From Proteromonas lacertae (lineage: Eukaryota; Sar; Bigyra; Opalinata; Proteromonadidae), in the NCBI GenBank assembly GCA_002245135.1, contig NGBS01001186.1:33154-97153 (forward strand): a stretch of 64,000 nt of DNA, in the 5' to 3' direction. The position numbers and the translations under genes were made by a program. Numbering within the stretch: position 1 is the first letter of the stretch; the number at the start of each line of letters is the position of its first letter. The notes beneath the pieces were generated by a model. That model was not told where the DNA came from, searched no databases, and saw nothing but the letters and a program-made list of their open reading frames with translations. This document shows, piece after piece, positions 1 to 64,000 of the stretch.

Positions 1-607
1 GCCATTCCTAATGGTGAACCAGCATAGGCTATAGAGACTAACATTGTTCTTTCTGTTGGAGGAGACCATCTTGCCATTAATGCTGAAACTGATGGACAGA
101 CAAATGCATTGATTATTCCTGCTAAAGCATTTAATCCAATCCTAATCAACAAAATTATATTGATTAATACAATATTAATGGATATCCTCCTAAAAATGGC
201 ACTGCTAAACATAGTACTGATGCTAACATAACACCAAGACTGAATGAGGGAGTAAATAGTTAAGAAATCAGAAATTTATATCACCAGTTAATATCAAAAA
301 GATATGCTGCTCCATATTTAGTAGCAACTATTCCGCCAATAGTTTGAGGAATTATATAACCCCAAAAATATGAAGAGAGAATGTATCCTTTTGTTGACTC
401 TAGTTTAAAATATAAATTATGTGAATATACCTTGCCAATGAAATTCTTCCATCATTTTAATAGTCGTAACAGAGAATGATGCTCTTAGCATAAATGTCTA
501 TTTTTAATACATATTTATCAACAATACACAAAAATTGCCACAGAATACGCATGTTGCAACTCCATATCTCTTTTTCCCCCTATTTCATTATAAAAAACAC
601 AATACAT
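1..607 (-). CDS. SLC17-like MFS transporter, copy A (5' part only)
   Basis: N-terminal part of a major-facilitator anion transporter resembling the SLC17 family (phosphate, sialic acid, glutamate carriers); the rest lies beyond the window. Joined exons give M-G-K-K-R-Y-G-V-A, then the TM1 end with SVTTIKMMEEFHW, ESTKGYILSSYFWGY, and NAFVCPSVSALMARW. The start ATG is reconstructed as AT (607-606), a 26-nt intron (580-605), then G (579). An in-frame TAG lies just upstream of AT, so no earlier start is visible on this exon. An AT-AC intron interrupts the loop after TM2 (252-305). It is closely related to the two downstream copies. The substrate cannot be read from sequence. Confidence 0.8.
252..305 (-). 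other. U12-type AT-AC intron in transporter copy A
   Basis: 54-nt intron with donor ATATCTTTTT (U12 consensus ATATCCTTT), branch-like TTTCTTAACT and acceptor TTTAC. Removing it joins GC to TCCC in frame, matching the coding sequence of the sister copies. No GT-AG pair does this. Confidence 0.8.
580..605 (-). other. Intron splitting the start codon (AT|G), copy A
   Basis: 26-nt GTAT...TAG intron. Splicing creates the initiator ATG from AT and G. The same arrangement occurs in copies B and C. Confidence 0.7.
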
Positions 608-615
608 TCTTCTAT

Positions 616-631
616 GAAACGACTATATTTT
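616..631. promoter_or_regulatory. AAACGA-TATA type promoter element
   Basis: GAAACGACTATATTTT lies just upstream of the transporter A start. Near-identical elements occur before GT92 (37575), SerRS (41890), IPK/selenoprotein (59082), the MIT gene (47951) and transporter C (6215). Confidence 0.5.
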
Positions 632-686
632 ATGAATGAAACGACTCACATTTCAATAATTATCCCAAAATCAATATTTTGCTGAA

Positions 687-1966
687 ATGAAAGTAATCGA
701 TAATGAAATCAGTAATAGAGGGATTGGAAATGATGAGATAACTTGTGTGAATAATGTGAAATATAGGGGTGGATGTATGGAGATAAATGAGAGTAATGTT
801 AGTGATATATTGAGATTCAGTATATATTACAATGACAATCGAACAATGAAAGTGTATAATAGTGTATTAAAAGAAAAAGAAGATAATAACGAAGATGTTG
901 ATGATTTTTTATCACAATTAAGAACTAAAGTCAATTTTATTGAAGTTAAGAAAGAAGAAATTGAAGAAGAAAATGTTTATGTTTGTTTGTTGATGATGAA
1001 AAGAATATTTCAATAATAGAAGAAATATGTGGAAAAGATATTCTTTTTAGAATATTGAATGAAGATAATTATTTAAATTCCAAATATAAAGAATTATTAA
1101 TAGAATATATAAAAGAGAATAAATTGAGTTTCGAAGAAGAAGAAGAAATGATAAAAATAATGAAAGATAAAGAATTATTGAGTGAATTAAAAACAAAAGA
1201 AATCACATCATTTTCATATCCTCAATCAGAATATTTCTTTTTATTAGATGAAGAAATCTCAATAATTCCATTATGTGATGGAAATCGATGTGAATTTTCA
1301 ATCAATCCTTCATTACCTGATGGAATAATGATAGATCAAGAAAGTGGAATAATTCATGGAAAAGTGAATAAAGAAATCGAAAAGAGAGAATATGAAATAA
1401 TATGTAAGAATATTCTAAATGAAAAGAAATTCAAAATATCATTAGAATTTCAGATTAAATTCACAGAATTAAATAAAAGTGATGGAATATCAATATCAAA
1501 TAATGGAAAATTAATAACAAATACAAATACATGTAATGGTAATAATCATTGTTATTTAAATCTAAAAATGGAAGATGGAGTTTATCATATCAAATATAAA
1601 TTTCATCAAAATAGAAGTTATAATAATGGTATTATGTTAGGATTATCAACTAATAATACATATTCTGGTAATTATATTTATGATCAATCAACAACATGTA
1701 ATTATGTTGCATGGGATGGTGAAAGTGAAGATATTACTAGATATTGTGATATTGGAAGAGTTGTTAATTCAAATCCTAATATCAAAAATCATGGTGATGG
1801 TTCAATTTATGAAGTGATTGTTGATATGAATAAAAGAGAATTTTGGATAAGTCATAATAATTCATCTCCTGTTTTACTTGTTAAAGATTTACCTTCTCCA
1901 TTATATTCATATGCTCTATTATATGGATATAATTCATCAGTCGAATTATTATCAGTTTCACACTAA
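687..1966 (+). CDS. Ig-like/SPRY-like domain protein, frame broken near 981-985
   Basis: Unrecognised protein in two overlapping frames. The first part (687 to about 983) is charged and helical. The second (to 1966) has an Ig-like stretch of the 'putative Ig/cadherin-like' type (SINPSLPDGIMIDQESGIIHG). A C-terminal half resembles an SPRY/B30.2 beta-sandwich (HIKYKFHQN, IMLGLSTNN, VIVDMNKREFWISHNN). The frames meet in a GTTT-repeat (about 976-990) and differ by one base. No GT-AG or AT-AC intron repairs this, so it is either a one-base indel or assembly error, or a decaying gene. A binding or adaptor role is inference from the domains only. It sits convergent to transporter B. Confidence 0.55.
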
Positions 1967-2056
1967 AATTAAAAAAATCATTATTTCTTTATTAATTTAT
2001 TCTTTTTTAATTTCATAAACACATTACCTCAACAAAAGAACAATTATTATTTATAT

Positions 2057-4047
2057 TTATAATCCTCTTTGACTAATACCTTTAGCAAAGCATGAATATA
2101 AAGCTGCACTTAATACTAATATTGCTGTTGCTATTCCAAATACAATATTCCACTATTCAATATAAACGAAATCTATAAATAAAAATACTTGCATTGAGGT
2201 AGGTTTTTCACCAATTATATAAGATGTTAGAATTGGAGATATAATTCCTGGCAATGTTCCAACGGTATTTGATATTCCCATTATTATACCGGAATAATGT
2301 GGGCTAATATCCATCATATTAGCACCAATCATTGTCAAAGTTATTCCTGTTGATCCTACTGCGAATGACATTAAAATAATCATTATTGTAACGTTCTTTG
2401 ACAATGCAGCAGCCATTAATCCAGCACCAGCCAACAGATTTCCAAGCACAACGAAGAATTTTCTTATTGTTACTATCTTAAAACTACCTGATTGTATTAC
2501 ACAATCTGTAATGAAACTACTTACAACTTCAAGAATACTATCTGACATATATGGAAATATTGAAATTATAGAAGTCATTGTGACTGTTAACTTAAACATT
2601 CCATTTATATATGTTGGTAAGTAAGTCATCATAGTATACCATGCCCAATTAACTCCAAACATTAACTGAACTCTATTTAAAAAGAATAACGATAATTAAT
2701 TATTATACAATGATAAAACACCTGCATTTGTAACTAATACTTTCCATGGTATTTTTTGTTTCTTATCTTCCTTTACCATTTCTAATTCTGGAGGAATCAT
2801 TTGAATTGGTCCTAAACTTATTCTTGATACTCTTGCACTTCTTGTGTTATTAAATTCAATTGTTTGAACTGTTTGAATTGCCTTTATTTCTGGTTGGCTT
2901 TTTCTTATTAAACTGGAAGTTTCTTTAACTGCAGCTGGAGATTCAGGTGATAATATTGTTCCTTCTGGAATATTTGCCTCTTCTAGATCTCTGCCTGATC
3001 TTTCTGTGTCTTGATCAGCATCATATCCTTCATTATCACTGCTACTGCTACTTTCCATATCTTCATTTACTTTTATATACTTTTTTCCTTTATTCTTTTT
3101 TGTTTTGACTTGCCTAACAGCAGTTTGTTGAGATCTTTTCATTTCAGAAGCTCTATCCATTCTTGCCATTTCCATTTCAGCTTCCTACAAAGTAATCACC
3201 AATAAAAATATATAAATACTCTTGTAGCTTCTTCTATTGATGTAATAATCATTCTTTTTTCCTCTTCAGATATATGTTTATCTTCAGCTGGAGAAGAAGA
3301 TACATATCTAGAATTTATATCAAATATAAACTATACAAATAAAACCATATATACCACACTAAATGAAGCGCAAATATTACATAATACACACCTCTCCATC
3401 CCCAAGCTCTATCACAGATAAAACCACATATTGGCTGTCCAAGCGAAAGACCTAATGGGGAACCAGCATAGGCAATAGCTGTGAGTAATGTCCTTTCATT
3501 CACTGGAGCCCATTTAGCCATTAGAGCAGAAACAGATGGACAAACAAATGCATTGATTACCCCTGAAATGGCATTTAATATTATTCTATTCATACATTAC
3601 TACTCAATTATACAGCATAGTTGGATATGATCCAAAGAATGGGACCAACAGACATAACACAGAAGCTAAAAATACACCCAATCCAAATGATGGAGTTGTT
3701 TATTAAGATAATTCCTTGAAATTAATGAAATATTTATCAAAAAGATATGCTGCACCATACTGAGTAGCTACTATACCTCCAATTGTCTGTGGAATAATGT
3801 ATCCCCAAAAATATGAAGATAGAATATAACCTTTTGTTGATTCTAAAGAATTATAGAGATAAAAAATATAAATACCCTGCCAATGAAATTCTTCCATCAT
3901 CTTAATTGTAGTTACAGAAAATGATCCTCTTAGAACAAAAGTCTACATTTTAAATCTCTTAACAATACACAAAAATTACCACCAAAGACACACAGTGCAA
4001 CTCCAAACCTCTTCTTACCCCTAATTCAGTAAATAGTAACCATACAT
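2057..4047 (-). CDS. SLC17-like MFS transporter, copy B
   Basis: Complete multi-exon transporter of the SLC17-like MFS type, probably carrying organic or inorganic anions across a membrane. The start codon is split (AT at 4047-4046, intron 4021-4045, G at 4020). A TGA stop directly precedes the AT, so the split codon is needed. Seen: TFVLRGSFSVTTIKMM, NAFVCPSVSALMAKWAP, GQPICGFICDRAWGWRG, then an unusual charged central loop of about 150 residues rich in E/D/S/K. Later helices contain NWAWYTMMTYLPTYING and SPHYSGIIMGISNTVGTLPG, with C-terminal YSCFAKGISQRGL. Introns are GTAT-TAG except one AT-AC intron (3695-3748). The substrate is unknown; the fold assignment is firm. Confidence 0.85.
3695..3748 (-). 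other. U12-type AT-AC intron in transporter copy B
   Basis: 54 nt, donor ATATCTTTTT, branch-like ATCTTAAT, acceptor ending ACAAC. It joins GC to TCC in frame at the same codon as copy A. There is no GT between the donor and the next coding stretch, so a GT-AG intron is excluded. Confidence 0.8.
4021..4045 (-). other. Intron splitting the start codon (AT|G), copy B
   Basis: 25-nt GTAT...TAG intron between AT and G of the initiator. The TGA immediately before AT closes the frame upstream. Confidence 0.75.
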
Positions 4048-4154
4048 TCAAAGTAAGAATGAAAAATGTAAAAGCTTGAAACGATATTTGTATATTAATT
4101 TTGACATAAAAAACACAGTTACACAAATAATTTAAAATTTAAAATAAAATTAAC

Positions 4155-6191
4155 TTACATTCCAGGTTGAATTACTCCTCTTGCAAAGCATGAATATATT
4201 AAGGCACCAGATACCAAAATAGATGATGTTATTATAAATACAATTCTCCACTATAACGTATAATGCAAGATAAATATACTAAAAGAAGTGTTGGATGTTC
4301 TCCAATAATATAAGATGTTAAAACTGGACAAATAATACCTGGAATTGTTGCAATTGTGTTAGAAATACCCATAATAATTCCAGCATAATGTGGACTAACA
4401 TCCATCATATTTGCACTTTGCCTATTCGAATAATAACAATTAATAAAATACATAGATCCTGTAATTGCAGTTAATCCAACAGTTAAAGTCATAAAAGTCA
4501 CCATAGGTATTAAATCAGTAGAATAAGCAGCTAACAATAAAGCAATAGAAGCAGAAATATTACCAATTAATACAAATGCTTTTCTTATAGTAACAATTCT
4601 AATAAACATAGAAAAAAATGAAGTAAAAAAGAATATATATATATACTTAAATCTTCCTGATTTAATAAAACAATCTGTTATTGAACTAACTCCAATTCCA
4701 ATTACAGTATTAGTGAGATATGGAAATAAAGCGATTAGTGATGATGTTGATACTGGTAACTTATACATGCCGTTAATAAATGTTGGTAAATATGTCATCA
4801 TTGTATACCATGCCCAATTGCTAGTGAAATGAAGTTCAAAACTATAATAAGAAATATATATATCACAAAAATACATTGTTAAAACTCCAATATTAGTCAT
4901 AATAGTCTTCCAAGGTATATTTTGTTGTTTCTTTTGTACATGTATATCTAACTGAGGTGGTAATTGCTGAATTGGTCCAAGATTCATTCTTGATATTCTT
5001 GCTTCTCTAGAGTTATTAAACTCAATCTTATCTAAAGGTTGTATTTTATTATTGTTTAGTAATTGGATTGATTCTTCTTCTATTGAGATATCTGGATCAG
5101 GTGATTCATGATATTTAAATGATTTTTTCCCTACACTACTGCTACTTCTGTTACTTTTATTATTATTATTATTATTATTAATCTCATTTTCATCATCACC
5201 TTCATATTCTTCTTCTTCATCAACAGCAATCTGAGTGTATTTCTTACCTTTTCTTTTGATAATTTTCTTCTTTTTATCTTTATTCATCTTTCCACTTTCT
5301 AAATTTTGACTTTCATCAATACTACTCATTTCAATTTCCACATTCTAATATTAATAATATAAATATTAATAAATATATACTTCAGCAGATGCAATTGAAT
5401 TAATAATCATATTCTTTTCTTCAATCGATATATAAGGATCTTGTTCAGGTGAAGAATATACAAAGAAATAAAACCAAATATACCATACAACATGAAGTAC
5501 AAATATAACATAATAAACACCTCTCCATCCTAAATCACTATCAGTTATATAACCTGATAAAGGTTGACCTAATGCCATTCCTAAAGCATTTCCTGAGAAA
5601 CTGATTGAAGCTAATAATGTTCTTTCTGCTGGTGGTGCCCATCTACTGACTAGTGCAGATACTGCTGGCGTTACAAATGCATTGACTATTCCAGATAATG
5701 CGTTTAATAAACTTCTATTTGATTTATTAGTGTATTGGTTTATACAGAATCAATGGATGATTATTAACAATTGGAATTCCTACACAGAATACATCAGTCA
5801 GTAGAATGCCCATTCCAAATACTGGTTTGAAAGAATATTAAGAAGCTTTTATAAATATGAGAATGATATGAGAAAAAGATATGCTGCTCCATATTTTGTA
5901 GCTACAACACCTGCTATGATCTGTGGAAATATATATCCCCAAAAATATGACGATAAAAAGTAACCTTTTGTTGATTCTGTTAATAATATAATTATCAAAT
6001 AAATTACCTTCCCAATGGAATTCTTCAGTCATTTTAATAACAGTGACAGATATAGAAGATCTTAATACCATTGTCTATTAAAATGATTGATAATATATGC
6101 GAAAAATACAACAAAATTCCCCATAAATATACATATTGCAACCCAATATCTTTTACTTTTCCTAGATTAAATAAAGCATTCCTCTATACAT
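4155..6191 (-). CDS. SLC17-like MFS transporter, copy C
   Basis: Third tandem copy, same fold and topology as B. After intron removal: M-K-S-K-R-Y-W-V-A, SVTVIKMTEEFHWE, NAFVTPAVSALVSRWAP, GWRGVYYVIFVLHVVWYIWF. A charged middle loop includes an Asn run and KKKKIIKRKGKKY. Then NWAWYTMMTYLPTFING, SPHYAGIIMGISNTIATIPG and C-terminal YSCFARGVIQPGM. It has extra GT-AG introns absent from B (for example inside SGRFK|IVTIRK). The split start (AT 6191-6190, intron 6162-6189, G 6161) is conserved, although here an in-frame ATG also exists upstream near 6268. Its AT-AC intron has a less clean acceptor. Confidence 0.82.
5825..5882 (-). other. U12-like AT-AC intron in transporter copy C (acceptor uncertain)
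   Basis: Donor ATATCTTTTT and branch-like TTCTTAAT are kept at the same codon as in copies A and B. The visible AC acceptor (...CAAAC) leaves the frame off by one. Ending two bases earlier (AA) restores the frame. It may be an AT-AA variant or a small mutation. Confidence 0.6.
6162..6189 (-). other. Intron splitting the start codon (AT|G), copy C
   Basis: 28-nt GTAT...TAG intron at the same place as in copies A and B. Confidence 0.6.
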
Positions 6192-6340
6192 TTTTATAGA
6201 AGAAATACAAATATAAAAAACGAATATAATTTTGGAACAACAGAAAAGAGAATGATTGTTGCATTTCATTATTCTATCATCTATCCGTACTAATAGTCCA
6301 TCAAACAAACAGAACATTGAATTTAAAAAAGTTAAATAAT

Positions 6341-8338
6341 TTAATTATCTTTCTTCTCTTCGTTTGGTGGTTTTTGCACTACTGCAGGTGTAGCTGGAGT
6401 AGCTGGTGTTTGTGGAGTTCCAGGAGTAACCATAGGTGTTGAAACACCTAATTGTTTGTTTTGAGCTCTCAATAATGCTCTTTTCGCAGCTAACTTCATT
6501 CTAATCACACTTTGAACTAAAACAGCAGCATCATTCATAGTTTCATTAGGCAAACCAATTGGTAAGTATAATTCCACAAATCTTTCTCTCACTAAGAAGG
6601 ATAGAATAGTATAAGTTCTAGAAAGAACCAAATCAACAGGCAAATATTGCTGTAAATCGCCATTCATTACAAATACTTGAGCACACATGATATGTTGGAA
6701 TGACAAATTATTCTTTATTGATTTCATAAACTTTAAGATATAATCACTGTTTAATTCTGTTGAATCGATCTTTAATATTGCTTGTAGTTTAATTTCACTA
6801 AAGTCATCTTCATGTATTAATATATCAGGTTCAGTTGACCAGTGGTTGTAATATAAGAACCTTGAAGGATAATACGTTGATGTATTCCATTCATCTATTT
6901 AAATAATAATAATAATAATAAAATATATACTAATTATTGGACTAGCATCATTCAAGAAATCTTGTACTTCAATAGTATCTGGATGATTCTTAAATGTTGA
7001 TAATAATCTAATAGTATCATAGGATGATAAGAATAATTGTGGAGAATTTGTTAATATCTTGAAACATTCAGATAATGTTAATTCTTTAGCACCTGGGTAT
7101 TTCTCTATTAACAATTTAAATAATAAATAAATGATAAATACTGTTAATAGTCTCAGATAAATATCTTCTAATTTGGTTGGATGATATGTAGAATGGATTT
7201 TTGAGTAAATAAATATGAGCTTCACTATATAAAGATGGGAATTGAGTAAAAAAAAATTAAAGAAATTTCTAAGGTATAATTTATAAAAAAGGAAAAAAAG
7301 ATATTCATATGTAATAGATCCATCTGCATTCTCTCTTACTAAAATCATTAATAAATTAATTTCCATTTGAGTTAAACACAAGGAAGGATGATATAAACAC
7401 TTTTGGAATACAGCTCTTGGAATAGATAATGTATGTGAAGAATCAGCCTATTTAGAAAAAAAATATTAATAATATGATATAAATACATTTTTAAACACTT
7501 CTGCAGCTTGACTAAACAACAAATCAAATCTAATATCAAATGTTTTCTCAATAACTGTACATTGTTCTGATGATAAATTACCTCCAAAGCCAATTGCTCC
7601 TCTGTCTTTCAATACACGAACTAATGGTGTTACTTCAGTTACAAAGTCACGATAATTCACATTACCTTCATTATTCTCATATGATACAACCAATAAATTC
7701 TATTTTGAAAAAAATAAAAATTATATATAAAATATATATACAGTCATTTCATCATCAGTTAAATCTAAAGAAGCAGATAAAAATAATGCTTTGAATGAAT
7801 TATATGTAAGGAATTTAGTATCATTAGCGTCTTCTGTTCTGAATAATGCCAATAAGTATTCTTCAATTGCAAGAGATTGTTCTGCAGATTCAAAGGCAGC
7901 ATCTGGTTTTTCTGGAGCACGAGTTTTAGTAAAGTTATCGTGTAATGTAACAATATCATTGACATATGATTTTTCTTTTACTATTCTGTCTAACCATTTT
8001 GAACTTATTAATTCATCACCTGATCTTTTTAAAGTATATTCCTCAACTATATATTAAAATTAAATGATTAATTGAAATACTTTTGTAAGATAAAGCGCTC
8101 ATTTTCTCATCGTCATAAGGTACTTCAAAATGAAGATCAGCTGTAGCAATAGGTATTGGATTAAGTTGGGTTGGTAAACTGAAATTAACATCTATAATAC
8201 ATGAATTATCTTTTATTTCCTACAAAATATTGAAATGATTCTTACTCTAACATCACAATAGTATCTATATCCTGTGGCTGATTTTTCTATAAACTCTTTC
8301 ACTCTATCTATTGACTCATATACTCTTTGATCATCCAT
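6341..8338 (-). CDS. EF-hand-like / IQ-motif protein
   Basis: I do not recognise a named family. About 550 residues in eight or so exons, starting M-D-D-Q-R-V-Y-E-S. The middle has tandem EF-hand-like helices (FLTYNSFKALFLSASLDLTDDEMT; NEGNVNYRDFV; ADSSHTLSIPRAVF; NADGSITYD), with calcium loops only partly conserved. Near the C-terminus an IQ-like segment (AAVLVQSVIRMKLAAKRAL) suggests calmodulin binding. The tail is a Pro/Thr-rich repeat (TPGTPQTPATPATPA) ending in charged residues. Such architecture is common in cytoskeletal or flagellar calcium-responsive proteins; that role is inference. One intron (7246-7304) is AT-AC. Confidence 0.7.
7246..7304 (-). other. U12-type AT-AC intron in the EF-hand gene
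   Basis: 59 nt, donor ATATCTTTTTTT, branch-like TTTCTTTAAT, acceptor TTTTTAC. Removing it joins ACATATGA to TCAATTCCC, giving an uninterrupted frame (ITYD-QFPSLYSEAHIY). The raw sequence is out of frame otherwise. Confidence 0.78.
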
Positions 8339-8553
8339 TTTCAAAAAATAAAAATAAAACGGAATCTGGTTATTGAAAAGTATGAAACATTTATCCCCAC
8401 ATATTTATTTTTTATTTTTCTCATCACAGAAGCATAATTTCACAAAAATAACAGTGAAAATAGTTTTATATCATACAAAAAAAGTTAAATACTTATAATT
8501 ATCAAATCAAAAAACCATGAATCAAAAAATAGACAAAAATATACATATTTCAA

Positions 8554-9231
8554 TTATAAAATATTTTCCATCGTCTTTTTATCCAACACTTTCAAAAAAT
8601 ATTGTGGTGGTAAGACATTATCTATTCCCTTTGTAAGAATCACATTATTATCTGAAAGAAAAAACTTTATACCATCATTCATAGCTTTTACTACATCAAT
8701 ATAGATATATATTTGACAACTAGATCTAATTCCACTTTGAACTGATTCTTTTGGTAAAGAATTTGTGAAATGAATGTGAGTTCTATTCATTGTTTTTAAT
8801 CCTTCTGTTCTATAAATTACAAAGAAAAAAATGAATTTAGATACTTTATTTTATCCCATGCAGCATAATATGTTCCATGAATACAGTTTGGTATTTCTTC
8901 AGGTGAATTAATTGGTTTGAATATCATGTTCTCATTAATTCCTGGAATTGAATGACCTTGATTGGCTCTTATATATTTTATACCATCATCACATTTAATA
9001 GTAAATCTCTGTTTTTTATCTGTTTGAACAACCTTTTTTATTCATAAATATGTTTAAATATATTTATACTTTATTCACATCATCTTCAGATATCCCTTTC
9101 ATTTGACTTGAAGCTAACAAATCAGCGAGTTTAACAAATCCATCTGCTGACATAGCTATTTTCAATTCAATAGCTCCATGCCTGAGTATCCAACTCATTG
9201 TTTTACTTATTTCAGTCAATCTTTTACTCAT
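8554..9231 (-). CDS. TPT1: tRNA 2'-phosphotransferase (Tpt1/KptA family)
   Basis: Removes the 2'-phosphate left at the splice junction of tRNAs, transferring it to NAD+; the last step of fungal/plant-type tRNA splicing. Three exons give about 200 residues. Family hallmarks: SKTMSWILRHGA at the N-terminus, KQRFTIKCDD, YIRANQGHS, then HIHFTNSLP and SGIRSSCQIYIYIDVVKA, with FFLSDNNVILTKG and the PPQYFLKV tail. The His/Arg residues of the KptA fold and the RANQGHS motif are present. Length is normal for the family. The same window holds an intron-containing tRNA, a natural substrate class. Confidence 0.92.
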
Positions 9232-9315
9232 TTGTTAAATAGGGAAATATATTCTTTTTTATTTTGCACACATGTTTGAGAGTTTGTTTCATATTATTTT
9301 TCAATTATTTTGAAA

Positions 9316-9868
9316 ATGTCAATTTCCAACGAAACTAAAGAGACAGTGAAGAAGATACCACTTTTATCTGTTAAAGCTGGTCCAAGAGATGGTGATAAAT
9401 ATAAAGATAGATTAAAAGAAGAACTTAATGCTTTAATCCAAGTATAATGTTGTTTGTTATTGTTAGTATGTTAAAATAAATAAAGAGAATGATAATGATT
9501 GGTTTCAAATTAAATGTGACAATACAGAAGGAACACAGTATATTCTCAAGTTTTAATCTTTATATAGTTGGTCTGGAAAGTGTTGGTATTATTATAATCG
9601 TCTTAAGTATGAGTTTAAAATGCAATTTGAAATTCCAGCAACATATCCTGTCTCTCCTCCAGAAATTCAATTACCAGAACTGGAAGGAAAAACGGTGAAA
9701 ATGTATAGAGGAGGTAAGATATGTTGTGATATTCATTTTAATCCATTGTGGTCAAAGAATACACCCAAATTCGGCATAGCTCATGCTCTAGCTCTAGGAT
9801 TAGGTCCATGGCTTGCAGTTGAAGTACCATATATGGCAGAACTTGGATTATTAACTCATACAGATTAA
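9316..9868 (+). CDS. UFC1: UFM1-conjugating enzyme UFC1
   Basis: E2-like enzyme that accepts the ubiquitin-fold modifier UFM1 from UBA5 and passes it to UFL1 in the ER-linked ufmylation pathway. Three exons give about 165 residues, the usual length. Strongly diagnostic C-terminal half: [72 protein letters not shown]. The catalytic Cys follows the MYRGGKI block; here the sequence reads ICCD where many relatives have ICLT. The start ATG opens M-S-I-S-N-E-T. It is convergent with the ankyrin gene downstream. Confidence 0.95.
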
Positions 9869-9992
9869 GAAACAAAATATTTACTTTTTTTTTTTTATCA
9901 TTTCTTTGTGTGTTTTTGTTGTGTTATATAAAAATAAGAATTATTGTTAAATAAAATATATTTACTAAGTCTCTATTAATTTACATTCTTTT

Positions 9993-11093
9993 TTATTCTT
10001 GAGTATTTTCAGCATCTCTAACATCTTCACTATCGAGATTTTTCTTATTCTCTAAATACTGTTTATATTGTGGATAATCCTCAACTTTCATTCCATTATT
10101 ATCAACTATATTCATATCAATATCATCTCTACTACACAATAAATGAATAATCTTCATATTTTCATCAGAATAATCACTATTCTTTATGCAATACATTAAA
10201 GCTGTCAATCCATTACAATCTTGTTGATTAATATTGGTGCATAAATCTATTATCTTTACAACAACATCATATAAATTACTTTGACATGCAAACATCAATG
10301 GTGATTGTTTATTGTTATTTATTTCATTAACAATATCTATTTCATTCTCATTTGAATATCCTAATAACATATCAATTATTTCATTGTATTTTCCTTTACA
10401 AGCTAACATTAATGGAGTATTTTCTTCTTTATCAACTATATTTATATCTATTTTATCTAATAACAATTCTGCGATTTTTGAATAACCAAATCTACAAGCA
10501 AATAGAAGAGGTGAGTTAGGATTTATTGGTTGTAATGGTTTATCAATATGATTCAATATATTGGTAAATATGTTTATATTCCCATTTATTGAAGCTGCTT
10601 CCAATGGAGTTACTGTCACATTTTGATCTAATTTTGAACTATATACTTGTGCAGCTTCATAATCAACATTTTCATCTATTTTTATGAGTTCATCAACAAA
10701 TTTTTCTAGACCTTCAAGAGCAGCATGTAATAGCGCTGAACAACCTTTTTCATTAACCAATTTTGTATCAGCGCCTGATTCAACTAAAAATAAACAAATA
10801 TCTTCCTATTCATAAATTAAAAATTAAATTATACTTGTTGATATTGAGCAGCTAATATTAAAGGAGTATTATCCCACATTAATCTTTGGTTTATATCAGA
10901 ACCATTCTGTATATGAGTCTACTATATAAATTCTATATTTATATACTTTTACTATTTCGAGATTTCCATCCTTAATTGCTTTTGGTAATGAAAGTAATTT
11001 TGTTTTTGGAGGATTCAATGCTTGTGCCTCAGTTTGGACTGGTTGTGGTTCTACAGTCTCTAATATATCCACTTTTGATTGTTTACAACCCAT
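9993..11093 (-). CDS. Ankyrin-repeat protein with N-terminal myristoylation/palmitoylation signal
   Basis: About 345 residues in three exons. The start chosen is MGCKQSK: G2 with S6 fits N-myristoylation, C3 can be palmitoylated, and a longer reading upstream has no such support. At least six ankyrin repeats follow (NTPLILAAQ, GCSALLHAALEG, VTPLEAASINGN, SPLLFACRFGYSKIAELLLDK, NTPLMLACKGKYNEIIDMLLG, SPLMFACQSNLYDVVVKIID, GLTALMYCIKN). The C-terminus is acidic and polar. The protein is expected on the cytoplasmic face of a membrane as a protein-binding scaffold. Partners are unknown. Confidence 0.85.
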
Positions 11094-11171
11094 AAATGAG
11101 TAGATAAAAGAAAAATCGATTAAAATAAAAAAATAACTGTTGTACTTTGACCTGGTCAAAAATGTGTAAGA

Positions 11172-12067
11172 ATGTCATATTTTGATTATTCAACATCATT
11201 TTTGTATGATGAAAGTAAAAATGATTCATATGAGTCACATATGAAAGGTATATTCAAATAAATTCATTTTTAGTTGCATTGGTTGTATTGAATTGTTCTT
11301 TTAACACAGATATGTTCAAGTATTATCATATTTCAAATAATGAAATAGATACTTTTGGAATAAAACATCTTTTAGAGTATTTGCTGATGGAGCATCAACA
11401 AGAATATATGAAGAACTGAACAGTGAAGTTGAAAAATATATACCTAATGTAATCACAGTATTTTAGATTTGTATTAATATCATAAATAGGGGGATTTTGA
11501 TTCTTCTTCACCAGAAATATTGAAATACTATGAAAATAAAGGAACTAATGTTATACATGATACTGATCAAGATACAACCGATTTTACAAAATCATTAAAA
11601 CAAATTCAAAATAAATGTGGAGATGATTGTTGTAATTGGAAAGTGATTGTGTTAGGTAATTTCAATGGCAGATTAGACCATAGTATGGCTATGGTTCATG
11701 TATTAATCATGTGGGAATCTGTATTTTCTCATTTACTTGTAATTTCACCTGACTGTATAACATATTTACTTCATAAAGGATTAAATAAAATTCATGTAAC
11801 TACTCAATATGAAGGAAAAACTTGTGGATTACTTCCTTTTTGTATATTACACAATTCAATTATTTTCTATTTATGTTAGTACCATGTGATCATATCACTA
11901 CTAATGGATTGAAATGGGATATGATAGATTGGAAGACATCGTTTGATTCTATCATAAGTTCGTGTAATGTTCTTGCTTCTGATTTAGTTACAGTTGAAGT
12001 ATCAAATCCTATAATTTGGACAATTACGTTTAAATTAAATGAGTTTAAGAGTAAGTTGTGTAATTAA
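11172..12067 (+). CDS. Thiamin pyrophosphokinase
   Basis: Transfers pyrophosphate from ATP to thiamin to make thiamin diphosphate, the cofactor of pyruvate- and transketolase-type enzymes. Five exons give about 250 residues. Motifs in order: ALVVLNCSF, FWNKTSFRVFADGA, the catalytic NVITGDFDS, DTDQDTTDFTKSL (metal/ATP binding), VIVLGNFNGRLDHSMA, then C-terminal TNGLKWDM and the thiamin-binding-type end NPIIWTITF. Length and order match eukaryotic TPK. All introns are short GTAT-TAG. The start ATG at 11172 is used because the ATG at 11163 meets a stop after a few codons. Confidence 0.93.
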
Positions 12068-12134
12068 TTAGTTTTTTCTTTTATTTTATTTTTTGTAAGG
12101 AAGGACAGAAAAATTCAAACCTACCTCAAATAAG

Positions 12135-13405
12135 ATGAATATTTCTCAATTCTTATTCTCTTGTGTGAAATACCCTTTCTATATATTCCAACTTAATTTA
12201 TATTTAATATTCAATATCAATCTTGAGATATGGTATTTTTTGCTTGGTAAACTAAAATTGTTGATATCAGCAAAGAAGGTAGAATGCGAAGCAAAAGAAA
12301 AAGAATTACCGTTAACAGAGACGAATGGACATTTTGCAAATCTTCCAAGTGGAAAATGTTTTTACATTGAAGATGGTGATGAATCCAATCCAGTTGTTAT
12401 ACTAATTCATGGATTTACTAATATTTCTTCAGTATACGAACCAATAATACCTTATATTGTATGTAATGTAATATTTAGTTGAAATTAGGTTGATGCAGGA
12501 TATCATGTATATTCAATAGATTTATATGGATTTGGACAATCTCCACAACCATTTGAATCTAAAGATTTCACTATCAGTTATTATGTTAACCAGGTACATG
12601 AATTTATAGAGAATCTTGAATTAGGTGAAGAACAGGTGATATTAGTTGGTCATTCGATGGGTGGTTATATTGCATCAATGTATACAATACAATATCCAAG
12701 AAATATATCATCTTTGAAACTATTGGCACCAGCGAAGAGTGGAAATTATGATAGTCCATCACTTTATTTAAGCATTTATGTATTAGTATAAATTTGGATT
12801 TTTTTATTGTTTTATTTATATTGTAAATAGATGCTTGAGTTTTTATCAAGAATACCATTACTTGGTAGTATGTTTTTTTATACTTCCAATATATTATCAG
12901 CTATGTTTTTAAGATTTGCATTAAAAAACAATGATTGGAATCCTAGAGAAATAAAACAAGTAGTTGATAATGATATTGTTAAAGATGATACAAGAATTAC
13001 AGTGTTTTTATTATATTGCAGAATGGCATTAGTTTCATTTTATGATTGTATGTACACTGTAAAATATAACAAACATCTTATTTCATTGTTATATTATATT
13101 ATTCATGATTTAAGGTTTATGGAATTTGATGATGATTTATATAGAAATGTTAATGAAATAACTAAACAATATATATCATTTTTTTTAAATATTTAAATAT
13201 TCTATAAGTTATTTCTTAATTTTATTTTTACGCTATTCCTGTGCAATTGATCTGGGGAGAATATGATGAATGTGTTCCTGTATATTATATCAAGAAATAT
13301 TTACAACCAGTTTTGCCAAATGCAAAAGTGAATGTTTTAAAGGATAGTGATCATTTTATGTTTGTTAATTATCCAGAGCTGGTTAGAGATATGCTATTCT
13401 GTTAA
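12135..13405 (+). CDS. Alpha/beta-hydrolase fold protein, membrane-anchored
   Basis: Serine hydrolase of the alpha/beta fold, lipase/esterase-like; the natural substrate is unknown. A hydrophobic N-terminal stretch could be a signal anchor (it may also hide an unrecognised in-frame intron). Seen: oxyanion-loop strand VVILIHGFTN, YSIDLYGFGQS, nucleophile elbow VGHSMGGYIA, acid strand VQLIWGEYDECVP, catalytic His in KDSDHFMFVNYPEL. All triad residues are present. The acid-strand exon is reached only by removing an AT-AC intron (13173-13231). It follows the thiamin pyrophosphokinase gene by 67 bases on the same strand. Confidence 0.88.
13173..13231 (+). other. U12-type AT-AC intron in the hydrolase gene
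   Basis: 59 nt, donor ATATCATTTT, branch-like TTTCTTAAT, acceptor TTTTTAC. It joins CAATAT to GCTATTCCT in phase 0, giving TKQY-AIPVQLIWGE, the expected hydrolase acid strand. There is no usable GT donor nearby. Confidence 0.82.
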
Positions 13406-13539
13406 TATAATCACTGTATTTTATAAATTTCACCTATTATTATTTTATGAAGTGTATATGGTTATATACTACTAACAAACAGGTAATAAAAATAAAATTA
13501 TCAATTATAACATATAAATAAAAGCAATATAAACTCAAT

Positions 13540-13890
13540 TTACCAACAATTTCTGCGATAACAGTATTGTGGTGGTGGTAAACAATATTGCTGTTGTTGC
13601 TGATAATACATAAACTGTTGTCTCCTTTGTTCTTCCTCACGCGCCATACAATAAGCCACATATTCCATTTGTCTTCTTCTCTGTTCTTCCATTGCTGCTC
13701 TACGTCTCATCGCATTCAATTCTTCTTCTCTCATCATGTTGTCAAATTCACAAGCAGCGACTGTTAATACTGCAGCTGCTGCAATTTGTTTTTTCTTCTC
13801 TTCTTCTTTTTTTGCTGCATTCATCATAGCTGCCATAGCAATAAACACAATTATATAAGCAAGAGCACTTGTAGAATCTTCTTCACTCAT
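13540..13890 (-). CDS. Small membrane protein, family H/I/J member without CaaX
   Basis: Unrecognised 116-residue single-exon protein. An N-terminal hydrophobic helix (ALAYIIVFIAMAAMM) is followed by a Lys/Glu/Arg-rich helical region and the family signature AMEEQRRRQMEYVAYCMAREEEQRR, also seen in the genes at 14312 and 15305. The C-terminus is Gln/Tyr/Pro/Cys-rich (CLPPPQYCYRRNCW) and lacks the CaaX ending of its two relatives. The upstream region carries an ATTGG box and a TTGGCGCGAA site like those before its relatives. Confidence 0.65.
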   Translation of the reverse strand: MSEEDSTSALAYIIVFIAMAAMMNAAKKEEEKKKQIAAAAVLTVAACEFDNMMREEELNAMRRRAAMEEQRRRQMEYVAYCMAREEEQRRQQFMYYQQQQQYCLPPPQYCYRRNCW

Positions 13891-13956
13891 GTTTTGAAAG
13901 ATAAAAATAGATAGAATAACTGAAGGATATGATTGGATAATTAGGTTTGAGAAGCT

Positions 13957-13968
13957 TGGCGCGAAATT
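13957..13968. promoter_or_regulatory. E2F-like site upstream of gene H
   Basis: TTGGCGCGAAAT matches the E2F core (TTSSCGC palindrome). It lies about 65 bases upstream of the start. An ATTGG (CCAAT-box) is present further upstream at about 13932. Confidence 0.4.
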
Positions 13969-14076
13969 ATTATTTTTACATTTTCACTTTTCCCTCCAAA
14001 ACTTAAATATTCATATAATGGTTTTATATGAATGTATTTTTTACTATTATATAATGTAGAACTGCTAAACACTCTT

Positions 14077-14294
14077 AAAGAATTTCTTTGATCATACTTC
14101 ACTTTTTGATGAATTATTGGAATTAAGAGGTGAGAAATTAATCACAAAATTCTTGAGAGAGAAGAATGCACTTTAGTTAATATATATTCTTTAATAAAAT
14201 ATATTAAAATTCAGTTTGTGAATTTGGAGGGAAGAAATAAAAAAACACTTCGCGGCAAGCTTTTTTATCAAGCCATCCAATCATTTTGTTTTAA
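14077..14294. repeat. Inverted duplicate, left arm (copy of 15668-15886)
   Basis: About 218 bases identical by eye, except one base, to the reverse complement of 15668-15886. It carries the last ~33 codons of the adenylate-kinase gene, the intergenic spacer and the promoter of the gene at 15305, and now serves as the upstream region of the gene at 14312. Confidence 0.92.
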
Positions 14295-14311
14295 AAACTA
14301 AGAAGTAAAAA

Positions 14312-14539
14312 ATGTATTTCAACAGCACTGATACTCCTATTGAGTTTCTAATATTCGTTTTATTCATCTCATGTATTATAAATGCCTTAACCAAAAAGGA
14401 GGAACAACCAACACCAGAACAGCAATTAGCAATGGAGCAAGATAGAAGAAGAGCATGGGAAATGAATTATATTTCTAACTGTATGGCACGTGCAGAAGAA
14501 GAAAGAAGGAAGGAGGAATCATCTTGTGTAATAATGTAA
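14312..14539 (+). CDS. Small membrane protein with CaaX box (gene I)
   Basis: Unrecognised 75-residue single-exon protein: hydrophobic N-terminal helix (PIEFLIFVLFISCIINAL), then a charged helix with the family signature QLAMEQDRRRAWEMNYISNC and ending S-S-C-V-I-M. The C-V-I-M end fits a farnesylation CaaX box. A protein anchored at both ends would lie flat on the membrane; this is inference. Its promoter is a fresh copy of that of the gene at 15305, arranged divergently. Confidence 0.65.
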   Translation: MYFNSTDTPIEFLIFVLFISCIINALTKKEEQPTPEQQLAMEQDRRRAWEMNYISNCMARAEEERRKEESSCVIM

Positions 14540-15304
14540 CAATATTCTAATATAATATACTTTTGGATTTCAGTATATTGTTTATTTGCTTCAATTCTGC
14601 AATATACATCAACTACTGTAAAAATGGACACATCTACTATGATCACTACAAGACTATATTACCAGGATTCATAATCATTTTTCTTCATCATCTTGTTGTA
14701 ATTAATTATATCTCCACTTATCATAAATAATTTAGGTGTCTCTCTTATTCTTTTCGTATATATGATAACATGGGTTTATATAAGTCAAGCAGCAAATATA
14801 TGCCACCTATATTTATATTCACTTGTTATTCTTAACTCTTATTTCATAAAAACCTATTATATAGGCAGATAATTTAAAAATTAAAAAATAATGTGAAAAT
14901 ATATTCGTTTCTTTTTTGAAACGATTATATTTATTAGATTAAACTAATAAACATCTTTTGAGTTGGATTAAGCTAATATAAATAAATATTAATTCTTCAG
15001 CTTTTAACAAATTATACTAATCTTGTTGCTGTAGTAATTGCTTTATTCTTTTCTTGTGTTTTTGAAGTTTTAATGAAATAATAAAGAAGTTTAGATAAAG
15101 GTATATAAAGTTACGATTTCAAGAGAAATTGAACTAATTATTTATAAATTATTTGTGTAACTATAAAAAATATTAGATCATATTAATTTATATGAATTAT
15201 GTAATTATTAGGTTATGGTTTAAGTGAATAATAACACGCAAAGAACAAATAAAAATCAAAGTATATATATTATGTATAAAACTATGTACAGTTATAGACT
15301 TCTG
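14540..15304. other. Spacer, no gene seen
   Basis: About 760 bases between the convergent ends of two family members. No ORF with credible composition, no RNA gene and no repeat was recognised. An AAACGATTATATTT-like element is present near 14920. Confidence 0.5.
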
Positions 15305-15640
15305 TTACATTATCGCACAAGAATCATTTTGTCTCCTCCTTTCCTCCTCACGCGCCATACAATAAAGCATATATTCTCTTCTTCTACTTTCATCTGCTTC
15401 ACGAGCAGCGCAGTAAGCCAAATATTCCATTTCTCTTCTTCTCTGTTGCTCCATTGCTAATCTTTGGTTGAATGGTTGTTGTTGTAAATCTACACAATTA
15501 TATCTTCCTACAGCTGTATTATTATTTGCATCATTTTCTTTACCTCCTCTTAAACAATTGCGCAGACACATGAAAAAAAAGAATAACATTATTAAACCAC
15601 CTAATGCATCTTCACTACTACCGCTATTCTGATAAGGCAT
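15305..15640 (-). CDS. Small membrane protein with CaaX box (gene J)
   Basis: About 111 residues, single exon. The start M-P-Y-Q-N-S at 15640 is preferred to a longer reading through promoter sequence. Hydrophobic helix (ALGGLIMLFFFFMCL), Asn-rich linker, then QRLAMEQQRRREMEYLAYC and CMAREEERRRQ and the ending D-S-C-A-I-M, a farnesyl-type CaaX box. Function unknown; related to the genes at 13540 and 14312. Confidence 0.65.
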   Translation of the reverse strand: MPYQNSGSSEDALGGLIMLFFFFMCLRNCLRGGKENDANNNTAVGRYNCVDLQQQPFNQRLAMEQQRRREMEYLAYCAAREADESRRREYMLYCMAREEERRRQNDSCAIM

Positions 15641-15667
15641 ATTGAAATTAAAAAAACAAAAAAGAAA

Positions 15668-15886
15668 ATTAAAACAAAATGATTGGATGGCTTGATAAAA
15701 AAGCTTGCCGCGAAGTGTTTTTTTATTTCTTCCCTCCAAATTCACAAACTGAATTTTAATATATTTTATTAAAGAATATATATTAACTAAAGTGCATTCT
15801 TCTCTCTCAAGAATTTTGTGATTAATTTCTCACCTCTTAATTCTAATAATTCATCAAAAAGTGAAGTATGATCAAAGAAATTCTTT
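15668..15886. repeat. Inverted duplicate, right (source) arm
   Basis: Contains the true 3' end of the adenylate-kinase gene and the promoter of gene J, including the TTGCCGCGAA element (15702-15715) and an ATTGG box. It is the partner of 14077-14294. Confidence 0.92.
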
Positions 15887-18800
15887 GACAATGCTTTAGT
15901 TGCTCTAAGTGCGCTTCCACGAGGAGCTTCACCTAGAATACTTTGATATAATCCACATTCCTTCAAAAATGTCATTAATCTTTCCTGCTGTCTTTCTTGT
16001 ATGTGTATAGGTAGTTTAGGATTGTGTGCTTTCATGTATAACGCTACATACATAATAGAAGATTCTTTCACTGAACAAGATGGATATTTTATTCTATTTT
16101 GTACAAGGTTTGTCATAGCTTGAATTAATAATTCAGAAAATGATTGTTCAACATAACCAAGCATAGAACTCAAATTCTTCTTTGCCAATTCTGATACTGT
16201 AGTCTTTGAACATTTTGGTGGTAATTTATTAGGTAATGGTCGAGTTAAATATTTATCAGGACATTTCATAAACTTTTCTAATTGTTGAATATTTGCGAAT
16301 GAATATATATTATTACCATATTGAACTAACAATGATGGATCACCTAATACAAAACTGTTCCAATCTCTTGGACCTAGTCCTTCTGTGTATGTGACTGGGC
16401 AATATCCTTTCATTGATATTGTATTATTATGAACAGTTGTAATCTCAGACATTGGAATTCGACGTGGTAAAACTGCTGGTAATTTCTGATGTAATAAATA
16501 TTTAGTTGGTTGTCGTAGGAATTTATTCATACATTCATCATCACTGCAATAATAATATTTTCCTCTGAAATAACAAATACATTGTCTATCTTGATCTCTT
16601 GATACTAATTCTCTATCTAAAGACCATCGTACAGGACAGTAATTACTTAAAGCACCTTTGTGTGTTAATATTTCATTAGCTGGCAAGGCTAAATCATAGA
16701 TTCTGGCTGCTTTATCTTCTTTTACTAATTTTAAGTAATTTCTTCTTGCTCTTAAGTTATTTTGCACTAGTTCTTCAGCTGTATCGTATATCTTCCATAC
16801 ACTCTCTAATCCATCCAACTGTCTTACATTATCATATTCATTGATATGGAATGTCTCAATTTCTGCTATGTTATCTTCATAATCGTTACATTGTGATGAA
16901 ATAACAGCTAAATCGCTTTGTAAAGTAGGAACATACTTCTTTTTCAATAAATTCTCATAATTTTTATTCAATATTCTATTCCTTCTTTCTGTGGTTGTTT
17001 TTCTTTCCATATTGATTTTGAATATTAAATTAGGAACTACTCCTTCTTTATCCAACATATCACATTCCTCTTTTGTATATGGGAAACCATCAATTACCCA
17101 TCCTTGTGATCTACATTTCTTTGCTTTCAACATTATTGACAATGCTTTTACATACAATTCCTTTGGAATTGCACCACCACTGTATATTAATTCTTTTATT
17201 TTCTTATGCAATACTGTCGCTGGATTCTTTAATATATAATCTATTGCTACAGCTGGATCTGCATAGATAATACCTAAATCTCCTTCTAATGTGTGTGATA
17301 ATGTTGTTCTACCACTTAATGGAGGTCCAATCACTGCTATTCTTGGTACAACATTAGGTGGTGGTGGAGGTTGTTCTAAATACTTCAACGGATCAGCAAT
17401 AAATTTATCTCTAGCTTCAGGACCATCACAGAAATAAATATGATGTCTGTACATAACTGGGTATGCTTGATTCATTACAATTTTGTCATGTTCTTTTAAG
17501 GTAACAGGACAATATGGACCAAATTTACTTAATGTATAATAATCAGAGTTTAATAATGTTTCTGCTTCATCTGGTTTTAAAGCAACACATCTATGGAATG
17601 GTACTTTCTCATTTAAGAATGGTTTTAAAGCTGCTCTTACTCTATCATAAACACGATCTTTAGTACCAACCGCATTGACTGATTTTAATACTTTAATACC
17701 CTTTTCTTTCATCATTTCTGTTAATGCTTCTAAAGCTTCAATTTCTGCTTCAGCTTTTTCGATTATTCCATTCTTACATTCTTCTTCTTTTTCTTTTCTC
17801 ATTTCTTCAATCTCTTCAGGTGTTGGGAAATCATCTTCTTCTTCCTCTTCTTCCTCTTCATCATCATCTTCATCATCATCACTCTTCTTTGGCTTTTTTG
17901 GTTTCTTTTCTTTTGGTTTTGGTGGTTCCCAATCAAACTTTGACTTGAATAATCGATCACTTATATCATTAGCTGTCATTTGTAATGGTAAAACAACAGT
18001 TGGATGCAATTTGTTATTAATCACTTCATTCAACATATCTTCAGAATCAATACCACCATCTATTAATAAAGGACCTCCTGAAGCTTCTATTGCTTTCTTT
18101 ATTGCTTCTATTTTGGCTTGTCTTAGTCTAATTTTATCCTGCTCTTCTTGATCCTCTTCATCTTCTTCTTCATCTACTTCTTCTTCTTCACCTGTTTCTT
18201 CATTTGTAATTATTTTCTTCTGTTTAGGAGGTCTTGGTGGTAAAGCAACTTTACTTAAATCTAAGATTGGAATACCAAATTCTTCTGATAATTTTTGCAT
18301 TATTTCACTCTTACCTGATCCTGATGGACCAACTATTAATACTCTGGTACTTGTAGCTTCTGGCTCTTTCTTTGGCAAATATTTCTCAGGTTCATTCTGG
18401 AATTTCTCTAATTCTTCTTTACCAAAGAATCTATATAATTTACCATTATAAAATGTTTGGAATTCTGGATTACCTGGTATTAATTGTCCTGTTTCACTGT
18501 AAGTTACTGGACAATATCCTAAATAATCACCTTGTATTTTCTTAATTACATCTTCAGGATTTTCGTCTTCTTCTGCTTCTGGTATTTCAGGCCACATATC
18601 TTCTGGATCTGTTCTTGCTCTTAATGGATCAATGGCTTGTCTTGTTTGTAGTCTTACAGCTTCTTCAGATTGTACTGCCTTGATATGTTCAACTCTTACA
18701 CCATCGTTGACAAATGCTTCTTCTAATTCTTGAATTGCTTCACTGTATAATGTCTTTTGATCTTCATCTGGATAGATAAATCCTTCTTCAGCTGGATGTT

Positions 18801-21800
18801 TTCTTGCAGCCATCTTTTCTTCAGCTTCTTCATCACCTTCTGGATCTAAGATGATTACTACTTTGGGGAAGATATGTGCATTTCTTAATTGTTCCCATTG
18901 TTCCACTGTATTTGGATAGTCTATTAATATATAATGTTTAGGAACTGTTGGATCATCTAATGAATCTGGATCTGGTATATCATCCCAAGGATTCTTTGGT
19001 GGTTTATCTTCATCATCTTCATCTTCATTCTCCTGTTCTTCTTCTTCCTCCTCTGGTTCTGGTTCAGGTTCTCCTTTCTTATGTTTCTTCTTCTTATCAG
19101 GTGGTGGAGGATTTTCACTACCGAATTTATAAGGTGCTGTTGGGTTGAAGAATCGAGCTATTGCTTGAGCTGCTTTTTTGTGATTCATTACTTCACCAGA
19201 TTCTAGCATTGGACCAATTTCTTCAGAAACAGGTGAATTCTCACGAGTTGCCATTATTGTTAAGACTTGTTGAGGTGTATATACAGCTAATTGATATTCT
19301 TTCGCTATTTTTCCAGCTACTGTGTGTTTTCCAGTTTGTGGTAATCCTAATATCCATACTTTATTGCATTTAGGTAAAATAGGTCTTTCTAATAAGAATG
19401 GTTTTGGATTATTTAAGAATTCTTTCATTGCTTCTTCTGATGATAATAAGTATAATTTTCCTCTGAATATAACATTGTATTCTTCTTTACCAAATTCAAT
19501 TCTTCCTTCCTTCAAAGCGATTGGACAGAGATTTCTAAATGAACTCCATTTTCTAGGCACTTTATTCATTGGATCAGCTTCTGGATCAGTTAATAACCAT
19601 TTCTGTTTTTCAGCAGGAGTTGAACCATCTAAATCTTCAGGTAATTCAATATGTCTTGGTCCTAAATTATTTGTAATTCTTGAGAATGGTGGTAATTGTT
19701 CACCTAATCTTAATAATATTTCTTCTACTACATCAGATGGTGTTTGTGTTGCATCTATTAATAAATGTGTTTCATCTGGTTGTAAGCATTGCTCTTTATA
19801 TTCTTCCAATTCTCTTTTAATATTCTCTTCTTCATCTTCTGGTCTTTTGATTAATAATTTTGGGATTCTTTTAAGTGGAGGATCATATGGACCTGATTCT
19901 TCATGTTGTTTTCTCACTACTTTATTCAAATCAACTTCTTCTTCACCATTTGATTCTTCCTCTTCTTCATCCTCTGGTTCTTCTTCCTCTTCTTCGCCAC
20001 CTTCTGGCTTTTCTTCAGGTGCATCTTCTTCCTCTTCAGCTGCTTGTCTTGCTTCTTCTTCTGCTGCTAATATTTCTTCCCAAGCATCTTTCAAAGCTTG
20101 ATCTTCTTCTTCTTGTGCTTCTGTATCAACTACCTCATCACCATCATCGTTTGTGGTATATTTAGTTGGTTTTCCTCTACGAATATCATATTCAGAGAAT
20201 AATTCACCTGTTGTTGGATCTATTCTATTTCCTGATCTTCTTAATATTAAATCATCATCAGATATATCTAAGTTAATAATATAATCTGGTTCTGGTAAAA
20301 CATCTTTAATTGCTTCAAATTCTTCTTTGTTTCTTGGTAAACCATCGATTAAAATACCTTTATAACTTGTCTTTGCTTTTTCTACAGCTTCTCTAATTAA
20401 TTGACGTTCTAATTCATAAGGAACTGCATTACCATTTAACATTTCTCTATGCGCAATTTGTTCTAAAGTTGGTGGTGGAGGTGGTTCTTTTGGTTCTTCA
20501 GGAATTGGTTCTTCTTTTGGTTTATTTTCATCATCTTCTTCTTCTCCTCTTTCTTCTTCTTCTTCTTCTTCTTCTTCCTGCTCTTCTTTTTCATCCTCTT
20601 TTTCTTCCTTTTCATCTTCTTTCTCTTCATCTTCATCTTCGTCTTCTTTATCTTCATCATTTTCATCACCTTCTTCTTTTTCACCTTCTTCTTTTTCTTC
20701 ACCTTCTACTGCTTCTCCATCTTCTTCACCTTCTTTTACTTCTGCTTCTGCTTCTGGCTCTGGTTCAGGTTCAGGTTCTGGCTCATCTTCCTCTTCTTCC
20801 TGTTGTTCTTCTTCCTCTTCTTCACCGTTAGTTTCTTTCTTTGGAATTACACCTTTTACTAATTTCTCAATATCAATATGAATCATATTCAATTTATCAG
20901 CCAATTGTTCACAAGCTGTTGTTTTTCCTACACCAGGTTTTCCTATAACCCAATAACAAGGTGATTTCTTATGCATTAAATCAATATCCTCTTGTTCAGA
21001 ATCATAATCATCTCTTTCATATACATTATCATCAACTGGTGGTTCTAATTGATCAATATCTGGCTGTGTCTTGTGTTTAGTTCTCTTTATCTTACGTCTG
21101 ATTCTTCTTTCTCTTTTATCTTTCTCTGTTTCTTTTCCTTCATTTCCTCCTTCTTCTCCTTTATTTGTAGCATCACCACTTTCACCACCTTCTTGACCTT
21201 CATTTGATTCATCTTCATCACCACTTTCTTCTTCATCATCTTCATTTACACCAGGTATAATCTCTTCATCTTCATCAAAGGTAATTCTATGGCCAGGAGA
21301 GTTCATTTTTGGACTAAATTGATCATTTTCATTTCTATTAATAATATCATCTATTCCTTTATTTTGTTCATGCAATTTAGCAACCATAATTTGACTTTTA
21401 ATTGAACCAACTTGATCTAAATCTTTTATTAAATTCTCATTTATTTTATTATTATTATTATTATTATTATTACCAGTAGTTTCAGAATCCATATTACTTG
21501 GGTTTGTTGTACTATTATATTCAGAATCACTAGTTATGCTACTAGTAGTATCAGGTCTATATTTTGAATTATTATTGGAGGTAAGCGAAGATACATCATC
21601 ATTATCAGAAGTATCACTTTCACTATCACTATCTGTAGTATTATCACCAGTTTTTCTACCTTTTATTCTTCTACCTTTAACATCTGATTCAGATTCACTT
21701 TCTTCAGTACCAGTTTCTGGAATATCAGGTTGTAGTTTGAGTTTTTTGTTAATATCATCATTTTCATCTATTCTGGAGTTTCTTTGAGGAGTTGTTGTTC

Positions 21801-24800
21801 CACTTGTGGAGTTACTGAATTCACCAGTGTGTTCTTTACAATCTGTGATTATATCATCTAATGTCTTATCAAGAGTATTGTTTAATTCATCTTCTTCATC
21901 AGGAGTGTGTAGTTTCTTTCTTCTTTCTTCTTCTTCTTCTTTTTCTTCTTTATCAGCTTTTTCTTTGGCTTCTCTTTCACGTTCTTCTCTATCTTTAGCT
22001 TCCTTTTCTTTTGCTTCTCTTTCTTTTCTTCTTTGTTCTCTTTCTTCAGGTGTTAATCCATCTTCATCATCAGCAATAATTCCTAAATTAGCAGTATCAT
22101 CTTCATCACCATTTAATAATTCCTTTTCTTTAGCTTCTCTTTCCTTTCTTTCTCTTTCTGCAGCTTCTTCTTCTTCTTTCTCTTTTCTTCTTTTTTCCTT
22201 CTCTTCTGGTGATAATCCTTCTTCATCTTCACCATTTTCTTCATCTTCATTATTATCTCCATCTCCTTTACCATTAAGATGACTTTTTCTATTACTCTTT
22301 CTACTACCATCTGGATTTAATTCATCATCATCATCTCCATCTCCTTTCTTTATTTCTACCACTGGTGCTACCACCACCATTCTCATTATCACCATCATTT
22401 GCAGTTGTGGATCTTGCACTTTTACTTTTATGACTTCTACTTGTACTTTTGGCTGATCCATCATGTAAATGATCTGTGATTGGTAGCTTTAATTCATCAC
22501 TATCATTTTCATTTTCATTTTCACCTTCTTTATTTTCATTTAATTCATCTTCTTCACGTTCATCATCACCTTTGTCACCAGCATCATCATCATCACCTTC
22601 TCTATTTTTATTACCACCACTACTTGGATTTAATTCATTATCATTATAACCTTCATTAGTTGAATTTCTACCACTAATATTTTCATCATCTTGTGGAACT
22701 TCACCTTCACCACCATTGTTACCTTTACCTCCACTACTACCTGGTTTATTTTTATTCATATCTCTATTTTCACCATTAGTACCACTACCTGATTTGCCAT
22801 TATTATTATTATCATCAATACCTTTGCCATTTCCACCTTTACCGCCTTTTTCACCTTTACTACTACTACCTGTAGTATTACTACTATCACCATTTCCTCC
22901 TTTGACTTTACCATTAAAACCTTCACCTCCTTTATCACCACCTTTACCACCACGATTACGTGATTTTCTTCCTCCTTTACCAGGTATTTCTTCAGGTTCT
23001 TCTTCACTTAGTTCATCAATAGCATCATTATTATCTCCATCTCCACCTTTATCTTTCTTTTTTCCTTTATAGCTCTCTTTATCATTATCAGGTCTTACAC
23101 CATCAGCAACTAAACTCTTTCTTTTTCTACCCTTTTTACCACCACCACCTTTATCACCTTTTTCCGATTTCCTCTTCTTCTTTTCTTCATCTGCTTTTTC
23201 TTTTGCATCTGCTATTACTCCCATTGGTTTAATATCTTCTAATGGAGCTATTTCAAATACCACTTCATCCTCTGGCTTTTCTGGATTAGGAAAAATAACT
23301 TCTTCTTTATATTTATTCTTCTTTTTAGGTTTTTCATCTTCTGGATTTGGTAAATCATCATCAGGAGTAGGAACAACACTACTATTTTCACCACCATCTT
23401 TATTACCACTATCTTTATTACCACTATTTCCTTTATCTGGATTAGTATTAACTTTAGGTGCAGCAGTTTTAACTATTGATTTTGGTTTAGGATTGACGAG
23501 TTTACTTGGAGGTTTCATCATATCTTTTAAACCTTTATCATTACTACCACCTTTGCCTTTATTATTATTATCACCAGTTTTTGGTCTATTATTTTGTGTT
23601 GGTGAAGATCCTGGAGTTTTCACTTTCTTCTCTTTTAAATTTGTTGTTGCTCTATTTGGATCATTATCTTCACTTTCTCCTTCATTTGGTACATCAGGTT
23701 CTTCATTGACTAAATTTACATCAACATTTTCTGGCTGTACAGAATCATTCATTTTATTCTCACGAATAATATTCTTTGGAGTTTTTCCTTTTCCTTTAGT
23801 TGGTTTAGGTAATGGTTTTGGTATTGTGATTGTTGTTGGTTTTATTTCTTTATTTTCTGATTTTCTACCTGGTTGAATCTTACTACTTTTTCTACCATTT
23901 GTTAAATCATTATCTCTATCTTTAGTATTACTTCGATGACTATTACTCTGTTTATTACTATTTGTGCTATCTTTATTATCAGTATTATCTATATCAATTG
24001 GTGGAATTTCATTATTATTCAATTCATCAACTGGTGGTTTAATTTCTTCCTCAGCTGGTGGTATTTGTGATGGTTCTAGTTGAGATATTGGCGGTACTTC
24101 TGCTGTTTTAGGTTGTTCTTCCTTTGGTCCTTCATTTGTAGTAGTTGGTGCTGGTTCATCAGGTTTTATTGGAAAATCAAAATCATCATCTGGTACCCAT
24201 TCATCATCCTCTTCTTTCTTCTGTTTGCCTTTCTTCTTTTCTTCCAATAATCTCTTTTGTTCCTCCAATCTTTCTTTAGCAGTCATTCTTTTACCTCTTT
24301 TAGACCCTTTTGTACCTTTTTTAATATTCTTTACTTCTTTATGTTGAGGTCCTTCATTATTATCACTTCCATCATTATTTAGTACGGCTTTTATAGTTGG
24401 TGCGACATATGTTACACTACCATTTGGACTAGTGATTTTCTTTACTGTCAATCGTTTTTGTAGTGTGGTTAAGAAATCTGCATATTCATCTCCATCTATA
24501 TCCAAACACCATATATCTGCTAATTCGAAAAAACTATCAAAAAATTGTTGGTAAGTTAGCATGTCTGATCCTTGACTGTCTCTTTGCCAATCGTTTTGTG
24601 CTGCACATCTTGCTTGATATTCATCGAACTGTGGTGCTAATACTTTGGCTATTTTTACCATTACATCTATATAATCATCCTATATTCAATTAGACAATAA
24701 AATGATTGATACTTTTGATATTCTCATTTTTTCATCTTTCTTAAATAAACGCCAAAATTTTTGTAAAGCCATTGACACTTTTGGATATCGTTTTAATGCT

Positions 24801-24999
24801 TGTCTTGCTCTAATAGCTGCTTCACAATCAAAATCTGGGTTACCTTGGTCATAATAACTAGATAGTATTAAATTATAAAATCATACGGAACATCTAATTT
24901 CTGCTTTTCCCATTCAAACATCAAACTAGGATCTGGCTTCTCAACTTCCATAGTCCTACCGAAAGCCACTCGAGGGGATTGTTTTACAGTGTCTGCCAT
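15787..24999 (-). CDS. Giant multi-adenylate-kinase protein (AK9/axonemal type)
   Basis: Roughly 3,000-residue protein; ciliary AK9-like proteins buffer adenine and related nucleotides in flagella (established for the family; placement here is inference). N-terminal exons (M-A-D-T-V-K-Q) precede a long Gly/Asn/Lys/Asp/Glu-rich linker. Four P-loops follow: GKPGVGKT (~20930), GLPQTGKH (~19320), GPSGSGKS (~18315) and GPPLSGRT (~17300, Lys to Arg). They alternate with five modules beginning Y/L-C-P-[VI] and holding an F/Y-x-G-K-x-Y core, each ending near K-Y/F-L, resembling YHS-type units. The frame shifts by one base near 22331-22365. The upstream frame keeps sensible Ser/Asp/Gly composition to that point and the downstream frame takes over with GDGDDDD. 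Confidence 0.82.
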
Positions 25000-25000
25000 T

Positions 25001-25197
25001 ATTGTGTGATTAATATATAAATAAAATTGCTATTATTATGTGTAACTTCAAAATATAAAACGGTTTTAACGATTAAAGCTTGACTTGAAAAAAAGTTTGA
25101 ATTTGGCTTGAGTATCTTTTTCTTTTTTTCTTGATTTTTTATAATATCATCATCATTTTAAGGACATTTATAGAATTATTTAGCATTAATCACCAAC
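25001..25197. promoter_or_regulatory. Bidirectional promoter, adenylate kinase gene / MON2
   Basis: The 198-base gap between two divergent starts contains TAAAACGGTTTTAACGATTA (25056-25075), with AACGG and AACGA cores that resemble Myb-type sites and the AAACG element found before many genes here. Confidence 0.45.
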
Positions 25198-28100
25198 ATG
25201 TCATACTATAAAACAATAGAAGATGATTTACGGACTTTGGCAGTTGATTCAAAGAAGAAAAGTATTATATAGTGTTTTTATGTATTTTAGATAAAGCATT
25301 AAAAGAAGCTTCTGAAACAGGACTTCAGGTTCTCAGAGATTTAGAAAGTAAAGCTAAAAGTGGAGAAGTGCAAAGGGATATAATGATATTCCAGCCTTTC
25401 ATGATGGCATTAGCTAAAACAACAGAAAAAACTAATATTATTTTAGATGCTTTAAACGGAATTCAACATTTGGTTAGTTTTAATGCTGTTAATGAAGATG
25501 ATATGGATTCTATATCTCAAGCATTTCTTGCTCAAGCTAATTCAGAATCATTGGATGTTGTTCTCAAAATTCTACAAATATTCTCAATACTTATGAACCC
25601 ATCCTTTGATATAAGATGTGAAACTATGTCTAGAGTATAATATAATATAATATAATATAATATAATATAGTTATTTACAGCATTATTCAAATTCCACTTA
25701 GAATATACTGATGGTTTAATTGTTAATACTTCTTTAGCTACAATTCATCAAGTATGCTTTATATAATTTATTGTTATTAATATATATAGGTAATTACAGT
25801 GTTATTAGATCGTGTAGAAAGCAAAGTAGTAGGTAAAACAGCTTCCAAAGATGTATATGAAGAACAAGAAAAAATCACAGATAGAAGACCACAAAATGAA
25901 CCACCAAAATCATTAACAGGATATAGCCAATCATTGTTTATGTTAGTACAAGATTTGTGTGAGGCTTGTTACAATCGTGAAGGCCTGTGGATACAAGAAA
26001 TTCAAATACCTCCAGAATTAGGTATTGAATTTATCAGATTTATACTGAACAAACATGATAATATATTCAAATCAAGACCAGAGTTTGTAAGATTATTAAA
26101 ACATCATGTTATTACCACTGTTTCAATGAATATGGATTCTGCTGTTCAATTTTCACATCAGTTTGGTTATATGAAGGCTTTATCATGTTTATTGACTGAT
26201 TATTACAACATGATAAGTGATGAATGTGAAATATTCTTAGAAATGATTCCTAGAAAGATTGTAAGTGAAGATATTACATTCCCAGTTCGTATATATATAT
26301 ATATTTATTTATTTATTGATTAGAATGGTCAACAATATTATCACTTGAAGTATTAAGAGCAGTAACCTCAAAATGTGATTTATTGATTGAAACTTATAAG
26401 AAATATGATTGTTCAGAAAAGAGTAGTGATGTTTATCAAACCTTAATAGAAAGCTTGAGTCAATTTATAAAGAATGGATATACACAAATTAGAAAAACTG
26501 ATCGATTAGATGCTGCATGGGATTTTCATTGGAAAAGACCAACTTTAAAAGATGAATTAGAAGAAGAACCTGAACTGTATTCTACACAACAAGTTTTGAT
26601 GATTGGCTTAGAATCAATTGGAAATATTGCTGAAGCTTTGGATATGTTGCAACAGAAATATCAAACTGTGAAAAAGTATCTATATATTATGTTATAATGA
26701 AATAGTAAAAAGAAAAATGATGAAGAATTAGAAAGTAAACCATCGTATAATATTATTATTATTATTATATAGAAAAGATGATTTCCCACTTACACAAGAA
26801 GAATTCAGTAAACTCACAATGTTATCATGGAAATACATTTACGACACTTTGAATTTATATATGACTCACAGTTATGAAGATTCTTTAGTTGGTTACTTAT
26901 GTGGATTATACCAATCAGTTACATTTACCTGTGGTTATTTAGAATTAGAACAACCCAAAACTGAATATTTAATCTCATTATGTTATTATGCTGTTCCAAA
27001 GAGAGGAATACAAGATATTAGTCAATTATCATGTAGAAATATTCAATCAATAAAAACAGTAGTGAATATTGCAACTAATTTAAGTCCAATAATGGGTCAA
27101 TCATGGTCAATAGTACTACAAACATTAGATGCATTTTATGAATTGTATGAAAAGAGAGGAAGTACTCAATCTGATATAAATAATCCATTTTCAAATGATG
27201 CTGAGATTCAGATATTGGAGAATTCTATTAATACTTTATTTGAACAATCAAAATATATTACAGATCAAGCTAGTATAAATATTATTTAATTATGATTATT
27301 ATTAATATAGTTGTATTAATGATAAGAGCACTTGGAGTATTATCTGTTAAGGATTTAGGTGATTCAGTAGAAGATTCCAGTAAAGCACGAGATCGATTAG
27401 CAAGTTCAGTAAATATTGGTATTAAGATTGATAAAGATGATACTTCTAATAAAAGTAGAATATCACATCCACCATTTGTATTGAGACAATTCTTTAATAC
27501 TATTAAAATCAATGTATTTTTTTTTATTTTCATTTCTTTATATTGATATATTGTGTAATAGATTTATAGAATATCATTGATATGGGATACTTTTGTGAGA
27601 TATGAAACTTGTTTTACATCCAATAAATTAGAGATAATCAGAACATTCAGTGTGAAAGAGTATTTTGCTATGATTATTGCTTTACTGAATTATACAAAAC
27701 CTGATAACAAATCTGATTCATCAGTATATATATAATTATTAATTAATAGAATAAAACACCAGAATATACAGGTAAATACAAACCACCAAGCTCAATGCAA
27801 GCTAAAGCTCTCGAGCCATTATCCAGATTCTTATCGCATGGTCATGAAGATTTGAATAAGTTAGTGTTAGAACAAATCGAAGAATTATTGAATGTATGTG
27901 GTGGAGATGCATTGAAAGATGGTTGGCAATATATCATTCAATCATTAGAAAATGCTGTAAAGAATTGTCCAGATAATGATGAAATTGTAACTTTAGGATT
28001 TAGAAATGTGCAATTAATTGGTGATGATTTCTTATATGAAATGACAAATGGCTCATTGGAGTATTATATCACCTGTATTGCTGCTTATGCAAGACAAGTA

Positions 28101-28842
28101 TATATAAATATATATAAATATAATATATAGACTGCTGATATTAATCATAGTTTGACAAGTATTGGTATATATTGGAAAGTAGGTGATTATATAAGAAGAT
28201 ATGTAGATAAATCAACAGGTGGACCTCCAGATGCTGATTTTATTGATCAAATGAGGAAGAATTTAATGACTGAATTATGTTCACTAGGTTTTGATTCTGT
28301 ATATATATATATATTCTAATAATAATAATAATAGAGACCTCAAGTGAGAAATTGTGCTATTGAAACATTATGTGGTATCTTAGTAACACATGGAAAAATA
28401 TTAGTCAATAACAAATGGGAAGAATGTATAAAAGGATCATTATTTCCATTTATGAAAGATATAAAGAGAAATTCACAAGAACACAAAGGTCAGACAGTAG
28501 AATCATCAGATCCTAAGATTAGAGTTCATCACAGTAGAGATACTTTAGAAAAACAATGGAATGAAACAATTGTATTGACACTTCGAGGTGTAGTAAGAAT
28601 AATTAAACAATATATTATTATATTAAATCAATTTGACTGGTTTGATGGTGTTTGGAATGATTTGTTAAGTCAAATTAAACAATATGCTAATCAATCAAGT
28701 GGTAAGGAAGTTCCATTAGCTGCATTGAACTGTTTTTATGAAATGCATCCTCTGATTAGTGATAGTAGTAATATACAGAAGTATAGTACTGGAATGAAAG
28801 TGGTTGATGGTGCTTTGGTTCAAGTTGGAGCAACATCAGTAT

Positions 28843-28879
<37 letters not shown>

Positions 28880-30323
28880 GAGTGAATCATCTTCTGCATC
28901 AGAAACACCTCGTGATGGAATAGCTGAAGAAAAAAGAACTGAATTATGGATTGATGTGTTGAAATGTTATGAAGATATTTGCACCAATACAAATCTAATC
29001 AAGCATCCTGACTTTTATGATATTGTCTCTCAGATTATAAAGAATCTAAAAAATTTCCATGAAAGTTCAAAGTATATATAATATCATTATTATTTTTATT
29101 TAATAGAGAAAAAGAATTTTCTGATTCTCAATACTTAAGAAGATTATTCAACTGTTTTGTTAGTTTATTAGAAATGAGTGTAAAAGTACCAGATCCAAAT
29201 AATGGAACTCCAAGAAAGAATGCAAAACCATCAATGAATCAAGTGCAAAGGCAAGTTTTAGAATACTTAGAAAAAATATCTTTACCACCAAAGACTGAGA
29301 TTTGGTGTTTATATATTGAAATATTACAGAAAATATTATTTAGTGCAAATAACATCATATTTGAAAATAAGATAAAATCAATATTAATAACAACCTATCA
29401 GAATTGTCCAGTTGAGGCTAAAGCATTATCATTTGAAACAATGATCAAATCCTTAACACGACTAATGGAAATAAGAAAAGGAAGAGGAGATGGTTCAACT
29501 GAAGAAAGTGAATGGAATACAATCATTGAAACAATAAATTCTGTAATTACCAATGGATTAAGAGCAGCTGTAACAGAATCTGAAAGAGTGACAGATGAAT
29601 TGGTTAAAAACTCATGGAAAATGGTTTGTGAAGTTATCAAAACCAGTTCAGTTCCTCCAGTGTCAGCCAATGATCTACAATTATTAAAAACAACAGTTTC
29701 TTCCATTGTTCCTTTAATTCCTGATGATTTAGTACCAGTTGATGCTCAAGATTTGATTACTTCTACAATATTCAATTGTGCAAGTACATCTATTGGTGCT
29801 GATAGTACAATATCTAATGAAGAGATGGCAAAGTTATCAATTAGTTTGTTGATGGATTTCTGTGAAGATAAAGGTGATTCAATTCCTGCTTTATCTGTAT
29901 ATTATTTATTGACTATTATTCATTATAAATAAATAGATGGCAAAGAAAGCATTACCTCATTTACAAAGATTGTTAGAACAACTGCTAGAGATATTAACTG
30001 GCAAAGTAAATATTGAATTTGCTGATCCAAGACTAAATGAAGCAGATCGTTTAGATTACTTACCTCATTATGGTCCAAAGAGTGTTTTAAGAGAACAACA
30101 TAATGTAATTATACATTCACTTACCAGATTAATATCATTAAAGGTGAATAATGCCGTATTACCTGATTGTCCAATTGAGAGTAAAGTTGAAGGTAAAGTT
30201 CCTGGATTAATTTGGAGATTATTCCCAAGATTGTGTATAAGCATAAATACAAAGGATGAAGATATTAGAAAACTAATTCAGCGATTAATGGTGAAAGCTT
30301 CTCAAGAAATTGGATTATATTAA
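25198..30323 (+). CDS. MON2: MON2 homologue (Golgi/endosome trafficking scaffold)
   Basis: Large armadillo-like protein related to Sec7-family Arf exchange factors but lacking the Sec7 domain; in other eukaryotes it works with Dopey/flippase complexes at the trans-Golgi. The start MSYYKTIEDDLRTLAVDSKKK matches the DCB domain of MON2, followed by GLQVLRDLESKA. The HUS-like region contains SLFMLVQDLCEACY and C-terminal HEAT-like helices continue to KASQEIGLY. About 13 short GTAT-TAG introns, several pure TA repeats, join in frame throughout; no break is seen. About 1,550 residues, a usual length for the family. Confidence 0.88.
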
Positions 30324-31877
30324 ATAATGTATTTTCTATTAATCAAAAAATCATTCATATATATTTGTATGTTGTGTTGTTGGTTAATGGAGTATATCTG
30401 AAGTAGTTGAGAAAATATTTGAAGTTGGCATTACAGTTGAATTAAAATATAGTAATAATTGTAGATATAATCCGCTATATCACTAACAATCCTTTTATTG
30501 TTCTTCAAGCTTTTTTTAAATATCAAGCTTTTTGAATTTTCTTTGTTTCTTTCTTAATTCTAATGAGCTAATTATCATGTTGTAGGGATTAAACAGAAGA
30601 AATGAGAATAGTTATAACAGTTAGATGCAAATTAAAAATTCGAGATTTAACACTAACCCTAAATGTAAATCAATTTCCTCCAAATGCTGAACAAAGAAAT
30701 CGTAGTAATGATTAACAAGATTTGAGAACTATAAATAGTTTTATACTAAGTTATAAAAACATACAGATTGCTTATATTGTGGAGTTAAATTTGATGAATC
30801 AGACACAAATAAAAGAATAATACTGCATCATGATCATTTTAGTGGATAATTTATAGCAATATTAGTTCAATTTGTAACTTTCACTAATCATAAACATTTA
30901 CCAATTCCATGTATACCTCACAATTCATAAAATTATGATAACTATTTTGCCAGTAAACTAATATCATTTTTGTTATCCATCTGAAGGTAAATAATTAAAG
31001 CCTTTTATTGTTGTTAAAGGATAACAAATTAAGTCATACTAAACTATTGAAAATGTTTGATTAACTGCATAGTCAGCTAAATAATATATTTAACAAATAG
31101 TAATATATGAGGATACTTTGTTTAATTATCTATATACTTCTTTATACTTCATCAAGCAACATGGCTTTAATACTACTTTTAGATTGATTGAGTGCAGGTT
31201 GTTGCTATTGATAAGAACAAATGTTAAATAAATATAAAATTTTAGTAAAACAGTGTCTAATTCGAAATAAGAATTTATTAAATTGAAATATAACTTAACA
31301 TTATATAGTCATTATCCTCAGGAATAACCACGTTTAAACCAAACTGTTGATATGAATTCTTTAGATTTAGATCTTGAGTAAATCTTACAGCGCATTCAAC
31401 ATTTACCATCTTTTTTGGTTTTTTTAACTTCATCTTTGCATTGAGGATCTAAATTTAACATTTTTTGATTATGCTTTTTAGATAACTACAAAAATTGCTG
31501 AATTAATTATTTTCTATTAATCTTAGTGGTAAATTGTTTTCAACTATCAAATTTATTATCATCTTATCGTTTGTTTGCTAATCAAAAATGGAGATTGATG
31601 TCTGAATTGTTTGCTTTTGATGTAGCATGAATAATTTTAGTAATTATCATTTTTATTTATTTTTTTTAATTGTAATATCTAGTTAGCGATATTAAAAATT
31701 AATAAGAAATTTGATATGTAAATCTGACATTCATTTGACATTGAATTACCTTACCTCTGTTTTAGAAGTTTATAGTTGTTTTATTAATACCAAATATCCT
31801 TGAATTTATGTATGGAGTTTATTCAAGCAATGTAACGGAAAATTATTATTCCGCCATAAACCATCATCATTTTATAA
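30324..31877. other. 1.55-kb region without an intact gene
   Basis: No continuous coding sequence. It contains a decayed DNA polymerase B segment (see next entry) and, on the minus strand about 31290-31460, a short open stretch (VECAVRFTQDLNLKNSYQQF) of unknown origin. The base composition is more AT-rich than neighbouring exons. Confidence 0.5.
30765..30980 (+). pseudogene. Relic of a family-B DNA polymerase (Polinton/virus-like)
   Basis: One frame shows a C-x2-C pair (CLYCG) followed by an HHDHFSG block, then IPCIPHN and NYDNYFASK, interrupted by TAA stops. This order (zinc-finger-like Cys pair, HxHxxG, IP..HN..YD...F) is the conserved entry segment of protein-primed B polymerases in Polinton/Maverick elements and relatives. 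Stops and loss of flanking frame mark it as dead. No terminal repeats, integrase or capsid gene were recognised nearby. Confidence 0.55.
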
Positions 31878-34800
31878 ATGGCAGATACAGCAGATGGAGT
31901 AGATTCTATTATTTTTATACTACTATCGTTGTTTTGTGGAATTATATTTAGAATGTGTTTGAAGTGGTCGTTTGTCCCATATTCCGCAATACTCTTATTA
32001 GTGGGTGTTTTATTCTCAATTATAAGTGAATATTCATCGTATATTTTAGTAATTGTAGTTTAATATAGTTCTCTCGAGAATGTTGTTGATATTTGGAGAA
32101 ACCTGAATCCTCATCTAATATTTATGATTTTTATTCCACCTTTAATCTTTCAAAATGCAATATCACTAGACTTTCATATTATTAAAAGATCGTTATTACA
32201 AATCATTTGTTTTGCATTACCTTCTTCAATTTTAACCTTTTTATTTATTGTTCCTTTTGCATATTATGGTACTATATAATTTGATTTATCTATGAATATA
32301 ATTAGTCTTGCCATACAATTGGTCAATAGCAGCATCATTTTTATTCACTTCAATTCTCTCAATTGTTGATCCTGTAGGAATAATATCAATATTGAATAAT
32401 ATTGGAACTCCTCATACACTGTCATTATTAATCGAAGGTCAATCTTTACTGAACGATGGTTCATCAATAGTTGGTTTTGAAATCTCAATGAATTATTTAT
32501 TGAATAAAGAAAGTGGAATAATAATGGCTATTGTTCTGCTTATTAGATTAGTTATTGGTGGATTATTGTTAGGAATATTATGTGGATATACAACAATATT
32601 CATAATAACCTATTTTCGTGATAAAAGTATATCATTTAATGAAATTATATATATATATATATATATATAATAGTTGGATTTGTTACACTGACATTTGTTG
32701 TTTGTTATGGTTTATTCTATGTATCAGAATTCACAACAATTAAAGTAAGTGGAGTTATAAGTTTAGTAGGATATGGATTAGTATTAAGTAGTGAAGAAAG
32801 TCTAAGAAGTGATAAAGAACATTTATTAGGTCATTTTTGGAGAATGTTATCCTATATGTCAACAACAGTTATTTGTATTCTATCAGGTACAATTATATTC
32901 AAACATTCATTCATATCCAAATCTTTACAATTGAGAGATTGGATGTATTTATTGTTGTTATACATTATAATCAATGTTACAAGAGGTATAATTGTAATGA
33001 TATTATATCCTCTATTAAAGCATCTTGGGTATGGCATAAGCCTTAAACAATGTGTAGTTGTAATGTGGAGTGGATGTAGAGGTGGAATAAATCTTGTTTT
33101 AGCATTAGTTGTTTCAGCAGAACATAATTTATCAAGTGATGTAAAAGATTATGTAATGTTTCATGTTGGTGGAATTGTGCTACTTACAATGTTAATAAAT
33201 GCAACTACAATGGAATATATTGTTAAATTATTGCATTTAGTGAATAATTCTGTTTGTCAAGTTCATTTGTTTGATGAAGATGGTAATAAATTATTTCATC
33301 ATTTAAAACATATTATGCATGAAATTAAAACATCTCCATTTTTGTCATCAGCTGATTGGAGAATCGTATGGAAATATATTCCTGATTTTACATCTGATTA
33401 GTATTGTTTCTATTTATTGTTTTTTTTTTTATTTAATAGTAAAGAGTTGAGAAGTCAAAATCATATACCAATATCTCATTCAAAAGTATTATTATATCTA
33501 ATATATTGTTTATATATATATATTTCTTTTTTAATAGTTGAAATATAAGTCAAATGGTAGAATAACAACAACAACAAATCCATCAAATGAAGAGAAATAT
33601 GTAATAAGGAAACACTTCTTGAGATTAATAAGAGCCAATTATTGGAAACAGATGGATCATGGTTATTTATCTAAACGTTCTTTATTACTATTATTAGAAG
33701 CAAATTCTTGTTCAGGTGATCATTTAGAAGATAAAATACATCAATGGAAATATATAGATCAAAATACTTATTTACTAAAACATTTTAATGCTATGACTAA
33801 AATACCACTCATTAAATATCCAGTTAGAAAAATAATTATTAGTTGGATAAAATCAATTTGGGAAGTAACAAGTTCATTTTTAATTGCTCATAATCAAGTT
33901 TATAATGAATTTATTGGTAAGTTAAATGAAGAGAATATATTAAGGAAAGAAGTATATGATGAAACGAATGAAGATAGAAATAAAGCTACTGAGTTACTAT
34001 CAGATATTTATTTGAAATATCCTGAGTATTTATCTGAAGTTGAAGTATTAATATTCTTGCTTATTATTATGGAATAGAGTATTAGAGCTGTAAATTTATT
34101 TCTGTCAGTATCAAGTAATTATTATAAACACTCTTATGAAAATGGAAGTATTGATGAAAATGAACAAAAAAGAGTGAATAAACTAATACAAAAAGCAAGT
34201 TCTTTACTTTCACAAAGATATAAACAGATTCGTCCATTAACAAAAGAAGAAGTTATATCTCAATTACCCCTTCTAGCTTTTATGGATTGTGAAGATGTAC
34301 AATTATCACAAATTTGCTCTGATTTACTTTCTTCTTCAAAATTATTAACTTTTTATAAAAATGATGTAATAATTAATGAAGGAGAATTGTCTAACGGAAT
34401 TTATGTAATTCTAAATGGTTTAGTTTCATTCTCTCAACAACAACATCCATATCAGTCATATCACAATGATGAATCAATGAAATCGATGAGTAATTTAAAA
34501 AGTGTGAAAAGTATAAGAGATGATAAAGATTATATTGATTTGTTCACATATCCAACTATTTATACATTAGATAATAATTTTAACAACATAATTCATGAAA
34601 GTATTGTTTTCTCTATTATTGTAACATATAGAGATGTTTGGTTCTATGTCTTGTATATCTTCAAATCCAAGTTATTACACAGCCACAACTAAATCATATA
34701 AAACTGAATTGCTAATTATTCCAAAGTTAGAAGTGTTGAATATGATGAAAAATAATGAAGTGTTTGAATTAGGTTTTTGTAAGTATATTATAAATCAAGT

Positions 34801-35213
34801 ATTAAAAAACATATATCCAGATGAATTAGAAGAATATACAGATTCTCAAGTATATTGTTCTCTGTGAAATTATTGTTTTTTTATATGTATAGATTCGGTT
34901 TATAATATCAAATGCAAAATTAATAAAAATAGAAAATCATCTAAGCAAACCATTGTTATCAGGTTATTATATAGTTGTATCAGGTGAAATTATTTTCGTA
35001 TATAACAATAAGCCAGTTCATTATCATCCATTTGATAAATTTTTTATTGAAAGGATTAATGATTATGAAATAATTCACACTCTTAGATTATTTAAAATTC
35101 AACTTCCAGATTTTTCAGATAAATCTCCTAGCGGGCTTTATGAGGAAGAAAATTGTAATAACATTAAACGATTTATAAGATCTCAGTCAATGATTAATAT
35201 AGTTCATAAGTAG
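31878..35213 (+). CDS. Na+/H+ exchanger with C-terminal cyclic-nucleotide-binding domain
   Basis: CPA1-type antiporter exchanging Na+ for H+, like plant SOS1 and SLC9C proteins. Exons encode about 12 membrane spans. Diagnostic: FIPPLIFQNAI, DPVGIISILNNIGTP, the ion-site stretch IEGQSLLNDGSS (usually EGESLLND), and MWSGCRGGINLVLALV. A cytosolic helical region leads to a cNMP-like fold (LLTFYKNDVIINEGELSNGIYVILNGLVSF and GYYIVVSGEIIF). No voltage-sensor segment is visible between the two, which is closer to SOS1 than sperm NHE. One intron at about 32646-32671 is an AT repeat with no GT donor. Confidence 0.85.
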
Positions 35214-35406
35214 AAAAGTGATAGAGAAGATAATTGATTAATAATCAATATACATATTTTTCTTTTTAAATGCTATTTTTTTATTTTTTATGTAATATTA
35301 TAAGAAACAATATAACTATTTATGTAAATATCAATAGCTTTATGTAAAAACAGAAGTTTGTGAAGCAAGCTTTTAGGTTTGATTTTTATTATTTTAGGAA
35401 TAATCC

Positions 35407-37473
35407 ATGCAATCTACGACAGCGCTAACTGTTGGGCAAGATTTAGTATTACCTTATATTTTTATGATTTCAATCTAGAGCCAGTTGGCTGTTAATGTGC
35501 CATATATTGTAAGTTCGTTGGTTTTATTTTATAGGTTACTTCTATCAACACGTCTGAAAGTCATTCATATGTTGTAAGGAATAAAGAAAATAACCAAGAA
35601 GGCTATCTTACTGTAATTAATTTAAGAGGGTTGGATCCAAAAGTAATCGAGAATTTTGTATATAAATTGGGATATTATTTATCGATAGAATGAAAGCTAC
35701 AAGAAGTACACTAAAGACAAAGATCATTTTGATGATCAAAACGCCATTTATTTGCAAGCATATCAAGCAATGTTTATGATAATTCCTTACCAGTTTCAAC
35801 CGCTAATATCCAAGAATTTTGATGAGTTTCAAAATAAATATCGAATTGACATTATGGAAGGAGTTGTAAACTGTTTAATCAATTTAGACGCTCAGAATAT
35901 GTGTCATGGTTCATTAAACCCAACAAATATTTCAGTTCATGAAGGAAAAGACCAAAGAACTGTAATTAAGCTGAGAAATTATGGTATTTATCAAATCAGA
36001 AATACAGCTGATTTAACCTACGAAGAATGTACATTTTTAGCTCCAGAAATCATTTTAGGTCAAGAAGTAACCAGTAAAACTGATTTATGGAGTTTAGGCT
36101 GCTTAATGTATTATTTGTCCACAGGTAGAAGATTATTCCACGCAGCAAATATCAGAACCTTAGTGAACAAGATAATTAAAGCAGATTATACAATATCTTG
36201 TTATGAATGTAATGAAAAAGAGAAATCGTTAATCAGAAAATTGGTAAAAAGAGAAAAAGAAATGGATGTACGTGAGGTAAAGAACTTTGTAGAAAAAATG
36301 AAAGATGAGAAATTTGAACCAGATAGTGATGATATTACACTTGAATACTTACGTCAAATGGCTGCACATAATGTTGTTATACCTGATAAAGAAAGATTAG
36401 CTGTAGTTGGTCAAACCCAAGGTTTGTTAGATGCTGTAATAAATGAGTATAACTCATTACAAAAAGATGATCCTAAAAAGACTTGGTTTTTAGGGTTAAT
36501 ATTGAATTTAGCATTTTTACCTATTTATTATGATGATATTAAAGCAAAATTAAACACCGAAGATGGAAGTAATCATCAAGCTTTATTCAGAGCATTAACA
36601 ACTCAAGGAAAACGAGCTGCAGATGATGATACTGATAAAATATGTATTGTGTTTAGTAAAATGTGCGTAAATTGTAAAGATAGAAAAGATGGTCAACCTT
36701 TGTTAATGGAATTTTGTAGGATATTACCTGCATTAACGAAACTGCAAGAATTAGAAGTTACTAGTAATAGCATCAAAGATCCATTGATGAAGTACATGGC
36801 ATCTAATTTTGAGTGGAAGAATATGGAATTCTTGAGAGAAATCAATGTAAAAGGTGATCAACTTGGTCAAGATTCAATGAAATTGTTTGCTGACACTTTA
36901 TCCACAGGAATTGGTCCTGAAAACTTGAGAACATTATACTTAGAAATGAACAATATTGGAGATAGAGGTATTTCATATTTAGTATCAAGATTGGGAAATA
37001 TTCCAAAGTTAATGGAATTGTTACTTGGTAATAATGATTTAAGTGACGAAAGTGTAAGAATGATAGGTAAAAATTTATGCAGAATGCCACATTTACAGCG
37101 ATTAACCCTTGGCTCAAATGCAAAGATAACTGATGCAGGTGTAATCTATTTATTAGATCATTTGCATTATTGTCCTTATCTTACTACTTTATTCTTAAAT
37201 GGAATGAAATTAACAGATGCTGTTGTTGATCCAATGTGTAACTACTTACAAAGTAAAAAGAATAAATATATTCAGTATTTGATAATGAATAATAACGAAT
37301 TGAGTGATGATGGAGCACAGAAGTTGGTTAATGCCATTGGAGTAACTAGAAAAGATAGTTGTTGTTCAAGATTAGCCATATTTGATCTTAATTCTAACAA
37401 AAATATTACTAATAAGGATAAGATATTAAGTATCTTTAAAACAGAAAAACCATGGTATCAATTTACAGTTTAA
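35407..37473 (+). CDS. Pseudokinase with RNI-type leucine-rich repeats
   Basis: About 650 residues, four exons (start M-Q-S-T-T-A-L-T-V). The kinase-like domain keeps SLGCLMYYLSTGRRLF and an APE equivalent (APEII). The HRD motif reads H-G-S (CHGSLNPTNIS) and DFG reads N-Y-G, so catalysis is unlikely. The second half has ribonuclease-inhibitor-type LRRs (LRTLYLEMNNIGDRGISYL, LMELLLGNNDLSDESV, LTTLFLNGMKLTDAVVD). The best guess is a scaffold or sensor, related in design to the genes at 54813 and 44790. Confidence 0.8.
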
Positions 37474-37574
37474 ATAATTGATAAACATTTCTAAACATTT
37501 ATTGAATTTTATTGCGAAATTATTTGTTGTTTGTATTACACCGTTTATATTTTAATTATTGAAACATGTTTTTC

Positions 37575-37590
37575 AAAACGACTATATTTT
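37575..37590. promoter_or_regulatory. AAACGA-TATA element before GT92
   Basis: AAAACGACTATATTTT ends eight bases before the start ATG. Confidence 0.5.
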
Positions 37591-37598
37591 AATTGGAA

Positions 37599-38858
37599 AT
37601 GGAATGTGTTATTTTCTCTATTACTGTTGTGTTTAGTGTTATATTTACGATATTTTTTGTTATTATTACTGTTTTTACTATATCTGTTAATAAAAACCAT
37701 ACTATATGCTTCCGAACAACTCAATTAACTGAAATACAACTCAAACCTGATGTTTTCGTTATTAATGGATTTTATGATTATCGAATTAATTCAGTCAGGC
37801 TGTTTATTTACAGTCCAAAACATTTTTCAAAATTAACTTGTTATCTGAAGTATAAATATGTTGTAAAGAAGTGCAAATATTATTATAAGCCATATAGAAC
37901 GTTTGATACTCCATATGGTCATTTGTTAATCAAAAATAGGAATATTAATATTTCAGAATATGTAATATTAGACAATCAAAAGATTAAAGTGAATATTGCA
38001 TCTGAAAGAGTAAATAAATATAAATTAACCGTTTGTATATGTAAAATGATCAACTTTACAGCTGTAAATCGATTTATTCAAACAATAGAAGCTTATAGAC
38101 GATTTGGAGTTGATCATTTTACAATCTATTTAACAAGTGCATCTGATGAAGTAATGAAAATAATGAAATACTATCAATCTCTAAATTTGATAGAATTGAT
38201 AATAGGAAACACAGTATTTGAATATGACAGATTTATGATAGAACATATGTATGGTCAACTAGGAAAAGGAGATGATTGTATTTATCGAAACATGAAACAA
38301 TCAAAGTCAGTGATAATAGTAGATTTAGATGAAATAATTTGGCCTGTAAAACACAATACATTGAATGAAATGATTAAATTCTATAATAATACATACAATG
38401 CATTTTCATTTCGAAGTTTCCACTTTCATACAGAAATAGTGAATAAAAATGATTTATATTATCATCATCTTCCTGATACAGATATCTTTCTATATCATGA
38501 ATATTGTATATATAAACCTGGTTATGTAATGAAGAATATATATACAAAACTTGATGTAATATATTCAATCTTTATTCATTGGGCTATAGATTATACAAAA
38601 GATTATAAGGAATTGACTGTTCCTTATAATATAGCCTATATTCGACATACAAGAAGATTACAGTTTGTAAAAGATGATTATTGTGAATCAAATTGGGAAA
38701 TGATGAAAATAGATAAACGAGAAAATGAAATAAATAATGCAGTAATTAAGATAAGAAAAATACTGAATATCAAGCCTCCTACAACAATACAACCAATTGT
38801 ATTGAAGAATACAGTAAAACATGTAAATAGAAAGCAAAAAATTCATTATTATAAATAA
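37599..38858 (+). CDS. Glycosyltransferase family 92 (DUF23) membrane protein
   Basis: Type II membrane glycosyltransferase; GT92 members add galactose to N-glycan cores in animals, but the acceptor here is unknown. One exon, 419 residues from ATG 37599. An N-terminal hydrophobic anchor (IFSITVVFSVIFTIFFVII) precedes the GT92 core: LTVCICKMINFTAVNRFIQT, YRRFGVDHFTIYL, DDCIYRNMKQSKSVIIVDLD, DEIIWP and FRSFHFHTE. DLDE is the likely metal-binding acidic motif. It is intronless, unusual for this window. Confidence 0.85.
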   Translation: MECVIFSITVVFSVIFTIFFVIITVFTISVNKNHTICFRTTQLTEIQLKPDVFVINGFYDYRINSVRLFIYSPKHFSKLTCYLKYKYVVKKCKYYYKPYRTFDTPYGHLLIKNRNINISEYVILDNQKIKVNIASERVNKYKLTVCICKMINFTAVNRFIQTIEAYRRFGVDHFTIYLTSASDEVMKIMKYYQSLNLIELIIGNTVFEYDRFMIEHMYGQLGKGDDCIYRNMKQSKSVIIVDLDEIIWPVKHNTLNEMIKFYNNTYNAFSFRSFHFHTEIVNKNDLYYHHLPDTDIFLYHEYCIYKPGYVMKNIYTKLDVIYSIFIHWAIDYTKDYKELTVPYNIAYIRHTRRLQFVKDDYCESNWEMMKIDKRENEINNAVIKIRKILNIKPPTTIQPIVLKNTVKHVNRKQKIHYYK

Positions 38859-38907
38859 TCGATAATTTAATTTTTTTATTTATTTCTTATAAATTATATT
38901 TACTTAA

Positions 38908-39838
38908 TCAACTATCTCTCTCTTTAATAGTTATTTTTCTACCTTTTTCAATTCCCAAAGATTTAGCAAATTCATTCAATCTATTTTTTTCTTTTTCTTC
39001 ATTCTCTTTTGCTTCTTTTATTAAATCAAGTTGTCTTTGAGTTTTCTTTTCTTTTTGTTGTTTCATTTTCTGTTTCAGAGAGGAAAAATCAACATCTCCT
39101 TCATTACCCAATATAAAGTTATCTGATAATTCAACCAAACCTTCTTTATTTTCATATTCTTTCCTCATTTTGTTGGATAATTTTTTCTTTTCTACATGTT
39201 TTTCATGACCAGCTGCAGGAGGTGGAACAAGTTCATCTAATGTCTATAATAAAAAAATATAGATAGATAGTTATACATTCTTCAAACTTGATTCATATTG
39301 TTTTGCCAGTTTTTTCTCTCTTTCAATTTCTCTTTCTTTCTTTAATTCTTTATCATAATCATCTTCACTTGGTTTTATATCTATAATTCTAGAGTTGTCC
39401 TTACTACTATCATATGGCTATTGTTATACATTCATAAATACATCATATATACAGTGTTTGTTAATTTAGTAACGAGGTCTTGAAGTCTTGAAATTTCTAA
39501 TTTTTCATCATCTGTCATTCTGGTCGTGAATTCCCATATATAATCTGTTCTTTTTACTTTTTCAATTTCCTATACAAATAATATTCAGTATTCTAATACA
39601 AAATCAGAAAAACCATTGTAATATTCATTGGGAAGTTTTTTATGATTCCATTCACTTTTAAATTCTTTAAAATACTTCCCTAATTGACTAATTTCCTCGT
39701 GCAGAGCATATTTATTGCTAATACAGTAATATTATCACAAACATACTATTTTCGGAATAACCATATTCTAAATTCTAAAAAATGTGTATAAAAATGAGTA
39801 TATTTTATTTTATGTATCTTATGTGGATTAGATGGCAT
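38908..39838 (-). CDS. Conserved-looking coiled-coil protein, unknown
   Basis: About 260 residues in five exons, starting M-P-S-N-P-H-K. I do not recognise the family. Seen: NKYALHEEISQLGKYFKEF, YIWEFTTRMTDDEKLEIS, DNSRIIDIKPSEDDYD, KKLAKQYESSL, KEYENKEGLVELSDNFILG, then a Lys/Glu/Gln-rich coiled coil and a basic tail (KGRKITIKERDS). The ordered blocks suggest a conserved nuclear or ribosome/spliceosome-associated protein, a guess. It shares a 69-base divergent promoter with the next gene. Confidence 0.65.
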
Positions 39839-39907
39839 GAAAAATGATGAAAATAATTATTGAAAACTTGAGGAGAATCAAATCTATATTATATATTATT
39901 GTTCATT

Positions 39908-40264
39908 ATGAACAAGGTTAACAAAATTATTTATATATTAATCATTTTTTTGGTATCTATATACTTTTACTATCATTTAGGTTAATGTAATTAATAATAC
40001 ATATGCAATTAGACATGTTCCAAGTATTTTTATGTTTATATTATTATAAAAATAGGACCTAATGAACAAAAAACTGGAGAATTAATGATGCACAGATTTA
40101 AAATGATATTATTGCTTTTATTTATTCCAATGTTTCTAGCAGGTATTTTCATTTTAATTCGTGATCCCAACACCCCTGTTGTTGTTAGACTTATGTGGAA
40201 AAGGTTTAGGAAATGGTTTAAACGAAATATACTCAGAAATAAAAGTCATTCTCATAAAAAGTAA
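39908..40264 (+). CDS. Small two-span membrane protein
   Basis: Two exons give 93 residues. An N-terminal helix (IIYILIIFLVSIYFYY) is followed by a short polar loop, a second helix (MILLLLFIPMFLAGIFIL) and a strongly basic tail (KRFRKWFKRNILRNKSHSHKK). The intron starts GTTAATG rather than GTAT. Positive-inside reasoning puts both ends in the cytosol. No family recognised. Confidence 0.55.
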
Positions 40265-40397
40265 TGTAATTATGTATGTATATGTTATATTTCTATTAAT
40301 ATTATCTTTAAAAAAAAAAACATATTATACAGAAAATAGCAACATCTTTTAAATATTCATCTAAAAATTCAGTGTAATTGTTGATTATTAATATATT

Positions 40398-41865
40398 TTA
40401 TGCTTTATTAGCATCAGCTTCTGGTGCTGGTGGTATTTTTTTACCTTCCTTTTTAGCTAAAGCTCTTTGTTGTCTTTCAGCTTGATAATTCACTTTCTTA
40501 TCTTTCACAAATGGAATAAATGTAGTTCCACCCATATAAGGCACTAATTTCTCAGGAACAGTAACACCTTCAGGAGTTTGATAATTCTCCAATACTGCAC
40601 AAATTGTTCTGGTTAAAGCACATAATGTTGAATTTAGCATATGAACATACTTCTTCTCTTTATCATCTACCTTCTTTCTACCTAATCGAATATTAGTAGC
40701 ACGACTTTGATAATCTAAGCAGTTAGAACAACTGACTAACTCTCTATATTCACCATATCCTGGATACCAACCTTCTAAATCATATTTCTTTGAAGCTGCA
40801 TTATTCAATGCACCAGATACAATAGCTACAACTCTATAAGGAATACCTAATGATTCATAAAACTCTTTTGATACTTGAATCATAGCATCATGCATTTCCC
40901 ATGACTTTTCAGGTGAACAAATAACAAATTGTTCAATTTTATCGAATTGATGTACTCTAAATATACCCCATGTATCTTTACCATGAGCACCAGCTTCTTT
41001 TCTGAAACATGTACTAAATCCAGCATATTTAATAGGTAATTGATTCTCTTCTAACCATTCATTCATATGGAAAGCACAAAGTGGTTGTTCACTAGTTGCT
41101 ATTAAGTATTTTTCATCTCCTTCTTCGCCAGTTACATGGTATAATTCTTCATCAAATTGTTCTAATTCTGCTACGCCACTCATTACATCTTTATTCATAA
41201 AGAATGGTGGGATTACTGGTGAATAACCTCTTTCCATTAAGAAATGCATACCATAAGATACTAATGCTTGATTTAATAACACGGCATAATCTCTTAAGAA
41301 ATAAGCACGATGACCTGCAACATTGACACCTTTTTCTGGTTCATATCCATTGATCATATGTAATAACTCGTGATGGTGAAGTAATTTACCTTCTGGATTT
41401 GGTTTACATTCACCCCAACTAGCTACTGTTACATTGTTTACTTCATCTTTGAATATTGGTACTGAATCGTGGATTAAATTTCCGATTTTGTTTAATTCTT
41501 TATCTCTCTTTTCAGCAAGTTCATCACATTTCTTTTGTTGCTCAATGATTTGTTCACTGACTTTGTTGACTTCTTCTCTTTCAGCATCACATGGTTCACC
41601 TTTCTTCTTCTTTTCACCAATCTAATTACACAATAAATCTTATATCTATACAGCTTTGCTTTTTACACGTTTTTCTGCATTTAATTTATCAAGTTGAAAC
41701 ATTGCTTCTCTCCATTGCTATACATTAATTGATAAAATATACTTTATCTAAATCCATTACAACATCAACTTGTTCAACGCTTGCAAATCTTCTTCTTTGA
41801 GATTCTCTTACAAGGTCTGGATTTCCACCTTTCTCAGGTCGTAATAAGTTTATATCGATTGGCAT
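40398..41865 (-). CDS. SERS: Seryl-tRNA synthetase, cytosolic type
   Basis: Charges tRNA-Ser with serine (and starts selenocysteyl-tRNA synthesis on tRNA-Sec, relevant to the SECIS candidate at 59440). Three exons, about 470 residues. N-terminal MPIDINLLRPEKGGNPDLVRESQ and a coiled-coil tRNA-binding arm. Class II core: GHRAYFLRDYAVLLNQAL (motif 1), CFRKEAGAHGKDTWGIFRVHQF (motif 2) and LNSTLCALTRTICAVLENYQ (motif 3). The eukaryotic tail ends in basic residues. An AAACGA element lies just upstream (41890-41906). Confidence 0.96.
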
Positions 41866-41889
41866 ATTGAAAATGCAGAATTGAATTAC

Positions 41890-41906
41890 GAAACGAATAT
41901 ATTTTT
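41890..41906. promoter_or_regulatory. AAACGA-TATA element before SerRS
   Basis: GAAACGAATATATTTTT lies 24 bases upstream of the SerRS start. Confidence 0.5.
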
Positions 41907-41952
41907 TAAATATTTTGGAAATAAATAATTTCACACAGAAAAATAAAAATAA

Positions 41953-43490
41953 TTATGTAACATATTTATATATTATACGAATTAAACATCCAACTGATAA
42001 TAATCTCGAAAAAAACATAATTAAATCTGTTTCATTTCTAGAGAATACTTCTTCAACATAGGATGATATTAATGTATCTCCATCTGTTCCAGGTATTAAT
42101 AATGAATTTAACAATATTATAGATAATGAAGACTGTAAAATATAAATCAAAAAATATGATAGATAAAGTGGAAACTATGAAAACATAAATAAAAATATAT
42201 AATACAATGTAAGAGAAAGGAAGTAATCTAATAAACCATCTAGGAATATAATTTGACACAATAATGTCATTTAAATATTCATCATCACATATTCTATTAA
42301 ATGATAGTTTATCAATTGTAAATGAACAGATCATAGAATTGCTCTTCAACATTGGATGATATAAATACTCTGAATTGTATGATGAATTGTAAAATATTCC
42401 TTTATACTTTAACAATTGTAATGTTGAAATACAATGCTATTATTAGAAGAAGAAAAAATATATATATATTAATACTGATTTTTGTATATTTATTGAATTA
42501 ATCAAACATATTTGATTTGATTTTGGGTTTGTACAACAACTTGAACTATGTAATTCATCTGCTTTAATTGTATGATTTGATACTATTAATGCATAATATG
42601 AATTAATATAATAATCATCAAACACATATTGTCTATTATTTTGTGAAAATTTAATCTCACTTTTTACACTCTTTATCCAATCATTTGAATTGAGTATATT
42701 ATGGTTATTGAATTTTGTAATAACATTTCCTATCATCATCTGTGATCCAATATCATTAGATGGTGTAGAAATAATCACTGCGCCATCAGATGTTTTATAG
42801 ATTGGTGATATAAAATATGAAAAATAAAACAAACACAATGTACTTATACAACATTCTATTATATTACCAATTATTCCACCACTACATATTTGTCTATGAT
42901 ATTTTGATAGTTTAAATGATATAGAACTATTCATTATAATATATATATATATATATATATACAAACCAATAACTCCATAGTAAGAGAATAATGAAATACC
43001 TAATATTGTTACATGATATATTACTCCGAAAATGTAATGACTTAATTCATGTATTATCATTGAAATAATGTAACTTATAAACAATAACAATATTTGAGAT
43101 AAAGGAAGAGATGTTGAACTTATAACAACTGGGGAAAATGTGGATACTCTAAAGATTTAGAATTATCATCAAAATATACTTATTTTCTAATGTATAATAG
43201 ACTAATAACGAATTAATAACAATTGAAACACACACAAATAGTATAGGAGAACAATACAAAAATGTCCGAAGATATTTGAAGTTCAGTTGCTTTGTCTTAT
43301 AATTCAATATCCTGTTGAATAATATTGTACGAATTTCTATCTTAATCTACAAAATATTATATATTTACATACCCAACTAAAATTAAACGAGAAATACTTA
43401 TTTAAATGGTATTTCCTTGTTAAAATATATATAAAAACAAAGATAATGGTAATTAATAGTAAATATATCACATAAAACCAGATAAAATTC
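41953..43490 (-). CDS. Site-2 protease (M50, MBTPS2-like)
   Basis: Intramembrane zinc metalloprotease that cleaves regulatory proteins such as SREBP or ATF6 within the membrane. Begins M-N-F-I-W-F-Y-V-I-Y with an N-terminal span. The zinc motif HELSH lies inside a hydrophobic helix (SYIISMIIHELSHYIFGV), followed by CSGGIIGNIIEC. A PDZ-like segment has a Cys-rich animal-type stretch (SSSCCTNPKSNQICLI). The C-terminal motif PGTDGDTL supplies the third zinc ligand Asp, where the usual form is LDG. Several introns, one a long TA repeat. A soluble substrate is not identifiable here. Confidence 0.88.
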
Positions 43491-43549
43491 ATTCTATTAA
43501 AATCTAATTTGATATATTGTAACGGATATTATTTTAAAGTTGATGAATA

Positions 43550-44597
43550 ATGTCTGTACACTCTCTTTTAATTAAAATTACTGATACAATTGAACAAGGA
43601 AAGAGAATCATCCCTCTAAATAAAGCTGAAGCAATAAACCTCTTCAATATAGCAATAGATTCCTTAAATGACCTTAAAAAACGTAGAATAAATATAAAAT
43701 AATATTAAATAGGTGAGCAAGATAGTTATGTTAATCAAAGAATAGAAATGTTGTTAATAAGCGTAAATGAAGCAAAGTGTTATGCTAATGAATATAGTAT
43801 AATATTAAGGCATAGTGTTGTATATCATAATAGAACCAATAGCGGTACAACAAAGAGTACCAGTTTATTATCCACCAAAACCTATAGAAAACCGACATGT
43901 AAATCCTCCTACATATAATATACAATCTAATTCATATCAAAAAGATGAAAATGATATAATTAAAGACAAATTCAATAAAATACAAAATTATATAAATTTA
44001 GCCAATTCCATAATAAAAACAGATTCATTCCAAGCAAAACTATTATTATCAAAAGCACAAAAGCTAGTAGATGAAGTATCAATAGAATCATTAAATCCAG
44101 TTAGAAATAATGTATTATCTACATATGTTGATTTAATAAAGAAATTAAATAATCAACTTCCAAAAACTCCTCCATCAAAACATAGCATAAACACTATACA
44201 TCCATCATTGCAACCTCCACTATCACTACCATTTTCACAACAACAGAATATGAATAGTATAAATATAAATGAGTATAATAGAATGTTATATCAACAAGCG
44301 AATAATCATATTGAATTAGGAGATAAATATGTAATAAATTTACCTATAGAAGCGAAAAGAGAGTATGAAAGTGCATTAGAACTATTGCAGAATATTCAAA
44401 ATAATAACTTCAATGATATAGAATTAAAATCCCAAGTGAGTATAAGAATTACTGTAGTTATGGATAAATTAAATATATTAATAAAGCTGTTAGATGTAGA
44501 AAAAGTGAAAAATAATAATAATAATATAAATCCTCTAAAACCAAGTAATACAAATGGATTTCAATCTGTGAGTAATAGAGTAATGCAGACTATATAA
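43550..44597 (+). CDS. MIT-domain-like protein 1
   Basis: About 325 residues in three exons. It starts M-S-V-H-S-L-L-I-K-I, echoing the M-S-V-N-[TL]-L-F start of the VPS4 gene and the gene at 46719. Three helical units look like MIT three-helix bundles (KAEAINLFNIAIDSLNDLK; ANSIIKTDSFQAKLLLSKAQ; ANNHIELGDKYVINLPIEAK and YESALELLQN), separated by Pro/Gln-rich linkers. MIT domains bind tails of ESCRT-III proteins. No catalytic domain is present. It diverges from the site-2 protease with AACGGATATT in the gap. Confidence 0.65.
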
Positions 44598-44789
44598 TAC
44601 ACAACATTTAAAATTATTAATTTAGATTTTATATATATTTACTTTCTTTTTAAGTATTATAAGAATTTATGTAGATTATGTTTATTATAGCACTATATAT
44701 GAGGGAAAAAATGATAATTACACTTTTCATGTTGGTTTTATGTCAAAATTGTGAAAATGGGTTAATCAAAAATTTGAAACACCCAAATA

Positions 44790-46555
44790 TGTTTTTTTTA
44801 ATTTTTTCGTTGATAATGTCTTACTCCCATTATTTCCATATGATATAAATGTATTCAAGTTAAAATGTGTGTTATAGATAAAAGATCAAGTAGAAAAGAG
44901 TGATAATGAAGTAAATTTAGTGATTGAAGATAAAAATGATATTAAAATGTTGAAAATCTTGAATATTAGCGAGATAAAACAAAAGAAAATATTAAAATTA
45001 CATGAAAATAACTCGTTGTTGTTAGATTGTGGTTTACCCTTCATCCTCCATTCTAAATTTTTCATATCCACAACTATGGTGAGATTATGATATATGAAAG
45101 AGAATATTATCAGAAGGTGGTATTTGTAGTGTAATAAGTTCAGTATGTTATATATTGATGATATTGAGTGAATATGATGTCGTTGTTAGTAATTTGAAGA
45201 GTAGTAACATTGTATATGAAAGAGATGGTAATGTAAAGATATGTGATTTAAACCTAAATGCATTAAGAAAAGAAGAAGAAATGAGAATATATGACATATG
45301 CTTTAAAAGTCCTGAAGAGTTGAATGGGTTAGAATGTGATGAAAGAAGTGTGATTTGGTCAATAGGATGTATATTATATGAAATGATAAACAAGAAATTA
45401 CCATTCAATGAAGATAATGATATGAATAAAACTAAAGAGAATATTATGAGCTGTAAATAAAGTTTAGATTAGAATGTGATGATATGATGAAAGAGATGAT
45501 AGAGAGAATGTTAAAAGTGAAGAGTTTTGATAGAATGAGTTTAAAAGAGTTGGAAAAAAAATTATAAAAGTGAGTGAAATTAAAAGAGATCTAACGATGT
45601 GTAAAGAACGAACAGAAATGTTATTCAATAATTATACACTTCCATCATTGTATCCATTTTCTCATTACCTTCAAAGTGATAAATGGGAAGAAATGAGAGA
45701 TGATTTGATAAAATTCTACAATCAGAAATATAATGAAAGAATACTATCACTATTATTGATGATGAAATTATACAAAAGAGATTATGATATGCATAATAGA
45801 ATCAAATTTCATATTCATCATAAATGTAGATTTAACGGATAAAGTTATTTAGATGAGGAGATGTTTAATATTTATTTAGATGGAGAAAGTATCATAATTG
45901 ATAGAATTAGATGTTGTGTCTATGATATATCTTGTTTCTGTATGTGTGTAGAAGGTATGAATTATATCTTCAGAATATTGAAAATGATGAATCCAACACA
46001 ACTGTCATTTAGTATTTTATTAATAGTAACATTTTGAATAGGAGGAAGCTTTAATCATTTGACTATTCCAAACAGATATCAACCATTATTTGGATCATCA
46101 TTTGCTCAATTATCCAATCTACAAGAATTATATTTACATTCATGTAATCTTACCTGTTATTTTATTGAATCATTTGTTAAATCAATTCCTTTCATGAAAT
46201 TGAAATAGACAATCCACTTGGTCCAAAAGGCTTCAAATTGTTTCTTCCTTATTTACATTTGTTAAATAACAAAGACAATGAAATGGATCTTGATAGTATG
46301 AATTTAGATGATGAATCGATGATATTATTATCAGAAGAATTATATAAATATCTAAATCTAAAGAAGATAAATATAACATTGAATAAAGATATTCATTCAA
46401 AAGGATTAACAGCTATTTCATCTAAATTTCCAATTTCCCAAATAGAATGTGATATTGAAGGATATAGAAAAATATTTTCCGAAATGTGTTTATTGTATCA
46501 GCAAATACGTGTATATATGGTGAAAATCTGGAACAATTTAGATTTAATGTTTTAA
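44790..46555 (+). pseudogene. Broken pseudokinase-LRR paralogue
   Basis: A damaged copy of the gene at 54813. The region matching its first exon (FVDN, then an intron before IKDQVEKSDNEV) has no ATG in frame. The part after 45060 is shortened and frame-shifted. The kinase-like block (YDVVVSNLKSSNIVYERDG, ICDLNLN, SPEELNGL) ends at 45460 and resumes one base out of frame. One intron near 46200 has lost its donor. LRR fragments (LSNLQELYLHSCNLT, DDESMILLSEELY) persist to 46555. Several independent lesions make it a pseudogene rather than a misread gene. Confidence 0.75.
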
Positions 46556-46718
46556 TTGAAAAATGTTATAAAAACATGATCTGAGTTTTTGACAATCCTG
46601 TAAAAAGTATTTGGCTTGTTTTTTTAAATTCTCAATAAATATTACATATATAATTATATATCTATTATAAATACACACATTGCATTAATAACATTCTGAT
46701 ATCAGATTATAAAGCAAG

Positions 46719-47903
46719 ATGTCTGTTAATCTCCTTTTTAATCAGATGCAAAGTCTTACAGCTAGTGCAGACCATAATTTACAAATCAATAGATCCCAAC
46801 AAGCCAAACAAGAATATGTAGCAGCTTTAAATATCGTTAATTCTATAAAATGTATAGTATAGTGTGTCTAATATCATTTATAGCTTCAGGAAATATAACC
46901 TATAAAAATCTAATGCCTTCAGTAGAAGATCATATACAAAAACAAATTAAGTTGTGTGATTTTACTAATCAGCCTTCTCGCCCATACACACCTCCTTATA
47001 CCCAAAATAATTCATTTCCTGTACTTCCACCACCACCACCACCGCCACATACTCTCCCCTCTCCTCCTCCCCCTACAGGTAAAAATTTAGATGATATTTG
47101 GAATAAAGGAATAAAATATATGAATAATGGCACAAAAGACTTAGAAGATAATGCAATAGCAGTTGGTATTGAAAGCTTAAAAATTGCAAAAGAATGTTTT
47201 GAGCAACTGAAATGCTATTCAGCTTACTCTAAATCATTTGAATATATTGCAACTATTGATCGAATATTACAGAAATATGATTTTACAGAGATCACAGATA
47301 AAATGAGAACAACATCAGGAAAAGGTGACGAATACTTTAAACTCCACGAATATAAATTTGCTAAGATAGAATATGAAAAATGTCTTGATTATTATAGGGA
47401 AATTGAGGCTAATTGTATAATGTTATCTATCAGTTGTTTTTTTATAATAGCATCAAAAATGCAAAAGTATTTATATGAAGATATGAAGAACATATATAAC
47501 AAAGTAACAAAAAACTTAAAAATATGTATTTCTAAATGTATATAAATTAATGATTATTATTTTTGTTAGATAAACCAGAGAATTCTTGTCTTCCACCACA
47601 ATCGCCTGTTATTTCTCATTTCCATCATTTTAATGTTGTTTCTGCGCAAGAATGGAAGAATTTGGATGAATATTTTGCTGAATTAGAGAATTGTTTCTTA
47701 TATAGGAATAAGAAAAGAGCTTTGGAGTGTTTAGAAATTCTTCAAACCAAAATATACAAATTATCTAATAGTATATTACATATGAATTTAGCTATGAATA
47801 TTTTCTAGAAAAATTAACTGAAGATGAAAGAAAAAGATTAAATGTATATAACGACTGTTTTAAGGCTAAAGAAAACAAATATAATATCGAATATAACTAT
47901 TAA
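46719..47903 (+). CDS. MIT-domain-like protein 2
   Basis: Begins M-S-V-N-L-L-F-N-Q-M-Q-S-L-T-A-S-A-D-H, clearly related to the VPS4 N-terminal MIT helix ([20 protein letters not shown]), with the following helix QQAKQEYVAALNIVNSIK. A Pro-rich linker (LPPPPPPPHTLPSP) leads to further helical units (KGDEYFKLHEYKFAKIEYE; FAELENCFLYRNKKRALECL). About six short exons, ending YNIEYNY. No AAA domain, so not a second VPS4. Probably an adaptor for ESCRT-III tails, by inference. Confidence 0.65.
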
Positions 47904-47950
47904 TTGTACATATATATCTTATTTTTCTTGTTTTAATAATTTCAAAAATT

Positions 47951-47963
47951 ATAGTCGTTTCGT
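47951..47963. promoter_or_regulatory. AAACGA-type element (reverse orientation) before MIT gene 3
   Basis: ATAGTCGTTTCG, the same core as the other sites in inverse orientation, 28 bases before the start. Confidence 0.4.
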
Positions 47964-47990
47964 TTATCGTTTTTTATTTTTGTTAAAATA

Positions 47991-49480
47991 ATGGCTTTAT
48001 CTGGGTTAGTTGATAAAATGGATGGGTACATTAATCGAGGTGATATGTATATTTGTTATGATAAACCACAAACTGCTAAAGGCTGTTATATAAAAGCATA
48101 TGAGAAAGCAACAGAATTAGAAAGTAAATTTTAATGATATCTGTTAATATTTAGATATGAATGAACCACATTTACATTCATATGTATCAAAATATAAATC
48201 AACAATCAAAGAAAGGATAGAACAATGTGATCATGCTCCTCCTACTATATCTCGACCACCCAGTACTAATAGTATAATATTATAATGATTATTTTGTTAT
48301 AGCGTTAAGAAGAAGTCAATCACCAACAAATTATAATAAATCAGAGGATCCGTCACCAGATAATTTATTAAAAAATATATCAAGTATAATATATGAAGGA
48401 GATAAACTATTTAAAAAACAAAAATACAAGAAAGCTCAAGTGAAATATAAAGAAGCAAGAACTGAGTGTTTAAAACTCTTATTAATAATAATTCCTGATG
48501 CAAAATACAAATATCAGCTTGATGATTATATAAACCAAATGAATAACAAAATAGAAGAATGCTTAGCTCCTCATATGAAATATACTGTAAAATCATCATC
48601 ATCATCAAAATTACCATTATTAAGAGGATCTACTGCCAATTCAAAATCATCTAACGGTTCATTATTATTAGAAGATTGTAAACCAATACAAAATGAAGAA
48701 GGAAGTGATAATATTGATGAATTGAATCTGTCAAATAACAGCGATAATAGTGATACATATTTATTACCATCTTTAACAACTGTTGCTGGTGTGTTTTACA
48801 ATGGTAAAAAGTTAATTAGAAAAGCAAATTATTTTGAATCAAAATTTAGATTTCATGATGCTGCTGTTTGTTTAAAAGAAAGTGTAAAAGTGATGCGACC
48901 ATTGATAATAAGAGAGTTAAAAAATCATGAAAAAGAACCACTATGTGATTATATTAGTCAAAGTGAATTAAAACTATCAATGTTATCTTATTATCCACCT
49001 GTAGAATCACAAAAAGATATGTTAAGTAAAATAGAATTATATATTAGCCATGGTGATTTACTATTATCATTAATTGATCCAATAAAATCATATTTAAATT
49101 ATAAAATAGCTTTAAATATAGTAGATGGATTAACAAATTATGTAGCTGAAAATGAAGAGAAATCTTTAGAATGTGTGTTAAAAGATGATATAGATTTGAA
49201 AAGAAAAGATGTTCATTCTAAATTAGATGAAATAGATATAATAAATCAGTTGATAAATCATGAAACAAATGCAAATAATAACAGAATCTGTGATAGAGAT
49301 GAAGCAATTAGAGAATATATGAAAGCTAGAGAGCTATGTATTAAATTGGAAGAATATCGTATATTGTTATATGTATTATTATTTGTTTAAATAGATCAAG
49401 TTCAGTTAGATGATCCATTTCTGGTAGAAATATTGAATAAAATAGAATATTTTGATAATATACTACTCACTATAAATTAA
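47991..49480 (+). CDS. MIT-domain-like protein 3
   Basis: Starts M-A-L-S-G-L-V-D-K-M-D-G-Y-I-N-R-G-D, a diverged MIT-type helix, then QTAKGCYIKAYEKATELE. Later units repeat the pattern (YEGDKLFKKQKYKKAQVKY and KEARTECL; YNGKKLIRKANYFESKFRFH; HGDLLLSLIDPIKSYLNYK). Ser- and Asn-rich linkers separate them. About 430 residues, four exons. It lies between two relatives and just before VPS4 on the same strand. AAATTATAGTCGTTTCG lies upstream. Confidence 0.62.
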
Positions 49481-49598
49481 ATAATCTAATTTATTTTTGA
49501 CAATTTTTGTTTAAGATAAAGAAAGTGTAAAATTTTCTCAAGCCAAACTTGATCTTATTTTTTTTATTTTTGTTATTTTTACTATACAGTAGTGGAAT

Positions 49599-51037
49599 AT
49601 GTCAGTTAATACTCTTTTTGATAAATTACAAAGCTTAAAGGCTAGTGGCGATCATTATTTTCAAGCAAATAATTTTAATGAAGCCAAATCGGAATATAAA
49701 AAAGCATTGAATATAGTTCAGATAATAAAAGGTATATTTAATTATATTGACAGTAAAATAGATACAAAAAATCAAATATATTCACAACATATGCCAAGTT
49801 ATGAACAACAGCTAATTGCTCAAATAGAAGCATGTGATAAAGGTAGGATTCCAGTTGCAGCTCCAGCAGGTGGGTGTGGTGATGCATATGGAAGAGCACA
49901 AGGAGGAGGTGGAGGAGGTACAAATTCTCAAACCGATGAACTTGAAGGAATGGAAAAGCAACTAGAAAGTCAAATGACAAAAGTAGAAGGTTTGAAATGG
50001 TCTAGTATTGCTGGATTGAAAGAAGCTATAAATTCCTTACAAGAAGCTATTGAATTACCACGAAAATACCCACACTTGTTTACAGGTGATAGAAAGCCAT
50101 GGAGTGGTATATTACTATATGGTCCACCTGGTACTGGTAAGTCATATTTAGCCAAAGTAGTAGCAAGTGAAATACAAGGTTCATTCTTCTCAATTAGTTC
50201 ATCAGATTTAGTATCAAAATGGCAAGGTGAATCTGAGAAGTTAATTAGGTCATTGTTCTCATTAGCAAGGAAGAAAGCACCTTCTGTTATATTTATTGAT
50301 GAAATTGATTCAATAGCAACAGCAAGAACTGAAGTATAGAAAAAAATATATATATATATAATAAATAGGGTGAAAATGAAGCTTCTAGACGTATTAAAAC
50401 TCAATTATTAGTGCAAATGCAAGGTGTAACAACAGATTCAGATATTAACCACAGAGTTCTAGTACTAGGAGCAACCAATGTTGTATATTTATTAATATTA
50501 TTATTATAGCCTTGGGAAATTGATAGTGCTGCAAGACGTAGATTTGAAAAGAGAATATATATTCCATTACCTGATGCACCAGCTAGAACTGAATTATTTA
50601 GAATTCAATTGGAGAAAATGTGGCATAATTTATCACCAGAACAAATTAACGAATTAGTTCTAAACACTGAAGGATTTTCTGGTTCTGATATTGCTACAAT
50701 GTGTAAAGAAGCTGCTATGCAACCAGTAAAGAGAGTTTCTGTATTTATTTCTTATTAATTATATAGACAACTACATATTATAGATATTGTAATATTGAGA
50801 ATCAAGTCATATATTTACCTTGTGGTCAACAAGGAGGAAATGGAACTAAGACATATGATAGTATGACACAGGAGGAAAGAAAGAGAATATATGATTTCGT
50901 TTCTTTTGTATATTTATGTGTATTATGTCAATTAGGGTGATTTTACTAATGCTTTGAACAGAGCTAGAAGAACAGTTAGTCAAGATGATCTTAAACGTTT
51001 TGAAGAATGGACAGCTGAGTTTGGTATTCAAGGATAA
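49599..51037 (+). CDS. VPS4: VPS4-type AAA ATPase
   Basis: AAA ATPase that disassembles ESCRT-III filaments in multivesicular body sorting, cytokinesis and membrane repair. N-terminal MIT domain ([20 protein letters not shown] to EYKKALNIV), Gly-rich linker with a GGGGGG run, then [21 protein letters not shown]. Walker A GPPGTGKS, pore loop [12 protein letters not shown], Walker B FIDEID, sensor/arginine-finger region ATN...[27 protein letters not shown]-terminal helix ends [12 protein letters not shown]. Five short introns. All catalytic motifs are intact. Confidence 0.95.
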
Positions 51038-51260
51038 AAACCCAAATCTATATTCTATGTTATTATTATAATTTATTATATGTTTTTGTGGATATATAGT
51101 ATGAGATAATAGTAGAAATCTATCTAAATGAACAAATGTATCTTTACTTAACAAAAACACAATTAATTACATGAATTGACATAATTACATGGTAAACTAA
51201 GAAACGTTATTCTATTCAAATTGAATAATTGAATGATATCTGATTTTAGAAATTATTGAG

Positions 51261-53300
51261 ATGGATTACTTTGGAGAATTTCTAGATTCCAAGACAGTGA
51301 AGCTGTTTCTAAATAGTAATGCAGATCAAAATAATTCTAAAGTATTATTTGGTTATAATATTTTAGTCTATATCTATTCGTGACGGAGATACATTAGACA
51401 ATATAATTCATCTTGCTTCAACAAAACTTGGAATAGAAGTTCAATCCTTGTTTACCGAAGTAGGAGAAAAAATAACTGATCCTACTTACATAAATGATGG
51501 AGATAAAATAATCTGTTCGAAAGATAATAAATTCCGAAAACAAACACAAAGTATTAAAAAGTGTAAATATAATATAATAGAAAGTCGTTTTCCTTATGTA
51601 CAAGGATATGAAGTAGTTCAGATCTTAGGTAAAGGTGCATTTGGCCGAGTTTACAAAGCAAAGAGATTATTATCAAATGATTTTGTTGCTTTGAAGTTTC
51701 TATCTAAAGCACATATACACAAGCCGAAGGATGTAGCTCGAATATTCAGTGAGATGGTTTGTTTACAAGCAATTCAACATGAAAATGTAGTAAAATTCTA
51801 TGGAAATATCGATACAACAACTGATACAATTTTAGTAATGGAATATGCTGGTGGTGGTGATTTGAAAGAATTTATGAAACATTATGGTGGAAGATTAAGT
51901 GAAATAGATGCAGGTAAAATATTTCGAGAAATGACATTAGGAGTATCTTATTTTCATCAACATAATATTATTCATTGTGATTTAAAATTAGAAAATATAT
52001 TACTATCTGAAGAGTATATATATATATCCTATTATATATATATATAGTGGTCATGTTAAAATTACTGATTTTGGTTTATCTTCATTCTTAGCAGCAGGTC
52101 GAACAACTAAAAGCACATGTGGCTCATTAGCTTATCTACCACCAGAAGTGTTGGAAAAGAAAGGAAGCGAAGGTCCTCCTAGAGATATTTGGGCTATGGG
52201 GATTATACTATATCAGATGATGTATGGTAATTTTCCTTGGCCTTCTACCACAGTACAGGAATTAGAAAGTAATGTGATTTATTCTGATGTTATTTTTCCT
52301 ACTGATATTCCTGTTTCACAAAAATGTAAAAGTTTAATTTCATTAATATTAAACAAAGATCCAGAGTATATATATAATTATAATTATAATATAATATAGT
52401 AAAAGAATAACAACTGCTCAAATATTAGTAAATGCATGGTTAAAAGATGCAGCAAATACTTCAGAAGGTGTAGAGACAAATAAAGATGAAACAATTTTCC
52501 CAAGTGCTTCAGCAATAATGTATATTAAATTATTATTATATTTTATCGTAGTGATAAATTGAATAATAAGCATAAAGAACAACATTCATCTTCTCAAAGT
52601 CCACCTTCTACATCTGTAAATAGTAATTCTCTCTCCATTCATCCATCAAGATTACCACCATTAACACCAATTACACCATCAATATTAAGACCAATCTTAC
52701 AAGAATGGTTAACTGCAAATATAATTATAAATATATTTTTATATTTCAATTCACAAAGAAAAAGAAAACTACTAAAACCAATAGTAACTCCAATTAAACC
52801 TCCTCCAATTCAGACTATTAATTTTCACAACAGTCCTCCTTTATTCTTACAGAAAAGAAGTGCTTATTTATATGATAGTCCTGTTCCATCTCCTAGTAAT
52901 AAATCAGTTACATCTACACGTAGATCAAGATCAAGTTCAACTGCAGAAAGACCAAAATCACATTCATTAACTTGTCGAGAAAGTTCGTTCAATTTTCCTA
53001 GTTTAAAAGATAATGAAACTATTGATTTAAAGAGAGTTAGTATGCCTGAGTATTTGCCTCAACAACAAACATCAGCTAGATTTCCCAATTTTAAGAATAA
53101 TAGTAATAAACCAGCATCTAGAAGAAAAGTTAGGCAGGCGCAACAACAACAAGGGATGAGAACACCTCCTAGAGTATATATATTTTTTAATTGTTTTTTT
53201 TATTGAATAGAGTCCTAAGCCTTCAAAATATATTCCTTCTGCTCCTCCAATTTTTGGTCCTCCAGGTGTAAAGAAAGATATAATTAGTTTTAATTTATAG
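51261..53300 (+). CDS. CAMK/SNF1-like protein kinase with N-terminal doublecortin-like domain
   Basis: About 600 residues. N-terminal 80 residues (KTVKLFLNSNAD, IRDGDTLDNIIHLASTKLGI, LFTEVGEKITDPTYINDGD) resemble a doublecortin-type ubiquitin-like fold. Kinase core: LGKGAFGRVYKA, ALKFLSK (Lys), IIHCDLKLEN (HRD reads HCD), DFG in ITDFGLSSF, CGSLAYLPPE, WAMGIILYQMMYGNFPW. Asp and Lys are retained, so it is probably active. The C-terminal tail is long, Ser/Pro-rich and basic. A hydrophobic insertion in the tail near 52710-52760 may be an unspliced in-frame intron. Confidence 0.82.
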
Positions 53301-53424
53301 ATTTTTAATTTAGTATAATTATTTCATTTGATATTTGGAGAGATATTCGAGAAACAAATATTTTGAAACCACTCTAATTTTATTTAAGTCAAGTTTGCTT
53401 GATAATTTGAATTTCTGAATTCTG

Positions 53425-54643
53425 ATGTTAAAACACGCACTTTCTAGTTACAAATGGATTGGTCTTGATATAGATCATACATTAGTCAGATATAATGAAA
53501 TTCCTTTGATGAATGTATTTTTTATTGTGTAGATGTAAATGTTTAGTTGGTTTATAAAGCGTTTATAAGAGTATTAGTTGAACAAAAAGGTTATTCTGAA
53601 GAACTTTTGTCAATTCCATTAGACTACTCATTTTTGTATAATCAAGTATAAATATTGTATAGAGTAAAGCATACAGTTGTTCACATACCATATGGAAATT
53701 TATTGCAATTATCAAGCGATGGTCAGATCTTGAAGTATGTTTATAAAGAATTATCTTCTATAGAGCTTTTCATGGTACAAAATTACTGTCACAAGATGAA
53801 ATTAATGATATATATAATAAGGATAATAAAGTATTAAGTGAAATATATGAAAATATCCTTAAAGGAGTGACAAGAAATGATAAGTTTTATTGGTTTTTAG
53901 CAACTGATTTTGACATTCCTCATTCTTATTTAGCAGCTATATTAATTGATAGAGAAGACAAAAACAATTCAAAACACGATTATCAAAAGATATTTGATGA
54001 TATAGTTTATGCTGTTGAATATAATTATAATCCAAAAGATGTAGTTGAAAGAAAAGGATATTATTTCAAATATATAGAAGATGAAACAGAAAAATATGTA
54101 GTAAAACGAACAGAATTAAAATCAAAGATTAAAAATATGAGAAAAAATGGACAAAAATTCTTTTTATTATCAAATTCATCATTTGAATATAGTAAAATAT
54201 TATTAAATCAAGCAATAGGTAAAGATTGGAAAGAATGTTTTGATTTATTCTTATTTCATTCATGTAAACCTGGCTTTTATACAAAAAATATTCCATTTGT
54301 ATTAATAGATAAAAATACAGGATGTATTGTAGATTCTGAAGTGAAAGAATTAAAAGAAGGAGAATTATACAGCGAAGGAAACCTCAAACAGTTAGAAGAT
54401 TTATTACAGTCTAAACCACTTTATATTGGTGATCATTTGTTATCTGATGTTATGACACCTAATGTATTATGCCATTGGGACACTTTGTTAATATTAACGC
54501 AAAATACAACTGGTGAAGAATATAAAGATATTGGGACTAAATGGCTTGAATTAATTAATGGAGAGAAATGTAATACAATATCAACAAAGATATGTATGAA
54601 ATATAGTATAGGGTATCTTCATGATTTGAATGATATTAACTAA
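53425..54643 (+). CDS. HAD-type 5'-nucleotidase domain protein (NT5DC1-like)
   Basis: Member of the cytosolic purine 5'-nucleotidase/NT5DC group; the reaction is presumably phosphate removal from a nucleotide. HAD motif I D-I-D-H-T-L (LDIDHTLVRYNEIPLMN), VHIPYGNLLQLSSDG, FHGTKLLS, WFLATDFDIPH, motif II in KFFLLSNSSFEY, YIGDHLLSDV (motif IV acidic Asp). About 370 residues, four exons. The first motif Asp pair is intact. The DLDHT-type motif points to the NT5DC1 branch rather than NT5C2. Confidence 0.85.
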
Positions 54644-54812
54644 TATTTATTATTTGTAGTTGTTTTTTTTATTCTCTTGGAATTTAACTTCTATTAATAC
54701 TCATAAGAATATAATTATTTAATTATACATAGATAAAACATTTTATATTTTAAATTTTGAATAAATAACTGAAATTATGAAACGGATCTATTTACATATA
54801 AAAATTTAAAAG

Positions 54813-57800
54813 ATGAATTTCATTGTTGATAGCTTATTAACTTTAATGTTACCATCAGATTCAGAAGTATTTCGATTGACTTATTTTATATAGATAAAAG
54901 AAAGAATAGAGAAGAGTAATTATGAAGAAAACTTGGTCATTCTACATGAAAATGATACCAAAATGGTTAAAATATTTAATTTGGATGGAATAAAAGAAAA
55001 GAAGATTTTAATATTCTATGAAAATCACTCCTTGCTGTTAAATTGTTGTAATTCCTTTATTTTTCCTTATGACGTTGTTCAGATGAATGTTGAAAGTGAA
55101 TATATGATAATTTCTCGAAGATATTATTCAGGAGATTTAGAGGAGATAATCCAGAGTAAATCCTTATCAGAAGGCGATATATATAGTGTGATATGTTCTT
55201 TGTGTAATAATCTATTGATTTTGAGTGGTTATGATTTAGTAGTAGGTAATATGAAGAGTTCTAATGTGGTATATGATGTAAATGGTGATATAAAGTTATG
55301 TGATTTATTCTTGAATGAGTTGAGAAAAGAAGAAGATATGAGATTGTATGATATATGCTTCACAAGTCCTGAAGAGTTGAATGGATTAGAAATGAATGAA
55401 AAAAGTGTGATTTGGTCAATTGGTTGTATATTATATAAAATGATAAACAAGAAATTACCTTTTAAAGAAGATGATAATATGATGAAAACAAAAGAGAATA
55501 TTATGAGATGTAAATACTCAGCTGAAGAAAAGAAAGATAACAGAATAACAGAATTGTTGAAAAATATATTTATGATAGATAATAATAAAAGACTTAATAT
55601 TGAAGAGTTGAATAAATGTTTAATGAAAGAAAATTCAATAAAAGAAAATTCAAATCGATTGTTATTAATAGAGAATGAAAGAAAAAATATGTTATATAAT
55701 AACGATAAAGAATTGTTATACTATCCAACCTTATTCCAATCTGAATATTATATTAAAAACTGGGAATATGGAAGTATATAACACATACATATATTGTAAT
55801 ATAGATAAATTTCTGTTTATATTATTGTCATACAATTACAATAAAGATGATGAGATTCTTTCAATACTGTTGAGATTAAAATCCTATTCAAAAGATGTTA
55901 AAATCAAAAATCTAATAAATTATAAATATTATCACAAATGTAAAAACAATTCAGGATGTTATTTAGATGAAATGATATTTAACATTAAAATTAATCAAAT
56001 TAATGAAATATTTATAGAAATCAATTCAGACTGCATTTGTTTATGTGAAGAAGGAATTGCTTATTTCCTCAAAATAATGAAATTAGTCAATCCTACAAAA
56101 ATTGAATTTGGTATATTTCTAATCATTATTATTTATTTAGATAAGATGAAAATTCCAATCCATCATCAGTCATTATTTGAATCATATTTTTCTCAAATAA
56201 CAAATCTAGAAGAATTGGATTTATCAGGATGTAATCTTTCTTCTAATTTCATTGAATTATTTGTTAAATCACTTCCATTAATGAGATTAAAACATGTTGA
56301 TCTTTATGGTATTTATAATATTGTTTTTATTGTTTTGAAATAGATAATCCAATTGGCCCAAAAGGATTCAAATTGTTACTTCCATATTTACATCTAATAA
56401 TTAACGAGAGTAATGAATTGAATCTCCAAAAGATGAGATTGAATGATGAATCAATTGAGTTATTATCAGAAGAATTATCCAAATATCCAAATATTACAAA
56501 AATAGATGTTAGAAATAACAAAAACATTCATTCCAAAAGATTAAAAGTTTTATTTTCCATATTCCCTGATATATACTGTGATCCATACAAAGAACTGCTA
56601 ATTGATCAGACAATAGGAAATTTAAATAATTTTATAGAATTATACAATGAAAGTATAATTAATAAACATGCTCAATATCCAACGAAGTGTAGAACTTTAA
56701 ATTTGAGTAATCTGTGTATCGATGATGTTTTTTTCAAATCATTTTTTTCATTAAGATCAAATGAATTTAGGGATATTTATTGTTTATATTTGAATAGTAT
56801 ATTTTGATATTTTTAAATTATATAGATAATCAATTAACATATGAAGGTATAAAAATACTGATTAACAATTTATCTTTATTTTCAGATTTTATGGAGATTA
56901 AAATATATGGAAATAATATAGGAGATGAAGGAATGAGATTATTATCTCCACATTTAAAGTTTTTAGAAGATTATTATGAAATAATTAATTTTTCGAGTAT
57001 AACATTAATTATTGTAATTAATTTTGAATAGAAATGGGATTATCTTCAACTGGATTGAAATACTTATTAGATGATTTAAAAACAGTTTTTAGAGAAGGAT
57101 ATCAAAGAATCACACTTGATATAAGTGATAATAATATTGATTCAGATGGAATAGAATATTTAATGAAGTATGTTAAAGAAGAAGATAATATAAAAAAGTT
57201 CTACATTCATAGTATATTATTATATTAAGTCTGTTTTATTCAACAGATAATCCAATTGGTAATTTAGGATTTAAATTATTATTATGCAATTTATGGAAAT
57301 TACCTAACAATCTAAGTAATATCTCAATAGATGATGATGGTGTGGAACTATTAGTGAATGTATTTGATAAACTTATAGAATGCAAAACAATAATTTTATA
57401 TGGAAATAATATTAGAATGAAAGGGTTGAAATCTATATGTTCAAAATCCATTTCAAATTGGGTATATCCTTTTATTGCAATGAAAAGTCAATCTTGGACA
57501 AATCAAGAATTGGAATATTATTTGAATTATTGTATTGAAAAGGAAAGAAGAGAATGTTATGATGAGGATAATTATGGTTGGTGTGATAATTGTAACAAAA
57601 AGAAAGGGAAATATTACATAAAATTTGATTTTTCAAGTATATAGTTTATATTAAATTGAAATAGATATGAATATTAATGATTTTCATATATCACTAATTA
57701 AACAGATAGATTATGATATACTTGATTTATCAAATAATAGAATAAGTTACAAAGGATTAGAAGAATTGGTGGATTCTTTACTAGGATATCATTATGTATA

Positions 57801-58209
57801 CATATCAATATTCAGTAATGAAATTGGAGATGAAGGAATAAAGATAATATGTGATTGTTTAGAACAATTTGTTGAAAGAGATGGAAAAAGAAATCCAGTA
57901 TCATTAAATGTATCAAATGGAATGACTGAAAATGGATTGATATTGTTAATAGAAAGATTAAATGATTATCAATCATTACAAAAGATAAATCTATCAGGAA
58001 ATGAATTAAATGAAAGAGAATTGAGATTAATTATAGAAAACAAAGATATATTTGAATGTTTAGATGAATTTTTAATTACTGTAAAAGATGATGTATCAGA
58101 ATTAGAATTATTTTTAGAAACATTCTCAACAATTGCAACAATCAAAATAAATGGAATATCAGATGAAGAAAAGAAAGAATTATCAAAAGAATTCTTCAAC
58201 ATAGAATAA
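54813..58209 (+). CDS. Pseudokinase with RNI-type LRRs (intact paralogue)
   Basis: About 1,070 residues in nine exons, all joining in frame. The N-terminal kinase-like domain lacks catalytic residues: HRD is replaced (YDLVVGNMKSSNVVY) and DFG reads D-L-F. It keeps the fold (SPEELNGLEMNEKSVIWSIG). The rest is LRR, for example LEELDLSGCNLSSNF, LYLNNNQLTYEGIKIL, ITLDISDNNIDSDGIEYLM and LQKINLSGNELNERELRL. Introns fall in the repeat at a conserved place (often ...N|DNP/NNQ), so repeats spread as exon units. Probably a signalling scaffold. The pseudogenes at 44790 and 59707 are its relatives. Confidence 0.8.
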
Positions 58210-58258
58210 TTTTAAAAACAAAACAATAATAAAAATAAAAATAAAATCATAAAACTAT

Positions 58259-59047
58259 TTATTTTGTTTCATACAAATTGAACAAACCTAATAATTGAGT
58301 TAAACCATATGATGTACTTTCATCAACACATCCTTCTCCATTTCTTGCATAAAAGAAATCAATTAACTTCAAATTAACTGGCGGATCTTTTACTAAAGGA
58401 TCTCCTTCATATATGATAAATACCGAAGATGCTGTGAAATGATATTCTGTTTGAACTTTGAAGTATGCTACTAATGCTGCTAATTGTGTAAGTATCTTCT
58501 GATGGATCAATGGTAAGGTATCTAAACCACATGAATAATAATTATCTATTAAAGATTTCAGATTGTCTATTTTTATATCTCTTCCAAAGTGTTTATCTAA
58601 TATCATGTATTTGTCACTTTTATATTGGTAAACTCTCATTCCTGTCAATCTAAATCCTACTTTTTCTTGTTCTGCATACTTCGATAATTCATAATCAACT
58701 TTCTCTTTTGCTGCTTCTGGTGGATATGTATATTTTCCAATCTTAAAATCCACTATACAAGGAAATTTGAATGTTGACAACAAATTCTCAAGCTTTATGT
58801 AATCTTTGCCATTATACTCTTCCTTACCAAGAAAATGGGGTATAAATGCTAATAATGGAGATTTTTTCTTGTTTACTTCTTCATACCACTTCAATTCTGC
58901 ATCTCTATATAAAAATATCATAAAAACAACAAAATACCCTCCATCTTTCTTTTTGATGGGTTTTAAAACAGTTGAGCCAGATACTAAAAATACGTTGTTT
59001 TCACTGACAACATGATGACCTCCTAACTGCTCTTCAAAAGCCTTCAT
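58259..59047 (-). CDS. Inositol polyphosphate kinase (IPK family)
   Basis: Phosphorylates soluble inositol phosphates (IPMK, IP3K or IP6K type; the subtype is not decided). Diagnostic P-x-x-x-D-x-K-x-G: PCIVDFKIGKYTYPPEA. Also FIPHFLGKEEYNGKDYIKLE, GFRLTGMRVYQ, HFGRDIK, and the C-terminal LKLIDFFYAR, corresponding to the SLL/IDF metal-binding motif. A 33-nt GTAT-TAG intron (58905-58937) has no stop and keeps frame, so the uninterrupted reading adds 11 spurious hydrophobic residues. The spliced protein is about 251 residues, normal length. Confidence 0.9.
   Translation of the reverse strand: MKAFEEQLGGHHVVSENNVFLVSGSTVLKPIKKKDGGYFVVFMIFLYRDAELKWYEEVNKKKSPLLAFIPHFLGKEEYNGKDYIKLENLLSTFKFPCIVDFKIGKYTYPPEAAKEKVDYELSKYAEQEKVGFRLTGMRVYQYKSDKYMILDKHFGRDIKIDNLKSLIDNYYSCGLDTLPLIHQKILTQLAALVAYFKVQTEYHFTASSVFIIYEGDPLVKDPPVNLKLIDFFYARNGEGCVDESTSYGLTQLLGLFNLYETK
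58905..58937 (-). other. In-frame, stop-free 33-nt intron in the IPK gene
   Basis: GTATTT...ATATAG, exactly 11 codons, hydrophobic if translated. Skipping it joins G-G to D-A-E-L-K-W, as expected for the family. Confidence 0.7.
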
Positions 59048-59081
59048 TTCAACTTCAAAAAATATAGTCAGTTAATAGAAC

Positions 59082-59096
59082 AAAACGAATATATTT
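59082..59096. promoter_or_regulatory. AAACGA-TATA element between IPK and selenoprotein candidate
   Basis: AAAACGAATATATTT lies in the 64-base gap between two divergent starts and could serve both. Confidence 0.45.
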
Positions 59097-59111
59097 CCTG
59101 TTTCTATTGGA

Positions 59112-59430
59112 ATGGTCTGATTTATTTGTATTTTAATTCCTCTCTGGACTCCATTTGTGGTATAATTATAGTATGATATTTTTATAGAGCCTTTTATCTT
59201 ACGTCTACTACAATAACTATGGTCCTTATGCTGCAATAGTCGTTGCTTTGTTAGGTTTCATACTGTACAAAGTGTATGTTCGGTATAAATTCGGTAGTGC
59301 AGAAAAATCGAATGTTGAAGAAGAATCCTCTCTAGTTGGTGAGAATAAAGATAATGAGAGTAGTAGTTGTGGACCAGGTGGATGATCTACAGGGGGACTT
59401 AGGTTCCGTGTAAAACTTGACGAAAATTAA
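59112..59430 (+). CDS. Candidate small membrane selenoprotein (SelK/SelS-like), TGA at 59383-59385
   Basis: Short gene missed by simple ORF calling. Exon 1 is probably just ATG (59112-59114), followed by an intron ending TATAG at 59187. Exon 2 reads S-L-L-S-Y-V-Y-Y-N-N-Y-G-P, one membrane helix (YAAIVVALLGFILYKVYV), an acidic linker and a Gly-rich end S-S-C-G-P-G-G, then TGA. Reading through adds about 15 residues to TAA (59428-59430). A short N-terminus, one helix and a Gly-rich tail with U near the end are features of selenoproteins K and S. The hairpin directly after TAA fits a SECIS. If TGA is a stop, the protein has 67 residues. The start exon is inferred. Confidence 0.55.
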
Positions 59431-59439
59431 TTTTAATAG

Positions 59440-59512
59440 TTTTAAGATTAAAATGATGATTTTTCTCTCATAAAGTGGAAACTGGAGGGAAAATGATGTT
59501 AATTCTTAAAAT
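59440..59512 (+). promoter_or_regulatory. SECIS-like hairpin in the 3'UTR
   Basis: Lower helix TTTTAAGATTAA (59440-59451) pairs with TTAATTCTTAAAA (59499-59511), one bulge. Then an internal loop ending in A, and the non-Watson-Crick quartet TGAT (59457-59460) opposite TGAT (59494-59497). An upper helix TTTTCTCTC (59461-59469) pairs with GGAGGGAAA-type bases 59485-59493. The apical loop contains AAA (59472-59474). This is the order and spacing of eukaryotic SECIS elements. Confidence 0.65.
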
Positions 59513-59706
59513 TATTATATATTTATATATATTGTTTTTATGTTTATGTAAAATTCTCTTAAAAGTACTTAAATATGTTGATGAATTGCATTGTTATCTC
59601 GATGTGTTTTTTTCTCTCTCGATAGTATAGTAAATATGAAGAAAAATAAAATATATGAATTCTTCTGATAATAACTCAATTCATAACCTATTTTAATAAA
59701 AGATCA

Positions 59707-59922
59707 ACATATTCCACTTTCATTGAATTTTAAAATCTTCTTTTCTTTTATTCCGTCTAAATTAAATATTTTAACCATTTAGGTATCGCTTTTATGTAGA
59801 ATAATCAAATATTCTTCATAATTACTCCTCTCCATCCTTTCTTCTATTAAATAAGTCAATCCAAATACTTCTGAATGTGATTGTAACATTGTAGATAATA
59901 TATTATCAACAACGAAATTCAT
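59707..59922 (-). pseudogene. 5' scrap of a pseudokinase-LRR gene
   Basis: Matches the first ~70 codons of the gene at 54813, including start codon and first intron (FVVDNILSTMLQSHSE, then an intron). It has a point-created TAA inside (ACC-TAA-ATG where the intact gene has ACC-AAA-ATG) and ends abruptly. Confidence 0.8.
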
Positions 59923-60001
59923 CATTAAATAATTATATTTATGATTTAATAAACAAACTAAACAAAAAACATATTAAAAAATATATATATAACATATAAA
60001 T

Positions 60002-62726
60002 TTATTTTTTAGATTTATCAAAACAACGATGTTCCAATATCTGTTTAGCAGATGGTCTTTTATTAGCTTCCTTCGTTAACATCCAATCAATCAACTGTTG
60101 TAAATCAGAAGAGTAGTATTTAGGAATTCTTGTAGTTTTACTACTTCTAATAGCAGTAACTAAAGTAATCATATTGTTCCCAGTAAAAGCAGATTCTAAA
60201 CAACACAATTCATGTGAAATACAACCTAATCCCCAAATATCTACCTTATTATCATATGGTAAGTTTAAAAACATCTCTGGAGCCATATATAATGGAGATC
60301 CAATAACTGTTTTAGCCTTTTGATCAGGTCTAACCGCAGTAGATACACCAAAATCACCTATTAAACAAGCATCATTATCATTTAAAAAGATATTAGCTGG
60401 CTTCATATCACGATGTATAATATTCTGTGAATGGAATATAGTATAAACCTAATGCTACACATTGTATATAATATAATATCAACTGTTCTTTAAAGTAAGA
60501 TCTGAACTTATCTCTTTGAATATTGATCTTCTGTTCTAAGTCTCCCTTTGAGCAATATTGCATTACTAAATATATATTCTTTTCTTTAGAAAATCCATCA
60601 ATATAATGAACTACATAGGGTGAGTTTAATCTCTTTAATATTGATATTTCTGATTCCATCATATCTTTAGATTTCTTATCAATTCCTTTGGTTGACATTT
60701 CCTTCATTACATAATATTGTTCTTTAGATGAGACTAAATATACTTTACCCCATGATCCACTACCTATTTCTTTTAATATATGATACTTTTCTGGTTCAGT
60801 AAACATACTAGACATTGCATCATTACCTATCTTTATTAACTCACTAGCATTTGGTCGATTCTTATAATTCTTTGTTAAACTTAAATCTATTAATTTCAAT
60901 ATACCAGGATTAACATCTCTACTTAATTTAGGATAAGATTTAGTAGGAATAACAGATTGTAATTGTAACAATGTACCAGTAAATGGTGGTTTAAATTCGC
61001 ATAGTTCATACAGTATACAACCTGCAGCCCATATATCAACACGTTGATCATAACTATTTCCTTCATACATCTCAGGTGACATATAACTTGGTGAACCTAT
61101 GGTTGTATGAGTTAAATTACCTTCATCGAGGGTTTTAGCAACACCAAAGTCACCTATTATACAGTCATTAACATGGTTTAAGAATATATTTTCAGGTTTT
61201 AAATTACGATGGATTATTCCTAATGAATGGATATATTCGATTCCTTTTAAGAGTGATAAGAACAGTCTCAATATTTCTTTATCATCTAAATCATCTTGTT
61301 TTGATCTAGCAGTTTGAATTAGGTGTAATAAATCACCATTAGCACAGTAGGATGTTACTAGACATATATATCCTGGTATTGCAAATACATCAGTATATTC
61401 AATCACATTTCTATGATGTAATTTTCTTAATATTTCTAACTCCTGGAATATCATCTTTTTAGCATCTTTTGATAGATTTGTATACATTATTTTCTTTAAT
61501 ACTTTAATGCCTTCACCTCTATCTACTGTATAAAGTGTTGATGTACGCTTATCTGCAATACAGGCTTGTATTTTATATCCTTTTGATTCAATACTATTAC
61601 ATTCTTCAATACCTCTTCTTTGGATTGAATTTCTATTGTTATATTGACTGGAATTATTATTATTATTATTTGAATAATTATTATTTGAATTATTGGAGGT
61701 TTGTATTAATACAGGTTTAACGTTTGGTGTATTATTATTAGAATTATTGTTATAAACAGTTTCTGGGGATTTTTGAGGTGAAAAATCTCTACTAATTGTT
61801 GATTGACCAAATTGAACCCATTCATTTAAATAGTGTTTAATATAAACCAAATATCGATTATCACTATCTTTTACAAATAATTGATATAAAGAAGATGAAT
61901 AAAACTGATAACCTACAGCTACTAATGAATAAAATAATAAAGTCAAAGTGTCATATTCACACTGTTCTTTACCCCATATTTTATATCGATCACTGTAGTT
62001 ATTACTATGTTGAAATAATATATTCGCATTAGCTACTTTAGGTTCTGTACCGTAATATAAAAATATTATTCTAAGTACTTTTCTGTAAGTATTCATATAC
62101 TTTTCATTCTGTTTGAACTTGTCAATATCTTCCGGTTTAGTTTTGTTATAAACTGATGGTAGTAATGCTTTAAACATAGATCTATGAGATCTTAACCAGT
62201 TGATATTATGATATTGTCTTAGAAATACATTGATAGTAACCAATGGTTCGTTTTTATATTGCATTCCTTCTTTACCTTCATAGAGATTAAATATATTCAT
62301 TTTTTGTACGATATCATCACATACTTCATTGAGATTATCTTCTTCTTGGTTATTGTGTAGTACCATTGTATTTTTCTTACTATCTGTTGGTTCTACATCG
62401 TAAGATTCACATCTCGATTTTGGAATTGGTGGTAATATTGGTGTAGATTCTATATTAGCTGTTGCTGGAGATGATATGATGTTCGATGCTTCTTCTAATA
62501 AGATCGGATTCTCTGTTTCTTGACCTTTCACTGCCATTGCACTTTCACGATGTTTTTTAACAATTTCTGGACCTTTTACTGTATAAGGCTCACTTTCACT
62601 CTTAGCATAGTTTGATGCCTTAAGCGGAACAGATGAATTATTGTTACTTTTCTTCAAATCGCTATTTTGAGATTTTTTGAGTGGTGGTTTATCTGGTGGC
62701 ACTTCTGAATTTTGTCTACTATGCAA
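60002..62726 (-). CDS. NEK-type protein with two kinase domains, the first probably inactive
   Basis: About 905 residues. Polar Ser/Pro N-terminus, an unidentified helical domain (INVFLRQYHNINWLRSHRSM to YLVYIKHYLNEWVQFG), an Asn-rich linker, then two NIMA-like kinase domains. Domain 1 has HRN instead of HRD (IIHRNLKPEN) but keeps DFG (GDFGVAKT) and SPEM; loss of the catalytic Asp suggests a pseudokinase. Domain 2 has IGSGSWGKVY, VMKEMS, HRDMKPAN, GDFGVST, GSPLYMAPEM and ends KRPSAKQILEH, apparently active. An extra base at 60433-60434 breaks the frame just before IHRD. No intron explains it. Confidence 0.82.
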
Positions 62727-63670
62727 TGTGACATAATTTTGGTTGTTTATATTGGATTTTTTTATTTCTTCCAGAGAACCTTTTGTTACACGGTTATTAT
62801 TATCTAAATTCCCTTGATTATAATCCAGATAATGTAAACTATTCTATGAAACAGTAATTACACAAAAATACATGTGGGCTTCGTGTCAAAGGTGCTGAAG
62901 GTATTGTACTTTTCTATGACATAATAACATAATTTATTATACAGAACTCATACACCCCATTAGCGTATAAAAGATGAAAAAAGTGATTTAGAAAAAAACT
63001 AAAAAAATTTGAGAGAAAATCAAACGTTTCTCAAATAGTTTGAGAAGTTTGAGACATTGTTTTGTTTGATTTAATAAAGAATATGATTATATTTCTGTAT
63101 TATTTTGATATTAGTTAATAATATCAATTGATTTGTACAATTGTGTAGTAGATGAGAGTAAAGATACTCAAAAGAAAGTGAGATTATGATAAAACAGGAT
63201 TAAAAATGGTTTAGCCTTTTATTAGATGTATTTATAGATGAAGCATGTTGTGGTGAGATACTTAAAAAACACAAATTGTCAAATGGAATTATTTTTTCGT
63301 AAACCCAAATTCAGAAATTTTCAAACACCGGAAATAAAAAATCTGATTATATAGCAAATTCACCTCACTATATTATTATAAATAGTATACACAAATTCAT
63401 GATGCCTTTTTTTAAAGAATTAAAGAATGATTATATTCATGTAAAAATTCAGTGTAGTGAAAAGCAATATAGTAATCCTCAAGTATGAATATTGTTAGTG
63501 TTTAACAATAAAATCAATATAAATATCCATTTTTCATCCTTACTAGGTCATTCAAAAGAATGAATTTCTTTTACATAATTTATTTTATACACACAAGCAG
63601 ATTGAAAATAAAACGGGTTATTTGGATTTGACATATTTGTTAATATAAAGAATATGATGTTTTTTGTTAA
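62727..63670. other. Spacer with a possible decayed reading frame at 63213-63649
   Basis: No firm gene. One plus-strand frame reads LLLDVFIDEACCGEILKKHK, then a TAA, then KKSDYIANSPHYIIINSIHK, and after a GTAT-TAG intron (63485-63546) VIQKNEFLLHNLFYT. The single stop and lack of a clear start suggest a pseudogene or an unrecognised short gene. Confidence 0.3.
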
Positions 63671-63777
63671 GATTCTGTGGCGCAATGGATAACGCATCGG
63701 TCTTAAAATTATTTACCTTTGGTTAATAGTACAACTTTCTAAACCGAAGATTAGAGGTTCGAATCCTCTCAGAATCA
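63671..63777 (+). tRNA. tRNA with Arg(UCU)-type body and 34-nt intron
   Basis: Acceptor GATTCTG pairs with CAGAATC (63770-63776), discriminator A. D-arm GGCGCAATGGATAACGC, typical of Arg tRNAs. Anticodon stem TCGGT/ACCGA, short variable loop AGATT, T-arm AGAGG-TTCGAAT-CCTCT. A T-run follows as Pol III terminator. Removing 63704-63737 (or one base later) yields loop CTTCTAA, anticodon UCU. Removing 63708-63741 at the canonical 37/38 site yields UAA on a body lacking the long Leu variable arm. Confidence 0.85.
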
Positions 63778-64000
63778 CTTTTTTTATTTTTTTTTAATTA
63801 CAGAATAATATCAATAAAATCACTGATTTTATATATAATTTTATTACTGTAATTGATTTATGAAATTATGCACTAGGAATCATAGTAACTATTCAAATTA
63901 TCCTAAAATAGGATCTATAATATTTGTCTTATTAATTAAATATAGTTATGTGAGAATTATATAAAAATATGATAAGAAACAGTGAAAATATAGTTGATTT
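63778..64000. other. Window end, no gene seen
   Basis: Very AT-rich sequence after the tRNA terminator. No coding or RNA signal recognised. Confidence 0.4.

Follow-up and report, generated by a model that had tools for sequence, protein, structure and literature searches.

The segments that interrupt the same codon of three tandem SLC17-type MFS transporter genes (copies A, B, and C) of Proteromonas lacertae are very probably U12-type introns, of the AT-AC kind in copies A and B and, by prediction, AT-AA in copy C; the minor spliceosome likely excises them. This assignment is based on the sequence of the window, the whole stretch of 64,000 nucleotides analysed, in which all three genes lie on the minus strand (Table 1), and on searches of the 50.2 Mb assembly. 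The consensus of U12-type 5' splice sites is ATATCCTTT or GTATCCTTT, and a TTCCTTAAC-like branch site lies near the 3' end. As the preliminary description had claimed, the three copies were cut at a shared phase-2 codon, with the donor ATATCTTTTT and a CTTAAY branch-like site (CTTAAC/CTTAAT in the segments of copies A and B). Its claim that an AC acceptor restores the frame in copies A and B also held: after removal of the segments, copy A read KYGAA/PSFSLGVMLAS and copy B read QYGAA/PSFGLGVFLAS, the slash marking the junction. In copy B, a second AC three bases earlier kept the frame equally well. When the segments were retained, all three copies met stops, two of them in frame in each of copies A and B. 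Since removal at AT-AC, or at AT-AA in copy C, was the only reading common to the three copies, it was favoured.

Table 1. Genes and introns modelled or predicted in the window
Feature	Position	Strand	Description
Transporter copy A (SLC17-type MFS), 5' part as modelled	1..579	-	585-aa model, 7 introns
Predicted AT-AC minor (U12-type) intron, copy A	252..305	-	54 nt, phase 2, ATATCTTTTT...TTTCTTAACTATTTAC
Transporter copy B, as modelled	2057..4020	-	joined frame and intron positions
Proposed GTAT...TAG introns, copy B	3968-3943, 3875-3843, 3613-3586, 3219-3185, 2708-2673, 2188-2153	-	model
Extra 24-nt intron, copy B	3331-3308	-	read by eye
Predicted AT-AC minor intron, copy B	3695..3748	-	54 nt, phase 2, ATATCTTTTT...TTATCTTAATAAACAAC
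Transporter copy C, ends approximate	4155..6165	-	
Predicted AT-AA minor intron, copy C	5827..5882	-	56 nt, phase 2, frame
EF-hand-like gene	about 8338-6341	-	
Predicted fourth AT-AC intron, EF-hand-like gene	7246..7304	-	59 nt, phase 2, ATATCTTTTTTTCC...TTTCTTTAATTTTTTTTTAC
Predicted fifth AT-AC intron, alpha/beta hydrolase gene	13173..13231	+	59 nt, phase 0, ATATCATTTTTTTT...TTTCTTAATTTTATTTTTAC

The joined proteins matched MFS_1 at 181 bits (copy A), 98.6 bits (copy B), and 98.1 bits (copy C). The copy A model, which runs approximately 1.4 kb past the window start, was compared with solved structures and matched sialin (8dwi, E 5e-59) and VGLUT2 (E 1e-45); the alignment with sialin was gap-free at the junction. 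The homology extends across both halves of the transporter, whereas a long charged loop separates the halves in P. lacertae. The protein search with copy A returned three matches, probably because the charged loop took the search words. The joined frame of copy B was open for 187 residues and then required the 24-nt intron; the introns downstream of that point were unchecked as one frame.

For copy C, the possible AT-AA terminus suggested earlier was supported by the frame. When AC, AG, and AA ends were compared, AT-AA alone kept the frame, giving GAAPVFGMGILL (loci L010 and L011), and the joined sequence read KYGAA/PVFGMGILL. An AC at 5825 (segment 5882-5825) lies two bases beyond the in-frame AA end and is off frame, as would be expected if copy C were a decaying gene and not an AT-AA user. 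Decay is, however, unlikely: the frame past the junction was open, with an identical AT-AA result, in contig C113 and also in C583, a nearly identical contig taken as the other allele, and the MFS_1 match of the joined N-terminal half spans the junction. Moreover, among the non-canonical termini of minor introns in animals and plants, AT-AA occurs most often (PMC10639083). Copy C is thus predicted, from its frame, to end at AT-AA.

Two further AT-AC introns were predicted in the window. Without the intron, the EF-hand-like gene read ENADGSITY/DQFPSLY, and the EF-hand_7 match across this junction reached 25.0 bits, which is under the curated threshold of 30. Retention shifted the frame, with a stop past the next intron as read by eye. 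The first joined model of this gene included one intron more; it terminated early and was discarded. In the hydrolase gene, Abhydrolase_1 scored 105.1 bits in the joined protein versus 85.9 bits when the retained frame was read to its stop.

The same codon was then followed across the transporter family. A total of 21 genomic places were grouped by hand into 11 distinct loci, namely, copies A, B, and C and eight elsewhere. In 10 of the 11 (seven of the eight elsewhere), the donor ATATC(T/C/A)TTTT was found at this phase-2 codon, and its position +6 was T in six, A in three, and C in one. A frame-keeping AT-AC segment was found at that codon in eight loci, including six of those elsewhere; the remaining three were copy C with AT-AA, L013 with an unassigned end, and L014 with GT-AG. 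The frame-keeping end was not unique in every locus, as some offered two or more such AC or AA ends. As the codon was occupied in most of the loci found, the intron probably predates the duplications of the family. CTTAAY or CTTTAAY was located 7–10 nt before the end in seven of the 10 donor-bearing loci. No CTTAAY site was found near the end in L017 and L018, and L013 contained neither a CTTAAY site anywhere in its segment nor an in-frame AC.

Removal of the AT-AC segments by the major (U2) spliceosome, as happens for a few such introns elsewhere, would agree with the lack of a nearby CTTAAY site in L017 and L018; human genes include major-type AT-AC introns (PMC8280824), and major-type introns are frequent in the P. 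lacertae transporter genes. Nevertheless, this is very improbable in view of the donor and the branch-like sites of the family, which are unlike the ordinary introns in the models of copies A and B (GTAT...TAG, 26–44 nt, the 24-nt one read by eye aside), and of the minor snRNA genes present in the assembly. At L014, the short GT-AG intron looks major-type and probably represents a switch from the minor to the major spliceosome; the direction of change was read from a rough tree with a long outgroup (support 0.918). The family, in which a single codon is occupied by AT-AC, GT-AG, and probably AT-AA introns, offers a compact case for following how minor introns change type.

It was also considered whether local GT-AG sites are used or the segments are translated as insertions. 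GT-AG readings were enumerated with donors from 40 nt upstream and acceptors to 42 nt downstream. The preliminary description had stated that no GT donor was possible, which was too strong for copy A: here, GT-AG removal of 284-240 (45 nt, GTGATA...ATTCAG) kept the frame and added three residues, but this option was present in neither copy B nor copy C. Frame-keeping alternatives also removed one residue in L012 and added 4–9 in L018, and L013 read through without a stop. By contrast, all alternatives in copies B and C, L017, and L024 deleted at least 11 residues, those in L022 at least six, and L023, the EF-hand-like gene, and the hydrolase gene had none in the searched range. What stood of the earlier statement was that no GT-AG alternative was common to the loci examined, and GT-AG splicing was therefore rejected as a general explanation. 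Together with the stops met by the retained segments of copies A, B, and C, this leaves the GT-AG or insertion reading with next to no probability, and excision as U12-type introns was retained.

Genome-wide, a strict AT-AC minor-intron pattern gave 70 matches and its reversed form 26, which, like the shared donor position of the paralogous loci, exceeds chance. The GT-AG counterpart of this pattern had 17 matches, 15 of which belonged to one repeat when the list was read by eye, versus six for the reversed pattern; with the repeat set aside, there was no excess. Since the AT-AC pattern was enriched and the GT-AG counterpart was not, the minor introns of P. lacertae appear, from these pattern counts, to be almost purely AT-AC. 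Among fetched loci, 28 of 51 non-redundant candidates had at least 30 open codons on each side of a frame-breaking segment, compared with 16 of 190 random AT...AC segments from the same loci. In 33 frame-supported matches, position +6 was T in 26 and C in seven, the pattern having allowed only C or T; the branch site and its spacing were likewise fixed by the pattern itself. One AT-AC junction lies within an NF-YB domain (90.1 bits). Of 24 proteins joined, 10 were scanned, and a Pfam match above cut-off crossed the junction in only one of these.

The inference of a minor spliceosome in the preliminary description, for which complete absence of minor snRNAs was named as one refutation, gained support from the same assembly. 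Gene matches above the Rfam gathering scores were obtained for U11 (three copies; 63.4, 63.4, and 61.7 bits), U12 (56.9 bits), and U6atac (81.5 bits). Of the four snRNAs whose search had been proposed, only U4atac was not found in the assembly by its Rfam model, in a search without a positive control. The exact complement of P. lacertae U6atac, used as a pattern, gave no matches; a relaxed version gave two, neither convincing by eye, versus 31 for the reversed control. The U4 model recovered ordinary U4 (105.6 bits) and two weak matches that, by eye, were unlike U4atac. A putative CENATAC homologue was represented by two stretches of PF14968 about 1 kb apart on one contig (40.5 and 30.9 bits; cut-off, 25.3). 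The U11-48K zinc finger PF05253 gave 17 matches, eight over cut-off; its best place, on C371, was tried as 48K and proved to be TRM13, and C719 carries the same sequence. In the proposed mechanism, U11 would base-pair through its 5' end, which reads AAAAAGGGC, with ATATCTTTTT at the 5' splice site, and the TTCTTAAY-like branch site would base-pair with the intact GUAAGGAA element of U12. Subsequently, U6atac would take the place of U11, and the CENATAC homologue may favour AT-AN introns, as in human cells.

P. lacertae is probably a relative of the gut microbe Blastocystis, beside which one gene tree (seryl-tRNA synthetase) placed it. An affinity with Pelomyxa was given up because of this synthetase, and a VPS4-like search was uninformative about lineage. 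For Blastocystis ST1, 346 U12-type introns, all four minor snRNAs, and seven proteins are reported (PMC5608401), and in a later count, 77% of 253 minor introns were AT-AC (PMC10639083). Both organisms have AT-AC minor introns, U11, U12, and U6atac. However, Blastocystis has all four snRNAs, whereas U4atac was not found in P. lacertae by the Rfam and pattern searches, and against the 77% in Blastocystis, the GT-AG counterpart pattern showed no excess in P. lacertae, one repeat aside. AT-AN introns and a CENATAC homologue are shared with human, in which CENATAC promotes AT-AN splicing (PMC8280824), but approximately one-quarter of human minor introns are AT-AC (PMC10639083, PMC8280824), compared with apparently almost all in P. 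lacertae. P. lacertae is therefore likely a new example of the AT-AC-rich minor splicing already published in Blastocystis. Its extension to a probable relative implies that AT-AC richness may be old in that branch.

The only copy of U6atac found, with 46 of 1832 first-look candidates scored, reads AGCCGA where the Rfam consensus has AAAGGA; the normal partner of this segment is the 5' splice site. By RNA duplex energy, P. lacertae U6atac could not be told from the consensus, because a second pairing register exists in both. It is conceivable, though somewhat doubtful, that the minor spliceosome serves AT-AC introns alone and that U6atac has abandoned the standard 5' pairing, which would deprive position +6 of its partner and leave it free to be T, C, or A. 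Recognition of the 5' splice site would then rest on another U6atac register, U11, or CENATAC. If both the AT-AC-only set and the altered U6atac were true, P. lacertae would lend itself, as a naturally occurring experiment, to testing which contacts are responsible for the selection of AT-AN introns; human CENATAC disease has raised this question. The change in this U6atac segment was the most unusual feature observed.

Three tandem SLC17-type transporter genes, copies A, B, and C, are carried on the minus strand, and the preliminary description had proposed that a U12-type AT-AC intron cuts each at the same codon and that a working minor spliceosome removes it. Copy A extends past the window start and was modeled with the adjoining 10 kb of the contig, giving 585 residues and seven introns. 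Six of these were GTAT...TAG introns of 28–44 nt, or ended in AG after CTA, ATA, or TTA. The joined copy A scored 181 bits against the transporter domain MFS_1 and matched sialin among Protein Data Bank sequences (E 5e-59), with an alignment that was gap-free through the intron position. The joined N-terminal halves of copies B and C scored 98.6 and 98.1 bits against MFS_1, respectively. Retention of the segment would introduce two stops in A, two in B, and one in C. In copy C, the AA end keeps the frame, while the AC named in the preliminary description lies two bases further and is off frame. Contig C583, taken as the other allele, gave the same result for all three copies. When donor position +6 and the branch site were relaxed, two additional cases were found in the window. 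EF-hand_7 spans the first of these junctions at 25.0 bits, under its cut-off of 30, and joining out the second raised the Abhydrolase_1 score from 85.9 to 105.1 bits.

Predicted AT-AC and AT-AA introns in the window
Feature	Position	Strand	Description
Copy A AT-AC intron	305-252	minus	ATATCTTTTT...TTTCTTAACTATTTAC, 54 nt; seventh intron of the model
Copy B equivalent AT-AC segment	3748-3695	minus	counterpart of the copy A intron
Copy C segment	AA end at 5827	minus	ATATCTTTTTC...CTTCTTAATATTCTTTCAA; AA end demanded by the frame
AT-AC intron, EF-hand-like gene	7304-7246	minus	59 nt; joined product ENADGSITY/DQFPSLY
AT-AC intron, alpha/beta hydrolase	13173-13231	plus	59 nt; removal adds the C-terminal region

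The junction region matched 21 places in the genome, which we grouped as alleles, near-copies, and split matches into 11 distinct loci (A, B, C, and eight elsewhere). The donor ATATC[T/C/A]TTTT was found at the same phase-2 position in 10 of the 11, including A, B, and C, as proposed. The frame was kept by AC in eight loci (A, B, L012, L017, L018, L022, L023, and L024) and by AA in copy C; B, L012, L022, and L024 contained a second frame-keeping AC. CTTAAY or CTTTAAY was present 7–10 nt before the intron end in seven of the ten donor-bearing loci and was not found there in L013, L017, or L018. At the shared codon, L017 and L018 have AT-AC introns that lack a CTTAAY branch-like site close to the intron end, and L019 (C983), a near-copy of L017, has an in-frame TAG upstream of its intron. 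In L013 (C18), there was no in-frame AC, no stop upon retention, and no CTTAAY site, and AG and AA ends at 24–39 nt would preserve the frame; the segment is perhaps kept as coding. L014 (C1146) has a 32-nt GTATAT...AAAG intron at this codon. Since a rough tree of translated fragments placed L014 between AT-AC groups, a change from AT-AC to GT-AG is favored, and a minor-to-major switch is probable.

Frame-keeping GT-AG introns were listed near nine transporter junctions (L013 and L014 left out) and the two other window junctions. Copy A has one, at 284-240, which adds three residues; thus, the statement that no GT donor was possible was too strong. Alternatives in L012 and L018 would give products that differ in length by one to nine residues, those in B, C, L017, L022, and L024 all removed at least six residues, and none was found at L023, the EF-hand gene, or the hydrolase. 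No GT-AG alternative was common to the nine transporter junctions examined.

In the whole genome, the strict pattern ATATCYTTTN{20,50}TTCTTAAYN{5,12}AC gave 70 matches (four of which pair an already listed donor with another end) versus 26 for the reversed pattern. Of the five window introns, it detected only the two in copies A and C, so the count is probably an underestimate. All listed places were fetched except eight that appear to be near-copies of places already retrieved. In 28 of 51 non-redundant candidates, each flank had at least 30 open codons and retention broke the frame, compared with 16 of 190 random AT...AC segments from the same loci. Twenty-four frames were joined; a Pfam scan covered ten, and seven of those had a match at E 0.001. 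NF-YB (90.1 bits, over its cut-off) spans its junction, as do TFIIE_beta and Lactamase_B_2, both below their own cut-offs; the other matches do not cross it. The GT-AG counterpart gave 17 matches, 15 from one repeat, versus 6 reversed. Therefore, by this one strict pattern, minor introns in the genome appear almost wholly AT-AC. The repeat, conserved on 15 contigs (e.g., C133:184587), bears GTATCCTTT...TTCTTAAT, and its 15 copies fit the GT-AG pattern.

The genome search for minor snRNAs found U12 (56.9 bits), U6atac (81.5), and three U11 (63.4, 63.4, and 61.7), all over Rfam cut-offs, in line with the proposed spliceosome; U4atac was searched for in the genome and not found. U11 starts with AAAAAGGGC, and the U12 element GUAAGGAA is intact. 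On one contig, two stretches matched CENATAC, which is described as promoting AT-AN minor introns in human cells (PMC8280824). The best zinc-finger candidate for 48K, C371:45726-45800, is a TRM13 gene; C719 shares sequence with it. Among the 16 other PF05253 places, several CHHC zinc-finger frames were seen, some in near-identical copies.

The only U6atac copy found (L002, 1501-1615) has AUGAGCCGAGAGAAGG where the Rfam consensus has AUGAAAGGAGAGAAGG (AGCCGA versus AAAGGA). The AAAGGA segment of U6atac pairs with 5' splice site positions +4 to +9, and in this copy, positions +6 and +7 both face a C. Across the ten transporter loci, donor +6 was T six times, A three times, and C once; the EF-hand intron has T there and the hydrolase intron has A. 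Such variability is consistent with relaxed U6atac/5' splice site pairing, although base composition could explain T and A at +6 instead, as G+C along the window is 25–33%.

The AT-AC introns are of a kind already known. Blastocystis ST1 is reported to have 346 U12-type introns, typically AT-AC, with four snRNAs and seven proteins (PMC5608401), and a later survey gave AT-AC as 77% of 253 in Blastocystis and found that, among non-canonical minor termini of animals and plants, AT-AA is the most frequent (PMC10639083). In a search of a partial literature library, Blastocystis was the only member of Opalinata for which a report of U12-type introns was recognized. A seryl-tRNA synthetase tree of the window protein and 27 of 120 listed matches split the window protein, a 95%-identical database protein, and Blastocystis from oomycetes and others (support 92); this single-gene tree makes a position within or close to Opalinata likely. 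Two features merit follow-up: the altered U6atac and the near-absence of GT-AG minor introns. Elsewhere in the window, a tRNA match at 63671-63777 (plus strand) covers 107 nt against a 71-position model and is therefore probably an intron-containing tRNA gene.
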